The notes under the pieces were generated by a model. It was given only the letters and a program-made list of their open reading frames with translations, was not told the DNA's origin and did not search any database. The position numbers were made by a program, and so were the translations under genes. A stretch of 64,000 nucleotides of DNA from Actinokineospora diospyrosa (GTDB lineage Bacteria; Actinomycetota; Actinomycetes; Mycobacteriales; Pseudonocardiaceae), in assembly GCF_024171925.1 (NCBI RefSeq), contig NZ_JAMTCO010000014.1, positions 22,058-86,057 on the forward strand, written 5' to 3'. Below are positions 1 to 64,000 of the stretch, in pieces. Each line of letters starts with the position of its first letter. Position 1 is the stretch's first letter.

Positions 1-49
1 GCGAACCCCGAGCGGCGAACCCCGAGCGGCGAACCCCGAGCGGCGAACC
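1..49. repeat. 14-bp tandem repeat at the window edge
   Basis: Three perfect consecutive copies of GCGAACCCCGAGCG (1-14, 15-28, 29-42) are followed by a partial copy (43-49). The array may continue beyond the left edge. No coding frame is convincing here. Confidence 0.85.
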
Positions 50-223
50 TGGGCCCGAGTCCCAGGCTCAGGGCGCGGACCCCGCTCGAGCTCACCCCCG
101 AAGCCCCAGAGCCCGCCCCAAGAACCCACCCGAATAAATCAGTTGCCGACGTCCACGCGCACGCGGCAAGCTGTCCGACGTAGCGACCGGGATGAGCCGG
201 TGGAGAGAGCAGGGAGGTGCCAG

Positions 224-283
224 GTGAACACGACCGTCGTTGTGGGCGCGGCGCTGTCCCGTCCACCCGCCCCACTCGGCTGA
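224..283 (+). CDS. possible 19-codon leader ORF upstream of the RIO kinase gene
   Basis: A GTG at 224 opens a 19-codon frame ending in TGA at 281-283. A purine-rich AGGGAGG (211-217) lies 6 bases upstream. The peptide begins VNTTVVVGAAL and has no recognisable domain. It sits 44 bp before the RIO kinase start and could be a leader peptide or chance. There is no evidence beyond the ribosome-binding-site spacing. Confidence 0.2.
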   Translation: MNTTVVVGAALSRPPAPLG

Positions 284-326
284 TCGCGGCTGTGGGGCGT
301 CCTTCCCGATCAAGGAGTCCCACCCA

Positions 327-1277
327 GTGCGCGAGCACGACTTTTCCCACGATGACGACGCCCCCCGTTCGACCAGGATGCGGCGGCGGCGATTCGATGA
401 TGACCCCCAGCCCCAGCGGTCCGGCAGGCTTACCGAGGCCGAGCGGGTCAGGCTGGCACGTGTCCGTGAGGACGCCTACACCGCTGCGCAAGAACTCCCC
501 GAAGGCACTGACCGATGGTCTACCTGGGGTGACAGCGAGCAAGGACCGCACCCTCGCCCGGATTGGCTTGTCATCGACGATGGCGCCGCCGATACCGAGC
601 TCGGGGTCCTTAAGACCGGTAAAGAAGCCGATGTGTTCGTTGTTGAGCGCGCCGTGCCCGAAGGGCAATCGTGCCTCTTGGCGGCGAAGCGCTATCGCAG
701 TGGCGAGCACCGGTTGTTCCACCGTGACGCCGGTTACCTTGAGGGGCGGCGGATGCGGCGGTCCCGGGAGTCCAGGGCCATCGCCAACCGCACGGTCTTC
801 GGGCGCAACCTGATCGCCGAGCAGTGGGCGGTGGCCGAGTTCGCGGCGTTGTCGCGGCTGTGGTCGGTCGGCGCGCCGGTGCCCTACCCGGTGCAGCGCG
901 ACGGCACGGAGTTGCTGTTGGAGTTCCTGTCCGACGCCGACCGGCAGGGCTCGCCCCGGCTGGCGCAGGCGCGGCCGGAGCTCGACGAGCTGCGCGAGTT
1001 CTGGGAGCAGATGGTCGCGGCGCTGGAGCTGTTCGCGGCGCACCGGATGACCCACGGCGACCTGTCCGCCTACAACGTCCTCGTCCACGAGGGGCACCTG
1101 GTGCTGATCGACCTCCCGCAGGTCGTCGACATCGTCGCCAACCCGGCCGGGCCGGAGTTCCTCGCGCGTGACGTGGCCAACATCGCGCGGTGGTTCGCCG
1201 GTCGGGGCCTGCCGGAGCACGTCGTCGACCCGGGGGTGCTGACCGCGCACCTGATCGACGTCGCGGGCCTCGGTTAG
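327..1277 (+). CDS. RIO-type atypical serine protein kinase
   Basis: The product (316 residues) is an atypical protein kinase of the RIO family. Visible motifs are the nucleotide-binding loop KTGKEADVF (about residues 96-104), a lysine in AAKRYR (about 121), the catalytic loop HGDLSAYNVL (about 213-222) and the metal-binding IDLPQVVD. The order matches RIO1-like kinases. The first ~60 residues are Asp/Arg-rich and probably disordered. I chose GTG 327 because AAGGAG (312-317) is well spaced before it; the frame stays open to an ATG at 240. Known family roles are in ribosome-associated phosphorylation. The bacterial substrate is unknown. The next gene downstream is an RNA helicase, which suggests but does not prove an RNA-related role. 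Confidence 0.85.
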   Translation: MREHDFSHDDDAPRSTRMRRRRFDDDPQPQRSGRLTEAERVRLARVREDAYTAAQELPEGTDRWSTWGDSEQGPHPRPDWLVIDDGAADTELGVLKTGKEADVFVVERAVPEGQSCLLAAKRYRSGEHRLFHRDAGYLEGRRMRRSRESRAIANRTVFGRNLIAEQWAVAEFAALSRLWSVGAPVPYPVQRDGTELLLEFLSDADRQGSPRLAQARPELDELREFWEQMVAALELFAAHRMTHGDLSAYNVLVHEGHLVLIDLPQVVDIVANPAGPEFLARDVANIARWFAGRGLPEHVVDPGVLTAHLIDVAGLG

Positions 1278-1327
1278 CGAGGTCTTCACCCCCCGAATAC
1301 GTGATCCAGCTCCCGCCGTGCGGGCAC

Positions 1328-1425
1328 GTGTCACGCCGTCGGGTAGAGTTGTGGGGCATCGTGCGCGGAGCCGACCTGAGGCTCCGGGAACACAGCCGAT
1401 GCCACACCACCCGACGGCGTGACAC
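1328..1425 (+). promoter_or_regulatory. structured leader hairpin before the DEAD-box helicase gene
   Basis: GTGTCACGCCGTCGGGT (1328-1344) is perfectly complementary to 1409-1425. The helix continues inward through TGTGG and CATCG (1357-1361 with 1397-1401), with small bulges. It is capped by GGAGCC/GGCTCC (1367-1372 with 1379-1384). The whole 98-nt segment therefore folds as one long arm. No T-run follows, so it is not a typical intrinsic terminator. It ends 90 bases before the helicase start. Confidence 0.6.
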
Positions 1426-1515
1426 ACGCGCCGGGCTCGTCCTGCGATAGCCTGCCGGCCTCCTGTGAAGAGGGCGGAGCCTCCTGAGACGTGCCATCGT
1501 CCGGAGAGGACTCCG

Positions 1516-3324
1516 TTGCTCGACTCCGCTGTGCCCACAACCGCCCTGACCACGAATGACCCGGCCGACGAGGCTGGCGAGCGCAAGCTGCGCCACCGCC
1601 AGAGCGGCAAGGGCCGCTTCGAGACCTCCGAGGTCACCTTCGCCGACCTGGGTCTGCCCCGCCCGCTGCTGCGCGCGCTCGCCGACGCCGGGATCGACCA
1701 GCCCTTCCCGATCCAGGCCGCGACCATCCCGGACGCCCTCGCGGGCCGCGACGTGCTCGGTCGCGCGCAGACCGGCTCCGGCAAGACCCTCGCGTTCGGG
1801 CTCGCCCTGCTCGCCCGCCTCGCCGACGGCGAGGCCAAGCCGCTGCGCCCCCGCGCCCTGGTGCTCGTGCCGACCCGCGAGCTCGCGCTGCAGGTCAGCG
1901 ACGCGCTGACCCCGCTGGCCCGCTCGCTGGGCCTGTGGTGCCGCACCGCGGTCGGCGGCATGTCCTTCCCGCGCCAGGCCGAGGCGCTGCGCCGCGGCGT
2001 CGACCTGCTCATCGCCACCCCCGGTCGGCTCTCCGACCACGTCCGGCAGGGCACCTGCGTGCTCGACTCGGTCAGCTTCAGCGCGATCGACGAGGCCGAC
2101 CAGATGGCCGACATGGGCTTCCTGCCCCAGGTCCGCGAGATCCTCGACCTCACCAACCGCGACGGCCAGGTGCTGCTGTTCTCGGCCACCCTCGACGGCG
2201 ACGTCGACCAGCTGGTCCGGCGCTACCTGAACGACCCGGTGACGCACTCGGTGGACAGCTCGACCGCCAGCGTGTCCACCATGGAGCACCACATGCTGGT
2301 GGTGTCCAAGCAGGACAAGGCCGACGTCATCACCGAGATGGCCGCCCGCGACGGCCGCACGATCATGTTCGTGCGCACCAAGCACCACGTCGACCGGCTC
2401 GCCGACAAGCTGCGCTCGGTCGGTGTCCGCGCGGGCGCGCTGCACGGCGGCAAGACCCAGGGCGCGCGCAACCGCGTGCTCAGCCAGTTCCGCGACGGTG
2501 ACATGCCGGTCCTGGTCGCCACCGACGTCGCCGCCCGCGGCATCCACGTCGACGGCGTCAGCCTGGTCGTGCACGTCGACCCGCCCGCGGACCCCAAGGA
2601 CTACCTGCACCGCGCCGGTCGCACCGCCCGCGCCGGTGAGGCGGGCACCGTGGTCACGGTCGTCACCCACGACCAGCGCCGCGGCGTCGTGCGGCTCACC
2701 GACAAGGCGGGCGTCAAGCCGGAGCACACCAAGGTGCGCCCCGGTGACGCCGACCTGATCCGCATCACCGGCGCCCGCGTGCCCAGCGGCGAGCCGGTCG
2801 TGGAGAAGGCCCCGCCGGTCCGCGCGCCGCGCTCCGGGCACACCGCCCGCCGCACCGGTGGCGAGTTCCGCCGCCGCACCGGTGGTTCCGAGGGCCGCGG
2901 CCCGCGCGAGAGCCGGGCGACCAGCCGCGGTGGCGAGCGCAACGAGGGCCACCCCCGTGACGACCGCCGCGACCCCAGCCGCGACCACCGCACCCGCGAC
3001 TTCCGCGACTCGGCCCCCAGCCGCGACCGCGCGCCGCGCGAGGGTGGCCCGCGTGAGGGTGGCAACCGCGAGTACGGCAGCCGCGACAACGGCGGCTACC
3101 GCGCGGGCGGCAACACCCGCGACGGTGCCCCGCGCACCGGTGGCTTCCGCGGCGAGGGTGCCCCCGCCCGCGACGGCGGCTTCCGCGGCCGCGCGCCGCG
3201 TGAGGGCGGCAACCGCGAGTACGGCAGCCGCGACGCTGGCCCGCGCCGCGAGTTCACCCCCCGTGAAGGCGCTCCCCGCGCGAACGCCTCCCGCGGCTGG
3301 CGCGACGGCGACCGCAACCGCTAA
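1516..3324 (+). CDS. DEAD-box ATP-dependent RNA helicase with Arg/Gly-rich tail
   Basis: The product (about 602 residues) is a DEAD-box RNA helicase. In order it shows the Q motif FPIQ, motif I AQTGSGKT (about 84-91), PTREL, motif II IDEADQM, motif III SAT, and motif VI HRAGRTARAGE (about 365-375). From about residue 420 there is a long Arg/Gly/Asp-rich tail with repeated EGGNREYGSRD blocks, a typical RNA-binding extension. TTG 1516 is the only start with a good ribosome-binding site (GGAGAGGA, 1503-1510). ATG 1465 and GTG 1531 are in-frame alternatives. The family unwinds RNA during ribosome assembly and cold adaptation. A 98-nt hairpin lies in the leader and an intrinsic terminator follows. 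Confidence 0.9.
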   Translation: MLDSAVPTTALTTNDPADEAGERKLRHRQSGKGRFETSEVTFADLGLPRPLLRALADAGIDQPFPIQAATIPDALAGRDVLGRAQTGSGKTLAFGLALLARLADGEAKPLRPRALVLVPTRELALQVSDALTPLARSLGLWCRTAVGGMSFPRQAEALRRGVDLLIATPGRLSDHVRQGTCVLDSVSFSAIDEADQMADMGFLPQVREILDLTNRDGQVLLFSATLDGDVDQLVRRYLNDPVTHSVDSSTASVSTMEHHMLVVSKQDKADVITEMAARDGRTIMFVRTKHHVDRLADKLRSVGVRAGALHGGKTQGARNRVLSQFRDGDMPVLVATDVAARGIHVDGVSLVVHVDPPADPKDYLHRAGRTARAGEAGTVVTVVTHDQRRGVVRLTDKAGVKPEHTKVRPGDADLIRITGARVPSGEPVVEKAPPVRAPRSGHTARRTGGEFRRRTGGSEGRGPRESRATSRGGERNEGHPRDDRRDPSRDHRTRDFRDSAPSRDRAPREGGPREGGNREYGSRDNGGYRAGGNTRDGAPRTGGFRGEGAPARDGGFRGRAPREGGNREYGSRDAGPRREFTPREGAPRANASRGWRDGDRNR

Positions 3325-3332
3325 AGCACGCT

Positions 3333-3375
3333 GAAGAAGGCCCACTCCCGGTCGGGGGTGGGCCTTCTTCCTTTG
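3333..3375 (+). terminator. intrinsic terminator after the helicase gene
   Basis: GAAGAAGGCCCAC (3333-3345) pairs with GTGGGCCTTCTTC (3358-3370) around a short loop, followed by a T-rich CTTTG. It lies 9 bp after the helicase stop. Confidence 0.85.
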
Positions 3376-3480
3376 TGGACACTTACCGAAGTCTTACCCC
3401 GAGCCCGGATTCCTTGTCCGCGCCCAGCAGCCCCGAAAGGCTTGTGCCGTCACGCCACACCACCGCTAGGAGATGACGAC

Positions 3481-4065
3481 ATGCCGACGACGCTGATCCG
3501 GATCGCGGGCTGGTCGGGTCCACTGTGCTCACTGGTCCTGCTGCTCAACGCCGGTCGCCGGGGCGGTGTGCTGCCCGACACCGCCTTCGGGCACGCGGTC
3601 GCCCCGCTTGGCCAGGTGACCGGCCTGGTCCTGATGATCGGCCTGTACCTGGTGCACACCAGGCCGACCAGGGGCCTCACCATCGGGTTCGTGCTCAACG
3701 TCGCGGGCCTGGGCGCGGTGCTGGGGGTCGAGTACATCCTCAACCTGGTCTACCCCCAGTTGGACCCGGCGCTGGTGCGCGAGCTCAACGCGGGCTTCAC
3801 CGGCAAGGGCCTGCTGGTCTCGTCGGTGGTGTTCCTGATCGGCATCCTCGCGTTCGGCATCGCGCTCATCGCGGCCAGGCAGGTCCCCCGGGCGGCCATC
3901 ACGATCTACCTCGTCGCGTTCGTCCTCGTCGCGCTGCGCCCGTTCCTGCCGACCTTCGTGCTGCCCATCGCGGTGGCCGTGGGGGCGGTCGCGACCGCGT
4001 GGCTGGGCATCGCGCTGCTGCGCAAGGTCAGCGGTGAGCGAGCCGCCGCGCTACCGGTGGGATGA
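3481..4065 (+). CDS. six-helix integral membrane protein, function unknown
   Basis: The 194-residue product is almost entirely hydrophobic, with about six predicted membrane helices. One example is VVFLIGILAFGIALIAA. It has short polar loops and a basic/alanine C-terminus. ATG 3481 follows AGGAGATGACGAC and is preferred; the frame is open further upstream. No catalytic motif is visible. It resembles small DUF4386-type membrane proteins, but I cannot assign it firmly. Its last 38 bp overlap the end of the convergent DUF6069-like gene. Confidence 0.7.
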   Translation: MPTTLIRIAGWSGPLCSLVLLLNAGRRGGVLPDTAFGHAVAPLGQVTGLVLMIGLYLVHTRPTRGLTIGFVLNVAGLGAVLGVEYILNLVYPQLDPALVRELNAGFTGKGLLVSSVVFLIGILAFGIALIAARQVPRAAITIYLVAFVLVALRPFLPTFVLPIAVAVGAVATAWLGIALLRKVSGERAAALPVG

Positions 4066-4453
4066 CGATCGCCGCGGCCAGCAGGTGCGCGACCACCAGC
4101 ACGACCTTGGTCGAGGTGGCCGTGTCCGCGGCGGCCAGCGGACCTGCCAGCGACAGCGCGGTCAGCACGACCGTGGTCCGCAGGTAGGTCCGTGCCGCGT
4201 CCTTGGCGTAGCGGGCCACCAGCAGCGCCAGCACGGTCCCTCAGAAGACGCTGATCACGGTGCCCATGGCGAACATCCCCACGGTGATCGGCTCGGCGGT
4301 GTCCGCGCCGAGGCCCCCGGCGGCCATCGGGACGCCCGCGGCGCGGGCGAGCAGTCCGTACACTTCGGTCGCCGCGGCGGCCGCGAGTCCGGCGGCGGCG
4401 CTGACCAGCCAGATCGGGCGGGTGGTCATGGGCGGGCGCGCGGTGGTGGTCAT
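4028..4453 (-). pseudogene. DUF6069-like membrane protein gene interrupted by an in-frame TGA
   Basis: Reading leftward from ATG 4453 (ribosome-binding site GAGGAG), the frame encodes MTTTARPP...GMFAMGTVISVF. It meets TGA at 4241-4243 and then continues in the same frame with GTVLALLVARYAKDAARTYLRT to a stop at 4028-4030. The joined product would be about 141 residues with four membrane helices. It matches the layout of DUF6069 proteins: R..T.LRT, LSL.GPL, AHL..A.VIP. The frame is intact on both sides, so one base change (most simply TGG to TGA) explains the break. Options are a recent pseudogene, readthrough, restart at GTG 4234, or a sequencing error. Confidence 0.7.
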
Positions 4454-4629
4454 CGGGTGCTCCTCGGATTGTCGTCTCGCTCGGACACCCTGGGGTCGGA
4501 ACCGACCCGCGCCGCTCGACATCGCACCGCCGGGAAAAAGTTCGCCGATCGATGTCGAGGACGTCCGGGTCGCTCCGACTCGAGGGTGGGAGCGGGCCGC
4601 TGCGGCCCGCCGGACACGAGGAGACCCGG

Positions 4630-4983
4630 ATGAAGTACCTGATGCTCGTCTACGGCAACCAGGAGAAGTGGGACGCCATCCCCGCCGACCAGTGGCCCGC
4701 GGCGATCGCGAAGCAGGAGGCGTTCAACACCCGCTACCGCGAGACCGGTGAGCTCATCGGCGCCTACGGCTTGGCCGACGCCGTGATGGCCCGGTTGGTG
4801 CGCCGCGAGGGCGGTGCCCCCGCGGTCACCGACGGGCCCTACCTGGAGACCAAGGAGTACCTCGCCAGCCTGTACCTGCTGGACGTGGACAGCCAGGAGC
4901 GGGCCGAGCAGATCGCCGCGGACATGCCGTGGGCCGACGAGGCGCCGGTCGAGGTGTGGCCGGTCCTGCACGAGTCGGCGTGA
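4630..4983 (+). CDS. YCII/DGPF-domain protein
   Basis: This 117-residue protein begins MKYLMLVYGNQEKW and contains the DGPYLETKEYLASLYLLDV core of the YCII-related (DGPF) family. ATG 4630 is preceded by GAGGAGA. The stop overlaps the GTG of the next gene, an ECF42-type sigma factor, in a GTGA junction. DGPF proteins are the conserved genomic partners of ECF42 sigma factors. Their biochemical role is not established, although the fold is ferredoxin-like and related to muconolactone isomerase-type dimers. Confidence 0.85.
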   Translation: MKYLMLVYGNQEKWDAIPADQWPAAIAKQEAFNTRYRETGELIGAYGLADAVMARLVRREGGAPAVTDGPYLETKEYLASLYLLDVDSQERAEQIAADMPWADEAPVEVWPVLHESA

Positions 4984-6164
4984 CCGGGGCCGAGGGGGAC
5001 CTGCTGCGCGAGCTCGCGCCGCGGGTCCTCGCAGCCCTGGTGCGCCGCCACGGCTGGGTCGACGGGGCCGAGGACGCCGTGCAGGAGGCCCTGCTGGCCG
5101 CCGCCGCCCAGTGGCCGACCGAGGGCACCCCGGACAACCCGCGGGCCTGGCTGGTGACGGTCGCTTCGCGCAGGCTGGTCGACCAGGTGCGGTCCGCGGT
5201 GGCGCGCAGGCGCCGCGAGGACGAGGACCTCGTGGCGCGGTCGGCGCCGCCCGAGGTGCCCGACCTGGACGACTCGCTGGAACTGCTGTTCCTGTGCTGC
5301 CACCCGGAACTGAGCTCGTCCTCGCGGATCGCGCTGACGCTGCGCGCCGTCGGCGGGCTCAGCACCGCCCAGATCGCCGCCGCGTTCCTGGTCCCGGCGG
5401 CCACCATGGCGCAGCGGATCAGCCGCGCCAAGCAGACGATCCGCCAGGTCGGCTTCGGCACCGCGGGCGCCGACCGGCTCGACGCCGTGCTGCACGTGCT
5501 CTACCTGGTGTTCACCGAGGGGCACACCAGCACCGACGGCGCCGAGCTGACCGCCCCCGCGCTGTCGGACGAGGCGATCCGGCTGACCCGCTGGCTGCGC
5601 GGCCTGCTGCCCGAGGACACCGAGGTCGCGGGCCTGCTCGCGCTGATGCTGCTCACCGACTCGCACCGCCAGGCCCGGGTGGACGCCGCGGGGGAGCTGG
5701 TGCCGCTGCCCGAGCAGGACCGGGCCCGCTGGGACCGCGCCGCGATCACCGAGGGCGTCGCGCTCATCACCTCGGCGCTCGCCCGCGGCCGGGTCGGCCC
5801 GTACCAGCTGCAGGCGGCCATCGCCGCGGTGCACAGCGAGGCCGAGACCGCCGCCGACACCGACTGGCCGCAGATCGCGGGCCTCTACCAGCTGCTGGAG
5901 CGGATCGCGCCGAACCCGGTGGTGACCCTCAACCGCGCGGTCGCCGTCGGGATGACCGCAGGCCCCGCGGCAGGCCTGGAACTGCTGGAGACGGTGGCGG
6001 GGGACAAGCGCGTGTCCCGCAACCACCGGCTCTACGCGACCAGGGCCCACCTGCTGGAGCTGGCCGGTGACCACACCGGGGCGCGCGCGAACTACCGCGA
6101 GGCGGCCAAGCGCGCCACCAGCGCCCAGGAGCGCAGGTACCTCACCACCCGCGCCCAGGGCTAA
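4980..6164 (+). CDS. ECF42-type RNA polymerase sigma factor with C-terminal helical extension
   Basis: The 394-residue protein has a sigma-70 region 2 (AEDAVQEALLAA, then NPRAWLVTVASRRLVDQ). This is followed by a region 4 helix-turn-helix (LSTAQIAAAFLVPAATMAQRISRAKQTIR). A long helical C-terminal part (from about residue 170) contains DAVLHVLYLVFTEGH, the signature of the DUF6596/TPR-like extension of ECF42. No anti-sigma gene is nearby. In this group the extension and the DGPF partner are thought to replace an anti-sigma factor. GTG 4980 overlaps the upstream stop, giving translational coupling. The stop overlaps the convergent VOC gene by four bases. Confidence 0.92.
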   Translation: MTGAEGDLLRELAPRVLAALVRRHGWVDGAEDAVQEALLAAAAQWPTEGTPDNPRAWLVTVASRRLVDQVRSAVARRRREDEDLVARSAPPEVPDLDDSLELLFLCCHPELSSSSRIALTLRAVGGLSTAQIAAAFLVPAATMAQRISRAKQTIRQVGFGTAGADRLDAVLHVLYLVFTEGHTSTDGAELTAPALSDEAIRLTRWLRGLLPEDTEVAGLLALMLLTDSHRQARVDAAGELVPLPEQDRARWDRAAITEGVALITSALARGRVGPYQLQAAIAAVHSEAETAADTDWPQIAGLYQLLERIAPNPVVTLNRAVAVGMTAGPAAGLELLETVAGDKRVSRNHRLYATRAHLLELAGDHTGARANYREAAKRATSAQERRYLTTRAQG

Positions 6165-6526
6165 CCCTGGGTCGACCCGACGCAGAACTCGTTGCCCTCC
6201 GGGTCCCGCAGCACCGTCCAGCTCAGCCCCGGGACGGCGTGCTCGCCCGCCTCGACCGCGCCCAAGCCGACCAGCCGGGCCACCTCGGCCGAGCGCTCGG
6301 GGGTGGTGAAGTCCAGGTGCAGCCGGTTCTTGCCCGAGCGCTCCTCCGGCACCTTCTGCAACCCGATGAAGACGGCCTCGCCCTGCTGCTTGCCGGGCGG
6401 GCCGAGGAACAGGAACTCACCACCGAAGTCCTGCACCACCTCGTAGCCCAGGGCCTGGGTCCAGAACCCGGCCAGACCGCGCGGATCGGCGCAGTCGATG
6501 GTCACACCTGCGATACCAATGCTCAT
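6161..6526 (-). CDS. VOC (glyoxalase/bleomycin-resistance fold) family protein
   Basis: The 121-residue protein reads MSIGIAGVTIDCADPRGLAGFWTQALGYE, with the typical LHLDFTT segment and the closing DPEGNEFCVG. This marks a single-chain VOC-fold member. Such proteins dimerise into metal-dependent enzymes or ligand-binding proteins; the substrate cannot be read from sequence. ATG 6526 fits the family start, with an in-frame GTG/ATG further up (to 6556). It converges with the sigma factor gene (4-bp stop overlap) and diverges from mtnA with about 40 bp between. Confidence 0.85.
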   Translation of the reverse strand: MSIGIAGVTIDCADPRGLAGFWTQALGYEVVQDFGGEFLFLGPPGKQQGEAVFIGLQKVPEERSGKNRLHLDFTTPERSAEVARLVGLGAVEAGEHAVPGLSWTVLRDPEGNEFCVGSTQG

Positions 6527-6566
6527 ATCCAGCACGGTAGCGGCGCGGACCGACAATCATGGTGGC

Positions 6567-7544
6567 GTGCGCACCATCGATTGGCAGTCCGACCACATCG
6601 TCATCGTCGACCAGACCCGACTCCCCGACGAAATCGTCATCCGTGAGCTACGCACTGTTCCCGAACTCGTGACCGCGATCCGCACCCTGGCCGTGCGCGG
6701 CGCGCCCGCGCTCGGGGTCGCCGGTGCGCTCGGGGTGGCGCTCGCGGCGCTGTCCACAGCGGATCCGGTCGCGGCCGCCGCCGAGATCAGAGCCGCCCGT
6801 CCGACCGCGGTCAACCTTGCCTGGGGCGTGGACCGGGTCTTGGCCAAGCTCCCTGAGGGCATCCCGGAGGCGGTTGTAGAGGCGATCACCGTCCTAGAGG
6901 ACGACGTCAGGCTCAACCGGACACTGGCACTGCGCGGTGCCGACTGGCTGGCTGCCCGGGTCACAGGGCCGGTCAACGCCCACACGCACTGCAACGCCGG
7001 AGCGCTCGCCTGCGTGGAGTGGGGGACCGCACTAGGAGTCCTCCGCGCGTTGCACGAGCGCGGCAAGCTCGGGCATGTCTATGCGGATGAGACCAGGCCG
7101 TTGCTACAAGGCGCGCGGATCACCGCTTGGGAGCTTTCCCAGATGGGGGTGCCACATACGCTTGTCGTCGACTCGGCAGGGCCATCTGTCATTGCCAACG
7201 GTCTAGTGCATGCGGTGGTCGTCGGCGCTGACCGAATCGCGGCGAATGGGGATGTAGTCAACAAGATCGGCACATATCCACTGGCGTTGGCCGCCGCGCG
7301 TGCCGGGATCCCGTTCCTCGTCGTCGCCCCCGAGTCCACCGTGGACATGGCGACCCCGGACGGTGGGGCCATCACCATCGAGGTGCGCTCGGAGGAGGAG
7401 GTCACGGGGTTCGGCGGGGTCCGCACGGCGCCGGTGGGGACGCGGGCGCTCAACTACGCCTTCGACGTCACCCCCGCCGACCTGGTCACGGCGATCGTCA
7501 CCGAGGAACGGGTCATCGAGCCGGGCCGAACCCAGATGCGTTGA
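6567..7544 (+). CDS. mtnA: S-methyl-5-thioribose-1-phosphate isomerase
   Basis: The 325-residue enzyme isomerises methylthioribose-1-phosphate to the ribulose form in methionine salvage. It shows [13 protein letters not shown], the active-site region [10 protein letters not shown] with the catalytic cysteine, and [22 protein letters not shown] with the catalytic aspartate. GTG 6567 gives the expected N-terminus VRTIDW; no Shine-Dalgarno is evident, so it may be leaderless. No other methionine-salvage gene is in the window. The gene uses somewhat more A/T at third positions than its neighbours. Confidence 0.95.
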
Positions 7545-7599
7545 CCAGGGGCAGGTCACTACGCTCTATGGGCACCCGCCCGACACGAGGAGCATTACC

Positions 7600-9345
7600 G
7601 TGATCACCAGGATGTCGACGCTGTTCCTGCGAACCCTGCGCGAGGACCCGGCCGACGCGGAGGTGCCCAGCCACAAGCTGCTGGTCCGCGCCGGGTACGT
7701 CCGCCGGGTCGCCCCGGGCGTCTACTCCTGGCTGCCGCTCGGTCTGCGCGTGCTGCGCAAGGTCGAGGCGATCGTGCGCGAAGAGATGGACGCGATGGGC
7801 GCGCAGGAGATCCAGTTCCCCGCGCTGCTGCCCCGCGAGCCCTACGAGGCGACCAACCGGTGGACCGAGTACGGCCCCAACCTGTTCCGCCTCAAGGACC
7901 GCAAGGGCGGCGACTACCTGCTCGGTCCGACGCACGAGGAGCTGTTCGCTCTTACCGTGAAGGGCGAGTACTCCTCTTACAAGGACTACCCCCTCTGGCT
8001 CTACCAGATCCAGAACAAGTACCGCGACGAGGCGCGTCCCCGCGCGGGCATCCTGCGCGGGCGCGAGTTCCTGATGAAGGACTCGTACTCCTTCGACCTG
8101 ACCGACGAGGGACTGGCCGAGAGCTACGCCGCGCACCGGGCGACCTACGTGCGCATCTTCGACCGCCTCGGCCTGCGCTACGTCATCGTCAAGGCCACCT
8201 CCGGCGCTATGGGCGGGTCGGCATCCGAGGAGTTCCTCGCCGAGGTTCCCATCGGTGAGGACACCTTCGTCCGCAGCACCGACTCCGACTACGCCGCCAA
8301 CGTCGAGGCTGTCGTCACCCCTGCGCCTCCTGCCCGCGACCTGGCGGGCCTGCCGGACGCGCAGGTGCACCACACGCCTAACACGCCGACCATCGACACC
8401 TTGGTCGACTACCTCAACAAGGCCGACTTGGGTCGTGAGTTCACCGCTGCGGACACCCTGAAGAACGTCCTCTTCAAGGTCCGCCTCCCAGGAGCAGCAG
8501 ACTGGGACATCCTCGCTGTCGGCGTCCCCGGTGACCGCGAGATCGACCTGAAGCGCCTGGAGGCCTCTCTAGCGCCCGCCGAGTTCGCGGTGCTTGAGGA
8601 AGCCGACTTCGCTAAGAACCCCTTCCTGGTCAAGGGCTACATCGGTCCCCAGGCCCTCCTGGACAACGGCGTTCGCTACCTCGTCGACCCCCGCGTGGTC
8701 ACCGGGACGGCGTGGGTGACCGGTGCCGACAAGCCCGACCACCACGTCATCGACCTGGTCGCGGGCCGCGACTTCACCCCCGACGGCACGATCGAGGCCG
8801 CCGAGGTCCGTGAAGGCGACCCCGCCCCGGATGGCACCGGAACCCTGGTGGCCGCCCGGGGCATCGAGATCGGCCACGTCTTCCAGTTGGGCCGCAAGTA
8901 CTCCGAGGCCCTGGGGCTCGACGCGCTGGGACCGGACTCCAAGCCCATCACGATCACCATGGGCTCGTACGGCATCGGCGTCTCCCGGCTGGTCGCGGTG
9001 ATCGCCGAGCAGACCTTCGACGAGATCGGCCTGGTCTGGCCCCGCCAGGTCTCGCCCGCCGACGTCCACATCGTGATCGCGGGCAAGGACGACACCCTGC
9101 GCGAGGCGGGGGAGCGGCTGGCCGCTGACCTGCACGCCCGCGGGGTCGACGTGCTGCTGGATGACCGAACCGCCTCGCCCGGGGTGAAGTTCAAGGACGC
9201 CGAGCTGATCGGTGTGCCGACCATCGTGGTCGTGGGGCGCGGGTTGGCGAACGGGGTGCTCGAGGTGAAGGACCGGGTCAGCGGGTCGCGCGAGGAGGTC
9301 GCGGTGGACGCCGTGGTCGAGCACGTGGCGTCGCTGATCGGCTGA
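7600..9345 (+). CDS. proS: prolyl-tRNA synthetase (bacterial long type)
   Basis: The 581-residue class II synthetase charges tRNA-Pro. It begins [25 protein letters not shown], the usual actinobacterial start. It contains GPTHEELF, motif 2 region [24 protein letters not shown], a central insertion (editing) domain, motif 3 [13 protein letters not shown] and a C-terminal anticodon-binding domain ([22 protein letters not shown]). GTG 7600 follows AGGAG (7588-7592). A TACGCT box (7560-7565) could be its -10 element. A strong terminator follows. Confidence 0.96.
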
Positions 9346-9353
9346 GGCTTTCG

Positions 9354-9393
9354 GAGGCCGCCCCCCGGAGTTCCGGGGGGCGGCCTCTTCGTT
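9354..9393 (+). terminator. intrinsic terminator after proS
   Basis: GAGGCCGCCCCCCGG (9354-9368) pairs perfectly with CCGGGGGGCGGCCTC (9373-9387) over a four-base AGTT loop, followed by TTCGTTT. It lies 8 bp after the proS stop. Confidence 0.92.
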
Positions 9394-9551
9394 TCCCGGG
9401 CCTGGGAGCGCTCCGCCCTGGGCGGTGTGGACGGACGGTGTGGACAGGCGGGTGTGGGCGGGCGGGTGTGGACAGAGGTGCGCGGGTTGTCGGTGCGGGT
9501 CGCTAGGGTGGCGGCGATTGGTGCGGATCCGGACATCGAGGGTGGGGCGTC

Positions 9552-10394
9552 GTGGGGTGGGTTGATGCGGCTGGTGGTTACCAGGTCCGGGTCGAGGGCG
9601 GCAAGGTCAAGTGCCGCAACGCCAAGGGCAAGGTGCTGGGTGCGGTCCCGGCGGCGCTGAAGGAGGACCCGCAGGTCGTCCGGCTGCGGCAGTTGGTCGA
9701 GTGGCTCGACCGGCACCAGGGCGACTGCCTCTCCACTGTGGACACCTGGCTGGCCAGGTCGCTGCCGGTGCCGGTCGCCCTGATCACCCGGGTGTGGCCG
9801 GACAGCGCCTGGGTGGCCGCGCTGCGCGACGTCGTGGTGGTCGCGGGCGACGAGGTCGGGTTCCTGCGCGACGCCGACCCCGAGCGGGGGCTCGGGGTGG
9901 TCAACCTCGACGGCGACACGGTGTGGGTCAACCCGGAGACGGTCGCGCTGCCGCACCCTGTGCTCCTCGACGACCTCGACGACCTGCGGGAGTTCGCGGC
10001 CGAGTTGGGTGTCGAGCAGGGGGTGCAGCAGCTGTTCCGGCACACCTTCGCCCGGCCGGACGAGCCCGAGGGCGACTCCGTCGGCGACTACTCCGGCGGC
10101 CGGTTCGAGCAGGTGAACCACGTCCTCGCCCGGTGCAGGACCCTGGGCTACCCGGTGCGCGGCGGCGAGGCCGTGTGCTCGGTGTTCGAGGCCGGGGCGA
10201 CGGTGCAGGCCCGGTACTGGATCGGGGCCGAGTACTACCCGGAGGAGGAGGCCTGGACCGGCGACCTCACCTGGACCCGTCCGGACGGCACTGCGATCCC
10301 GCTCGCCCAGGTCGGGCCGGTCGCTTGGTCCGAGGGCATGCGCATGGCGGCCACGGTCTACGCCGGGCGCGTGGTCGAGGCGGCAGCGGAATGA
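9552..10394 (+). CDS. DUF4132-like protein, first gene of a coupled pair
   Basis: The 280-residue protein begins VGWVDAAGGYQVRVEGGKVKC and contains ALKEDPQVVRLRQLVEWLDRHQ and SLPVPVALITRVWPDSAWVAALRD. This pattern resembles actinomycete proteins annotated with DUF4132. No catalytic motif is recognisable. A TAGGGT -10 box (9504-9509) lies about 40 bp before GTG 9552, and the DNA between is rich in GTGTGG repeats. The stop overlaps the ATG of the next gene (ATGA), so the two are translationally coupled. The family assignment is from memory of family patterns and is moderate. Confidence 0.7.
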   Translation: MGWVDAAGGYQVRVEGGKVKCRNAKGKVLGAVPAALKEDPQVVRLRQLVEWLDRHQGDCLSTVDTWLARSLPVPVALITRVWPDSAWVAALRDVVVVAGDEVGFLRDADPERGLGVVNLDGDTVWVNPETVALPHPVLLDDLDDLREFAAELGVEQGVQQLFRHTFARPDEPEGDSVGDYSGGRFEQVNHVLARCRTLGYPVRGGEAVCSVFEAGATVQARYWIGAEYYPEEEAWTGDLTWTRPDGTAIPLAQVGPVAWSEGMRMAATVYAGRVVEAAAE

Positions 10395-13300
10395 TCGTGC
10401 TGACCGGCACCCCCGAGCCCGGGGATGACCACGACGTCCTGCTCGCCCGCGCGTATGAGCACCCTGCCCTCGACGACCGGGTTGTGGTGCGCCTCGTCCC
10501 CGCCGTGCTCGCTGAGGCCGAGGACCTGACGGCGGAGTACCTGGGGTTCGCCGAGCCCACCGGGTCCGCCGAGGTCGGCGCGGTGCGCCGGGTCGCGTTG
10601 GGGTTCCCGGCGTGGGCGCTGGTCAACGACCCCGGCAACGCGCACCACGCTTTGGCGCTGGTCAAGGAGATCGAACGCCTCGACCGGGTGGCGAAGTCGA
10701 AGGCGGGTGCGGCGAAGGACGGTTTCACCGAACTCGCCACGATGCTGGGTCGATCCGCGCCGCACTTCCTGCCGACCTTCTACGAAGAGGCAGCGAGGAT
10801 CTTCCTCAAGCACGACAACACCAACTACGCGTCCACCATGTTCGGCAAGGCGCGCGAAGCGGAGCAAGTCCACGATCTCGCGGTAGACCCAGAGCGAGTT
10901 CGGGCCGTATTCCTCGAGTTCGCCTTCGCGGGTGCGCTACCTGCCAAGGCTTTGTCGGCTTACGCCAAGGACCTCGCCCGCCGCTATGACACTGCTGAAG
11001 CCTTCGAGAAGTTCCGCACCCTCTGCCTGGAGCGCGTTCGTGCGGGGCTGCCTCCGCACGCCGGGATGCCGGAAGACCTGCGCAGGCTCGCGAAGGCTGC
11101 GAAGCTCGATGTCCACGCGGAGGACGAGCGAGTCCTGCGCGAGGTGCTTGGTACGTCCTCCATTGCTCGCGCGGCCGCTAGCTTCTGGAAGTCCTATCGC
11201 GATGCGCTCGTCGCGCTAGCCAAGAACGACCCCGAAATTCGGGCGCGGCTGTTGGCTTTCGTCCCGCAGCAGACCTCCACACTGGACCTCTGGTTGGGCA
11301 TCCTCACCGCTAGCGGCGCCAGCAAAGCTCTAACAGGCCCACCGGACCCCGCTGTGTCTGTTACGCCTGCCGCGTGGTTGACCTCCGTCGTCGCTACTCG
11401 GTCCGCGGGATGGCGCGATGTTCCCCGATCGGCCGCTCTGCTCGCCTTGGTGGAAGAGATGGCAGGCAGGCTCGCCGCTGACGGGGAGCGGGTGCAGTTG
11501 TCGAGCAGGTGGTACGAGGTCGAACTCGACCTGATCGACCTACTTCTCGCCCACGGCATCCCCATCGACTCCGACGCCGATGAAGCCGACGTGTGGGAGT
11601 GGCTGGTTGATGAGACCCCCGGTCGCCGTGACCTCACCGCGTACGCCGCTAGCGAGCGCGGCGCGGTACTGGGCGACGGAATCGTCAACTGCCTGAACAA
11701 CAACTCGGACGAAGAGGACATCGCCAAGAGCCACTTGGTGCGCGAGATCCTGGCCGTACCGGGGCTGCGTATCGCCCTGCGCGACTGGATCATCAAGCGC
11801 ACCAGCGCGATCGCTCTTACTGTCCCCAGCCTCACCCAGACTCTTACCGACTTCGCTGTCCTACGCCTCCCGGAAGCTTTCGCCGACGTGCCGGAAGCAG
11901 TCGAGAAGCTTGTCGGGATCGATGTTGCCGAGGCGCTGCGGCGGACCCTCAAGGCTGGTCTGCTCGACGAGTTGGGTTGGCCTGCGGTAGAGGAAGCCGC
12001 AGCCAAGTTCACCGATCCGGTCGGGCTCAGTGGCGAAGGATGGCCGGCCCTGGTGCTCGGTCGCGGGGAATACTTCGTGGTGGCCGGGCCAGAAGGCGTG
12101 CTGGCCGAACACCTGGCCAAGATCCCATCGTCCGCGCGCCACCAGTGGTACCAGGACGCGACTGCGGCCTGGTTCGACGGTGTCCTGTTGGTGAGCTGGT
12201 CCGGCCCCAATCGCCGCCTCGCCTACTGGAGCGACAACCCGGGCAACCACATCGCCCCTGGCGCAACAGACCCCTTCGAGTCCTACGACGTGCACGCGTC
12301 GGTGGCTCTGCCGGGCGGCGGCAGGTTCACCGGCTGGCGAGCGGTTCACCTCGGCGACACGCTGATTCCGCTACCGCGCAACAGCTACAGCGACGGCGCC
12401 ACCATGTGGGCCACCGCGCAGTGGATTGAGGTAGACCCGCTCAGTGGGAAGGACGGCCGCGAAAGCCTGCCCGCCTTCCTGGACGGCGTGGAGCGGCTAG
12501 AGCGTGAGTACTGCGATCTTCGGCCTACCGCGCCCGGAACTGAGTTGAGTCCGCTGGGCGCGAAGGACGGCCTGCACGGGTGGCGAGTTCACCGTGACGC
12601 CGACGGCACTTGGGTCGGGGAGGGTATCGACGGTCGTCGAGTTCAGGCGGCTGTACCGGTGTCCGGGCTGCTCGACCTGCCCGGTACCCGGCTGGCGGTG
12701 AGCGAGCAAGAGGACACGTTCACCCTGCTCGACGCGAACGGCGACACTGTTGCCACGGTGGAGTACGCCGAGAACCACCCCCCTTACGCCGCCGGGACAC
12801 CCATCGTGGTGCCGCTGCGGTGGTGGCACATGTTGCGTCCTCGAGACGAGGCTGGCTCTGCGGCGTTGCGTGAAGTCAGCCGCGAAGCCGCTGAGGCAAT
12901 CCTGGCTGTGGCGGTCACCGAACTCGATGCCTCGGACTGGGACGGCGACCTAGAGGACGACGACACCGACGACAACCGCGACCGGTACACCGACCTGGTC
13001 AGCGGCAAGCGCGACGCTCTAGCCAAGGCCGTGCTTGCCGCGTTGCCCGGGATCAGCCACCCGGGGCTGCTGGCAGGTGTGCTGTCCGTGGTCCGGAAAG
13101 CGGCTCGGTTGGTGGTCGTCCACCGCGGGTTCGTCGAGATCGCTCCAGCGGTCGGGCGGCCGGAACCGGTCCAGACGGGCCCGGAGGTGACCGAGAACCA
13201 GGTAGCCGTCGCGCTCGACTGGTTCGGTCAGCACCGCAGCGACACCGCGGGCCCGGCGCGGACGGCCTTGCCCGCCCTGCTAGCCGCTTTGCGGGAGATC

Positions 13301-15109
13301 TCGGCCCGACCCGAGCAGATCGCCGAGGACCTCCCGGAGTGCGGCGCGTTCCACTGGGTCGACCTGATGCCGCACCTGGGTGCCGTGGCGCTGCGCGCGG
13401 CCTCGCCGCTCACCCCGGCCGACCGGCGCGACACACTCGTGCAGGTGCTGCGATGGATCGCCGACAGCGGCATCCTCGACCACCCCGGGCAATGGCGCCG
13501 CGTGGTCGCGAAGGTGCCCGAGGACCAAACCGCGCACCGCCACCGGGTCCAGCCGACGCCGAATGGCTTTATCGCGGTCGCCTACAGCAGTTGGTTCGGT
13601 CCCGGCGGTAGTGCTACCGGCATGCAGTTCACCAGAACCGCGGGTGAGTTTGAGCTGCCTGCGGGCTGGGAGCTTGAGGTCGCCGAGCCGGTCTCGTCGC
13701 TAAACAGCGCGTGGGTCATCCGGTTCCTCGACGTGCTCGCCGAACGCGGGCCGCACTCGTGGCAGCCGGAGCCAGTGGCAGCGCTAACACAGCGAACCGG
13801 GCTGGGCTCCGCTGAAGCGGCCTATCTGCTCGCAGGCACGCCCATGGTCTTCCGCTCGGGAGCCGGGTTCATCAGCACCGAGGACCGTGCTGTGCTCAGG
13901 TTGTCCCAACCGGGCGCGAAAGCCGCTCGCGAGCGCATGCGCGATCTCAACCGGCGCTTGCGCTGGCGGCTGCTCGCAGCCGCCGCTCCGGCTGAACCAG
14001 AGGACCTGTGGTCCTCGGGGCTCAACGCCGCCGGGGTCGCTGAGGTGTGGACCGCTGAGTTCGGCGCGACGACGCCGGTCGACGACGACGTACTGGCCGA
14101 CATCACCAAGCAGATGTCGTCGTGGCGGGGCGCCGCGGAGATCGTCACGGCTCTGCTGAACCCGACCAGTACCAAGTGGCTCACCACTGAAGCGGACCTG
14201 CGCGTGGCGAACGGGCACCTGCGGGAGCAGGTCGAGGACGGGTTCACGGAGTCGAACCTGCTCACCGTCGCCCACGTCCTGCTGTGGTTGGCCCAACGGC
14301 TCCCGGGGGACTCGCCGCACCGGGCAGCGCTGGCGCAGTCACTGGAGTTGGCCAGGCAGCGGGTGGCCCACCCCTCGTTCGGGCTGGCCCCCGGCGGGTG
14401 GTTCGACGCGGAGCAGGTGCACGCCCTGACCGGCGTGACGCCGTCCACAGAGGTCGGTAGCAGCGCCGCCCGGGACTGGCTCGACGTGCACTTCGACGGC
14501 GAGGACTATTCGTTCATCGTGTGGCCAGGACGCATCGGCCCCCACGACCGGGACTTGGTCGGCGCCGTCGCCGAGCTCACCCACTCCCGCCTCTTTGACG
14601 TCTTAGACCTGCTCGCCGCAGATGGCACTACCGCCGCATGCACGGTCCCGCCGGTGAACGGGTACTACCAGGACGCGTCCATCTCCGTCCCGCACTTAGT
14701 GGCTGAGGTCGCCGCCCACCACAACCTCGACCCCGACGCCGCTGTGCTCTACCTGCAGCTGTTGGCACTACCGGACCCGACAGACGCCAACGTCGCCCGC
14801 TGGACCGGCTGGAAACCCGCTCGCCTCCGCAAGGCCCGCGCCGCCCTGGCCGAGACCGACCTGGTCCTCACCGCGAAACGCGCCCGAGCGGGCCGCACCC
14901 TCTTCCTGCCTGGCGGTTGGTTGGCCTTGGCCAGCCCCCACCTACCGCTCGAATCCTGGAAAGCCCCCTTGTACAACCTCCCCACCAACCCCTGGCTCGT
15001 CATCACCGCTCTGGAGCCCATCCCAGACCTGTTCACCCGAGCCTGGACCCGAACCCAAACCGGCGACGCCCCCGGCTACGAGCGGCTCGACACCGCCCGC
15101 GGCCGCTGA
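10391..15109 (+). CDS. very large uncharacterised protein (1,572 residues) coupled to the DUF4132-like gene
   Basis: ATG 10391 sits in an ATGA overlap with the preceding stop; the frame is also open upstream but there overlaps that gene. The protein is soluble and mainly alpha-helical, with no signal peptide, no membrane segment and no Walker, nuclease or protease motif. The N-terminal third has repeat-like helical stretches (FYEEAARIFLKHDNTNYASTMFG). A middle beta-rich part contains WYQDATAAWFDGVLLVSWSG and YWSDNPGNHI. The end has winged-helix-like segments. It resembles the giant partners of DUF4132 proteins in actinomycetes, function unknown. Two TTA codons (14603 and 14696) are rare in such genomes and could place it under bldA-type tRNA control. 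Confidence 0.75.
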   Translation: MIVLTGTPEPGDDHDVLLARAYEHPALDDRVVVRLVPAVLAEAEDLTAEYLGFAEPTGSAEVGAVRRVALGFPAWALVNDPGNAHHALALVKEIERLDRVAKSKAGAAKDGFTELATMLGRSAPHFLPTFYEEAARIFLKHDNTNYASTMFGKAREAEQVHDLAVDPERVRAVFLEFAFAGALPAKALSAYAKDLARRYDTAEAFEKFRTLCLERVRAGLPPHAGMPEDLRRLAKAAKLDVHAEDERVLREVLGTSSIARAAASFWKSYRDALVALAKNDPEIRARLLAFVPQQTSTLDLWLGILTASGASKALTGPPDPAVSVTPAAWLTSVVATRSAGWRDVPRSAALLALVEEMAGRLAADGERVQLSSRWYEVELDLIDLLLAHGIPIDSDADEADVWEWLVDETPGRRDLTAYAASERGAVLGDGIVNCLNNNSDEEDIAKSHLVREILAVPGLRIALRDWIIKRTSAIALTVPSLTQTLTDFAVLRLPEAFADVPEAVEKLVGIDVAEALRRTLKAGLLDELGWPAVEEAAAKFTDPVGLSGEGWPALVLGRGEYFVVAGPEGVLAEHLAKIPSSARHQWYQDATAAWFDGVLLVSWSGPNRRLAYWSDNPGNHIAPGATDPFESYDVHASVALPGGGRFTGWRAVHLGDTLIPLPRNSYSDGATMWATAQWIEVDPLSGKDGRESLPAFLDGVERLEREYCDLRPTAPGTELSPLGAKDGLHGWRVHRDADGTWVGEGIDGRRVQAAVPVSGLLDLPGTRLAVSEQEDTFTLLDANGDTVATVEYAENHPPYAAGTPIVVPLRWWHMLRPRDEAGSAALREVSREAAEAILAVAVTELDASDWDGDLEDDDTDDNRDRYTDLVSGKRDALAKAVLAALPGISHPGLLAGVLSVVRKAARLVVVHRGFVEIAPAVGRPEPVQTGPEVTENQVAVALDWFGQHRSDTAGPARTALPALLAALREISARPEQIAEDLPECGAFHWVDLMPHLGAVALRAASPLTPADRRDTLVQVLRWIADSGILDHPGQWRRVVAKVPEDQTAHRHRVQPTPNGFIAVAYSSWFGPGGSATGMQFTRTAGEFELPAGWELEVAEPVSSLNSAWVIRFLDVLAERGPHSWQPEPVAALTQRTGLGSAEAAYLLAGTPMVFRSGAGFISTEDRAVLRLSQPGAKAARERMRDLNRRLRWRLLAAAAPAEPEDLWSSGLNAAGVAEVWTAEFGATTPVDDDVLADITKQMSSWRGAAEIVTALLNPTSTKWLTTEADLRVANGHLREQVEDGFTESNLLTVAHVLLWLAQRLPGDSPHRAALAQSLELARQRVAHPSFGLAPGGWFDAEQVHALTGVTPSTEVGSSAARDWLDVHFDGEDYSFIVWPGRIGPHDRDLVGAVAELTHSRLFDVLDLLAADGTTAACTVPPVNGYYQDASISVPHLVAEVAAHHNLDPDAAVLYLQLLALPDPTDANVARWTGWKPARLRKARAALAETDLVLTAKRARAGRTLFLPGGWLALASPHLPLESWKAPLYNLPTNPWLVITALEPIPDLFTRAWTRTQTGDAPGYERLDTARGR

Positions 15110-15370
15110 CACCACCGGAAGCCCCCAGTAGGCGCGGAAGCCCGAGATCGCCTCCCAGGCGACCGCCATTATTGCTATGGACATGCTCGGAATATCCAAG
15201 GCGGCGAGTTGAAAGGGCTATGCTGGTAGCTGAAAGCCCTGAAGCTGCATGCAGAAAGGAATTGTGTGGAGATGTGACCAAGGGGTGTGGGGTGATCGCT
15301 AGAAATTGGGAATTGCGAATGTTAGCCCGATGTTTCCGACCGAATCTCGCAATGGTCGTGACATGACTGT
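15110..15370. other. gene-free, relatively AT-rich spacer upstream of the insertion sequence
   Basis: No convincing ORF or RNA gene is visible. Base composition drops sharply compared with the flanking genes (for example AGAAATTGGGAATTGCGAAT near 15300). That suggests acquired DNA or a decayed element at the insertion site. Confidence 0.5.
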
Positions 15371-15382
15371 GAGGGTTATTCA
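15371..15382 (+). repeat. left terminal inverted repeat of the insertion sequence
   Basis: GAGGGTTATTCA matches the right end perfectly in inverse orientation. The transposase stop codon (15380-15382) lies inside it. Confidence 0.88.
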
Positions 15383-16135
15383 CGCCTGTCTGTAGAACTG
15401 TAGGCCGAGGGCCGCGGAGATGGTTGTCGCGAAGGTGTCGATGGGCCGCCGGTGGTCGGTGTGGAGGATGTGCCAGGTTGTGAGGTTGGCGATGGCGTGT
15501 TCGACGATGGCTCGTTTCTTGTTGTGGTGGTAATTGAAGTCCTTCTCCCAGTCGAGCAGGTCGCGGTGTTTGGGTTTCCTGATCGGTGTCAGCATCGCGG
15601 TACCGATGTAGCCTTTGTCGCCCATTCAGGCGGTCACATCGTATTCGTCCAGGATCCCCGATGTCCGCAGACAGTACGAGTCGTGTCGGCTTCCCGGAAC
15701 CGGATCCGACACCCATGCCAAGCGGCCGGACAACGTGCGGGCGACCTGGAGGTTCATGCCGGTGGTGCGATGCTTGCCGGAGTAGAGCTCCTTCTCTCGC
15801 ACACGCCATGACCAGCAAGGAACCAGCGTCCCGTCGACGATGTAGGTCGAACGGGCATCCAGATCGCCACTCGTGGGCACGCACTCCGACAACACCGCGG
15901 CAAGCAACGGGGTGACCGCTGTTACAGCCCGGCTGATCGTCGACTGCGACACCCCGAACATTTCCGCGAGTTCCACTTGAGCCCGGTCGCGGCGCAGATA
16001 GATCAACGCGACACGCACCGAGTCGAACAAACCCAACTTCGGCGGCCACGGACGTCTGATGGACAGCCGGGAATGGTGGATGATCGCACACAAGTCCACG
16101 ATCCGATCGCGAGTCAAGCCGGTGGTAGAATGCAT
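15380..16135 (-). pseudogene. IS5-family transposase with an internal nonsense codon
   Basis: From ATG 16135 the frame encodes a helix-turn-helix (QVELAEMFGVSQSTISRAV) and DDE residues in YIVDGTLVPC and SDPVPGSRHDSYC. It then meets TGA at 15626-15628. The same frame continues with MGDKGYIGTAM and the final glutamate in KKRAIVEHAIANL. In related transposases the GDKGY motif is preceded by a tryptophan segment (W-I/L-GDKGY), so TGG to TGA is the simplest explanation. The joined product would be about 251 residues, full length for the group. It is probably inactive unless the stop is read through. Confidence 0.82.
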
Positions 16136-16240
16136 ACAGGCAGTCCGTCTGGTGAGGATTCTGGCGTGGCAACCGAATTCTCTTAAACGGACTGCCGCTT
16201 ACTTGATCAGGGGTAGCGCGAATTCAGCCGCTCCAACTCC

Positions 16241-16252
16241 TGAATAACCCTC
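16241..16252 (-). repeat. right terminal inverted repeat of the insertion sequence
   Basis: TGAATAACCCTC is the exact reverse complement of the left end and is followed by TGT, the candidate target duplication. Confidence 0.88.
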
Positions 16253-16285
16253 TGTATGTCTGAACGGCTCGGGCGGGCCATCTGC

Positions 16286-16299
16286 GGGGGGGGGGGGGG
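16286..16299. repeat. G14 homopolymer tract
   Basis: Fourteen consecutive G residues lie directly after (on the minus strand) the TAA stop of the 16300-17142 gene. On the coding strand this reads as poly-C. Such tracts vary in length by slippage and are also hard to sequence. Confidence 0.85.
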
Positions 16300-17142
16300 T
16301 TACTTGCGGGGGCGGATGGACTTGATTATCTGCTCGGCGATGTCCGGGGCCAGCGCGTCTGGTACGCCTTCGTCCAGGTACATCATGAACAGGGCCGTCG
16401 AATTGCCGTTCTTGAATGCCACTGAGGTGAATAGGATCGTGGGGGAGGGGCACACGGTGGGGTGGGTGATGGTTACCCGGGCGGTGGCGGTGACCGCGGG
16501 GGTGCCGTTGGCGATTGTGGTGGGTTTGGGGTCGGTTATGGCTACCGGGGCCCGGGTGTCGTCTGGGTTGAGGGCTGCGGCGTCGGCGAAGAGGCGGACG
16601 CCGTTGAGGGCGGCTCGTTGGGGGTCGGTGGAGCCCACGGAGACGAAGCCGGTGTGGCCTCGGTAGGAGCCGCGGGAGTCGGGGCAGGCTTCGGGCTTGT
16701 AGGTGGTGGCGCCGTGCATGATGGCGACGGGGTGGCTGTCGTTGTCGTTGAAGCCGACCTGGGTGCCCGGGCTTTCCACCTTCCAGTCCTTCGGGACGTC
16801 GTAGGCGACCTGTTCCTTGATGGAGAGGACGCCCTGCCAGCCGGGGGTGATGGCGGGGACTCGGGCGTCCGACGGCTTTGGTTGGTGGGTGCCTGCTGGC
16901 GGAGGCGGCGCAAGCGTGGGGTCTTGGGCTACCGCGACCGGTTGGGGGTTGTTGTCCAAGAGCACGACAACGGTGACGACAGCGCCAACTGCGACAACTA
17001 GGAGTATCGCGAGTAAGACGAACAAACGCGTGCGCTTGCGCGGGGGTGGTGGCGGGGGAAGCGGCGGTGGGTACGTCCCGAAGCTCTGGTACACCAAGGG
17101 CTTGCCGGTCAGCGGGTCCACCTGGTGGTACTGGTCGCTCAT
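16300..17142 (-). CDS. single-pass membrane protein with extracellular domain (DUF8017-like), paralogue 1
   Basis: The 280-residue protein has a proline-rich cytoplasmic start (YPPPLPPPPPPRKRTR). A transmembrane helix follows (about residues 40-62), then a Pro-rich linker and a C-terminal outer domain. That domain has VAYDVPKDWKV, two or more cysteines (EACPDSR, HPTVCPS) and the closing motif IIKSIRPRK. The genes at 17885 and 18789 share this layout (Y.VP..W, C-containing middle, SVRP end) and are paralogues. Its ATG overlaps the HAD gene stop (ATGA). The role is unknown; a cell-surface sensor or binding function is inference. Confidence 0.75.
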   Translation of the reverse strand: MSDQYHQVDPLTGKPLVYQSFGTYPPPLPPPPPPRKRTRLFVLLAILLVVAVGAVVTVVVLLDNNPQPVAVAQDPTLAPPPPAGTHQPKPSDARVPAITPGWQGVLSIKEQVAYDVPKDWKVESPGTQVGFNDNDSHPVAIMHGATTYKPEACPDSRGSYRGHTGFVSVGSTDPQRAALNGVRLFADAAALNPDDTRAPVAITDPKPTTIANGTPAVTATARVTITHPTVCPSPTILFTSVAFKNGNSTALFMMYLDEGVPDALAPDIAEQIIKSIRPRK

Positions 17143-17864
17143 GCGCCCGGGGTCAGGTTGTCCGTCGTCCTGAGCAGGGTGGCCACGACCGCGTCGGTGT
17201 CGGACAGGTCGGTCAGCACGACGTCCGCGCCGCAGGCGACCAGTTCCTCCACCGAGTGCCTGCCGGTGGCGACCGCGACCCCGACCGCGCCGTGGTGGTG
17301 CGCCGCGGCCACGTCGTGCGGGGTGTCGCCGATCACGACGATCGAGCGCGGGGCGAACACCGTGCCGTACTTGGCCTCCGCCGCCCGCTTGGCCGCCGCG
17401 ACCAGATCGTGCCGGTCGGTCGACACCGAGCCGTACCCGCCGATCTCCAGGTCGACGAACGGCAGCAGGTCGAACGCGGCGAGCTTGCAGTCGGCCAGCT
17501 CCACCAGGTTCCCGGTGACCAGCGACTGCACCACCTCCGCTCGCCCGGCCAGCGCGGCGAGCACCTGCGGCGCCCCGGGCAGCGCGCGACCCAGCGACGG
17601 CAGCTGCGGGCGGGCGGCGGTGGCGATGCTGATGAGCTCGGCGAACATCCGCTCGACGTGCTCCTCGGTCCAGTCGACCCCGTGCGCCTCCAGCAGCTCC
17701 ACGGTGATCGAGCGCTCCGTGCGGCCGGGGAACGCGGGGATGTGCGCTATCTCCAACCCCAGCGCGCCTGCCAGGGCCCGGCCGTACCAGTCGTGCCCGG
17801 TGCCGCTGTAGTCGACGAGGGTCTGGTCAACGTCCCACAGGACCAGGGTGCTTTTCTCGGTCAC
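17139..17864 (-). CDS. HAD-family phosphatase
   Basis: The 241-residue protein has the HAD catalytic motif LWDVDQTLVDYSG (nucleophile Asp and general acid Asp near residues 10-12). It also has the motif II region LVTGN and the motif III/IV region IVVIGDTPHDVAAAHHHGA. The cap domain lies between motifs I and II, as in phosphoglycolate phosphatase/beta-phosphoglucomutase types. GTG 17864 was chosen because it starts just before the first strand and 20 bp after the preceding stop. It is in one operon with three outer-membrane-face paralogues. The substrate cannot be read from sequence. Confidence 0.88.
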   Translation of the reverse strand: MTEKSTLVLWDVDQTLVDYSGTGHDWYGRALAGALGLEIAHIPAFPGRTERSITVELLEAHGVDWTEEHVERMFAELISIATAARPQLPSLGRALPGAPQVLAALAGRAEVVQSLVTGNLVELADCKLAAFDLLPFVDLEIGGYGSVSTDRHDLVAAAKRAAEAKYGTVFAPRSIVVIGDTPHDVAAAHHHGAVGVAVATGRHSVEELVACGADVVLTDLSDTDAVVATLLRTTDNLTPGA

Positions 17865-17884
17865 CCGGTCATAGTGGCACGGCC

Positions 17885-18676
17885 TCACAACGGCCGGACG
17901 CTGTCCGCGATCGAGGCCAGGTCGGCGTCCTTGGCGGGCGGCGGTGTCGCCGGGCCGCCCTCGGTGTCACCGTTGACCACCAGCAGCCGCAGGTCGGTCT
18001 CGTCCTCGAGCAGGACGATCACCAGTTTCCCCTTGCCCGCCAGGCACTGGTCGCCCGCGCTGGTGACCGTCGCCTCGACCCGCACGCCCTTGTAGTTCTT
18101 GTCGTCCGCGCCGGTCACCGTGATCGCCCGCGGTGTGCCCGCGACGACGTCCACGGCGGTGCCGCCGCTGTAGAACTCCTTGCCGAAGGCGGTGGCGATC
18201 TCGGTGGCCCGCTGGTTCAGCTCGCCCTTGGCGACCTTCCCGCCGCCCACCACGCCCCGGCTGTAGTTCTTGCCGCCGCAGTCGTAGGAGGTGAGCCCGA
18301 CCAGGTGGTCGATGGCGACCCCGGGCAGCGACTTCAGCGTGAACGGCTGCGACGACTCGATCGGCGTCCAGGTGTCGGGCACCGCGTAGGAGATCTTGGC
18401 CGTGTCGTTCTCGACCACCCGCCCGGCCTGCTTGGACGTGGTGGTGGTCGTCTTTCGGCTGGTCGTGGTGGCCGAAGTGGTTGTGGTGGTCGTCGTGGTG
18501 TCCGTTGGCAGAGCCGGTGTGCTCGACTGCCGCTGGAGCAGCACGACCGCGACCACGGCCCCCACGACCAGCAGGATCGCGGCCACCGACACGATGATCA
18601 CGAGCTTGCGCCGGTCGGGTTTGGGTGGGCCCGGGTAGAAGCCCAGGCCCTGGTAGTCGCCGCCGGGGTAGGTCAT
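17885..18676 (-). CDS. single-pass membrane protein with extracellular domain (DUF8017-like), paralogue 2
   Basis: The 263-residue protein begins MTYPGGDYQGLGFYPGPPKPDRRK, followed by a membrane helix (LVIIVSVAAILLVVGAVVAVV). A Thr-rich linker with a run of eight threonines (TDTTTTTTTT) follows, then an outer domain with ISYAVPDTWTPI, YDCGGKNYSRG, a second cysteine (DQCLAGKG) and the closing SIADSVRPL. ATG 18676 gives this N-terminus. It shares architecture with the genes at 16300 and 18789. The Thr-rich linker suggests a spacer through the cell wall. Function unknown. Confidence 0.75.
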   Translation of the reverse strand: MTYPGGDYQGLGFYPGPPKPDRRKLVIIVSVAAILLVVGAVVAVVLLQRQSSTPALPTDTTTTTTTTSATTTSRKTTTTTSKQAGRVVENDTAKISYAVPDTWTPIESSQPFTLKSLPGVAIDHLVGLTSYDCGGKNYSRGVVGGGKVAKGELNQRATEIATAFGKEFYSGGTAVDVVAGTPRAITVTGADDKNYKGVRVEATVTSAGDQCLAGKGKLVIVLLEDETDLRLLVVNGDTEGGPATPPPAKDADLASIADSVRPL

Positions 18677-18788
18677 GGGCGCCGACAGTACCGGTCGGAC
18701 AGAGCTACCGCCGCCAAACGGGTGGCCACCGCCCAACTATCACGGCCATCCAACGATCACCGTCGTTGAACGGATCACTGCCGAACGA

Positions 18789-19496
18789 TCACTGCCGGGG
18801 GCGCACGCTGTCCGCCATCCCCCGCAAGTCGTCCCCGGACGCGATAGGCGCAGTCTCCCCGCGATCGTCGGTGTCCGCGCCCAACACCACCACCGCTGTA
18901 CCCAACGCCGTGGCTAGAGCGACCACGGTGACCACGCCCCGCGTACTCGCGCACCGGTCGGCGACCTCGCCTGCCGTGACTTCCGCGTCCGCCTTGATAA
19001 GCGTGCCGCGGGCGCCATCCCTGACGATCGGTGTCGGCCGCGACAGCGTCACCTTCGCCGTTTGGCTCCCGTCGCTGTATTGGTCTGCCGCGATGGCCGC
19101 CGCCAACTCCGTCGCCACCTCGGCAGGGTCGCCGTCGACGCGTCCGCTGCCGGAGAACGCCCGCCCGTACTCGGCCCCCTGGCACAGGTACGTCCCGAAG
19201 TCCGCGAGGTGGGTGAGCACGGCGCCGGAGGACGACTCCAGCGTCTCGGATTCCGGGGCGAGCGCCCAGTTCGACGGCACCTCGTAGCGCAACCCGGCCT
19301 CGGCGTCGTCGACCACCTGCCACCCGGGAACGCTCGGCGCGGCGGGGGCGGCCTGCCTGGTTCGGGTCGGTGGCACGGCGGTCACCCGCGGTGCGTCCGG
19401 GTCGTCCTCGTCGGACCCGAGGACGGCGACGGTGGCCAGCACCGCCACGGCCGCCGCGAGCGAGAGCGCCGCGATGGCCGCCCGCTGAGTGCGCAC
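18789..19496 (-). CDS. membrane-anchored extracellular protein (DUF8017-like), paralogue 3
   Basis: The 235-residue protein begins VRTQRAAIAALSLAAAVAVLATVAV (anchor or signal helix). It continues with a Pro/Ala linker and an outer domain with LRYEVPSNWAL, YLCQGAEYGRAFSG, DRCASTRG and the closing GMADSVRPRQ. Domain order and cysteine pattern match paralogue 2. GTG 19496 lies 6 bases after a TACGGT -10 box (19503-19508 on the plus strand), so it is probably a leaderless transcript. It is the first gene of the leftward operon that runs to 16300. Confidence 0.75.
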   Translation of the reverse strand: MRTQRAAIAALSLAAAVAVLATVAVLGSDEDDPDAPRVTAVPPTRTRQAAPAAPSVPGWQVVDDAEAGLRYEVPSNWALAPESETLESSSGAVLTHLADFGTYLCQGAEYGRAFSGSGRVDGDPAEVATELAAAIAADQYSDGSQTAKVTLSRPTPIVRDGARGTLIKADAEVTAGEVADRCASTRGVVTVVALATALGTAVVVLGADTDDRGETAPIASGDDLRGMADSVRPRQ

Positions 19497-19542
19497 CTGA
19501 TGACCGTAGCCCAGCCGCGCCGGGGCCCGTCGCAGGCTGATT

Positions 19543-19607
19543 TCAACGCACGTTGACTTCGGGCCCGTCGCGGCCCTACCCTGAGCGCAGAATTCAACGA
19601 CTGATGA
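19543..19607 (+). promoter_or_regulatory. promoter with two TetR-type operator candidates
   Basis: A -35 TTGACT (19553-19558) and -10 TACCCT (19577-19582) are separated by 18 bp. TCAACG-CA-CGTTGA (19543-19556) is an inverted repeat overlapping the -35. A related TCAACGACTGATGA (19594-19607) lies downstream. The spacing suggests repressor control of the membrane protein gene starting at 19622. No TetR gene is in the window. Confidence 0.55.
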
Positions 19608-19621
19608 ATACGGAGAACCCG

Positions 19622-20578
19622 ATGTCCAGCTCGCGCCTGGTCGCCCTGCTCGCGGTCGTGGGTGCCGCGGTCGCCGCCGTCCTCGGCCTGCTCACCTTCG
19701 GCAGCCAGGCCAGTGCCCGACCCGACGGCGTCCCGCTCGCGATCGCCGCCGCCGACCCGCTGCGCCCGGTCGCCGAGAAGATCGCCGCCCACGGTGGCGG
19801 GGCGGTCTCCTGGCGGGTCGACACCCCGGACCGCGCCCGCGCGGCCCTGGCGGACAAGGAGGTCTACGGCGTGCTGGAACTCGGCGCGGCGGGGCCGACC
19901 ATCGTGCTGTCCGGCGCGGTCAACCCGCAGGGCACCCAGATCGCCCAGCAGGTCCTCACCGGCGCCGCGGCGGCCCTCGGTGGTCAGGTCCGCACCGAGA
20001 TGACCGCACCGGCGAGCACAGCGGGTCGGACCGCGCCACTGGCCGCGTCGGCGCTGCTGTGGATCGCCGGGCTCGTCGCCGGAGCCGGACTCGTCGTACT
20101 CGGCGCCAAGCTGGGCTTGAAAGCCACACCCGCTCACCGGATCGGCCTGATCGCGGGAGTTAGCGTTACCGGAGTCGCTGTGGTCGCTGGCTTCTTCGCG
20201 CTGTGGGACTCCGGACTACCGCTGAACTTCGACGTCTTGGGCTACCTCTTGCTTACTGCCGTGGCGTTCGCGGCGTTGCAAGGCGCGCTGCTGCGCTACC
20301 TCGGCATTCGCGCCATGGCACTGCTGGGACCGCTCTACCTGATCGCCCCGGCCGTCGCGGGTCAGGTCCCCGAGATGCTCGACCCGGCCTATCGCGCGCT
20401 CTTGTGGTCGTGGACGCCGTTCCGGTTCGCTGCCGAAGGTCTGCGCAGCCTCTTGCAAGGCACCCCCGACGCGCCGGATGTGACGTTGGGTCTGATCGTC
20501 CTCGGCAGCATCGCGGTCGCAGGCTTGGTCGCGGTAGCGCTACCGAACCAGCGCAAAGCTGTTCAGCCTGCCAAGTAG
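19622..20578 (+). CDS. ABC-2/YhgE-like integral membrane protein
   Basis: The 318-residue protein has one N-terminal helix (LVALLAVVGAAVAAVLGLLTF). A periplasmic-type domain of about 110 residues follows (PLAIAAADPLRPVAEKI...VYGVLELG), then five or six C-terminal helices. This is the layout of ABC-2 permease-like/DUF3533 (YhgE/Pip, SNG1-type) proteins. ATG 19622 follows GGAG with good spacing. No ATPase gene adjoins it. The operator pair upstream suggests inducible efflux-type expression. Its last 16 bp overlap the convergent yjbQ-like gene. Confidence 0.72.
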   Translation: MSSSRLVALLAVVGAAVAAVLGLLTFGSQASARPDGVPLAIAAADPLRPVAEKIAAHGGGAVSWRVDTPDRARAALADKEVYGVLELGAAGPTIVLSGAVNPQGTQIAQQVLTGAAAALGGQVRTEMTAPASTAGRTAPLAASALLWIAGLVAGAGLVVLGAKLGLKATPAHRIGLIAGVSVTGVAVVAGFFALWDSGLPLNFDVLGYLLLTAVAFAALQGALLRYLGIRAMALLGPLYLIAPAVAGQVPEMLDPAYRALLWSWTPFRFAAEGLRSLLQGTPDAPDVTLGLIVLGSIAVAGLVAVALPNQRKAVQPAK

Positions 20579-20973
20579 CTCAGCCGGACCTTGCGCACCG
20601 GGTTGTCCACATTGGTGTCCACCAAGCAGATCGACTGCCACGTGCCCAGCATCATCTGTCCACTCAGGACGGGGATGCTGGCGTACGGCGGTATCAGGGC
20701 GGGCAGCACGTGGTCGCGGCCGTGGCCGGGCGAGCCGTGCCGGTGCCGCCAGGAGAAGTCCTTCGGCAGCAGAGCCCGCAACGCGGCGAGCAGGTCGTCA
20801 TCGCTGCCCGCCCCGGTCTCCAGCACCGCCACCCCTGCGGTCGCGTGCGGGACCCACACGTGCAGCAACCCGTCCACCGCGCCCGCTTCGGCCAGGAACC
20901 TCGCGCACCGACTGGTCAGGTCATAGACGACCTCGGTACTACCGGTCGTGATCTCGAACTCCTCGCTGTGCAC
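20563..20973 (-). CDS. YjbQ/UPF0047 family protein
   Basis: The 136-residue protein reads VHSEEFEITTGSTEVVYDLTSRC. It carries the family-defining GLLHVWVPHATAGVAVLETG, the RHRHGSPGHGRDHVLPALI block and the ending GTWQSICLVDTNVDNPVRKVRL. YjbQ proteins have been linked to a weak thiamine-phosphate synthase activity; the physiological role is unclear. The His-rich block probably binds metal. GTG 20973 is 7 bases after a TACGGT -10 box, so it is probably leaderless. It diverges from the PLP enzyme gene with only 24 bp between. Confidence 0.9.
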   Translation of the reverse strand: MHSEEFEITTGSTEVVYDLTSRCARFLAEAGAVDGLLHVWVPHATAGVAVLETGAGSDDDLLAALRALLPKDFSWRHRHGSPGHGRDHVLPALIPPYASIPVLSGQMMLGTWQSICLVDTNVDNPVRKVRLSYLAG

Positions 20974-20997
20974 GTCATCCACCGTAGTGTCGAAGTC
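20974..20997. promoter_or_regulatory. overlapping divergent leaderless promoters
   Basis: On the plus strand TAGTGT (20985-20990) is followed by 7 bases and the GTG at 20998. On the minus strand TACGGT (complement of 20981-20986) is followed by 7 bases and the GTG at 20973. The two -10 elements share two base pairs, so the promoters should be mutually exclusive. Confidence 0.6.
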
Positions 20998-22029
20998 GTG
21001 CGCATCGCCTTTGGAGAGCAGTTCGAGATCCCGACCGGTTACCTCAACTCCGCCAGCATCGGCATCCCGCCCACCAGGGTGGCCGCCGCTGTTGGCGCTG
21101 CCGTCGAACGGTGGAGCCGCGGCGAAGACGCACCCCCGGTGTTCGACGAGCATGTGGCCACCGCCCGAGCCGCTTGGGCGAGCCTGGTCGGGGTAGACCC
21201 AACTCAGGTCGCCACCGGCGCCACGGTCTCCCAACTGATCGCCACAGTTGCCGCTGCCGTCCCCGATGGCACCCGGGTGCTCACCCCTAGAGGGGAGTTC
21301 ACCAGCGTGATCTTCCCGTTCGCCGCCCAAAGCCACCGCGGCGTGACTGTCACCGAGGTAGATCCAGCTGAACTCGTCGACCGCGCCCCCGGCTACGACC
21401 TGGTCGCCGTTAGCGCCGTGCAGTCCGCTGATGGGGCTATCGCGGACCTGCCCGGTCTGCGCGCCACAGGCATCCGCGTCTTACTAGACGTCACCCAGGC
21501 CCTCGGCTGGCTCCCCATGGACCTGACCTGGGTCGACTGGGTCGTCGGCGCGGGCTACAAGTGGCTCCTATCGCCGCGCGGCGCCTCTTGGCTCGCCGTC
21601 CGACCGCAAGCCCGCGAATGGACCCGACCCGTCGCCGCGGGCTGGTACTCCGGAGCGGACCCCTGGGACACCGTCTACGGCCTCCCGCTGCGCCTCGCGG
21701 ACGACGCACGCGCCTACGACCTCGGCCCAGTCTGGTTTGCCCAGGTAGGCGCCGCGTCAGCACTACCGTGGCTCGCCGGCCTCGACAGGCTCGCCGTGCG
21801 TGACCACGTCGTTGGCCTCGCCGACGACCTGCTGACCCGCTTGGACCTGCCGCCGCAAGGCTCGGCCATCGTCGCTCTTGACCTGCCGGGCGCCGCCGAA
21901 CGACTCGCGGAAGCGGGTGTTCGCTGTTCCACCCGGGCGGGCCGGGCCCGGCTTGCCTTCCACCTCTACAACACCACCGAGGACGTCGAGGTGGCGGTCG
22001 CCGCTATCCGACGTGCGCGAGTCGGATGA
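20998..22029 (+). CDS. class V aminotransferase-fold PLP enzyme
   Basis: The 343-residue protein begins VRIAFGEQFEIPTGYLNSASIGIPP. It has the cofactor aspartate region VLLDVTQALGWLP and the lysine that binds pyridoxal phosphate in WVVGAGYKWLLSPRG. It ends with a small domain (VRCSTRAGRARLAFHLYNT). This is the cysteine desulfurase/kynureninase-like class V fold; the substrate is not apparent. It contains a TTA codon (21481-21483), rare in such genomes. The start GTG has no Shine-Dalgarno and a -10 box 7 bases upstream. Confidence 0.85.
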   Translation: MRIAFGEQFEIPTGYLNSASIGIPPTRVAAAVGAAVERWSRGEDAPPVFDEHVATARAAWASLVGVDPTQVATGATVSQLIATVAAAVPDGTRVLTPRGEFTSVIFPFAAQSHRGVTVTEVDPAELVDRAPGYDLVAVSAVQSADGAIADLPGLRATGIRVLLDVTQALGWLPMDLTWVDWVVGAGYKWLLSPRGASWLAVRPQAREWTRPVAAGWYSGADPWDTVYGLPLRLADDARAYDLGPVWFAQVGAASALPWLAGLDRLAVRDHVVGLADDLLTRLDLPPQGSAIVALDLPGAAERLAEAGVRCSTRAGRARLAFHLYNTTEDVEVAVAAIRRARVG

Positions 22030-22077
22030 ATCGGGTCGAATGACACCGGCGGGCCACACCAACTACTGTCAGCGTTC

Positions 22078-22845
22078 GTGTCGGATCCCCAGCGCCCCGG
22101 ACCGCCTTGGCCCCCCGAGCAGTACAACCGCTCCGGAGAGACCGAGTGGATCCCGCGCGTGCAAGCGGGCCGACGCCCCGACGAACCGTTCCGCTTCCAG
22201 GAGCAGGCCCCGGCCCCCAAGAGCAACTCGGCGCTGACCTGGGCGTTGCGCGTCGCGGGCCTGCTCGCCATCGCCCTGGTCTCCGGCCTGGTCTTCTGGT
22301 ACGTGCAGGACGAGAGCGGCCAGCAGACCGCGCCCAGCACCGAGCAGACCCGCCCGCGGGCCCCGGGCGTCTACACCTTCGTCGCCCATCCGGATGTCCC
22401 CCGACCGAGGGTCGACAGCGACTGCCAGCAGCACGCCTACGGCAAGACCCAGCAGTTGCTGGCGCAGCCCGGCCAGTGCACCAAGGTCACCCAGGCCATG
22501 TACACCGCCGACGTGGGCGGCAAGCAGGTCCTGGTCTCGGTCTCCGTCGTGCACATGGCCGACAAGGAGAAGGCGGCGGGCCTCATCGCACTGACCAACG
22601 AGGACAAGACCGGCAACGTCAACGACCTGGTCCGCGAGGGCGTGGTCAAGGCGGCACCGCTCAAGTCGGTCAGCGTCGGCTACGACTCCCAGCTCAGCGG
22701 CACCGTCGTGGTCATCGTCGAGGCCGACTTCGCCCCGGCGGGCGGCAAGGCCGTGGGCACCAAGGCGGACAAACCCCAGCTGGACAAGGTCTGCGCCGAC
22801 GCGCTGCGCTTGGGCGCCGAGATCGACCCCGACACCGGCGGCTGA
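22078..22845 (+). CDS. single-pass membrane protein with extracellular domain, unknown function
   Basis: The 255-residue protein starts VSDPQRPGPPWPPEQYNRSGETEWIP, a proline-rich cytoplasmic segment. A membrane helix follows (ALTWALRVAGLLAIALVSGLVF, about 55-77) and then an extracellular part with three cysteines (DSDCQQHAYG, GQCTKVTQ, KVCADAL). No enzyme motif is seen. GTG 22078 lies 8 bases after TACTGT (22064-22069), with TGACAC (22041-22046) as a possible -35 at 17 bp. It is therefore probably leaderless. Topology resembles the 16.3-19.5 kb paralogues, but the outer-domain motifs differ. Confidence 0.72.
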   Translation: MSDPQRPGPPWPPEQYNRSGETEWIPRVQAGRRPDEPFRFQEQAPAPKSNSALTWALRVAGLLAIALVSGLVFWYVQDESGQQTAPSTEQTRPRAPGVYTFVAHPDVPRPRVDSDCQQHAYGKTQQLLAQPGQCTKVTQAMYTADVGGKQVLVSVSVVHMADKEKAAGLIALTNEDKTGNVNDLVREGVVKAAPLKSVSVGYDSQLSGTVVVIVEADFAPAGGKAVGTKADKPQLDKVCADALRLGAEIDPDTGG

Positions 22846-22875
22846 ACCCGTCGGCGTGAAGTGACGAGAAACTCC

Positions 22876-22902
22876 TACACCCGGGCTCGCGCCGCCCGAT
22901 AA
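22876..22902 (+). promoter_or_regulatory. sigma-28/WhiG-type promoter candidate before the chemoreceptor gene
   Basis: TACA (22876-22879), 15 bases, then CCCGATAA (22895-22902). This matches the FliA/WhiG consensus TAAA-N15-GCCGATAA at 10 of 12 positions with exact spacing. It lies 80 bp before the start codon. Confidence 0.55.
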
Positions 22903-22981
22903 CCACGCCTGAGGGGTGCCACCGGTGGGTGGCCCCACCCCGGCGTGGGGTCGTCCGCGCACCGGACAGGGAGAGACTCGC

Positions 22982-24577
22982 ATGGCTGATTCAGGGACCC
23001 GCAACCCGCTGCGCCGCAGTGTCGGCACCCGGGTGTTCAGCGCCTTCCTCGTGCTCGCCGTCGTCGTCATCGCGCTCGGCGTGTTCAGCCTCACCCAGCA
23101 GGCCTCCGTGAGCGACCGGGCCGCCTCGATCTCCGAGGACACCGTCACCCCGCTGGTGGACGTCAAGTCCGTGCAGACCAACAACCTGTCCGCGCTGACC
23201 ACCGACGTCGTCATGGAGACCGTCAAGGACCCGGGCGCCCTGGAGAGCCTGGCCAAGGGCCGCGACCAGCAGCTCGCCGACACCGACGCCGCCTTCGCCA
23301 AGCTCGCCCAGAGCATCCCGGCCGACCTGCAGCCGCTGCTCACCCAGCTCAAGAGCGACAACGAGACCTTCTGGACCTCGCACAAGAACCGCCGCGCCGC
23401 CACCGCCGCCGGTGACACGGCCAACGAGGTCAAGTACAACCAGGAGGCCCAGCAGAACCTGCCCAAGGTCACCGCCGACTTCGCGAACCTGACCGACGCG
23501 CTGGTCCGCTTCGCCGAGAACCAGCGCCAGGAGATCGCGGACATGACCGCCACCTCCCGCTGGCTGACCATCGGCGTCATCGGCGCCGCCGTGCTGCTCG
23601 CCCTCGCCCTGGGCTGGCTGCTCACCCGCAGCATCCGCAAGCCGGTCCGGCACCTGCAGGACTACGCGAACCGGGTCGCCGCCGGTGACCTCACCCAGGA
23701 CCTCGGCGTGCGCTCCGACGACGAGATCGGCGCCATGGGCCGCGCGCTGCACCACGCGGTCAACGAGATCCGCACCGTGGTCTCCGACGTCGCCGAGTCC
23801 GCTTCCGGCCTGGCCACCTCCGCCGACCGCCTCGCGGTCACCAACGGCAAGCTGACCGACGCCGCGGGCTCGACCTCCTACCGCGCGGGCGAGGTGTCCA
23901 CCGCCGCGGGTCGGGTGTCCGACAGCGTCGGCACCGTATCCGCCGCCACCGACCAGCTCGGCGCCTCCATCCGCGAGATCGCCGCGAACACCTCCGAGGC
24001 GGCCAAGGTCGGCGCCGAGGCCACCGCGACCGCCCAGCACACCAACGACATCATCACCCGCCTCGGCTCGTCCTCGGCCGAGATCGGCGACGTCCTCAAG
24101 ACCATCCGCTCGATCGCCGAGCAGACCAACCTGCTGGCGCTCAACGCCACCATCGAGGCCGCCCGGGCCGGGGACGCTGGCAAGGGCTTCGCCGTCGTCG
24201 CCGGTGAGGTCAAGGACCTGGCCCAGGAGACCGCCAGCGCGACCGAGGACATCGGCCGCCGGGTCGCCGCGATCCAGACCGACACCGAGGCCGCGGTGGC
24301 CGCGATCGGGCAGATCGTGCAGGTCATCGACCGGGTCAACCAGTTCCAGTCGGCGATCGCGGTCGCCGTCGAGGAGCAGTCGGCCACCTCCGACGAGGTC
24401 AGCCGCAGCGTCTCCGAGGCCGCCAACGGCACCAACGCCATCGCCTCGGCGATCACCGAGGTCGCGGGCGCCGCCGACGAGACCTCCCGCGGCGTCACCG
24501 ACGCCGAGCAGGCCACCTCGGAGCTCACCCGCCTCAGCGGCAAGCTCCAGGAAATGGTCACCCGCTTCACGTACTGA
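22982..24577 (+). CDS. methyl-accepting chemotaxis protein
   Basis: The 531-residue receptor has TM1 (about 17-37), an extracellular helical domain of about 155 residues (four-helix-bundle type), and TM2 (about 194-214). A HAMP domain ([23 protein letters not shown]) follows. A long signalling domain carries the conserved hairpin [20 protein letters not shown] and [18 protein letters not shown]. It should bind CheW/CheA to steer motility. ATG 22982 follows GGGAGAG. No che or flagellar genes are in the window. The sigma-28-like promoter upstream suggests co-expression with a motility regulon elsewhere. An intrinsic terminator follows. Confidence 0.95.
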
Positions 24578-24605
24578 CCGCTCCAGTACCGAACGCGGGT
24601 CCGGT

Positions 24606-24645
24606 GACCGGGCAGGGCTCCTCCAGGGGGTCCTGCCCGGTTTCG
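24606..24645 (+). terminator. intrinsic terminator after the chemoreceptor gene
   Basis: ACCGGGCAGG (24607-24616) pairs with CCTGCCCGGT (24632-24641), followed by TTTC. Confidence 0.8.
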
Positions 24646-24658
24646 GCTTGGTGCCCCG

Positions 24659-24707
24659 GGTCCTAGGACTGACTGGGTTCTAGGGCTGACCGGTTCTAGG
24701 GCTGACC
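24659..24707. repeat. 16-bp tandem repeat at the 3' end of the DUF4439-like gene
   Basis: GGTTCTAGGGCTGACC occurs at 24676-24691 and again at 24692-24707. A related copy (GGTCCTAGGACTGACT) lies at 24659-24674. The gene's TAG stop (24696-24698) lies in one copy and the next copy supplies a second TAG-bearing unit. Confidence 0.8.
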
Positions 24708-25214
24708 GGGTAGCGCGGGCGTCAGCGGGGTGATCCCGGCCGCCTTGCGCCACCTCGTCGCCCGGACCGCGGACTCGGTCAGCGCGAGCGCGGCGGTGGT
24801 GCGGACGTCGGCGTCGTCGGTGCGCTCCAGGACCGCCCGCCACGCGACCGCGCAGTCCTGCTCGGCGCCGATCACCAGCTCCAGCGCCGACGCCTGGTTG
24901 GTCACCGGCTTCGGCGGCAGGTACGCGGGCTCCGCGGGGGCGGGCGTCGCGCCGGAGGCACCCAGCAGCCGCTCGGTGGTGTCGCGCTGCGCCCGGTGGG
25001 CCTGCGCGCCGTCCCCGATCGGCTTGTCGAACGACGCGGGCAGGAAGGCGCTGACCAGCCCGTAGACCCACGCCGCGGCGTGCTCAGCGCCCAAGGCGGC
25101 CTGCACGGCGGCCAGTGTGTCCTGCGCCAACGGCGCCCGGGAAGGCGGCACCGACGTCGACACCGGCTGGGTGGACGGGTCTCCGGTGGGCTGGGCCCCG
25201 GTCGGCTGGGTCAC
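24696..25214 (-). CDS. ferritin-like domain (DUF4439) protein
   Basis: The 172-residue protein has a Pro/Thr-rich start, then a helical core. The core contains AALGAEHAAAWVYGLVSAFLP, AHRAQRDTTERLL and ALELVIGAEQDCAVAWRAVLERTD. These E.H-type helices are typical of the DUF4439 ferritin-like family. Metal binding is plausible but not proven. GTG 25214 overlaps the stop of the upstream lipoprotein gene (GTGA), so the two are coupled. A ferritin-like protein paired with an exported lipoprotein suggests they work together at the membrane. Confidence 0.75.
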   Translation of the reverse strand: MTQPTGAQPTGDPSTQPVSTSVPPSRAPLAQDTLAAVQAALGAEHAAAWVYGLVSAFLPASFDKPIGDGAQAHRAQRDTTERLLGASGATPAPAEPAYLPPKPVTNQASALELVIGAEQDCAVAWRAVLERTDDADVRTTAALALTESAVRATRWRKAAGITPLTPALPGQP

Positions 25215-25711
25215 GCCAGCACCTCCAGCAGACTCGCGCACCCGGCGGCGACCGAACCGACCAAGCCCGCCCGGTACCTGGGCAACCGCGCCACCACGTC
25301 CACCGCTTCCTGTCGAGCCTTGGTCAACCCGTCGAGCAGCGCCTGCGCCGCCGCGGGGGGATCGGTCGGGGGAGTGGGCGCCGCCTGGGTCGTCGTGGTC
25401 GCGGCGGACGAGGACGAGCTCGGCTTGGGCGGCCGCTCACGGTCCATCTCCGCTCTCAGCACCCGCGCGTGCTCAGTCCTGGCCTCGGCCACCACGGTCG
25501 CCTTCGCGGCGAGGTCGGGGACCAGCGCCAGCCCCCGCGCCAGGGCCGCGTCCGCCAGGGCGCGCGCCTCCAGCTCGGCCAACGGGTCCGGTGGCGGTGG
25601 CGCCGCGGCCGTCGGCGTGCACGCCGCCAGCCCGGCGGCCCCGACCAGCCCGGCGGCGGCGGAGGTGGCCAACAACAACGCGCGACGGGTGAGGGATCCG
25701 GTGGTGCTCAC
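25211..25711 (-). CDS. twin-arginine-exported lipoprotein, partner of the DUF4439 protein
   Basis: The 166-residue protein has a twin-arginine signal (SLTRRALLLATSAAAGL) ending in a lipobox LAAC (Cys at about residue 31). The mature part is helical (LAELEARALADAALARGL; AEARTEHARVLRAEMDRE), with a Ser/Thr/Pro-rich loop and a C-terminal helix. Histidine and glutamates in EARTEHARVLRAE fit a ferritin-like half. It probably sits on the outer face of the membrane and pairs with the coupled DUF4439 protein. Function unknown. Confidence 0.75.
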   Translation of the reverse strand: MSTTGSLTRRALLLATSAAAGLVGAAGLAACTPTAAAPPPPDPLAELEARALADAALARGLALVPDLAAKATVVAEARTEHARVLRAEMDRERPPKPSSSSSAATTTTQAAPTPPTDPPAAAQALLDGLTKARQEAVDVVARLPRYRAGLVGSVAAGCASLLEVLA

Positions 25712-25795
25712 AGTCGGTCATCCTGCCAGGCCCCGGCTCGGGCGGTCGGGAGTCGCCGATGATCGCCTGCGGCGGCTGCCCCCGGGTGGGCGAGA

Positions 25796-25836
25796 TACGC
25801 TAGGTGACCACGGTCGGCGGTAGGTACCGCCGACCG
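25796..25836 (+). promoter_or_regulatory. rimP-nusA operon promoter region with 26-bp perfect palindrome
   Basis: TACGCT (25796-25801) is a candidate -10. About ten bases on, CGGTCGGCGGTA (25811-25822) is exactly complementary to TACCGCCGACCG (25825-25836) across GG. It would form a tight hairpin at the start of the transcript or act as an operator. Confidence 0.6.
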
Positions 25837-25877
25837 GCAGACAATCGCACCATCGACCAGAACAGGGAGCGGCCAAC

Positions 25878-26420
25878 GTGGCCAACGAGGGACAAGGCGA
25901 CCACGTCACGGCCGAGCTGGAACCCGTGGTGGCGGGCGCCATCGCCGCGGTCGGGTTCGAGCTCGAGCAGCTCGACGTCGCCCAGGCCGGGCGCAGGCGG
26001 CTGGTCCGGGTCGTGGTGGACGGCGACGACGGGGTCGGCCTCGACGAGGTCGCCGTGGTCAGCCGCGCGGTCTCGGCCGTGCTCGACGAGCACGACGCCG
26101 TCCTCGGCGGGCCCTACACCCTCGAGGTCACCTCACCCGGGGTCGACCGGCCGCTGACCCGCCCCCGGCACTGGCGGCGGGCCAAGCTGCGGCTGGTCAA
26201 GATTCGCCCGGTCGAGGGAGACGTGTTCACCGCCCGTGTCGGCGCGGCCGAGGAGGACCCCGACGGCGGGGTCCAGGTGCTCGTCGACGGGCAGGTGCGC
26301 AGGGTCGGCTACCGCGAGGTCGCGCACGCCGTGGTCGAGGTGGAGTTCAAACAACCGCCGGTGGCGGAGATGGCGATGCTCGAAGGTCGGGCGTCCGGTA
26401 CTGAGGAGGACGCGCGATGA
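25878..26420 (+). CDS. rimP: ribosome maturation factor RimP
   Basis: The 180-residue protein is needed for 30S subunit maturation. It shows [21 protein letters not shown], the [10 protein letters not shown] segment and the family signature [22 protein letters not shown]-terminal SH3-like domain ends the protein. GTG 25878 is the expected start. It overlaps nusA by ATGA, giving the standard rimP-nusA coupling. A 26-bp palindrome lies 41 bp upstream. Confidence 0.95.
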
Positions 26421-27430
26421 ACGTGGACATCGCGGCGCTGCGGGCGATCGAGCGCGACAAGGACATCCCGTTCGAGACGGTCATCGAGGCCATCGAGACG
26501 GCACTGCTGACCGCTTACAAGCACACCGAGGGCCACCAGCCGCACGCGCGCATCGACATCGACAAGCGCACCGGCCTGGTCCGGGTGCTGGCGTACACGA
26601 CCGGCACCGACGGCGCGGTCGACGAGGAGTGGGACGACACCCCCGAGGGGTTCGGCCGGATCGCTGCGACCACCGCCCGCCAGGTCATCCTGCAGCGGCT
26701 GCGCGACGCCGAGCACGAGCGCACCTTCGGCGAGTTCTCCGCCAAGGAGGGCGAGATCGTCGCCGGGGTGGTGCAGCGCGACACCCGGGCCAACTCCCGG
26801 GGCATGGTGGTCGTGCAGGTCGGCGACACCGAGGGCGTGCTGCCCGCGGTCGAGCAGGTGCCCGGTGAGAGCTACGAGCACGGCACCCGCATCAAGTGCT
26901 ACGTCGTCGGCGTCACCCGGGGCACGCGCGGGCCGCAGATCACGTTGTCGCGCACGCACCCCAACCTCGTGCGCAGGCTGTTCGCGCTCGAGGTGCCCGA
27001 GATCGCCGACGGCACCGTCGAGATCCCGGCGGTCGCCCGCGAGGCCGGGCACCGCTCCAAGATCGCGGTCCGCTCGACGGTGTCCGGGGTCAACGCCAAG
27101 GGCGCCTGCATCGGTCCGGTCGGCGCCCGGGTGCGCAACGTGATGAGCGAGCTGGCCGGGGAGAAGATCGACATCATCGACTACTCCGACGACCCGGCCA
27201 CGTTCGTGGGCAACGCGCTCTCACCCGCGAAGGTGGTGTCGGTCACGGTCGTGGACGAGCGCGCCAAGACCGCCCGGGTGGTCGTGCCGGACTTCCAGCT
27301 GTCGCTGGCGATCGGCAAGGAAGGGCAGAATGCCCGGTTGGCGGCCCGGTTGACCGGTTGGCGCATCGACATCCGCAGCGACGCGGCGGCCGGTGCGCAG
27401 GCAGCTCCGGTATCCGGTTCTGCTGACTGA
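26417..27430 (+). CDS. nusA: transcription termination/antitermination factor NusA
   Basis: The 337-residue protein has the N-terminal RNA-polymerase-binding domain ([20 protein letters not shown]), an S1 domain ([18 protein letters not shown]) and two KH domains. The KH part includes [26 protein letters not shown] and [25 protein letters not shown]. It lacks the acidic C-terminal repeats of E. coli NusA, as is normal in actinobacteria. It binds RNA polymerase and RNA, modulating pausing and rRNA antitermination. Its ATG overlaps the rimP stop. Confidence 0.96.
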
Positions 27431-27452
27431 GCCGGACAAGATAGACTTTCCC

Positions 27453-27809
27453 ATGGTTCGTCATCAACACCCGGTTTCCACGCGCCTGCCTGGGGCAACA
27501 CCCGTGCGGACGTGCGTGGGGTGCCGGGCGCGGGTGGCGGAGGCGCAACTGCTGCGAGTGGTGCACGCGGATGGGGCTCTCGTGCCCGATCCGCGGCGCA
27601 GGATGCCGGGCCGGGGTGCGTGGGTGCACCCCGATCCAGGGTGTCTGGCCAAGGCCGAGAAGCGGCGGGCGTTCCCCCGGGCCCTGCGGGTCCAGGAGGC
27701 GCTCGACGTGGCCGGTCTGCGATCGGAGATCGAGCGGATCGCGGACGGTGTCGGGACGGGATACTCCCGCCCCGTGGAAGACCAGAGGAAGCAGGTCGAC
27801 CCGTCATGA
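27453..27809 (+). CDS. ylxR: YlxR (DUF448) family RNA-binding protein
   Basis: The 118-residue protein carries the family signature PVRTCVGCR (about residues 17-25) and [12 protein letters not shown]. YlxR is a small nucleic-acid-binding protein encoded between nusA and infB in many bacteria. ATG 27453 has TAGACT (27442-27447) 5 bases upstream, so an internal leaderless promoter is possible in addition to readthrough from nusA. The C-terminal ~35 residues are polar and variable. Confidence 0.9.
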
Positions 27810-27895
27810 GTCAGCCGTGAAGCTGAAGACATGAACGCGCGACGATAGGACGAGGTCGACGGGACTGCCGCCGGCCTCATCAGACGAGGAGAGCA

Positions 27896-30800
27896 GTGGC
27901 AGGCAAGGCCCGTGTGCACGAGCTCGCGAAGGAGCTCGGAGTCACCAGCAAGGATGTACTCGCCAAGTTGAAGGACTTGGGCGAGTTCGTGAAGTCGGCG
28001 TCCTCCACCGTGGAGGCGCCCGTGGCCCGCAGGTTGCGGGACGCCTACCCGGGCAAGGGCGAGGCCAAGCCAGGCCCCCGACCCGGCCCCAAGCCGACCC
28101 CGCGCCCCCCGGCGCCGCGCCCGGAGGCGGCTCCCGCCCCCGCCGCGCAGGCCCCGGCGGCCGCGAGCAGCGCCCCGAGCGCACCGGCACCCGCGCCGAC
28201 TCCGGCGCGGCCCCAGGCGCAGCAGACCGCGCCGCCCAAGCCCGGTTTCGTCCCCGGTCCGCCGCGGCCCAAGCCCGCGCCGCGCCAGGCCGAGCCCGTG
28301 CGCGAGCAGCAGGCCCCGGCCGCCGCCGCGCAGGCCCCGGCCGCGCCCGCGGCGACGCCGCCCTCGGCACCCAAGCCCGCCCAGCGCCAGGAGCGGTCGA
28401 CGCCGCCCCAGCAGGGTGGTCAGGGTGGCGGGGTCGTCCCGCCGCGGACCCAGTCGCCCAAGCCGGGCCCGCGTGCGCCCCGGCCGGGCAACAACCCCTT
28501 CGGTGTCGGTGGCGGAGCCCCGTCGCCCCGGCCGGGCGCGCCCCGGCCCGGTGGCGACCGGCCCGCCGGTGGTGGCGCCCCCGGTGGCGACCGGCCGCCG
28601 CGTCCCGGTGGTGACCGCCCGGCAGGCGGTCCCCGCGGTGACCGGCCCGCCGGTCCGCGTCCGGCCGGTGGCCCGAACCCGGGCAACATGCCGCCCCGGC
28701 CCAACCCCGGCATGATGCCGCCCCGGCCCGCCCGCCCCGCGGGTGGCGGTCGTGGTGGTCCCGGCGGCGGCCCCGGCGGTCCCCGTGGTGGCCCCGGTGG
28801 CGCACCCCGTGGCGGTCCCGGTGGGGGCGGCGGCGGTGGAGGTTTCCGCGGTGGCCCCGGTGGCGGTGGCGGCGGTGGAGGTTTCCGCGGCGGTCCCGGT
28901 GGCGGTGGCGGCGGCGGTGGTTTCCGCGGCGGTCCCGGTGGCGGCGGTGGCGGTGCTCCGGCCGGTGGTGGCGGTGGTTTCCGCCCCGGTGGCGGCGGTG
29001 GCCGTCCCGGTGCCGGTGGTCGCGGTGGCGCGGCTGGTGCGTTCGGTCGGCCCGGTGGGCCGTCGCGGCGCGGCCGCAAGTCCAAGCGCCAGAAGCGCCA
29101 GGAGTACATGGACAACATGCAGGCGCCCAGCGTCGGTGGTGTCCGGCTGCCCAAGGGCAGCGGTGAGGTCATCCGGCTCGCCCGCGGCGCCTCGCTGACC
29201 GACTTCGCCGACAAGATCAACGCCAACCCGGCCTCGCTGGTGCAGGTGTTGTTCCACCTCGGTGAGATGGTCACCGCGACCCAGTCGGTCTCCGACGAGG
29301 TCCTGGAGCTGCTCGGCTCCGAGATGAACTACACCGTGCAGGTCGTGTCCCCCGAGGAGGAGGACCGCGAGCTGCTCGACTCGTTCAAGATCAGCTACGG
29401 CGAGGACGCCGGTGACGAGGACGACCTGCAGGCCCGCCCGCCGGTCGTGACCGTCATGGGTCACGTCGACCACGGTAAGACCCGCCTGCTCGACACCATC
29501 CGCAAGACGACGGTGCACGAGGGCGAGGCCGGTGGCATCACCCAGCACATCGGCGCCTACCAGGTCGCGACCTCGCTCGAGGACCGCGAGCGCCTGATCA
29601 CCTTCATCGACACCCCCGGTCACGAGGCGTTCACCGCCATGCGTGCCCGTGGCGCCCAGGCCACCGACATCGCGGTGATCGTGGTCGCCGCCGACGACGG
29701 CGTCATGCCGCAGACGGTGGAGGCGATCAACCACGCCCAGGCGGCCGCCGTGCCGATCGTGGTCGCGGTGAACAAGATCGACAAGGAAGGCGCCAACCCG
29801 CAGAAGATCCGCCAGCAGCTCACCGAGTACGGGCTGGTGGCCGAGGAGTACGGCGGCGACACCATGTTCGTCGACATCTCGGCCAAGCAGGGCACCAACA
29901 TCGAGGGCCTGCTCGAGGCGATCCTGCTCACCGCGGACGCGGCGCTGGACCTGCGGGCGAACCCCGACATGGAGGCCCAGGGCGTGGCGATCGAGGCGCA
30001 CCTGGACCGCGGTCGCGGTCCGGTGGCCACGGTCCTCGTGCAGCGCGGCACCCTGCGCGTCGGCGACTCGATCGTGGCGGGCGACGCCTACGGCCGGGTC
30101 CGGCGCATGGTCGACGAGTTCAACGAGGACATCCTCGAGGCGACCCCGTCGCGTCCGGTCCAGGTCATCGGGTTCACCTCGGTGCCAGGCGCGGGCGACA
30201 CCTTCCTCGTGGTCGAGGAGGACCGCACGGCGCGCCAGATCGCCGAGCGGCGGGCGGCCAGGAACCGGGCTGCGCAGAACGCGCAGAAGCGCAAGCGCAT
30301 CAGCCTGGAGGACTTGGACGCGGCGCTCAAGGAGACCAGCCAGCTCAACCTGATCATCAAGGGCGACAACTCGGGTACCGTCGAGGCACTCGAGGACGCG
30401 CTCACGAAGATCGACGTCGGCGACGAGGTCGAGCTGCGGGTCATCCACCGCGGCGTCGGCTCGATCACCGAGGGCGACATCAACCTGGCCATCGCGGACA
30501 ACATCATCGTGATCGGCTTCAACGTCCGCGCCGAGGGCAAGGCCACCGAGCTGGCCAACCGCGAGGGCATCGATGTCCGCTACTACTCGGTGATCTACCA
30601 GGCCATCGACGAGATCGAGGCGGCCCTCAAGGGCATGCTCAAGCCGATCTACGAGGAGGTGGAGCTCGGCCGCGCCGAGGTCCGCGACGTCTTCAAGTCC
30701 TCCAAGGTCGGTACGATCGCGGGCTGCATGGTCACCTCGGGCGAGATCCGGCGCAACTCCAAGGCCCGGCTCATCCGCAACGGGGCGGTCATCCAGGAGG

Positions 30801-30952
30801 GCCTGCCGGTCAGCTCGCTGCGCCGGTTCAAGGACGACGCCGTCGAGGTCCGCGAGGGCTTCGAGTGCGGTCTGACGCTCGGCTCCTACAGCGATCTCCA
30901 GGTCGAGGACATCATCGAGACCTACGAGATGCGCGAGAAGCCGCGCACGTAA
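27896..30952 (+). CDS. infB: translation initiation factor IF-2
   Basis: The 1,018-residue GTPase brings initiator tRNA to the ribosome. Its N-terminal IF2-N module ([20 protein letters not shown]) is followed by about 330 residues of Pro/Ala/Gly-rich linker. That linker includes three copies of a 13-residue [13 protein letters not shown] unit encoded by 39-bp repeats (about 28830-28957). A second IF2-N domain comes before the G domain ([24 protein letters not shown]) and C-terminal domains II-IV. GTG 27896 follows GAGGAGAGCA. The very long Gly-rich linker is larger than in most bacteria but is seen in actinomycetes. Confidence 0.97.
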
Positions 30953-30962
30953 GTGGCAACGA

Positions 30963-30994
30963 CCCCGGGGGCCGCTCGCGGCCCCCGGGGTTTC
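30963..30994 (+). terminator. hairpin with short T-run after infB
   Basis: CCCCGGGGGCCG (30963-30974) pairs with CGGCCCCCGGGG (30979-30990), followed by TTTCC. It lies between infB and the DUF503 gene, so it may attenuate rather than end the operon. Confidence 0.75.
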
Positions 30995-31020
30995 CTACTC
31001 ACCCCCCTCGGTGATGCCTG

Positions 31021-31314
31021 GTGTACGTCGGTGCCCTGGAACTGGACCTCCTGCTCGGGGACGTCCACTCCCTCAAGCAGAAGCGCTCGGCGGTGCGGCC
31101 CGTGGTGGCCGAACTGCGCAAGCGGTTCGAGGTCGCGGCGGCCGAGGCGGGTCACCTCGACCTGCACCGCCGGGCCCTGATCGGCGTCTCGGCGGTCGCC
31201 GCCGACGCCGGGCACGTCACCGACGTCCTCGACGCCTGCGAACGGCTGGTCGCCGGGCGCCCCGAGCTGGAACTGCTGTCGGCTCGGCGCAGGCTGCTCG
31301 GGCCGGACGACTGA
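31021..31314 (+). CDS. DUF503 (YlxP-like) family protein
   Basis: The 97-residue protein begins [36 protein letters not shown]. This is the typical DUF503 fold between infB and rbfA. Its biochemical role is not established; the location suggests ribosome or RNA metabolism. GTG 31021 has no strong ribosome-binding site. A terminator-like hairpin separates it from infB. Confidence 0.9.
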
Positions 31315-31345
31315 TCACCGACCGAACACGGAAAGAAGGAGCGTC

Positions 31346-31798
31346 GTGGCTGACGCACCCCGCGCGCGCAAGCTCGCCAAGCGCATCTCCCAGATCGTGG
31401 CCTCGGCCCTGGAGCACGAGGTGAAGGACCCCCGGCTGGCCCGGGTCACCATCACCGACGCCAAGGTGACCGCGGACCTGCACGACGCCACGATCTACTA
31501 CACGGTCCTCGGCGACAAGCTCGACGCCGAGCCCGACCACACCGCGGCCAAGGCGGCGCTCGACAGCGCCACCGGCGTGCTGCGCACCCTGGTCGGCCAG
31601 GGCACCGGCGTCCGGTTCACCCCGACGCTGACCTTCATCGCCGACACGGTGCCCGACGACGCCCGGCGCATCGACGACCTGCTGGCCCGCGCCCGCGCCG
31701 CGGACGCCGAGGTGGCCGCCCGCGCGTCCGGCGCGACCTACGCGGGGGAGCCGGACCCGTACCGGGCGCCCCGCGAGGACGACGAGGACGAGGACTGA
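31346..31798 (+). CDS. rbfA: ribosome-binding factor A
   Basis: The 150-residue 30S maturation factor has the KH-like core [26 protein letters not shown], the [20 protein letters not shown] strand pair and [28 protein letters not shown]-terminal acidic tail (REDDEDED) is present. The GTG at 31346 is preceded by AAAGAAGGAG. In relatives the next gene is normally nrnA; here two hydrolase genes intervene. Confidence 0.95.
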
Positions 31799-31987
31799 CG
31801 GTCGCCAGGTCCCGGGTTCGTCTCCGCCTGTTGTCTCTCGGGGGTGCGACGGTCGGTGCGAACGGACCGTCGTGCCATCTCCGCTGTTCGGGCGACTGGC
31901 ACTAGCGCTACCGGGCGACAACGTGAAGGATTGCGGGGTACGGAGAGTCGTCGGGGCGTCTCCGAGATCGGCCGTTCCGGGGAGCGC

Positions 31988-32851
31988 ATGTCCGGGTTGT
32001 CCCGCCGCCAGGTGATCGCGGCGTCGGTGGGGGGCGTGGCCACCACGGTGGGCCTCGGGCTGTTTGGCGCCTGGGCGCTGCGCCGCGACGAGACGCCCGC
32101 CGCCAGCGACGCGCGCACACCCATCCCCACCGAGATGGGCCCGACCACCACGACGCGCCCGCCCAAGCTGCTCGAGGTCCGGACCGTGAAGTCCACGGCG
32201 CGCAACCGCGATGTCGAGGTGGTCGCCTTCCGGCCGGACGGGGTCGCGCCGGGCACGCTGCCGGTCTGCCTCGCCCTGCACGGCAGGGGAGCGCGGGCCA
32301 GGGTCTTCACCGAACTCGGCGTCGGCGGCCAGCTCAGCGCCGCGGCGGCGTACGCGGTGGTGGCCGTCGACGGCGGCGACTCCTACTGGGTCGGCAACTC
32401 GGCCAAGGACGACCCGGTCGCGATGCTCACCGACGAGCTGCCCGGCTGGCTGGCCGACCTGGGCCTCAACCCGCGCCCGTTCGCCGTGCTCGGCGTCTCC
32501 ATGGGTGCCTACGGCGCCCTCAACTACGTGCGCGAGCACCCCGACGCGGTGCGCGCGGCCGCCGTGATCAGCCCGGCGCTGTTCACCTCCTGGGGCGACG
32601 CGCGGGCCCGCAACGTGTTCACCGGCCGGGCCCAGTGGGAGCAAACCGAGCCGCTTCGTCACATCGATGCCCTCGGCGGCGCCAAGCTCGGTGTATGGTG
32701 CGGCACAGCCGACCCGCTGCTGCCCTCGGCCAACCGGCTCATCGATACGGCGCGACCCGCCGTGGCCAGGACCGCGCCCGGGGGCCACGACGCCGACTAC
32801 TGGACCGCGGTTGTGCCCGAGGCGTTGTCGTTCATAGGCTCGCACATCTGA
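31988..32851 (+). CDS. twin-arginine-exported alpha/beta hydrolase (esterase-like), tandem copy 1
   Basis: The 287-residue protein has a twin-arginine signal (LSRRQVIAASVGGVATTVGLGLFG) and then an alpha/beta-hydrolase domain. The nucleophile elbow is GVSMGAYGAL, the acid is in CGTADPLLPS and the histidine in PGGHDADYW. The oxyanion region LALHGRGARARVF is also present. The fold is of the esterase D/mycolyltransferase-like type; the substrate is unknown. ATG 31988 follows GGGGAGC. The next gene is a paralogue with the same order of motifs. Confidence 0.85.
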   Translation: MSGLSRRQVIAASVGGVATTVGLGLFGAWALRRDETPAASDARTPIPTEMGPTTTTRPPKLLEVRTVKSTARNRDVEVVAFRPDGVAPGTLPVCLALHGRGARARVFTELGVGGQLSAAAAYAVVAVDGGDSYWVGNSAKDDPVAMLTDELPGWLADLGLNPRPFAVLGVSMGAYGALNYVREHPDAVRAAAVISPALFTSWGDARARNVFTGRAQWEQTEPLRHIDALGGAKLGVWCGTADPLLPSANRLIDTARPAVARTAPGGHDADYWTAVVPEALSFIGSHI

Positions 32852-32965
32852 CCCAAGTGGTGTAGACCTATTGTTCCGCACCTGCTCGCGTGGTCGCTGA
32901 TCGCGTCGGGGCGCCCACCCCGCGGCGGTGCTGACCACCGATCATCCCACCACGGGAGTTCCACA

Positions 32966-33796
32966 GTGGACGGACGTTGGACCAGACGCGGGTTGCTCAT
33001 CGCCGGTGCGGCCGCGGTGGCCGCGGCGGGCTGCGGTGCCCGCCAGCAGCAGCAGACCCCGGCCGCGACCCCCAAACCGCTGCCCAGCAGCGTGCCCCCG
33101 GTCGACTCGACCTCGGTGAGCAACCTGATCTGGCGCTCCTCGATCGGCGACGTCAAGATGATCGTGATGCGCCCGCGCGAGGTCGCCGGGCCGCTGCCGG
33201 TCTGCCTGGCGCTGCACGGCGAGGGCACCGACGCCAACCAGTTCGTCGAGATCGGGCTGCCGCCGCTGCTCACCGCCACCGTGCGCGCGGGCACCCGGCC
33301 GTTCGCCGTGGTCGCGGTGGACGGCGGCACCAGCAGCTGGCTCGGCGCGCCGCAGACGATGCTGGCCAAGGAGCTGCCGGACTGGCTCAGCCGCGCCGAG
33401 CTCGCCGACACCCCGTTCTCGGTGCTGGGCATCTCCTCCGGCGCGGTCGGGGCGTTCGAGTACGCCCGCACCCCGGGGCTGGCGCTGCTGAGCGCGCTGA
33501 GCCCCGCGGTGTTCACCGACTGGCGCGACGCGGAGAAGTTCGGCGGCTACACCGACGAGAAGCAGTGGCAGCGCGCGGAGCCGCTGCGCAACCTCACCGC
33601 GGTGGCCGGGCTGCCGTTCGCGGTGTGGTGCGGCACCGACGACCCGCTGCTGCCCGCCGCCCGTGAGCTGGCCCAGCGCACCAAGGCGACCCCGGCGGTC
33701 TTCGGCGACGGCGACCACTCGACGGTCTACTGGAAGAAGATCTTGCCGGAGGTGCTGCGCAACATCGGCGACTCGCTGGGCAAGAAGACGCCCTGA
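32966..33796 (+). CDS. twin-arginine lipoprotein alpha/beta hydrolase, tandem copy 2
   Basis: The 276-residue protein has a signal WTRRGLLIAGAAAVAAAGC with a lipobox cysteine at about residue 23. The catalytic residues are in GISSGAVGAFEY (Ser), CGTDDPLLPA (Asp) and GDGDHSTVYW (His). It shares the LPVCLALHG, VVAVDGG and ALSPAVFT.W.DA blocks with the preceding gene, so the pair arose by duplication. This one is lipid-anchored while copy 1 is probably released or membrane-tethered. GTG 32966 follows GGGAG. A TATTGT box (32869-32874) may give it its own promoter. Confidence 0.85.
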   Translation: MDGRWTRRGLLIAGAAAVAAAGCGARQQQQTPAATPKPLPSSVPPVDSTSVSNLIWRSSIGDVKMIVMRPREVAGPLPVCLALHGEGTDANQFVEIGLPPLLTATVRAGTRPFAVVAVDGGTSSWLGAPQTMLAKELPDWLSRAELADTPFSVLGISSGAVGAFEYARTPGLALLSALSPAVFTDWRDAEKFGGYTDEKQWQRAEPLRNLTAVAGLPFAVWCGTDDPLLPAARELAQRTKATPAVFGDGDHSTVYWKKILPEVLRNIGDSLGKKTP

Positions 33797-33856
33797 CCCC
33801 GGTCCGCTGGGTGGCCCGACTGGACAGCGCGCCCGCGCGCGGGAACCCTGGGTGGG

Positions 33857-34840
33857 GTGGGAACCGATCTTGCCGCCGACCTGGCCGCCGCAGCCGACCT
33901 GCTCCGCACCGCGACCGATGTGACGCTGCTCGCGCACGTCAGCCCGGACGCCGATGCCCTGGGCAGCGCGCTGGCGCTGGGCTTGGCGCTGCACGCGCGC
34001 GGGGCGGTGGTGCGGGTCTCCTTCGGTTTCCCGACCGAGGTCCCGCGCTCGCTGCGCGGTCTCGACCCGATCGGGCTGGTCGTGCCCGCGCCTGCGGTCC
34101 CGGCCGCCCCGTCGCTGCTGGTGGCGCTGGACTGCGCCAGTGAGCAGCGGCTCGGGCAGCTGGTTGACCGGGTGCCCGCCACGATCGCCGCGGGCGGTCG
34201 GGTGCTGGTGGTGGACCACCACGTGGCCAACACCCGCTTCGGCACCGACCACCTGATCGACGAGACCGCGCCCGCCACCGTGGTGCTCGTGCTGGCGCTG
34301 CTCGACGAGCTGGGCGCCGAGCTGACCCCGCAGATCGCCAAGTGCCTGTACGCGGGCCTGATCGGCGACACCGGCTCGTTCCGCCGGGCCACCCCGGACA
34401 CGCACGCCACCGCGGGCCGCCTGATCGCCGCCGGGGCCGACCCGACCGAGGTGGCCAGGCAGCTGATGGATTCGCACCCGTTCGGCTGGCTGCGGATGGT
34501 GTCCTCGGTGCTGGCCCGCGCGCAGCTGGTGCCGGACGCGGTCGACGGCCGCGGGCTGGTGCTGACCGTGGTGTCGCTGACCGACCTGGCCGGGCTGGAA
34601 CCCGAGGACGCCGACAGCGTGGTGGACCTGGTGCGCACCGTCGAGGGCGCCGAGGTCGCCGCGGTGGCCAAGGAGATCACCCCGGGTCACTGGTCGGTGT
34701 CGTTGCGCGCGGTGGGATCAGCCGACGTGCGCGCGGTCGCGGCGTCGCTGGGCGGCGGCGGGCACCGGTTGGCCGCGGGCTTCCCGGCGCGCGGGTCGGC
34801 CGAGGACGTGTTGGTGCTCATCAAGAACGCCTTCGCCTGA
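33857..34840 (+). CDS. nrnA: DHH-family bifunctional oligoribonuclease / PAP phosphatase
   Basis: The 327-residue NrnA-type enzyme degrades nanoRNA and dephosphorylates 3'-phosphoadenosine 5'-phosphate. Motifs are HVSPDADALGSALAL (DHH motif I), VVDHHVANTRFG (the DHH itself), GLIGDTGSFR, and the DHHA1 glycine motif SLGGGGHRLAAGF. GTG 33857 gives the family start; AACCCT seven bases upstream could be a -10. It normally follows rbfA directly; two hydrolase genes are inserted here. Confidence 0.94.
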   Translation: MGTDLAADLAAAADLLRTATDVTLLAHVSPDADALGSALALGLALHARGAVVRVSFGFPTEVPRSLRGLDPIGLVVPAPAVPAAPSLLVALDCASEQRLGQLVDRVPATIAAGGRVLVVDHHVANTRFGTDHLIDETAPATVVLVLALLDELGAELTPQIAKCLYAGLIGDTGSFRRATPDTHATAGRLIAAGADPTEVARQLMDSHPFGWLRMVSSVLARAQLVPDAVDGRGLVLTVVSLTDLAGLEPEDADSVVDLVRTVEGAEVAAVAKEITPGHWSVSLRAVGSADVRAVAASLGGGGHRLAAGFPARGSAEDVLVLIKNAFA

Positions 34841-34976
34841 GCCGTCCACACCGGACCCCCGGGCGGGGTTGACCGCGCGGAGTAGACCACTGGGTGACCG
34901 GGTCGGGACCGGGCGTGATCCCCCGGCCGCGAAAGCGCGACTTCTCGACGTTTTCCCGCGGTCATGTGATGGCCTG

Positions 34977-34990
34977 ATGGTATAAACCAT
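34977..34990. promoter_or_regulatory. ATGGT-ATAA-ACCAT palindrome before the solute-binding protein gene
   Basis: ATGGT (34977-34981) and ACCAT (34986-34990) form an inverted repeat around ATAA in an unusually AT-rich patch. It lies about 70 bp before the ATG at 35059. It could be a promoter box and/or operator for a sugar-type regulator; no regulator gene is adjacent. Confidence 0.35.
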
Positions 34991-35058
34991 TCGTTACCGG
35001 GCGTGTGGGTCGGGACGTGCGCCGCCGGTGTTTCGCCCAACTCGATCAGGTGGTGGTC

Positions 35059-36456
35059 ATGCGGTCGACCAAGGTCACGCTGCTGGCGCTCGCGTCCGCG
35101 TTGGTGGTCGCGGGGTGCGGGTCAGGCGGTGGGGGAGCCGACCCGGCCGTCGGTGCGCCCCAAGGCGCGATCGCCTACCTCGACTCCGACTGCCCGGACG
35201 CGGGGATCCGGCCCGACGGGGACAAGGAGTTCACCTACTGGTCGATGTGGAACGCCGACGAGCCGCAGGGCAAGGTGCTGAGCAAGGCGATCCGCTGCTT
35301 CACCGACAAGACCGGGGTGAAGGTCAACGTGCTGTGGTTGGGCCGCGACCTGCTCACCCGCAACGTGGCGCCCGCGCTCAACACCGGCACCGTGCCCGAC
35401 CTGTTCGACCAGGACGTCAGCCAGGTCATGGCGTCGGTGGTCAGCGCAGGTGGAACGCAGCCGGTGGAGGACGTGCTGGACTACAAGGTCGGTGAGGGCG
35501 AGCTGAAGGTCCGCGACGTGCTGCCCGCGGCCTCCTACGACTTCCCGCAGAACAAGGGGCCCGACGGCAAGATCTTCGAGATCCCGTACGTGGTGTTCGG
35601 GTCCGCTTGGTGGTACGACCGCACCGTCGCCGGGCGGGTGACCGCGCCGAAGACGACCGAAGAGCTGTTCCAGTTGTTCGACAACGCCAAGTCCTCCGGC
35701 GTGGCCGCGCTCGCCCAGGACGGCGACCGCCCGGTGTCCAACGCGTCGCTGTTCACCCAGGCCGCGGTGCGCTTCCTCGGCGCGGGCGGCCTGACCAAGG
35801 CGGCCCAGGACAAGACGGGCGAGGTGTGGCGCAACGACGTCGGCCTCTACCAGGCGGCCGAGTTCGTCGAGAAGATCGCCAAGGGCCGGTACCTGATCCC
35901 CGGCTGGGACTCGGCCAAGTACCCGACCCTGCAGCAGCGCTGGGCCGACGGCGAGGCCGCGTACCTGTCCATGCCGGGGTGGCTGCCCAGCGAGTCCAAG
36001 CAGTACCTGGACAAGAAGGGCGGCGACCGCTCGATCAGCCTCGGCTCGTTCCCCTTCCCGCAGCCGGGCGCCGCCTCGCACATCGTCGCCGAGCGCATCC
36101 CGGTCGGCTTCGCGATCACCGCGAAGGCGAAGAACCCGGGCGCGGCCAAGGCCTTCATCGCTTACGTGCTCAACAAGGACATCCTCTCCGGCGTCCCCGC
36201 GGTCGCCGACAACCTCACCCCCCGCGCCGACCTCGCCGTCCCGGAGTCGCAAAAGGACATCCGAGCCGCCCTGTCCGACCCCGGCACCGAACAAGCCCTC
36301 TACCTCGACGGCGTCAACGCCCTGGCCGGTGGCGCGTGGGCCGAGACCGTCCTCTACCCACTCACCGACACCCTCCTACGCGGCAACATCTCCGCCGCCG
36401 ACTTCATCGACGCCATGGCCGACCGCCAAGCCAAGTTCTGGAAGACCGCCAAGTAG
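35059..36456 (+). CDS. orphan ABC-type extracellular solute-binding lipoprotein (family 1)
   Basis: The 465-residue lipoprotein begins MRSTKVTLLALASALVVAGCGS, with the lipid-modified cysteine at residue 20. The mature part has family 1 (maltose-type) features: EFTYWSMWNADEPQGKVL, FTDKTGVKVNVLWLGRDLL and the late motif ERIPVGFAITAKAKNPGAAKAFIAYVLN. It probably binds a carbohydrate. No permease or ATPase gene is adjacent, which is unusual for this family, so it must use components encoded elsewhere. A C-rich, G-poor stretch follows before the inverted-repeat element. Confidence 0.88.
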   Translation: MRSTKVTLLALASALVVAGCGSGGGGADPAVGAPQGAIAYLDSDCPDAGIRPDGDKEFTYWSMWNADEPQGKVLSKAIRCFTDKTGVKVNVLWLGRDLLTRNVAPALNTGTVPDLFDQDVSQVMASVVSAGGTQPVEDVLDYKVGEGELKVRDVLPAASYDFPQNKGPDGKIFEIPYVVFGSAWWYDRTVAGRVTAPKTTEELFQLFDNAKSSGVAALAQDGDRPVSNASLFTQAAVRFLGAGGLTKAAQDKTGEVWRNDVGLYQAAEFVEKIAKGRYLIPGWDSAKYPTLQQRWADGEAAYLSMPGWLPSESKQYLDKKGGDRSISLGSFPFPQPGAASHIVAERIPVGFAITAKAKNPGAAKAFIAYVLNKDILSGVPAVADNLTPRADLAVPESQKDIRAALSDPGTEQALYLDGVNALAGGAWAETVLYPLTDTLLRGNISAADFIDAMADRQAKFWKTAK

Positions 36457-36516
36457 CACCCCACCAACCACTCCCCGCCCCAACCTCCCCCACCTCACCA
36501 ACCTGCCCCCTGCCAC

Positions 36517-36662
36517 TGCTCGATGGGGCGGACTTGTTTTGCGTGGGGGGACGGCACCCGTAGCGTTTCCTCGCGGCAGGGCCAGTCTTTTCGGCCCCTG
36601 CTTTGCGGTTCTGCCACGGGTGTTGTAGGGGCCCCACGCAAAACAAGTTCGCCCCATCGAGC
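36517..36662 (+). repeat. long inverted-repeat (hairpin) element, copy 1
   Basis: The left arm begins TGCTCGATGGGGCGGACTTG and the right arm is its near-perfect complement. The outer stem is about 32 bp with one G-T, followed by a partly matched inner stem and an apical AGTCTTTTC loop. The reverse complement of 54318-54464 aligns over the full length without gaps, with 15 differences in 146 positions. Confidence 0.88.
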
Positions 36663-36965
36663 CAACCGCACTCCCAGCCCCGGCACGGACACACGGCTAC
36701 CTCGCCCCACCGAGCCACACGCACTACCAGCCCCGGGGCGGACACATGGATACCTCGCAGCGAGCCGCACGCTCTCCCAGCCCAGGCGCGGGCACACTGA
36801 TACCCACCCGTTCGAGCCGACCGCACTGCGAGTCCCGGCGTGGACACACCGATACCCGCCCATCGAGCCACGCGCACGGCCAGCCCAGCGCGGACACACT
36901 GGTCTTCGCCTCACCGAGCCACCCGCACTCCCACCACCCCGCAGCCACACCACCGTTCGCGTGGA
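36658..36965. repeat. degenerate ~51-bp tandem repeats (minisatellite A)
   Basis: CGAGCC recurs at 36658, 36711, 36761, 36813, 36864 and 36915 (spacing 53, 50, 52, 51, 51). Units share CGCAC near the start and GGACACAC in the middle. The unequal spacing breaks any reading frame. Confidence 0.8.
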
Positions 36966-37067
36966 GGCCCACCGCCCGTAGCGTCGTTCGTGGACCGGCC
37001 ACGCTTCCGCCTCTGCTTTGTGGACATGCGCGGGTGCCCCACGCACAACAAGTCGGCCCCACCGAGC
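36959..37067 (+). repeat. decayed third copy of the hairpin element
   Basis: Sequence from GCGTGGAGG (36959) through CCCGTAGCG, CTCTGCTTTG and CCCCACGCACAACAAG to ACCGAGCC (37067) follows copy 1 in the same orientation. There are many substitutions, a deletion near the right arm, and the outer left arm is missing. Confidence 0.6.
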
Positions 37068-37179
37068 CCATCGCATGCCGGACCCCGTGGACACTCCCGA
37101 CACGGCCAACGTCCTCAGTCGAGGCACCGGCTTGATCGATACCCTTCTCGATCACCGGGCACTGTGACACCTGGCTGCG

Positions 37180-37185
37180 TATTGT
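37180..37185 (+). promoter_or_regulatory. -10 box of a leaderless promoter for the MATE gene
   Basis: TATTGT, then seven bases, then the GTG start at 37193; no Shine-Dalgarno. Confidence 0.55.
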
Positions 37186-37192
37186 CAGCCCG

Positions 37193-38485
37193 GTGGACCG
37201 AGCCTCGTTGCGGCAGATCCTCGGACTGGCCGTACCCGCCCTGCCCGTTCTCGCCGCCGAGCCGCTCTACCTGCTCGTGGACACCGCCGTGGTCGGGCAC
37301 CTCGGTGGTATTCAACTGGGTGCATTGGGGATCGGCGCGGTTGTCCTCGCGCAACTGTCCACCCAGCTGACGTTCCTGTCCTACGGCACGACGGCGCGCG
37401 CGGCCCGGTTGCACGGCGCGGGGCGTGGTGCGGAGGCCGCCGCCGAGGGGGTGCAGGCGACGTGGTTGGCGGTGGGGCTCGGGTTGGCGCTCGTGGGGGT
37501 CGGGCAACTGGTCGCCGGTCCGGTGGCGCGGGCGCTGGCCGGGTCGGGCGAGGTCGCGGCGGCGGCGGAGGGTTGGCTGCGGATCGCCCTGTGCGGCGTC
37601 CCGATGGTCCTGATCACCCTGGCGGGCAACGGCTGGATGCGCGGCGTCCAGGACACCCGCCGACCGCTGCGCTTCGTCCTGGCGGGCAACGGCGTCTCGC
37701 TCGTGCTGTGCCCGACCTTCGTCCACTTCCTCGACTGGGGCCTGGACGGCTCGGCCGTGGCGAACGTGGTGGGGCAAACGGTTGCGGCGGTGCTGTTCCT
37801 GGTCGCGCTGCGCGGACACGCGCAGCCGCCCCGCCCCCGGGTCGTCCTGGCACAGCTGAAACTGGGTCGCGACTTCGTCCTGCGCAGCCTGGCGATGCAG
37901 GCCTGCTTCCTGTCCGCCGCCGCGGTCGCCGCCCGCACCTCGGTCGGTGCCGTGGGCGCGCACCAGGTTGTTCTCCAGCTGTGGACGTTCCTCGCGCTGG
38001 TGCTCGACTCCCTCGCCATCGCCGCGCAATCACTCGTCGGCGCCGCACTCGGTGCCGGGCAAGCCAAGCGCGCCCGAGACCTGAGTGGTCAGTTCGCCCG
38101 CTACGGCCTCATCTTCGGCATCGCATTAGGAGCTGTCTTCGCCGGACTGTCCCACGTGCTCCCACGCGCCTTCACCACCGACCCCGCCGTCCTCACCGAG
38201 ATCCCCCACGCCTGGTGGTTCTTCGTCGCCATGCAACCAGTTGCAGGCGTCGTCTTCGCCCTCGACGGCGTCCTCTTCGGCGCGGGCGACATCGCCTACC
38301 TCCGCACCGCCACCCTCGCCTCAGCCCTGGTCGGCTTCCTCCCCCTGATCTGGCTCTCCCTCGCCTTCGACTGGGGTCTCTCCGGAATCTGGACCGGCCT
38401 GACCCTGTTCATCCTCTTGCGCCTGATCACCCTCCTGGCCCGCATGCGCACCGGCCACTGGGCAGTCATCGGCGCCACCCGCTAG
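37193..38485 (+). CDS. MATE-family efflux transporter (DinF-like)
   Basis: The 430-residue transporter has 12 hydrophobic helices in two homologous halves. The first begins VDRASLRQILGLAVPALPVLAAEPLYLLVDTAVVGHLG, the classic DinF/MATE start. The second half contains GAVGAHQVVLQLW. It exports drugs or metabolites using an ion gradient. A MATE gene next to nrnA and truB is standard in actinobacteria. It appears to be transcribed from its own leaderless promoter. It converges with truB. Confidence 0.92.
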   Translation: MDRASLRQILGLAVPALPVLAAEPLYLLVDTAVVGHLGGIQLGALGIGAVVLAQLSTQLTFLSYGTTARAARLHGAGRGAEAAAEGVQATWLAVGLGLALVGVGQLVAGPVARALAGSGEVAAAAEGWLRIALCGVPMVLITLAGNGWMRGVQDTRRPLRFVLAGNGVSLVLCPTFVHFLDWGLDGSAVANVVGQTVAAVLFLVALRGHAQPPRPRVVLAQLKLGRDFVLRSLAMQACFLSAAAVAARTSVGAVGAHQVVLQLWTFLALVLDSLAIAAQSLVGAALGAGQAKRARDLSGQFARYGLIFGIALGAVFAGLSHVLPRAFTTDPAVLTEIPHAWWFFVAMQPVAGVVFALDGVLFGAGDIAYLRTATLASALVGFLPLIWLSLAFDWGLSGIWTGLTLFILLRLITLLARMRTGHWAVIGATR

Positions 38486-38529
38486 CGGCCTTCCCTTGTT
38501 GCGCAGTCGCTTCAGAGATAGTGCAGCTA

Positions 38530-39420
38530 TCAGGTGACGTTGAGGGCGACCAATGCCTTTGCGGTGTTGCCTTCATCCACTCCCAAAGCAACCGCTTTGC
38601 CCGCCGGGTCGAAAAGGCCGTAAGTGCCCTCGATCCCCGCCGCCGGGATGCGCTTTCCGTGCGATAGCGCCAGGGTTTCCACTCGGTCCAGGTCTCGGCG
38701 GGGAAAGGCGGCGGTGACGGCGGCTTCCATGTCGAGGGAGAGGGTTGGGGTTTCTTCCAGTGCCTCAAGGGTTCGGGCCACGCGCAGGTCGAACGGGCCG
38801 ACGGTGGTGCGGCGGAGGGCGCCTAGGTGGCCGCCGACGCCGAGGGCTGTGCCCAGGTCTCGGGCCAGGGCGCGGACGTAGGTGCCTGAGGAGCAGTCGA
38901 CCATGACGTCGAGTTCGAGGGCTGATCCGGTGCGGGTGGTGGCGAGCAGGTCGAACCGGAACACCGTCACCGGGCGGGCCGCGAGGTGGACCTCCTCGCC
39001 CGCTCGCACCCGCGCGTAGGCCCGCTTCCCGTCGACCTTCACCGCGCTGACCGAGCTCGGCACCTGCTGGATCGGACCGGTCAGCGCCGCGATCCCGGCC
39101 GCGATGGCCGCGTCCGGCACGCCGGTCGGGTCGGCCTCGGACACGACCTCGCCCTCGGCGTCGTCGGTGGTGGTCGCGACGCCGAGGCGGATCGAGGCGA
39201 GGTAGGTCTTGCGGTCCAGCGCCAGGTGCCCGAGCAGCTTGGTCGCGCGTTCCACGCCGAGGACGAGGACGCCGGTGGCCATCGGGTCGAGGGTGCCCGC
39301 ATGGCCAACCTTGCGGGTGCCGATGATCCTTCGGACCCTGGCCACCACGTCGTGGGAGGTCATGCCGGGGGCCTTGTCGACGACGATGAGGCCGGGGGGG
39401 ACTGCTGCACGCTGAGACAC
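38530..39420 (-). CDS. truB: tRNA pseudouridine(55) synthase
   Basis: The 296-residue enzyme makes pseudouridine 55 in the tRNA T-loop. It begins VSQRAAVPPGLIVVDKAPGMTSHDVV. The catalytic aspartate is in KVGHAGTLDPMATGVLVLG, and RKTYLASIRLG and VDCSSGTYVRALARDLG follow. A C-terminal PUA-like segment is present. GTG 39420 is the best start. It is transcribed leftward, opposite to nrnA and ribF, unlike the usual arrangement. Only 11 bp separate it from the upstream MFS gene, suggesting one operon. Confidence 0.94.
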   Translation of the reverse strand: MSQRAAVPPGLIVVDKAPGMTSHDVVARVRRIIGTRKVGHAGTLDPMATGVLVLGVERATKLLGHLALDRKTYLASIRLGVATTTDDAEGEVVSEADPTGVPDAAIAAGIAALTGPIQQVPSSVSAVKVDGKRAYARVRAGEEVHLAARPVTVFRFDLLATTRTGSALELDVMVDCSSGTYVRALARDLGTALGVGGHLGALRRTTVGPFDLRVARTLEALEETPTLSLDMEAAVTAAFPRRDLDRVETLALSHGKRIPAAGIEGTYGLFDPAGKAVALGVDEGNTAKALVALNVT

Positions 39421-39431
39421 GAGCGGCAATC

Positions 39432-40757
39432 CTAAGATGTCGCCGCTTCCTGCTCCGCCGGGATGTCCCACGGCCTGCGCCGGATCCGCACCGGCACCTC
39501 ATCGCCCCTGGTCTCGGCGGCGAAGACGGCGGCCCGGGCGCGGCGCCACCACACCAGCGTCCGCCAGGCGCCCAGCAGCAGGACGGTGGTCACCGCGAGG
39601 AACGCCATCCGGAACGTCGACGGACCGGCCGAGGCGGTGTCGCCGCCGATCAGCAGGCCGACGCCGAGGGCGGACACCGTGATCGCGGTGAAGCCGCCGA
39701 CGTTGACCACGCCGCTCGCGGTGCCGACCCGGTGGATGGGGTTGTAGTCGCGGGCGAGCGCGAACGCCACACCGGACAGCGGGCCGCCGACCGCGAAGAT
39801 CGCGAACGCCACCGCGAGCACCGGCGGCGGGACGACACCGCCCGGCCAGCCGAGCAGCACCGCCCACACCAGCACCGCCGCCACCAGGAACCAGGCCACC
39901 ATCGGCATCCGGCTCTCCGGCCACCGGCTCATCAACTGCCCGATCACCGGTGCCGTCGCCATCGACACGAGCACCAGCAGGCTCAGCACCGACCCGGCGG
40001 CCGCGGGCGACAGGCCCTGCCCCTGCACCAGGTACGGGTAGCCCCACAGCAGGCTCAGCACGCCGGGGGAGAACATCGTCGCGAAGTGCACCCAGAACCC
40101 CAGCCGGGTCCCCGGCACCCGCCACGCCAACCGGACCTGGCCGACCACCTCGCGCAGCGAGGTCGCCGGGCTCGGCTCCTGCTCGCCGTCGGGGGTGTCG
40201 CGCACCCGCACCAGCACGACCAGCGAGTACGCCGCGGTCGCCGCCCCCGCGATGGCGAAGGTCGCCGTCCAGCCCGCGTTGGCCAGCAAGAAGGTCAGCG
40301 GCACGGTCGCCAGCAGGTTCCCCAGCTGCCCGAGCGCCGCGGTCACCGACGCCAGCAGGGCGTACTTGCGCGGCGGGTAGTGCGCGGCGACGACCCGCAG
40401 CACGCTCACGAAGCTCATCGCGTCGCTGATGCCGAGCACGCCGCGGGCGACCAGGGCCAGCGGGTAGCTCGAGGCGACGGCGAACAGCACCTGGCCCGCA
40501 CCCATGCCCAAGGCGGCCGCGGTCAGCACCCGGCGCGGGCCGAAGCGGTCGACCAGCAGCCCGGTCGGCACCTGCATGGCCGCGTACAACCCGATCTGCA
40601 GCACGGTGAACGTGCCGAGTTCGGCGGCGGTGATGCCGAACCGGTCGGCGGCCTGCAGCCCGGCGACCCCCAGCGTGGTGCGGTGGAACATCGCCAGCAG
40701 GTACACCGCGGCGGCGGCCGCCCAGATCACCAGTGCCCTGCGCCCCGTGGCTGGCAA
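39432..40757 (-). CDS. major facilitator superfamily transporter
   Basis: The 441-residue protein has 12 membrane helices. It carries the MFS signature between helices 2 and 3 (TGLLVDRFGPRRVLTAAALGMG) and a central cytoplasmic loop (RDTPDGEQEPSP). TTG 40757 follows GAGAGGAG with good spacing; GTG 40730 is an alternative. The substrate is unknown. It lies upstream of truB in the same direction and diverges from ribF. A palindrome (40810-40822) lies in the divergent spacer. Confidence 0.85.
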   Translation of the reverse strand: MPATGRRALVIWAAAAAVYLLAMFHRTTLGVAGLQAADRFGITAAELGTFTVLQIGLYAAMQVPTGLLVDRFGPRRVLTAAALGMGAGQVLFAVASSYPLALVARGVLGISDAMSFVSVLRVVAAHYPPRKYALLASVTAALGQLGNLLATVPLTFLLANAGWTATFAIAGAATAAYSLVVLVRVRDTPDGEQEPSPATSLREVVGQVRLAWRVPGTRLGFWVHFATMFSPGVLSLLWGYPYLVQGQGLSPAAAGSVLSLLVLVSMATAPVIGQLMSRWPESRMPMVAWFLVAAVLVWAVLLGWPGGVVPPPVLAVAFAIFAVGGPLSGVAFALARDYNPIHRVGTASGVVNVGGFTAITVSALGVGLLIGGDTASAGPSTFRMAFLAVTTVLLLGAWRTLVWWRRARAAVFAAETRGDEVPVRIRRRPWDIPAEQEAATS

Positions 40758-40809
40758 CGGCCCGCTCCTCTCGCGGCGTGGCGGACCACCGGCGGTGGCG
40801 ACGCGATTA

Positions 40810-40822
40810 TTAGCCTAGCTAA
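40810..40822. promoter_or_regulatory. TTAGC-CTA-GCTAA palindrome between MFS gene and ribF
   Basis: A perfect 5-bp inverted repeat with a 3-bp centre lies 53 bp before the MFS start. It resembles half of an iron-box type operator but does not match the 19-bp DtxR/IdeR consensus well. Confidence 0.35.
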
Positions 40823-40900
40823 GGGTGTGGGCGCGCACACCCGCCCGAACCGGGAGTTCGGTCACACACCCGGGCGGGCGCACCGGCACCGACCACCCAC

Positions 40901-40906
40901 TAGGCT
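40901..40906 (+). promoter_or_regulatory. -10 box of a leaderless ribF promoter
   Basis: TAGGCT followed by seven bases and the GTG at 40914. Confidence 0.55.
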
Positions 40907-40913
40907 TCGAGCC

Positions 40914-41849
40914 GTGCAGCGTTGGCGCGGTCTGGCGGACCTACCCGGGGGCTGGGGTCGCTGTGTGGCGACCATCGGCGTGTTCGACGGAGTCCACCGA
41001 GGACACCAGGAACTGATCGCCCGGGCCGTCGCGCTCGCCGCCGAGCGCGACCTGCCCAGCGCCGTGCTCACCTTCGACCCGCACCCCTCCGAGGTGGTCC
41101 GCCCCGGCAGCCACCCCGCCCAGCTGACCACCCTGCGGCGCAAGGCCGAACTGGTCGAGGAGCTGGGCGTGGACGTGTTCTGCGTGCTGCCGTTCACCCA
41201 GGAGCTGTCCAAGGTGGCCCCGGACGAGTTCGTGCACGAGATCCTGGTCGAGCGCCTGCACGCGGCCGCGGTCGTGGTGGGCGAGAACTTCACCTTCGGC
41301 AACCGCGCCGCGGGCAACGTCGAACTGCTGACCGCCCTCGGCCAGCGCTTCGGCTTCACCACCGAGGGCGCCGAGTTGGTGACCGCGGGCGAACTCGCCT
41401 TCTCCTCCACCTACATCCGCTCCTGCATCGACGCGGGCGACGTGCGGGCCGCGGCCACCGCGCTCGGCCGGGCGCACCGGCTGGAGGGGATCGTGGTGCG
41501 CGGCGACGGCCGCGGGCACGAACTCGGCTTCCCCACCGCGAACCTGTCCACCCCGCGCTTCGCCGCCGTCCCGGCCGACGGGGTCTACGCGGCCCGGTTC
41601 ACCCTGCTCAACGGCCACAACCGGGCACCGCTGGGCGCCGCGGTCTCGGTGGGCACCAACCCGACCTTCTCCGGCCGCGAGCGTCGGGTCGAGGCGTTCG
41701 TGCTCGACGTGGAGGAGGACTTCTACGGCCAGCGGGTCGCCATCGACTTCGTCGAGCGGCTGCGCGCGATGGAGCGCTACCCCAGCTCAGCGGCCCTCGT
41801 CGAGCAGATGCACCGCGACGTCGCCCGCACCCGCGAGCTGCTCGGTTAG
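40914..41849 (+). CDS. ribF: bifunctional riboflavin kinase / FAD synthetase
   Basis: The 311-residue enzyme converts riboflavin to FMN and FAD. The N-terminal nucleotidyltransferase domain shows GVFDGVHRGHQELI (the HxGH-like motif) and STYIRSCIDAGDV. The C-terminal kinase domain has GRGHELGFPTANL and GVYAARFTL. The long open frame upstream is an artefact of high GC; GTG 40914 gives the family N-terminus. The truB-ribF-rpsO-pnp order is conserved in actinobacteria, although truB is inverted here. Confidence 0.95.
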   Translation: MQRWRGLADLPGGWGRCVATIGVFDGVHRGHQELIARAVALAAERDLPSAVLTFDPHPSEVVRPGSHPAQLTTLRRKAELVEELGVDVFCVLPFTQELSKVAPDEFVHEILVERLHAAAVVVGENFTFGNRAAGNVELLTALGQRFGFTTEGAELVTAGELAFSSTYIRSCIDAGDVRAAATALGRAHRLEGIVVRGDGRGHELGFPTANLSTPRFAAVPADGVYAARFTLLNGHNRAPLGAAVSVGTNPTFSGRERRVEAFVLDVEEDFYGQRVAIDFVERLRAMERYPSSAALVEQMHRDVARTRELLG

Positions 41850-41954
41850 GCCATCCGGAGCACCCTGGTGGTTATCCCACGAAACGAACCGGTGGGCCGG
41901 CAAGATACTCCCGAGGTCAGGGGGGACCGGTCCGGCACTAGGGGAGAGGCGCGG

Positions 41955-42425
41955 GTGGAGGACCACAAGATCGTCCAACGCAACATCGCGTTGCAGCGGG
42001 AGTGGTACGGCGAACCCCTCGGGGACCGGGTGCGCAGGCTCGTCGTGGCCTTCGACGTCTCGCAGGCCAACCTGGCCGACGTGCTCGGCATCAGCGCGCC
42101 GATGCTCAGCCAGGTGATGAGCGGGCGGCGGGCCAAGATCGGCAACCCGGCGGTGCTGGCCAGGCTGATCATGCTGGAGCGCAAGATCCTCACCCCCGAG
42201 GTCGCCTCCGGCCGCCGCGAGGCGCTGCAGCGCGCGCTCGACGACGTTCGCGCTTCGAAACCGGCCGTGACCAGGGACAACCTGCCCGTCGATGTCGGCC
42301 GCAGCGCCATCCTCGCGCTGCGCAGGCTCGCCAGCGCCGAGGACCTCACCGAGGCCGCCGGGCTGCTCGACGACCGCTTCCCGGACCTCGCCGACCTGTT
42401 ACGCCGCGCCGGAAAGCGCGTGTGA
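41955..42425 (+). CDS. helix-turn-helix DNA-binding protein
   Basis: The 156-residue protein begins VEDHKIVQRNIALQREWYGEPLGDRVRRLVVAF. Its XRE-type helix-turn-helix is QANLADVLGISAPMLSQVMSGRR, followed by a C-terminal helical region. Actinomycetes carry this conserved regulator near ribF; its target is unknown. GTG 41955 has GGGGAGAGG upstream. The stop overlaps the GTG of the 2'-5' RNA ligase-like gene (GTGA), which suggests joint function. Confidence 0.85.
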   Translation: MEDHKIVQRNIALQREWYGEPLGDRVRRLVVAFDVSQANLADVLGISAPMLSQVMSGRRAKIGNPAVLARLIMLERKILTPEVASGRREALQRALDDVRASKPAVTRDNLPVDVGRSAILALRRLASAEDLTEAAGLLDDRFPDLADLLRRAGKRV

Positions 42426-42964
42426 GCGGGATCTTCTCCGCGTTCGCGGTGCCCGACCCGGTCGCCGAGCACCTGGCCGAGCGCCTTGCCGAGTGCCGGT
42501 CATCCACCGCGCCCGACCTGCGCCGGACGCCCCGCGAGCAGTGGCACGTCACGGTCGGTTACTACGGCCGGGACGACCCCGACCAGCGGCTGGCCCGGCT
42601 GACCGAACGGGTGAGCGGGCTGCGGGCGCCGCGGCTGCGGATGAGCGGCTCGGGGACCTTCGCGCAGGTGTGCCTGCTGAAAATCGCTACCCCCGATCCG
42701 GTGGACTTGCGTAACCTGGCGGAGGCGGCCGACTTCCAGCTCGGCGGCCACCCGGACTACCTGCCGCACGTGACCGTCGCGCGGTGGTCCACCCCGACCA
42801 TCCCGATCACCTCAGGCCTCGACCTGGCCGCTGAGCTGCGCGGGTACGACGGCCCGCAGTGGGTTCCCGACGAGCTGGTGCTCTACGCGAGCCACCGGGG
42901 GACCTACACCCCGATCGGTCGCGTGCCCCTGCTCACCGCAGGCGCGCCCGGGGCAGGGTGCTAA
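42422..42964 (+). CDS. 2'-5' RNA ligase / cyclic phosphodiesterase-like (2H superfamily)
   Basis: The 180-residue protein carries the two catalytic HxT motifs of the 2H phosphoesterase superfamily, WHVTVGYYG and PHVTVARW. They are separated by about 80 residues as expected for LigT/ThpR types. It may act on RNA 2',3'-cyclic phosphate or 2'-5' linkages. It is coupled to the upstream regulator and precedes rpsO. Activity is inferred from motifs only. Confidence 0.85.
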   Translation: MSGIFSAFAVPDPVAEHLAERLAECRSSTAPDLRRTPREQWHVTVGYYGRDDPDQRLARLTERVSGLRAPRLRMSGSGTFAQVCLLKIATPDPVDLRNLAEAADFQLGGHPDYLPHVTVARWSTPTIPITSGLDLAAELRGYDGPQWVPDELVLYASHRGTYTPIGRVPLLTAGAPGAGC

Positions 42965-43048
42965 CCTTGGTGTTTGGGTACGGCTGCGGTCCGTGGCGGC
43001 TGATACCGACTTTTCCCACACGGCACAGGCACCACGAGGAGTTGACGA

Positions 43049-43318
43049 GTGGCTCTGTCCACCGAGCAGAAGAAGACGATCCTCACCGAGTACGGCGTGC
43101 ACGACTCGGACACCGGATCCCCCGAGGCCCAGATCGCGCTGCTGACCAAGCGCATCAAGGACCTCACCGAGCACCTCAAGCAGCACAAGCACGACCACCA
43201 CTCGCGGCGCGGACTGCTGCTGCTGGTCGGTCGCCGCAGGCGGCTGCTGAACTACCTGACCAAGGTGGACATCGAGCGCTACCGGTCGCTGATCCAGCGG
43301 CTCGGCCTGCGCCGATAG
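43049..43318 (+). CDS. rpsO: 30S ribosomal protein S15
   Basis: The 89-residue primary 16S rRNA-binding protein starts with GTG 43049: [36 protein letters not shown]. It ends in [21 protein letters not shown]...[11 protein letters not shown], full length for S15. The ribosome-binding site is GAGGAG. It is followed by a hairpin and then pnp, the conserved rpsO-pnp pair. Confidence 0.97.
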
Positions 43319-43323
43319 CTCGA

Positions 43324-43364
43324 ACCCCGGGGGGAGTGGCCGTCAGGTCGCTCCCCCCGGGTAC
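43324..43364 (+). terminator. stem-loop between rpsO and pnp
   Basis: ACCCCGGGGGGAG (43324-43336) pairs with CTCCCCCCGGGT (43351-43362) with one bulge. No clear T-run follows. In Streptomyces the rpsO-pnp spacer has a comparable stem-loop that allows readthrough and is cut by RNase III. Confidence 0.65.
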
Positions 43365-43521
43365 ATAACCGAACCGAAACCACCCCGCGCGTGCCGGACC
43401 GGCACACCACGCGGGCGAACCAACAGGGCAGCACGCCGCGCGCCACGGGACCAGTTCGCCGGTCCTCGGTAGTGGTTCCCGCCGAGCCGAGAGGGCTCCG
43501 GGGACTTCGATCGAAGACCGG

Positions 43522-43579
43522 CCTCGTCATGAACCGCGACCCCGTGCCCGGGCAGTGCGCCGCCCTGACGACGAGGAGT
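43522..43579 (+). promoter_or_regulatory. pnp leader hairpin that covers the ribosome-binding site
   Basis: CCTCGTC (43522-43528) is complementary to GACGAGG (43570-43576), which overlaps the GAGGAG ribosome-binding site (43574-43579) of pnp. An inner GGGC/GCCC hairpin is possible. Position and context match the Actino-pnp leader RNA described in actinobacteria; I could not check the consensus. Confidence 0.5.
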
Positions 43580-43588
43580 TCTCCCTAC

Positions 43589-45849
43589 ATGACCGAAATC
43601 GCTGTGCACGAGACCACGGCCGTGATCGACAACGGCTCCTACGGCACGCGCACCGTCCGCTTCGAGACCGGCCGCCTGGCCCGCCAAGCCGCGGGCAGCG
43701 TCGTGGCCTACCTCGACGAGGAGACCATGCTGCTGTCGGCGACGACCGCCTCCAAGCAGCCGAAGGACCAGTTCGACTTCTTCCCGCTGACGGTGGACGT
43801 CGAGGAGCGCATGTACGCCGTCGGCCGCATCCCCGGCGCGTTCTTCCGCCGCGAGGGCCGTCCGTCCACCGACGCCATCCTCACCTGCAGGCTCATCGAC
43901 CGGCCGCTGCGCCCGTCCTTCGTGGACGGTCTGCGCAACGAGATCCAGGTCGTCATCACCGTGCAGAGCCTCAACCCGCAGGACCTCTACGACGTGGTGG
44001 CCATCAACGCCGCGTCCGCGTCCACCCAGCTGGCGGGCCTGCCGTTCTCCGGCCCCATCGGCGGTGTGCGCGTCGCGCTCATCGGCGAGCAGTGGGTGGC
44101 GTTCCCGACCCACGACCAGCTCAAGACCGCCGTGTTCGACATGGTCGTCGCGGGCCGCGTCGTTGGTGACGATGTCGCGATCATGATGGTCGAGGCCGAG
44201 GCCACCGAGAACGTGATCGACCTGGTGGCCGAGGGCGCGCAGGCGCCGACCGAGGAGGTCGTCGCCGCGGGTCTGGAGGCGGCCAAGCCGTTCATCCGGG
44301 TGCTGTGCGAGGCGCAGGCCCAGTTGGCCGCGGTCGCCGCCAAGGAGACCCGCCCGTACCCGACGTTCCCGGCCTACCAGCCCGACGCCTTCACCGCGGT
44401 CGAGGCCGCCGTGAGCGACGAGCTCGCCGCCGCGCTGACCATCGGCGACAAGCAGGAGCGCGAGTCCCGCATCGACGAGGTCAAGGCCCTGGTGCTGGAG
44501 AAGGTCGGCGCGGTCGAGGGCGGTGCCTTCGACGGCCGCGAGAAGGAGATCGGCGCCGCGTTCCGGTCGCTGAACAAGAAGCTGGTCCGCCAGCGGATCC
44601 TGCGCGACAAGGTCCGCATCGACGGCCGCGGCCTCACCGACATCCGCGGCCTGTCCGCCGAGGTCGCGCTGATCCCGCGGGCGCACGGCTCGGCGCTGTT
44701 CGAGCGCGGCGAGACCCAGATCCTGGGTGTCACCACGCTGAACATGCTCCGCCTCGAGCAGCAGATCGACTCGCTCTCGCCCGAGACGCACAAGCGCTAC
44801 ATGCACCACTACAACTTCCCGCCGTTCTCCACCGGTGAGACCGGCCGCGTGGGTTCGCCCAAGCGGCGCGAGATCGGCCACGGCGCGCTCGCCGAGCGGG
44901 CGCTGGCGCCGGTGCTGCCCAAGCGCGACGAGTTCCCCTACGCGATCCGCCAGGTGTCGGAGGCGTTGAGCTCCAACGGTTCCACCTCGATGGGCTCGGT
45001 CTGCGCGTCCACCATGTCGCTGCTCAACGCCGGTGTGCCGCTGAAGGCGCCGGTGTCGGGCATCGCGATGGGCCTGGTGTCCGATGAGATCGAGAACGCT
45101 GCCGGTGAGACCGAACGGCACTATGTCGCGCTGACCGACATCCTCGGTGCCGAGGACGCCTTCGGCGACATGGACTTCAAGGTCGCCGGTACCAAGGACT
45201 TCGTGACCGCGCTGCAGCTGGACACCAAGCTCGACGGCATCCCGTCGGACGTGCTGGCGCAGGCGCTGGGCCAGGCCCGCGACGCGCGCTACACGATCCT
45301 GGAGGTCATGGCCGAGGCCATCGACGGTCCGGACGAGATGAGCCCGTACTCGCCGCGGGTCACCAGCGTGAAGATCCCGGTCGACAAGATCGGCGAGGTG
45401 ATCGGGCCGAAGGGCAAGATGATCAACTCGATCACCGAGCAGACCGGCGCCGACATCTCGATCGAGGATGACGGCACGATCTACGTCGGTGCCGCGGACG
45501 GCCCGTCCGCCGAGGCCGCGATCGGCCTGATCAACGCGATCGCGAACCCGCAGCTGCCCAAGGTCGGCGAGCGGTTCCTGGGCACGGTCGTCAAGACGGC
45601 CGCGTTCGGCGCGTTCGTCTCGCTGCTGCCGGGCAAGGACGGCTTGGTGCACATCTCCAAGCTGGGCAACGGCAAGCGGGTCAACAAGGTCGAGGACGTG
45701 GTCAAGGTCGGCGACAAGCTCCGGGTGGAGATCGCCGACATCGACCAGCGCGGCAAGATCAGCCTGGTGCTGGTCAGCGAGGACGACGCCGCCGCCGCCT
45801 CGGACAACGGTGCCGCCGTGCCCGCCGAGGCTGAGGTGGCTCCCGCCCA

Positions 45850-45853
<4 letters not shown>
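43589..45853 (+). CDS. pnp: polynucleotide phosphorylase
   Basis: The 754-residue 3'-5' exoribonuclease begins [19 protein letters not shown]. It has two RNase PH-like domains (first: [22 protein letters not shown]; second: [14 protein letters not shown] and [19 protein letters not shown]). A KH domain ([16 protein letters not shown]) and an S1 domain ([21 protein letters not shown]) follow. It degrades mRNA and can act with the helicase and RNase J also encoded here. ATG 43589 has GAGGAG upstream. The stop overlaps the protease GTG (GTGA). Confidence 0.97.
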
Positions 45854-48085
<2,232 letters not shown>

Positions 48086-48086
<1 letters not shown>

Positions 48087-48523
48087 TGTCCGCGCGTTCG
48101 GTGTCGCTGCTGCTGACCGCCGTGCTGGTCGTCTACTTCGTCCTGCTCGGCGGTCGCGCGGTGGCCCTGTTCCGCGACGGCTCCCCGGTCGCGCTCGGCC
48201 TCGGTGTCGGCGTTGTGCTGCTGCCCCTGGTCGGCGCCTGGGTCGTGTGGTCCACGCTGCGCTTCGGGGTCCGCACCCAGGAACTGGGTCGGCGGCTGGC
48301 CGCGGAGGAGGGCTTGCCCGACACCTCGGACCTGCCGCTGATGCCCTCGGGCCGGGTGGACCGGGCGGCGGCGGACGAGTTCTTCGAGCAGTTCCGTGCC
48401 GAGACCGAGGCGGCCCCCGAGGACTGGCGCTCCTGGTACCGGTTGGCTGTCGCTTACGACGTGGCGGGCGACCGGGGTCGGGCGCGCGACTCCATGCGCA
48501 AGGCCTTGGAGCTCGCGGACTAG
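48086..48523 (+). CDS. small two-helix membrane protein with TPR-like tail
   Basis: The 145-residue protein has two membrane helices (SVSLLLTAVLVVYFVLLGGRAV and SPVALGLGVGVVLLPLVGAWVVW). A cytoplasmic tail follows with a TPR-like element (WRSWYRLAVAYDVAGDRGRARDSMRKALEL). This protein is conserved after dapB in actinomycetes; function unknown. ATG 48086 is coupled to the dapB stop. Its TAG overlaps the convergent gene by four bases. Confidence 0.82.
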
Positions 48524-49029
48524 GTGCTGTCCGGGCGCTCGATGTGCGTCTCCTCCGACACGGGCAGCCCGGCTTCGCGGATGCGGCTGACCCAGGCCGC
48601 GAGCTCGGGCGAGTAGGCGATCGTGCGCAGTCGCAGCGACCCGTCGCCCGAGTGCAGCAGGGCTTTGGCCTCGAACGGCTCGGAAGCGCTGAGGTTCTGG
48701 GTGTAGCGGACGTCCATGTGCGTGCACGCGGTGAGCGACCGGGTCCCCGTGGCGCCGTTGTGGCGGCGGAACTCGACGTGTGTCGGTTCCAGCGGTGGCG
48801 CCAGGCGCGCCCACACCACCTCCTGCGAGTACTTCATGAGCCGCCAGCGCAGGTACAGCGCCAGCGCCGCCACGAGCGCCACGAACCCGGCGACCAGACC
48901 CGCCCAGAGACCGCTCCCGACCCCCGCCACCAGCCCCACGAGCGCCGCGACGGCGAGTAGGCCGACCGCGACCGCCGCGTACCGCGCCACCACCCGGTCG
49001 GGCCGGGGCCACGTCCACTCCCATTCCAC
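48520..49029 (-). CDS. two-helix membrane protein, unknown function
   Basis: The 169-residue protein begins VEWEWTWPRPDRVVARYAAVAVGL. It has two membrane helices (about 20-40 and 45-65) and then a soluble domain (LEPTHVEFRRHNGATGTRS...IAYSPELAAWVSRIREAGLP) that looks PH-like. No catalytic motif is seen. GTG 49029 avoids overlap with the divergent hydrolase gene; the frame is open to 49104. Confidence 0.7.
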   Translation of the reverse strand: MEWEWTWPRPDRVVARYAAVAVGLLAVAALVGLVAGVGSGLWAGLVAGFVALVAALALYLRWRLMKYSQEVVWARLAPPLEPTHVEFRRHNGATGTRSLTACTHMDVRYTQNLSASEPFEAKALLHSGDGSLRLRTIAYSPELAAWVSRIREAGLPVSEETHIERPDST

Positions 49030-49089
49030 GGAGCCCAGGTTAGGGCCGAGGTGGTGGCTGGTGTGGACCGTTTTGTCGGTCTCGGGGGT

Positions 49090-49095
49090 TAGCCT
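49090..49095 (+). promoter_or_regulatory. -10 box of a leaderless promoter
   Basis: TAGCCT, seven bases, then ATG 49103. Confidence 0.5.
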
Positions 49096-49102
49096 GGCCC
49101 GC

Positions 49103-49768
49103 ATGACGACCTACGTCCTGTTGCCCGGCGCGGCGTCCGACTCGCGGTACTGGCGGTTGGTGGTGCCGCTGTTGCGCGCACACGGCCACGAGGTGGTCAC
49201 GCCGGACCTGCCGTGCGAGGACGACACCGCGGGGTTCGAGGAGTACGCCGACGTTGTGGTGGACGCGGTGCGCGGGTACTCGGACCTGGTGGTGGTGGCC
49301 CAGTCGATGGCCGGGTTCACCGCGCCGATCGTGGCCACCCGGGTACCGGTGCGCCGGATCGTGCTGGTCAACGCCATGGTGCCGGTCGCGGGGGAGACCG
49401 GTGACCAGTGGTGGGCGACGTCCGGGTCGTCGGCGGCGATGCGGGCCAACGACGTGCGGGAGGGGCGGGACCCGAACCGCGAGTTCGACCCGGTGGAGGT
49501 GTTCTTGCACGACGTTCCCGAGGCGTTGTGGGAGGAGCCGCTGGGGCAGTCGGGCAGGCCGTTCGAGACGGTGTGGCCGTTGGAGCGGTGGCCGGATGTG
49601 GCGACCAGCGCGGTGGTGAGTGCGGGGGACCGGTTGTTCCCGGTGGGGTTTCAGCGCGAGTTGTTGCGGGTGCGGTTGGGGGTGGAGCCGGTGGAGATCG
49701 ATGGGGGGCATTTGCCTGCGCTGGCGAATCCGGATGGGTTGGTGCGGGCGTTGGTGGGGATCGGATAG
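49103..49768 (+). CDS. cytoplasmic alpha/beta hydrolase
   Basis: The 221-residue protein starts MTTYVLLPGAASDSRYWRLVVPLLRAHGHEVVTPDLP. The nucleophile elbow is VVAQSMAGF (Gln-Ser-Met, not the usual GxSxG start but with the serine in place). A late aspartate lies in SAGDRLFPV and the histidine in DGGHLPALANP. This is the salicylate-esterase/HNL-like fold. The substrate is unknown. No ribosome-binding site is seen; a -10 box lies 7 bases upstream, so it is probably leaderless. The 3' third is G-rich in codon choice compared with neighbours. Confidence 0.85.
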   Translation: MTTYVLLPGAASDSRYWRLVVPLLRAHGHEVVTPDLPCEDDTAGFEEYADVVVDAVRGYSDLVVVAQSMAGFTAPIVATRVPVRRIVLVNAMVPVAGETGDQWWATSGSSAAMRANDVREGRDPNREFDPVEVFLHDVPEALWEEPLGQSGRPFETVWPLERWPDVATSAVVSAGDRLFPVGFQRELLRVRLGVEPVEIDGGHLPALANPDGLVRALVGIG

Positions 49769-49834
49769 GCCTGCGCGTTCGTGACCAACACCCGCACCGC
49801 GGCGTCGTACAAACAAGATGACGAGAGGAGTTCG

Positions 49835-50308
49835 ATGCAGCCCACTATTGAGACCCGGGCCGCTCAGCCCTATGTGTCGATCCGGACCCAGGCCAGCTTG
49901 GCTGAGTGGGGCAAGGTCAACGCGCTGATCGGGGAGGTCTACGGCTGGGTTGCCCAGCGTGGTGTCGAGCCCGCGGGGGCGTTGTTCTACCGGTATCACT
50001 CGGTCGCTGGCGATGTGATTGATGTTGAGGTCGGGGTTCCGGTGCCCAGCCTTGTCGACGGTGATGGGCGGGTGTTGGGGGGTAGTAAACCCGCTGGTCA
50101 GTACGCCGTGTTGATGCACAACGGGCATCCGGACCGGATTCGGGAGACCTTCGCGGCCTTGGACGCGTGGGCTGAGGCCACCGGCACCGAGTTCGACGTC
50201 ACCGATGGGGTTTGGGCGGGGCGGTTCGAGTCCTACCTGAGCGACCCGGCGGTGACGCCTGATCCGGCTGAGTGGCGGACGGAAGTGGCATACCGCGTAC
50301 GGGACTGA
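49835..50308 (+). CDS. GyrI-like / AraC effector-binding domain protein
   Basis: The 157-residue protein reads MQPTIETRAAQPYVSIRTQASLAEWGKVN. It contains GALFYRYHS, DVEVGVPVP and a C-terminal ESYLSDPAVTPDPAEWRTEV. These are typical of stand-alone GyrI-like small-molecule-binding proteins, related to the effector domain of BmrR/Rob. No DNA-binding domain is present. ATG 49835 follows GAGAGGAG; a GTG at 49781 would add 18 residues. Confidence 0.85.
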   Translation: MQPTIETRAAQPYVSIRTQASLAEWGKVNALIGEVYGWVAQRGVEPAGALFYRYHSVAGDVIDVEVGVPVPSLVDGDGRVLGGSKPAGQYAVLMHNGHPDRIRETFAALDAWAEATGTEFDVTDGVWAGRFESYLSDPAVTPDPAEWRTEVAYRVRD

Positions 50309-50358
50309 TCCGGTCGGACTACGCTGTCGCGGTCGTCACCGATCGGAGAGCGCGGATC

Positions 50359-50496
50359 GTGAGCACATTCGAAGTCGAGGACTCCACCGGCGTCTGCCGG
50401 TGCCCGGCCTACTCGGACATCCCGGGGCGCCGTGAACTGCACGACGTGGGGGCGCCCGGGTGCGCCTACGAGACGGAGGAGTCCGAGCAGGACTAG
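50359..50496 (+). CDS. small cysteine-containing protein (45 residues), unknown
   Basis: GTG 50359 follows GGAGAG (50345-50350) with 8-base spacing and opens a 45-residue frame VSTFEVEDSTGVCRCPAY... ending EESEQD. Three cysteines (CRC and PGCAYE) might bind a metal. A longer in-frame start at 50272 lies inside the previous gene. No family is recognised; coding is plausible from the ribosome-binding site and acidic end. Confidence 0.5.
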   Translation: MSTFEVEDSTGVCRCPAYSDIPGRRELHDVGAPGCAYETEESEQD

Positions 50497-50631
50497 GGCT
50501 GGTGGGGATCGGGTCGAGAACCCGGTCCCCACCGGTCTTCCCGGGTTCGGGCGAGTCCGGTGTGGACTCGGTGTGCGGTGCGCGTGGTGGGGATCTCGGC
50601 GTTCGTCGGTGGCGCGGGGCATGATGGGGGC

Positions 50632-50847
50632 ATGTGCCGAAGCATCAAGACCCTCCGCGCGCCGTTCGTCGATGAGGTGGGCGACGACGACGTTCGGGCG
50701 GCAGCGCTGCAGTACGTGCGGAAGATCTCCGGGTTCCGGGCTCCCGCGCCGCACAACGCCGAGGCGTTCGAGGCGGCGGTGGACGCGGTGACGGCGGCGA
50801 CGCAGGAGTTGTTGGACCGGCTTGTGGTGCGGGGTGGCAAGCAGTAG
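50632..50847 (+). CDS. DUF2277 family protein
   Basis: The 71-residue protein MCRSIKTLRAPFVDEVGDDDVRAAALQYVRKISGFRAP is the complete DUF2277 pattern: the MCRSIKTL start and AALQYVRKISGFRAPA core. The function is unknown; it is a widespread small actinobacterial protein. ATG 50632 is certain from this start. A CATGAT-like -10 lies 8 bases upstream. Confidence 0.88.
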   Translation: MCRSIKTLRAPFVDEVGDDDVRAAALQYVRKISGFRAPAPHNAEAFEAAVDAVTAATQELLDRLVVRGGKQ

Positions 50848-50852
50848 CCGTC

Positions 50853-51371
50853 TTAGAGGAACCAGCCCGCGAACAGGGCGGGCGAGGCGGCTAAGGCGCT
50901 GAAGCGGATGAAGCGGCCCAGCAGGCCGACGCCGATGAACGCCGACAGGCGCATGCGCACCAGGCCCGCGAGCACGACCATGGCCATGAACGGTGGCACG
51001 CCGACGACCGAGCTGACGCTGTAGGTGCCGTACAGCCAGCCGGGGTGGCGTTCGCAGCGCTCGCGGATCTGGGCGACCCAGTCGCGCAGCCGCTTGGTGC
51101 GTACCTCCCAGCGCGCGCGGCGCGGGGTCATCGGCCGTTCCCGGTCGTGGTGGCGGTGCACGAACGCCGGTAAGCGGATCCAGCCGCGCGCGGCGAAGTA
51201 GAACAGCAGCTTGCCCAGGACCTGCGCCACCGCGACCACCGCGCCCAGCGCGAGCCAGTGCACCTGCGGTTCCTGCGCGGCGAGGCCGAGCACGAACAGC
51301 TCGATGCTGACGAGGGGCACCAGCGCGGAACTGAAGGCGACGCCGAAGGTCACGCACAGCCAGCCCAGCAC
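50853..51371 (-). CDS. membrane protein of YqaA/VTT-like type
   Basis: The 172-residue protein has helices in VLGWLCVTFGVAFSSALVPLVSIELFVLG and WLALGAVVAVAQVLGKLLFYFAARG. It then has a basic cytoplasmic loop (HHDRERPMTPRRARWEVRTKRLRDWV) and C-terminal helices with GTYSVSSVVGVPPFMAMVVLAG. The G.P.FM and GK.LFY pattern suggests a YqaA/SNARE-associated (VTT) fold. GTG 51371 follows GGAGGGGGG; ATG 51407 is an alternative. Function unknown. Confidence 0.68.
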   Translation of the reverse strand: MLGWLCVTFGVAFSSALVPLVSIELFVLGLAAQEPQVHWLALGAVVAVAQVLGKLLFYFAARGWIRLPAFVHRHHDRERPMTPRRARWEVRTKRLRDWVAQIRERCERHPGWLYGTYSVSSVVGVPPFMAMVVLAGLVRMRLSAFIGVGLLGRFIRFSALAASPALFAGWFL

Positions 51372-51518
51372 TAGGCACCCCCCTCCATCATCAACAAAGG
51401 TCCGCACCGACGGTACCTGAGAAGCCGACCCGGGCGGCTTGAGTTGTCCACACCACCCCCCGGGCGCACCCGACCCGCTACCCCGCGGCCGTGATCACCG
51501 CTCAGCGTGGTCGGTCGA

Positions 51519-51944
51519 TCACCGCCTGGAGTCCTCGGTTGCCTTGCGCTGCACCGGTGTTCGCCGCAGCACGCCGGTCGCGATCAGGGCCGCGACGGCG
51601 GTTGCCGCGGCGATCGCGGTGACCGCGCGGGTGCGCCGCGGCTGGTCGCGGCCCGCGAGCTCGCCAGCCGCGGCGGCCGCCTCGGCCCGGTCGTAGAGCA
51701 CCTTGGCCCGGGTCAGCGCGATCATCCGCTCCCGCCGGTCGGGCACTTGGTCGGCGACCACCCTGGCCAGCAGGTGCCAGGGCACGATCCGCTCGCCGGA
51801 GCGGTACTCGCCCCACAGCGCCGCCCAGTTGCCGAACTTGGCGCAGAGCTCGTGCGCGCTCAGCGCCGCGGTGTGCGCGCCGAGGAACTCGGCGAGGTCG
51901 TTGCTCTCGGGGGTGCTGCCCCGTTGTCGTGCCGGTTCGCTCAT
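51519..51944 (-). CDS. hypothetical protein with C-terminal membrane helix
   Basis: The 141-residue protein has a cytoplasmic N-terminal part (DLAEFLGAHTAALSAHELCAKFGNWAALWGEYRSGERIVPWHLLARVV). That part looks like the XRE-like module found in actinomycete membrane proteins. A helical stretch follows, then one C-terminal membrane helix (AVTAIAAATAVAALIATGVL). No known function. Confidence 0.62.
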   Translation of the reverse strand: MSEPARQRGSTPESNDLAEFLGAHTAALSAHELCAKFGNWAALWGEYRSGERIVPWHLLARVVADQVPDRRERMIALTRAKVLYDRAEAAAAAGELAGRDQPRRTRAVTAIAAATAVAALIATGVLRRTPVQRKATEDSRR

Positions 51945-52071
51945 CGTCGGTTCCCCGCTGGTGTCCGGCGGACCGGTGGGTCCGCTTACGTGACCGCCGC
52001 CGGTGAGGGGTCTCCTCGGTCGGCGGCGGCGTGGGTCCGGCCGGAGCCGTCGCGAACCAGTATGGGGGCCC

Positions 52072-52629
52072 TCAGACCAGGTCCAGCCCGAGTGACCCGG
52101 TCAGCCGAACCTCGCGCAGCGGCCTGCCGCCCGCGTCCAGCGTGCGCACGACCCCGTCGGGCACCCACCCGGCGCGCTGGAAGAACCCGACCAGCGACTG
52201 GCTGCGCTCGGGCACCCAGCAGATCCCCCTGGTCATCCCCGCGTCGGCCGCGGCGGCGCACGACGCGGCCAGCAGCCGTCCGGCGTGCCCGCGCCGCCCC
52301 CACCTCGGCTCGACCAGCAACGTCCCCACCAGCGCGACCGTCCCCGCGTCGGGCGCGGGCACGTCGTTCGCCCCCGCCGACTCCGACTCGGGGGAGGGCC
52401 CGACCACGCAGAACCCGACCAGCCACTGCCCCTCGACCGCCACGTGCACGGTCGCGGGCCCCTGCTCGAGCACCCGCGCCAACTCCGCCGCCGCGGCGTC
52501 GGCGTCCAGCCCGGCCAGCACATCGGGGGGCAGGAGGTTCTCGAACCCGGTCTGCCACGTGCTCACCTGCACGCGGGCCAACTCGGCAACGTCATCGGGA
52601 CCCGCGGCACGCACGGCGGCTTCGGCCAT
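52072..52629 (-). CDS. GNAT-family N-acetyltransferase
   Basis: The 185-residue protein starts MAEAAVRAAGPDDVAELARVQVSTWQTGF. It has the acetyl-CoA-binding motif A region VGTLLVEPRWGRRGHAGRLLAASC (R/Q-x-x-G-x-G/A type) and a later GFFQRAGWVPDG. The substrate is unknown. ATG 52629 is 7 bases after TACCTT (complement of 52637-52642), so it is probably leaderless. It diverges from the DNA glycosylase-like gene. Confidence 0.88.
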   Translation of the reverse strand: MAEAAVRAAGPDDVAELARVQVSTWQTGFENLLPPDVLAGLDADAAAAELARVLEQGPATVHVAVEGQWLVGFCVVGPSPESESAGANDVPAPDAGTVALVGTLLVEPRWGRRGHAGRLLAASCAAAADAGMTRGICWVPERSQSLVGFFQRAGWVPDGVVRTLDAGGRPLREVRLTGSLGLDLV

Positions 52630-52636
52630 GCCGCTG

Positions 52637-52642
52637 AAGGTA
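52637..52642 (-). promoter_or_regulatory. -10 box of a leaderless promoter for the GNAT gene
   Basis: TACCTT on the minus strand, seven bases, then ATG 52629. Confidence 0.5.
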
Positions 52643-52709
52643 GTGGACGGCCCGCGGCTGTCGGTGCCGGGTGAGAGCATCGGGGCGTCCCAGCACCAGG
52701 AGCCCACCA

Positions 52710-53927
52710 GTGACCCAGATGACCCCGTCGGCCGCCCGCCGCACCGCCCTCGCCGCCCAGGGCTTCGCCGACCCCCGCCCCACCGGCGTCCCCACCCGCC
52801 GCCACCTCCAGCGCACCATCGACCGGGTGCAACTGCTGCAACTCGACTCGGTCAACGTGGCGGTCCGCGCGCACTACATGCCGCTGTTCTCCCGCCTGGG
52901 CCCCTACCCGACCACCCTGGTCGACGACGCCGCGTGGTCGCACTCCACCCGCCGCCCGCGCACGCTGGTCGAGTTCTGGGCGCACGAGGCGAGCCTGATC
53001 CCGGTCGAGGACTGGCCCCTGTTCCGCTGGCGCATGGACCGCTACGAGTCCCGCTACGCCAACTACCTGGCCCGCGTCGCCCCCAAGTCCCCCGGCCTGG
53101 TCGACGACGTCCTGGCCACGGTGAAGGAACTGGGCCCGGTGTCGGCCGGAACCCTCGAGAGCACCCTCGGCGGGGCCGTCCCCCGGGCCAAGGGCGGGTG
53201 GTGGAACCGCTCCGACATCAAGCACATCTGCGAGTTCCTCTTCGCCACCGGCCAACTAACCACCGCCACCCGCGTCGGCTTCCAACGCTTGTACGACCTC
53301 CCCGAGCGAGTTCTCCCCGCCTCAGTCCTCGCCGCCCCGCGCGTTCCGGACGACGAAGCCGCCCGCGCATTGACATTGCGCGCCGCAGTGGCGCACGGGG
53401 TGGGGACCGAGAAGGACCTACGGGACTACTACCGGCTTGAACCCGCGCGGTCGCAGCAGGCGGTGGGCGAGTTGGTGGAGGCCGGTTTGCTGGAACCGGT
53501 CTCGGTACCTGGGTGGCGACACGGCGCCTATAGGCACGTGGACGCGCGAACGCCTCGACGGGTAGAAGGGCGGGCGCTGTTGTGTCCTTTCGACCCGTTG
53601 ATCTGGGAACGGGATCGAGCGGAGCGACTGTTCGGGTTCAGGTATCGGATCGAGATCTATGTGCCTGAAGCGAAGCGGGTTTACGGGTACTACGTGTTCC
53701 CGTTCCTTTTGGACGGTGAGTTGGTGGCGCGGGTCGATTTGAAGGCGGATCGCGCGGGTGGGGTGTTGCGGGTGCAGGGGGCGTTCTTGGAGTTGGGGCA
53801 GGATGCTGGGCGGGTGGCTGGGGAGTTGGGGGCGGAGTTGAGGGTTATGGCGGAGTGGTTGGGGTTGTCGGGGGTTGTGGTGGGGGAACGGGGAGATTTG
53901 GCGGGGGCGTTGCGGAGGGCGGTGTAG
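52710..53927 (+). CDS. AlkZ/YcaQ-type (HTH_42) DNA glycosylase-like protein
   Basis: The 405-residue winged-helix protein has LQRTIDRVQLLQLDSVNV, with a Q-L-D triad matching the QxD catalytic motif of YcaQ (AZL2) glycosylases. FWAHEASLIPVEDWPLFRWRM, WWNRSDIKHICEFLFATG and the late CPFDPLIWERDRAERLFGFRYRIEIYVPE block follow. Relatives unhook DNA interstrand crosslinks. GTG 52710 follows AGGAG (ATG 52719 is close). The last ~170 bp are G-rich with unusual codon choice. The gene directly abuts the repeat region with DnaA boxes. Confidence 0.88.
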   Translation: MTQMTPSAARRTALAAQGFADPRPTGVPTRRHLQRTIDRVQLLQLDSVNVAVRAHYMPLFSRLGPYPTTLVDDAAWSHSTRRPRTLVEFWAHEASLIPVEDWPLFRWRMDRYESRYANYLARVAPKSPGLVDDVLATVKELGPVSAGTLESTLGGAVPRAKGGWWNRSDIKHICEFLFATGQLTTATRVGFQRLYDLPERVLPASVLAAPRVPDDEAARALTLRAAVAHGVGTEKDLRDYYRLEPARSQQAVGELVEAGLLEPVSVPGWRHGAYRHVDARTPRRVEGRALLCPFDPLIWERDRAERLFGFRYRIEIYVPEAKRVYGYYVFPFLLDGELVARVDLKADRAGGVLRVQGAFLELGQDAGRVAGELGAELRVMAEWLGLSGVVVGERGDLAGALRRAV

Positions 53928-53955
53928 CGCGGGGGTGTCTGTGTGCTTAGAGTTG

Positions 53956-54103
53956 TTTGTCCACAACCTGATTGGTTGTCCACAGGCCTTGGTTGCTGCT
54001 CCTGGTTTGTCGGTCTCCGTCGGTAGGCTGTGTATTGGGGGCTCTTGCGGCAGATGATCTTGCGGGGCGGCTGGGTTGTCCACAACGGCTTTGGTTGTCC
54101 ACA
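53956..54103 (+). promoter_or_regulatory. cluster of four DnaA boxes
   Basis: TTGTCCACA, the actinobacterial DnaA box, occurs exactly at 53956-53964, 53975-53983, 54076-54084 and 54095-54103. All four are in the same orientation, in two pairs with 19-bp start-to-start spacing. No dnaA, dnaN or other origin gene is present, so this is not oriC by context. Confidence 0.7.
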
Positions 54104-54195
54104 GGGCGCTGCTTGGTGCTCCCGGTTTGTCGGGGTGCGTCGGTAGGCTGTGTATTTGGGGGCTTTCGATCAGGTTGATCTTGGCGTAGGCCGTG
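53956..54195. repeat. 120-bp tandem direct duplication
   Basis: Units 53956-54075 and 54076-54195 are similar with small indels. Both carry two TTGTCCACA boxes and the identical CGTCGGTAGGCTGTGTAT (54018-54035 and 54138-54155, exactly 120 bp apart). Confidence 0.85.
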
Positions 54196-54317
54196 GTTGG
54201 GGGTGCGGGGCAAGGGATTGGGTCGGCCTCGTCGCCTGGCGGCGAGCTCGGCGACCCGGGATCGGACGCCTCGTTGCCTGGCGGCAACATCGGGCCCGAT
54301 CCGCGATTTTCGAGCTT

Positions 54318-54464
54318 TGCTCGATGCGGTGGACCTGTTTTGCGCGGGGCCCCTACGACACCCGTGGCAGAACCGCACAGCAGGGGCCGAAAAGCATGGC
54401 CCTGCCGCGAGGCGACGCTACGGCTGCCGTCCCCCCACACAAAACAGGTCCACCCCATCGAGCA
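54318..54464 (-). repeat. long inverted-repeat (hairpin) element, copy 2 (inverted)
   Basis: Reverse complement of copy 1 with 131 of 146 positions identical and no gaps. The outer stem reads GATGCGGTGGACCTGTTTTG against CAAAACAGGTCCACCCCATC. Changes from copy 1 keep pairing at most stem positions. Confidence 0.88.
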
Positions 54465-54485
54465 CCTGGCACCAGCGACTCCGAC

Positions 54486-54950
54486 TGTCCAGGCGCTGGG
54501 ATGGCAGGACAGCCGAGAACGGGATGAGATGGCACCGCCAAGTCCGACTGTCCACGGGCTGGGTAGGTGGGCTGAGGCGGACCTGACGGAAGGCCAGTTG
54601 GCACCGCCAAGTCCGAGTGTCCAGGTGCTGGGTAGGTGGGTTGGGGCGGACCTGACGGCAGCTGGGTCGGCACCGCCGGGTCCGAGTGTCCAGGGCTGGC
54701 ACTGTGGGGTGGGCGGACCTGACGGAAGGCCAGTTGGCGCCGCAGGGTCCGAGTGTCCAGGGGGCTGGGTTGGCAGGGCTGGCTCGGTGGGCTGGTTTGG
54801 CGCCGGCTGGTCTGAGTGTCCAGGGGCTGGGTTGGTGGGCTGGGTCCGGACCTGACGGAGGCTGGGCTGACATCGGCAGCTTCGGTGTGTCCAGTGGTTG
54901 GGGTGGTGCGGGCAGGTGGGATCGCGAACTCGGGGGGCTAAGAGTCCGCA
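54486..54950. repeat. degenerate 63-71-bp tandem repeats (minisatellite B)
   Basis: TGTCCA recurs at 54486, 54549, 54618, 54687, 54754, 54817 and 54888 (spacing 63, 69, 69, 67, 63, 71). Units share GCACCGCC before it and CTGGGT and GGACCTGACGG after it. Confidence 0.78.
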
Positions 54951-55157
54951 CCCCGGTCGGGGCTAACCCGTCAGCGGGGGGATACCGCTGAAGTCCCGGG
55001 GGATGGGGGCGGCAGGTCGGGGGGAGTGTCCACCTGGTGGGTGCTCCTGGCGCCGGCTGAGGTGCCGGGGTATGCCTGGAGTGGTCGGTCCGGTGGCGCG
55101 TGTGGCAGGCGGGCCGCACCCTTGCTGGATACCGACGACCGCGCGGAGGGCTTTCCG

Positions 55158-55304
55158 ATGGAGAGAACCACTGTGGACACCCGTGAGCTCGTGCTTCCCA
55201 AGCCGCGCACGGAAGTGATCGGGGGGCGGGGGCCCGGGTGGCCGGTCGGGACGCCGTTGGAGGATGAGGAGTATGAGCCGACGATCGTGCGGGGGCGTGA
55301 GTGA
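55158..55304 (+). CDS. 48-residue orphan protein
   Basis: ATG 55158 follows GGAGG (55145-55149) and opens a 48-residue acidic/proline frame. It begins MERTTVDTRELVLPKPRTEV and ends EYEPTIVRGRE. It has no signal, membrane helix or known domain. A hairpin terminator follows. It resembles short conserved actinomycete peptides and superficially a peptide precursor, but there are no modifying enzymes nearby. Confidence 0.5.
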   Translation: MERTTVDTRELVLPKPRTEVIGGRGPGWPVGTPLEDEEYEPTIVRGRE

Positions 55305-55333
55305 GGGCCCCCGGACGGAGTCCGAGGGCCCTC
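55303..55333. terminator. bidirectional hairpin between convergent genes
   Basis: GAGGGCCC (55303-55310) pairs with GGGCCCTC (55326-55333), with an inner CGGAC/GTCCG helix. It sits between the 48-residue ORF and the DUF4097 gene. No T-run. Confidence 0.6.
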
Positions 55334-55344
55334 GACGCGAGCGA

Positions 55345-56223
55345 CTAGCGGGTTGCCGGGGTGACCAGCGCTGAGCCCAGGCCGGTGCGGCCCTTGACCT
55401 TGAGCGGCGGCGCGTCCTCGGGGCGTGTGCCGGTCAGCGGTAGTTCGCTGCGGGCCTCCCCTGACCCGGACGACACGTCGACCTCGGCGGGGCAGCCGGG
55501 GCGGATGCCGACCCTGAGGGCGCCGGAGCCGGTGGTCAGTTCGAGGGTGCCCTCGGCGGCGTCGGCGATGGTGATGTCGCCGGTGCCGCTGCGGATCGTC
55601 ACGTCGGCGGTGACCGCGCCGAGCCAGACGTCGCCGCCGCCGGTGATTACGGTGGTGGGGCCGCCTACAGCAGTTAGCTCTACCTCGCCGCGGCCGGTGC
55701 GGGCTTGGACGCCTGCGGGGGCTGGGCCGATCTTCACCGAGCCGGTGCCGCTGGTGGCCTGAACGGCGCCCGTGGACTCGGCGACGTCAACGCTGCCCGC
55801 GCCGGTGGTCACGTCGACCCGGTCGGCCAGGCCGGTGATGCGCACCGAGGCCGCTCCGCTGCGGGCTGACACCACGGAGCCGACGGGGGCCCGGACGGTC
55901 ACCGCGATCGGGATCCCGCGCAGCTGCGGTTCCTTCGGCGAGCGGACCACCAGGCGACCGCCCACGAGTTCGACCCGGGTGCGGCGCACCGCCTCCGCGG
56001 CGGCGTCCTGCGTGGCGGCCTCGCCGAACTGGGTGGTGAACCAGGACACCAGGTTGGTGAGACCGTCCGCCCACGGGTTGGCGTCCTCCGGGGCGTGCCT
56101 GACCTCGACGTCGATGCCCTCTTCTGCGGTGAGCCGGACGTCGATGCGACCCGACCCGGTGGCCACCGCGATCTCCACCGGGTCGGTGCCGGTGGTGAAC
56201 TGCTCCATCCGCGTCTCGCTCAT
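55345..56223 (-). CDS. DUF4097 beta-repeat protein
   Basis: The 292-residue protein starts MSETRMEQFTTGTDPVEIAVATGSGRIDV. It is built of repeated short beta units rich in G-S-G-x-V (RSGAASVRI, TGAGSVDV, SGTGSVKI, TGGGDVWLG, SGTGDITI, TGSGALRVG). This is the DUF4097/adhesin-like right-handed beta-helix pattern. No signal peptide is seen, so it is probably cytoplasmic. ATG 56223 overlaps the stop of the upstream ribbon-helix-helix gene (ATGA). Function unknown; such pairs are common in actinomycetes. Confidence 0.88.
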   Translation of the reverse strand: MSETRMEQFTTGTDPVEIAVATGSGRIDVRLTAEEGIDVEVRHAPEDANPWADGLTNLVSWFTTQFGEAATQDAAAEAVRRTRVELVGGRLVVRSPKEPQLRGIPIAVTVRAPVGSVVSARSGAASVRITGLADRVDVTTGAGSVDVAESTGAVQATSGTGSVKIGPAPAGVQARTGRGEVELTAVGGPTTVITGGGDVWLGAVTADVTIRSGTGDITIADAAEGTLELTTGSGALRVGIRPGCPAEVDVSSGSGEARSELPLTGTRPEDAPPLKVKGRTGLGSALVTPATR

Positions 56224-56723
56224 CCCCCGTACCACCCCTGCACTCGTGACGCGCCCTTGTCCGGGTCCGCCTGCTTGCCCCCCGTGTGCTTGCGGTGCCC
56301 GCTCAGCGCACCCTGCAGCGCCTGCTGCACGTAGGTGTTCAGCGACACCCCCTCCGACGACGCCGCGCGCTCGGCCTTCGCCTTGAGCTCCTCGAACAGG
56401 CGCAGTGTCATCCGGCTCATGTCGCCGCCGAACTCCGACTTCGCCTCCTCCGGCCGCGGTGGCGGGTCGGCCTGCGCCTGGGCCGTCTTGGTGACCACCA
56501 CGCGCACGTCCCGGCCGTCCAGGCGCACCTCGACCACGTGGTCGGGCAGGTGCGCGGTCACCTCCGCGGCCAGGTCGGACAGCGCGGTCATGATTGCCAG
56601 TCGCGCGGAGGGCTCCAGCGCGGCGGCCAGCACGGCCGCGGCGCGGCGGGTGGACTCGTCGCCCGCGGACGCCGTGGTGCTCAGGTCGTCGCGCAGGGTG
56701 GTGAGGTAGCTGCTCAGATCCAT
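56220..56723 (-). CDS. ribbon-helix-helix (HicB-like) DNA-binding protein
   Basis: The 167-residue protein has a helical N-terminal part, a beta segment HVVEVRLDGRDVRVVVTK, and a C-terminal ribbon-helix-helix (SRMTLRLFEELKAKAERAASSEGVSLNTYVQQAL) like HicB/Arc-type antitoxins. A basic tail follows. No toxin partner such as HicA is adjacent; the coupled gene encodes a DUF4097 protein instead. The upstream region contains several TGACGTCA/TGATGTCA repeats, so autoregulation is likely. Confidence 0.8.
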   Translation of the reverse strand: MDLSSYLTTLRDDLSTTASAGDESTRRAAAVLAAALEPSARLAIMTALSDLAAEVTAHLPDHVVEVRLDGRDVRVVVTKTAQAQADPPPRPEEAKSEFGGDMSRMTLRLFEELKAKAERAASSEGVSLNTYVQQALQGALSGHRKHTGGKQADPDKGASRVQGWYGG

Positions 56724-56733
56724 GACACCACCA

Positions 56734-56797
56734 TGACGTCATATTCGACATCAGTCAACCTGGACCGTGGTGTCACTTGATGTCAGCCGCATGTCAG
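56734..56797. promoter_or_regulatory. operator-like repeats upstream of the ribbon-helix-helix gene
   Basis: TGACGTCA (56734-56741), GACATCA (56747-56753), TGATGTCA (56778-56785) and ATGTCAG (56791-56797) form direct and inverted copies of a TGAYGTCA-like half-site. They lie between the divergent starts at 56723 and 56866, as expected for a ribbon-helix-helix repressor. Confidence 0.5.
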
Positions 56798-56865
56798 CCT
56801 CCGCTACTCCAGTTGGCCGGACTACTGTGGCGCCGGGTATCGCGAGCGGAAGTGAGGATGGGGAC

Positions 56866-57618
56866 GTGACCGAGACGGTGTCGCCGAAGGTGCAGCTCAT
56901 CGCCAAGACGGAGTTCTTCGCGCCATCGGACGTGCCGTGGTCGACCGACGCCGACGGGGGTGAGGCGCTGGCCGAGTTCGCCGGGCGCGCCTGCTACCAG
57001 TCCTGGCGCAAGCCGAACCCGGCGACGGCCACCAACGCGGGCTACATCCAGCACATCATCGAGGTCGGCCACCTGTCGGTGCTCGAGCACGGCAGCGTCT
57101 CCTTCTACATCACCGGCATCTCCCGGTCGCTGACCCACGAGCTGATCCGGCACCGGCACTTCTCCTACTCGCAGCTCTCCCAGCGCTACGTGCCGGAGAA
57201 GTCCGCGGCCATGGTCGAGCCGGACGTCATCGCGGGCGACCCCGACCTGCACGCCAAGTTCCTCGCCGCCGCTCAAGCCGCGCAGGACGCCTACAACGAG
57301 CTGCTCGTCGGCCTAGAGCAGAAGTTCGCCGACGTGCCCAGCGCGACCCTGCGCAAGAAGCAGGCCCGCCAGGCCGCCCGCGCGATCCTGCCCAACGCCA
57401 CCGAGACCCGCATCGTGGTCACCGGCAACTACCGCGCCTGGCGCCACTTCATCGCCATGCGCGCCACCGAGCACGCCGACGTCGAGATCCGCGCGCTGGC
57501 CATCGAGTGCCTGCGCCAACTGCAGAAGGCCGCGGGCAACGCGTTCGCCGACTTCGTGATCTCCGCGCTGCCCGACGGCACCGAGGTCGCCTCCAGCCCG
57601 CTCGTCGCCGAGGGCTGA
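56866..57618 (+). CDS. thyX: FAD-dependent thymidylate synthase
   Basis: The 250-residue ThyX makes dTMP from dUMP using FAD and methylene-tetrahydrofolate. The signature [15 protein letters not shown] (RHRxxSxxxxR) is intact. [30 protein letters not shown] and [22 protein letters not shown] also match. GTG 56866 has a purine-rich GAGGATGGGG upstream; TACTGT (56823-56828) is a possible -10. It lies three bases before the ACT-domain gene. The thyX-dapA-rnj neighbourhood is conserved in actinobacteria. Confidence 0.96.
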
Positions 57619-57621
57619 GCC

Positions 57622-58011
57622 GTGCGCCGACTCGTCATCGACGTGGTCGCCGGTGACTACGCGGTGACCCGGTTCGACCCGGGCACCGCCGTGTCCCCCG
57701 AGCTGTTCACCACCGCGGGCCTGGTGGCGGTCACCAGCACCCCCGACGAGCTCTCCATCGTGGCGCCCGCGAGCGCGACCCCCGGGGGCGGCCGGACCGA
57801 GCCGGGCTGGCGCCTGCTCACCGTGCGCGGCCCGCTGGAGTTCACCCTCACCGGCATCATGGCCTCGATCGCCGGATCGCTCGCCGCGGCGGGGGTGTCG
57901 CTGTTCGCGCTGTCCACCTACGACACCGACCACGTGCTGGTGCACGACGCTGACCTGGACCGCGCGGTGGCCGCGCTGCGCGAGGCCGGTCACGACGTGC
58001 ACACGAGTTAG
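57622..58011 (+). CDS. ACT-domain protein
   Basis: The 129-residue protein VRRLVIDVVAGDYAVTRFDPG has an N-terminal strand-rich part. A C-terminal ACT-like fold follows (LEFTLTGIMASIAGSLAAAGVSLFALSTYDTDHVLVHDADLDRAVAALREAGH). It probably binds an amino acid. It starts 3 bp after thyX and is likely co-transcribed. It is placed between thyX and dapA genes, so an amino-acid-sensing role is plausible but unproven. Confidence 0.88.
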   Translation: MRRLVIDVVAGDYAVTRFDPGTAVSPELFTTAGLVAVTSTPDELSIVAPASATPGGGRTEPGWRLLTVRGPLEFTLTGIMASIAGSLAAAGVSLFALSTYDTDHVLVHDADLDRAVAALREAGHDVHTS

Positions 58012-58074
58012 CCGGATCGTCCTCGCCAACGGGGGTGGCGCACTAGGATTCCCGCGGCCAGAGGAGGTTTGCCG

Positions 58075-59541
58075 GTGTCGCAAGATCAGGGTCCCACCGT
58101 CGCGCATGGACCCCGGGTGGTGGCGGGTCGCTACGCGATCCTCAACGAGCTCGGCCGCGGCGGCATGGGCGTGGTGTGGCTCGCCGAGGACCGCATGATC
58201 GGGCGGCACGTGGCGATCAAGGAGCTGCACCTGCCCGACGGGGTGCCCGGCAGCGAGCGCGCGGTGTTCGAGGAACGGGTGCTGCGCGAGGCCCGCACCG
58301 CCGGTCGGCTCAACGACCCCGCTGTGGTCACGGTGTTCGACGTCGTCCAAGAGGCGGGCGCGACCTACATCGTGATGGAGCTGATCCAGGCCCCGACGCT
58401 GTCGGACATCGTCCGCGAGCGCGGTCCGCTGCCCGCCGCGCAGGTCGCCAAGCTGGCCGAACAGCTGCTCTCGGCGTTGGAAGCCGCGCACCAGGCGGGC
58501 GTGGTGCACCGCGACGTCAAGCCGAGCAACATCATGCTGGCCGCCAATGGCCGGGCGAAGCTCACCGACTTCGGCATCGCCCAGTCCCTCGACGACCCGC
58601 GGCTGACCAGCAGCGGGATCCTCATCGGCTCACCCACTTACATGGCCCCCGAACGCATCCGCGGCGAGGAGGCGGGCGCGAGCTCGGACCTGTGGGCGCT
58701 GGGCGCGGTGCTGTTCTACGCGATCGAGGGCTACAACCCGTTCGAGCGGCCCACCACCGCCGCGACCATGCACGCGATCCTCGCCGAGGTACCGCACCTG
58801 ACCAGGGCGCAGGGCGCGCTGGCCTCGGTGATCAGCGGCCTGATGATCGGCACGCCCGCCGCCCGGCTCACCTCGGCGCAGGTGCACGGCCTGCTCACGC
58901 ACGTGCCGACAGGTCCGCCCACCGGCCCGACGGCGCTGACCGCGGGCGCCCTGCCCTACCCGAACCCCAACTCCACCGCGCCCGCGCCGCTGCCGCCCGG
59001 CAGGCCGAAGGCCAAGGTGCTCGCGATCGCCGCGGTGGTCGTGCTGCTGCTCGGCGCGGTCGGCGGGTACTTCCTCAACACCGCGCTCAACGCCCCCAGC
59101 GAGCAGGAGCAGGCCGCCCCGATCGCGAAGTTCACCTACGGCGGCGACTCGGGCGACCTGCCGGAGTTCTCGATCTCCGACGGGTACTGCGCGACCAGCA
59201 AGCTGCAGAAGTCCACCGCGTTCAACTCCAACGACGACTGCGCCGAGGTGTTCCAGATCCAGGTCTTCGGCACCTTCGAGCCGGGCAGCTCGTCGGCGCC
59301 GTGGAGCTACCGGCAGTCCGAACTGGACGCTCTGGGCGAGTCCTACTGCGGCTGGCTGTTCAGCACGGAACGGGTGAAGGACGACATCAAGAAGGAGCTC
59401 ACCTACGCGGTCATCCTGCCCTCCAAGGACAGCTGGGAGGCCAAGGACTCCTCCTCGGGGCGCGACCACACCGTGCACTGCGCGCTGCTGCGGGCCAACG
59501 GCGCGAAGATCACCGGCAGCCAGGTCGAGTCGCCGTCCTGA
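58075..59541 (+). CDS. membrane Ser/Thr protein kinase (PknB-like) with extracellular domain
   Basis: The 488-residue kinase has the glycine loop GRGGMGVV (about 27-34), catalytic lysine VAIKELH (Lys about 49), HRDVKPSNIML (about 145-155), DFGIAQS and APERI. After a Pro-rich juxtamembrane linker there is one membrane helix (VLAIAAVVVLLLGAVGGYFL). An outer domain of about 140 residues carries four cysteines (GYCATS, DDCAEV, SYCGWL, VHCALL), probably two disulfides, rather than PASTA repeats. GTG 58075 follows GAGGAGG. The ligand is unknown. Confidence 0.93.
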   Translation: MSQDQGPTVAHGPRVVAGRYAILNELGRGGMGVVWLAEDRMIGRHVAIKELHLPDGVPGSERAVFEERVLREARTAGRLNDPAVVTVFDVVQEAGATYIVMELIQAPTLSDIVRERGPLPAAQVAKLAEQLLSALEAAHQAGVVHRDVKPSNIMLAANGRAKLTDFGIAQSLDDPRLTSSGILIGSPTYMAPERIRGEEAGASSDLWALGAVLFYAIEGYNPFERPTTAATMHAILAEVPHLTRAQGALASVISGLMIGTPAARLTSAQVHGLLTHVPTGPPTGPTALTAGALPYPNPNSTAPAPLPPGRPKAKVLAIAAVVVLLLGAVGGYFLNTALNAPSEQEQAAPIAKFTYGGDSGDLPEFSISDGYCATSKLQKSTAFNSNDDCAEVFQIQVFGTFEPGSSSAPWSYRQSELDALGESYCGWLFSTERVKDDIKKELTYAVILPSKDSWEAKDSSSGRDHTVHCALLRANGAKITGSQVESPS

Positions 59542-59571
59542 CGGAGCCGCCGCCTCGCTGCTACCTGTCGG

Positions 59572-59577
59572 TAGGGT
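59572..59577 (+). promoter_or_regulatory. -10 box of a leaderless promoter
   Basis: TAGGGT, seven bases, then ATG 59585. Confidence 0.55.
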
Positions 59578-59584
59578 GGGTGGC

Positions 59585-60205
59585 ATGGGTGTCGCGAGGG
59601 ATGAACGCGCGCGGTTGTGCGAGCTGTTCACCGAGGTAGGGCCGGACGCGCCGACGCTGTGCGGCGGGTGGGAGACCAGGGACCTGGCCGCCCACCTGGT
59701 CATCCGCGAGCGCCGGGTGGACGCGGCGCCGGGGATCCTGATCAAGGCGCTGGCCGGGCACACCGAGCGGGTCCAGCGCGCCTACGCGACCCGGCCGTGG
59801 GCGGAGCTGGTCGAGCTGGTGCGCACCGGCCCGCCGCCGTTCTCGCCGTTGCGCCTGCTCGACGCGCAGGTCAACACCACCGAGTTCTTCATCCACCACG
59901 AGGACGTCCGCCGCGCCGTCCCCGGCTGGGAGCCGCGCCCGGCCGACCCGCGCCGCGACGGCGCGCTGTGGACCGCGCTCACCCGCACCGCGAAGCTCCA
60001 CTTCCGACGCAGCCCGGTCGGCGTCGTGCTGCGCACCCCGGACGGTCGCGCCACCACCGCCCGACCGGGGCCCGACCAGGTGACCATCACCGGCGCCCCC
60101 GGCGAGCTGCTGCTGGACGCCTTCGGCCGCGCCCAGACCCGGGTCGACTACACCGGACCCGAGTCCGCCGTGGCCGCCGCGCGGGCCGTGCGCCGCGGAC
60201 TCTAG
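59585..60205 (+). CDS. DinB/MDMPI-fold protein (TIGR03085-like)
   Basis: The 206-residue protein has PTLCGGWETRDLAAHLVIRERRVDAAPG and NTTEFFIHHEDVRRAVPGWEPR. These are the metal-binding histidine positions of the mycothiol-dependent maleylpyruvate isomerase/DinB fold. The whole length fits the TIGR03085 family. A thiol-transfer role is possible; the substrate is unknown. The start has no ribosome-binding site and a -10 box 7 bases upstream. Confidence 0.85.
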   Translation: MGVARDERARLCELFTEVGPDAPTLCGGWETRDLAAHLVIRERRVDAAPGILIKALAGHTERVQRAYATRPWAELVELVRTGPPPFSPLRLLDAQVNTTEFFIHHEDVRRAVPGWEPRPADPRRDGALWTALTRTAKLHFRRSPVGVVLRTPDGRATTARPGPDQVTITGAPGELLLDAFGRAQTRVDYTGPESAVAAARAVRRGL

Positions 60206-60274
60206 GCAGGTCGCCGCCCAGGTGCCCCGAGTTGTCCACAAGCCCCCGAACCGTGCACAAGTTGGCAGTGGTAG

Positions 60275-61397
<1,123 letters not shown>

Positions 61398-61401
<4 letters not shown>

Positions 61402-63098
61402 GGCAACCGCCCAAGTCCGGCAAGTGGCCCACCAACCCGCCGCCCGCGCTGCCCGAGGGCGGCCTGCGGGTCGTGGCCCTCGGCGGCATCGGCGAGGTCG
61501 GCCGGAACATGACCGTCTTCGAGCACGCGGGCAGGCTGCTCATCGTCGACTGCGGGGTGCTCTTCCCCGAGGACCAGCAGCCCGGCGTCGACCTGATCCT
61601 GCCCGACTTCCGGCCGATCGAGTCCCGGCTGCACGAGATCGACGCGCTGGTGCTCACGCACGGCCACGAGGACCACATCGGCGCGGTCCCGTTCCTGCTG
61701 CGGCTGCGCCCGGACCTGCCCGTGGTCGGCTCCCGGTTCACCCTCGCCCTGGTCGCGGCCAAGTGCAAGGAGCACCGGCTCGACCCGCGGCTGCACGAGG
61801 TCAGCGAGGGCGAGAAGGTCACCTACGGCGAGTTCGACTGCGAGTTCTTCGCGGTCAACCACTCCATCCCCGACGCGCTCGCGGTGGCCATCCGCACCCC
61901 GGCCGGGATCGTGCTGCACACCGGTGACATCAAGCTCGACCAGCTCCCGCTCGACGGCAGGCTCACCGACCTGGCCGGGTTCTCCCGCCTCGGCGACGAG
62001 GGCGTCGACCTGTTCCTGGTCGACTCGACCAACGCCGAGGTGCCCGGGTTCGTCATCTCCGAGCGCGAGATCGGCCCGGTCATCGACGGGGTCATCGCGC
62101 GCGCCGGGCAGCGGGTCATCGTGGCCTGCTTCGCCAGCCACGTGCACCGGGTCCAGCAGGTGCTCGACGTGGCCGTCGCGCACGGCCGCCGGGTCGCGCT
62201 GGTGGGCCGCTCGATGGTGCGCAACATGGGCATCGCCGCCGACCTCGGCCTGCTGTCGGTGCCGCCCGGGTTGCTGGTCAACCTGGACGAGGCGATGGCC
62301 ATGCCCGAGGACAAGGTGCTGTTCGTGTCCACCGGGTCGCAGGGCGAGCCGCTCTCGGCGCTGTCGCGGATGGCGCGCGGCGAGCACCGGCAGATCTCCA
62401 TCCGGCCCGGCGACACCGTCATCCTGGCCAGCTCGCTGATCCCGGGCAACGAGAACGCGGTGTTCGGCGTGGTCAACGGCCTGGTCCGGCTCGGCGCGCA
62501 CGTGGTGCACCAGGGCAACGCCAAGGTCCACGTGTCCGGGCACGCCCCCGCTGGCGAGCTGCTCTTCCTCTACAACGCGGTCCGCCCGAGCAACGTCATG
62601 CCGGTGCACGGCGAGTGGCGGCACCTGCGGGCCAACGCGGAACTGGCGGTCAAGACCGGGGTACCGGCCGACCACGTGGTGATCGCCGAGGACGGCGTCG
62701 TGGTCGACCTGGTCGACGGGCGCGCCGCGATCACCGGCCGGGTCGAGGTCGGCCACGTCTACGTCGACGGCCTCTCGGTCGGCGACGTCGGCGAGTCCAC
62801 CCTGTCCGACCGGCTGGTGCTCGGCGAGGGCGGCTTCATCGCGATCACCATCGTGGTCGACTCCACGACCGGTCGCGCGGTCTCCCCGCCCACCGTCTCC
62901 GGCCGCGGCTTCTCCGACGACCCCAAGGCCCTCGACGACGTGGTGTCGCTGGTGGAGATGGAGCTGTCGCACACCGAGTCCGAGGGCATCACCGACACCC
63001 ACCGCATCGCCCAAGCGGTCCGCCGCGTCGTGGGCCGCTGGGTCGCCGACACCTACCGCCGCCGCCCCATGATCGTCCCCACGGTCATCCCGGTCTGA
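61398..63098 (+). CDS. rnj: ribonuclease J
   Basis: The 566-residue metallo-beta-lactamase/beta-CASP ribonuclease has LTHGHEDHIGAVPFLL (zinc motif), FFAVNHSIPDALAVAI, LHTGDIKLDQ and FLVDSTNAEVPG. CASP motifs include ACFASHVHRVQQ, and MPVHGEWRHLRANAELA is present. A C-terminal domain completes it. It combines endo- and 5'-3' exonuclease activity in mRNA decay and rRNA maturation. GTG 61398 overlaps the preceding 26-codon ORF. The dapA-rnj pair is conserved in actinobacteria. Confidence 0.96.
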
Positions 63099-63336
63099 CC
63101 CCGCCAGCCCGCTCAACCGATAGCCCGCCCCGCGTCGTGGCACACCTGACGCCGGGCGGGCATCCGGACCTCGGACGGGGAATCGATCGGCCGCCCGCTT
63201 TCGCGGACGGCTGGGGAGATCCGTTGTGCCTGGAATCCGTTGTGTGCCTGGAAGCTGCCGGTCGCGCGGGCTCGGGGCGTGGCACGCTCGGTGCCGGGTG
63301 TGGGCAGACGGCCCGCTGACGGAGGGGGATCGGGCG

Positions 63337-64000
63337 ATGACGACAGGGATGAACCGGCGGGCGGCGCTGGGGCTGGGGGCGGCCGCGGTGGCCGTGGTGG
63401 GGAGCGGGACGCCCGCGGCGGCTGAGCCGTTCACGCCCTTCCCGGTGGGCACCACCCCGGCTCAGCTCATCCAGTGGGTCTACCTGCGCGAGACCCGCGC
63501 CGCCCGCGGCGCGTGGCAGTCGCTGATCACCCTCGGCGGCCAGGAGGTCGTCAGCGCGCGCGCCGACGACGTGGTCGAGGCCTACAGCGTCAACAAGGTC
63601 GCGGTGGCGGTCGCGGTGCTGGACAAGGTCGACCGCGGCCAGGCGGCGCTGACCCAGCGCCTGGAGGTCACCGCCGACATCATCAACACCGGCGGGGACG
63701 GCATCTTCCCGCTCGACGGCGCCTACCCCAGTTCGGTGACCCTCGGCCACGCCATCGCCCTGCTGCTCACCGTCTCCGACGACACCGCGAACCGGCTGGC
63801 CGGGCTGGTCACACCCACCACCGAGGTCAACGCCACCCTCGTCGCGAAGGGCTTCCCGAAGACCCAGGTGGTCGGCACCGCCAACCCGAACCGGTTCTAC
63901 CTGGGCAAGACCACGCCCCGCGAGACCCACGACCTGTTCAACGCCCTCGCCGCGGGCCGCCTGCTGTCCGCCACCTCGACGGCGTACCTGCTCAAGATCC
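63337..64000 (+). CDS. twin-arginine-exported serine hydrolase (class A beta-lactamase fold), truncated by the window end
   Basis: ATG 63337 follows GGAGGGGG and the frame is open to the window edge (221 codons seen). A twin-arginine signal (MNRRAALGLGAAAVAVVG) ends in an A-A-A cleavage site near residue 29. The penicillin-binding fold residues are Ser-x-x-Lys in AYSVNKVAVAVAVL (Ser about 84, Lys about 87). An SDN-like TVSDDTANRLAG (Ser about 147) with Asp in place of Asn follows. It could be a beta-lactamase-like enzyme or a transpeptidase-related hydrolase. The C-terminus with the KTG box is missing. Confidence 0.85.
   Translation, partial: MTTGMNRRAALGLGAAAVAVVGSGTPAAAEPFTPFPVGTTPAQLIQWVYLRETRAARGAWQSLITLGGQEVVSARADDVVEAYSVNKVAVAVAVLDKVDRGQAALTQRLEVTADIINTGGDGIFPLDGAYPSSVTLGHAIALLLTVSDDTANRLAGLVTPTTEVNATLVAKGFPKTQVVGTANPNRFYLGKTTPRETHDLFNALAAGRLLSATSTAYLLKI

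Follow-up and report, generated by a model that had tools for sequence, protein, structure and literature searches.

The 64,000-nucleotide stretch of the Actinokineospora diospyrosa genome analysed here (the window) contains two long hairpins in inverted orientation, which raises the question of what kind of element they represent. The initial annotation described them as a selected RNA structure and a possible miniature mobile element. On realignment copy 1 and the reverse complement of copy 2 are, as claimed, identical at 131 of 146 positions without gaps. The reported compensatory changes at stem position 13 (C-G in copy 1, T-A in copy 2) and position 18 (T-A in copy 1, C-G in copy 2) were recovered, as were the three cases in which a Watson–Crick pair in one copy is a G-U pair in the other, namely position 15 (G-U in copy 1) and positions 26 and 28 (U-G in copy 2); all three are wobbles in the copy-1 plus direction. 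At position 10, absent from the earlier list, copy 1 has a G-C pair and copy 2 a G-G mismatch.

Each hairpin consists of an outer stem of about 31 pairs, an asymmetric internal loop with the motif UAGGGGCCCC, a middle stem and an inner hairpin (Table 1). The RNA folding z-scores are −11.1 for copy 1 (plus strand) and −10.5 for copy 2 (element strand), with none of 200 shuffles folding as well, and a 20-base arm pattern has five matches in the window against 0.02 expected. The element strand is the better folder in both copies, with −106.6 versus −98.5 kcal/mol for the complement in copy 1 and −110.5 versus −85.8 kcal/mol in copy 2, and again so under DNA folding parameters. A third, degenerate copy on the plus strand had been overlooked.

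Table 1. Features of the hairpin elements and their surroundings in the window.
Feature	Position	Strand	Basis or remark
Hairpin copy 1 (type 1)	36517..36662	+	Fold; covariance model match G000:C14:58574-58720
Hairpin copy 2 (type 2)	54318..54464	-	Fold; site and orientation common to G006 and G005
Degenerate third copy, model positions 22-146	36956..37067	+	nhmmer, 29 bits; 41.7 bits in another search
Copy 1 outer stem, 5' arm	36518..36548	+	Fold
Copy 1 outer stem, 3' arm	36632..36662	+	Fold
GGGGGGACG, conserved internal loop, 5' side, copy 1	36545..36553	+	Sequence, motif search, alignment
TAGGGGCCCC, conserved internal loop, 3' side, and closing stem, copy 1	36626..36635	+	Sequence, alignment
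674-base block in G000, missing at the aligned G006 site	36456..37129	+	Begins with the upstream gene's stop codon
Tandem array, 5.5 copies of a 50-base unit	36649..36933	+	Repeat unit opens with the 3' end of the hairpin itself
Tandem array, 4.9 copies of a 69-base unit	54530..54859	-	5' side of copy 2

The hairpins belong to a large family. In the host genome (8.1 Mb in 29 contigs) a 26-base arm pattern with up to three mismatches gave 197 forward and 203 reverse matches, while the reversed pattern gave none; with two arms per copy, these 400 matches correspond to roughly 200 copies. Chance or a simple duplication of two copies is ruled out by this copy number and the controls. Some arm matches lie less than 60 bases from a contig end (C1, C2 and C4). 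No autonomous element with the same arms was seen among the 100 listed of the 400 matches. The named records in which the arm pattern occurs belong to Actinokineospora globicatena and A. terrae (46 of 47 among the stretches listed); a match in Oricola has one arm only and was taken as chance.

A plain DNA search matched 8 of 61 genomes, all of Actinokineospora, being confined to the genus because the stems diverge, and the exact core-motif pattern was found in 8 of 297 Pseudonocardiaceae genomes, with zero matches of the reversed control in every genome listed. The covariance search proposed in the initial annotation revealed further copies in 37 of the 297 Pseudonocardiaceae genomes, representing 10 of 46 genera and including 15 of 16 Actinokineospora, so that the related genomes do hold more copies, as that annotation had anticipated for a genuine structure; ten candidates were scored per genome, which makes copy numbers lower bounds. 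G013 has no match to the model. Matches were obtained in 22 genomes of other genera, from among which 15 loci were inspected. An order-wide survey of 298 genomes, with ten candidates scored per genome and strict filters, matched eight, all of them Pseudonocardiaceae.

Carriage by phages or plasmids was not indicated by blastn of copy 1 against 50,697 phage and 72,556 plasmid records or by the core-motif pattern in viral contigs, searches that strongly diverged copies would escape, the motif pattern being exact. No Rfam 15 family exceeds its gathering score at the hairpins, the best sub-threshold one, MIR1515, scoring 24.4 bits where 140 are needed. The only Rfam match in the window lies elsewhere, an Actino-pnp RNA (43458–43522, 65.4 bits), a known cis-regulatory family. 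No description of the hairpin family was found in the open-access literature searched, where four element strings occur in seven papers with unrelated-looking titles, and the family is apparently undescribed.

Of 129 full-length matches, the 118 copies scoring more than 60 bits, which come from five species (109 distinct before alignment), were aligned. In 115 of the 118 the plus strand forms the more stable fold, with means of −108.1 kcal/mol versus −95.2 kcal/mol for the complement. By parsimony on a tree of the distinct copies, which is rough because gene conversion blurs descent, Watson–Crick pairs of the outer and middle stems changed to G-U 58 times and to A-C 14 times, whereas the equivalent base changes in unpaired columns number 28 and 41 (Fisher p about 1e-6 against the stem ratio). 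The same stems underwent 16 double changes from one Watson–Crick pair to another on single branches. The inner helix has no G-U preference (10 changes to G-U, 9 to A-C). Since a mutational bias of the strand would appear in the unpaired columns, selection for one-strand folding is the better account. In a comparison across genera, the rows of which were fitted to the covariance model and so lean towards it, G-U outnumbers A-C by 32 to 2 in 18 Actinokineospora rows and only weakly, by 15 to 10, outside the genus.

The compensatory pairing of the two window copies extends to a set of 29 sequences, picked for diversity from nine Actinokineospora genomes and one genome of another genus, in which 36 of 54 pairs have changed on both sides. 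Paired cells amount to 90.5%, compared with 79.8% in shuffles, a control inflated by the kinship of the sequences, and 38–46% with the partners slid, a control that is favourable because the structure was derived from the same sequences. Covariation above the shuffled and slid controls, a feature of structured RNAs, is thus present. Folding of one strand of the hairpin is selected, whether as RNA or as single-stranded DNA. The asymmetry between G-U and A-C fits both molecules alike, because wobbles behave alike in both and DNA folding agrees. Of the earlier description as a selected RNA structure, the selected fold is upheld by the 36 of 54 covarying pairs and the 58:14 ratio; the specification as RNA is not, since single-stranded DNA would leave an equal mark.

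In G007 the letters of the outer stem are almost wholly different and pairing is retained. AGGGGCCCC is invariant in 29 of 29 aligned sequences, and the internal-loop motif UAGGGGCCCC persists while stem letters turn over between species. The loop motif lies on the model's strand at 14 of 15 Actinokineospora loci and 11 of 15 loci from other genera. At the latter YAGRGG is found in 11 and UAAGC in 9, with none of the 15 on the opposite strand, a count that is partly circular because the model and inspection by eye supplied the strand. Neither motif occurs in strict form at L272, L273, L274 and L280, which may be unrelated hairpins. Across the aligned copies the stem letters prove replaceable and the loop motif does not.

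The hairpin forms part of larger blocks in which it is combined with tandem arrays of 69-base or 50-base units and with additional modules. Among 73 host copies, 55% share the 5' flank in register at 250 bases and 55% the 3' flank at 200 bases; as flanks are common to about half of the copies, the multiplying unit is larger than the hairpin. The 50-base array beside copy 1 starts its unit with the 3' end of the hairpin, as if the end of the element had seeded the array. Short hairpins resembling stable DNA mini-hairpins were noted by eye on the 3' side of many copies, in the window at 54220–54330 as TTGCC(GCCA)GGCAA and TCGCC(GCCA)GGCGA, and in relatives as repeated GCC(GAA)GGC-type hairpins.

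Pairs of a DnaA-box-like 9-mer (TTGTCCACA), 19 bases apart, lie 3' of copy 2 (53957, 53976, 54076 and 54095). In the window and loci L041–L080 of the host (G000), 108 such boxes are located outside called genes (97 kb) and five inside (342 kb), and of 129 boxes close to copies in four species, 97 are 3' of the hairpin in one orientation. The 9-mer occurs within 1 kb of 43 of 58 copies in G000, compared with 3 of 18 in G006, 3 of 12 in G012 and 3 of 8 in G005. This scarcity in the relatives led to the rejection of the boxes as part of the element; being frequent in G000, they are rather a co-amplified module of the host genome, which may titrate DnaA.

The window aligns colinearly with the nearest relative, G006 (about 90% identity), and with G005, G012 and G009. 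Copy 2 is conserved in site and orientation in G006 and G005, and copy 1 is missing wherever the upstream gene was matched in other Actinokineospora (14 loci); in G006 the block of 674 bases from the stop codon is gone, with one base left. Of 12 host copies scorable against G006, six are shared and six absent, three further copies being unscorable (right flank unaligned in two, one not covered). In four of the absences a block of 674–1157 bases is replaced by 0–20 bases, and in the other two 548 and 218 bases stand in its place. At the L045 site A. globicatena has a copy and G006 has none, for which reason an absence in G006 can be a loss.

At nine sites, ten position-orthologues are 66–90% identical, while the host copy has a relative within its own genome that is 95–100% identical, and the true positional partner ranks only 18th to 70th among the host's copies. 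Orientation is conserved in the nine unambiguous site comparisons. These alignments show that copies appear and disappear from one species to the next and resemble each other within one genome, a pattern that fits inheritance in place combined with homogenisation within each genome; oriented reinsertion at the same site may be another account of the likeness.

None of the 118 copies overlaps a gene called by a simple gene caller. Of the 117 copies flanked by genes on either side, 73 are in convergent and seven in divergent gaps, compared with 11 convergent cases among 147 gaps of 100 bases or more that lack the element, a background drawn from the window and the corresponding regions of four relatives and therefore one region in five genomes rather than a genome sample. 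The copies lie between 16 and more than 1000 bases from gene ends. The single copy in G150 follows an adenosylhomocysteinase-like gene, and no transposase or reverse transcriptase was recognised by eye in 12 kb of open reading frames around it. Closely spaced pairs of copies, a few hundred bases apart at most and oriented either alike or in opposition, were seen in several species (L107, L109, L111, L220, L098, L036, L265 and L260). Beside a copy in A. terrae (L116, about 4200–4300) about 35 consecutive C residues precede an N, which likely reflects an assembly error at the repeat.

A scan around both window copies revealed no promoter-like site, so that a transcript would need a promoter of a neighbour or of a type not scanned. 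No T run of an intrinsic terminator follows either full hairpin; the single terminator call in copy 1 concerns a stem of 6 pairs within the arm.

On balance, the element is probably a non-autonomous structured intergenic repeat, folded as a single strand and multiplying within larger intergenic blocks. The folded strand would be recognised through the loop motif by a putative trans-acting protein, and this working strand would more likely be RNA than single-stranded DNA. A protein that mobilises the element was not found. Copies would multiply inside the larger blocks, be homogenised by gene conversion and survive at the least harmful places, after gene ends and between convergent genes.

The same placement could reflect an RNA serving the host at gene 3' ends, where the hairpin would be processed by RNase III or would shield convergent transcripts. 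The excess in convergent gaps (73 of 117 versus 11 of 147) and the orientation kept at shared sites are consistent with this function, as is the arrangement in other genera, where seven loci follow a co-directional gene and three are opposed. However, within the genus copies with co-directional neighbours show no orientation bias (17 the same, 20 opposed), which speaks against a role tied to reading in one direction from the neighbour. Half of the scorable sites are not shared with the nearest relative, gene-end distances vary widely, and G013 manages without a match, making a host-serving RNA unlikely.

Elements of the IS200/IS605 type move as folded single strands of DNA that are exposed on the template of the lagging strand. 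By analogy, the hairpin could be mobilised in this way, as suggested by its strand-specific fold, which holds under DNA parameters too, and by the absence of target-site duplication. In G006 the plus strand runs along fork movement at 58 of 88 places (p 0.004, with dnaA at 1.386 Mb); however, G007 is unbiased, with 8 of 19 places. The Y1 transposase (PF01797) was not found in the host and is present in only two of 16 Actinokineospora, G007 and G015; both carry the hairpin, but the family is absent from 13 of the 15 element-bearing genomes. Movement as folded DNA is therefore a doubtful explanation, ranking below a host-serving RNA. Lower still stands a bacterial SINE-like element, with an RNA or strand-specific single-stranded DNA intermediate and a candidate trans protein reading the UAGGGG/GGA internal loop, which is conceivable at a rather low probability.

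A classical miniature transposon, with a DDE transposase recognising terminal inverted repeats, is suggested by the 31-base inverted arms (the 31-pair outer stem), the size of about 146 bases and the some 200 copies. However, none of 73 copies has a flanking repeat of at least 4 bases at the hairpin ends, 3-base repeats being found at seven (2.5 in shuffles), and of four nearly clean empty sites, two (with 0–1 base left in G006) lack a duplication at the ends of the block. Moreover, shared flanks extend far past the arms, stem letters are replaced wholesale between species while inner loops are kept, and double-stranded recognition predicts no excess of G-U over A-C; such an origin is very improbable. 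The many genomic copies do exist, and the proposal of a miniature mobile element finds no support in its classical transposon form, given the lack of target-site duplication, a unit exceeding the hairpin and the absence of Y1 from the host. Equally remote is a passive palindrome in which template switching between arms, raised earlier as arm-to-arm gene conversion, mimics covariation without a selected fold: it accounts for the 16 double changes, but arm copying would neither favour G-U over A-C (58:14) nor hold a one-strand loop motif across genera.

Small palindromic repeats are common in bacteria, and the mechanism of their spreading is mostly unknown. As non-autonomous structured intergenic repeats, the Actinokineospora copies have their closest kind in the Correia, ERIC and RUP repeats (PMC2229807), whose usual target duplication and terminal TA they lack. 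REP and BIME sequences are palindromic intergenic repeats that favour gene 3' ends and are tied to RAYT (Y1) transposases; the hairpin shares with them the palindromic form, the intergenic location, the preference for gene 3' ends and neighbouring pairs of copies, but it is much longer and its host lacks Y1. With Rfam structured RNAs it shares a covariation-supported fold and conserved internal-loop letters, although no family reaches threshold.

The Correia (NEMIS) elements of Neisseria are roughly 107–155 bases long, intergenic and with inverted termini, form a stable stem-loop when transcribed, and have target-site duplications and a terminal TA, with processing by RNase III proposed (PMC2229807). 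Size, inverted termini, intergenic placement and stem-loop are common to both families. Unlike Correia, the Actinokineospora element has no target-site duplication or terminal TA, and displays single-strand asymmetry and inner loops conserved across genera. The enterobacterial ERIC (IRU, RU-1) is likewise an intergenic stem-loop repeat of similar size encoding no protein, ERIC having a target-site duplication and TA (PMC2229807); its letters are unrelated, whereas the Actinokineospora element has a 31-pair outer stem and larger shared flanks.

The family is traceable over genera, with stems that change freely, a fixed loop motif and a statistical sign of the working strand. The question of what recognises such repeats thereby becomes testable in cultivable, non-pathogenic soil actinomycetes, and annotation pipelines gain a new repeat family.
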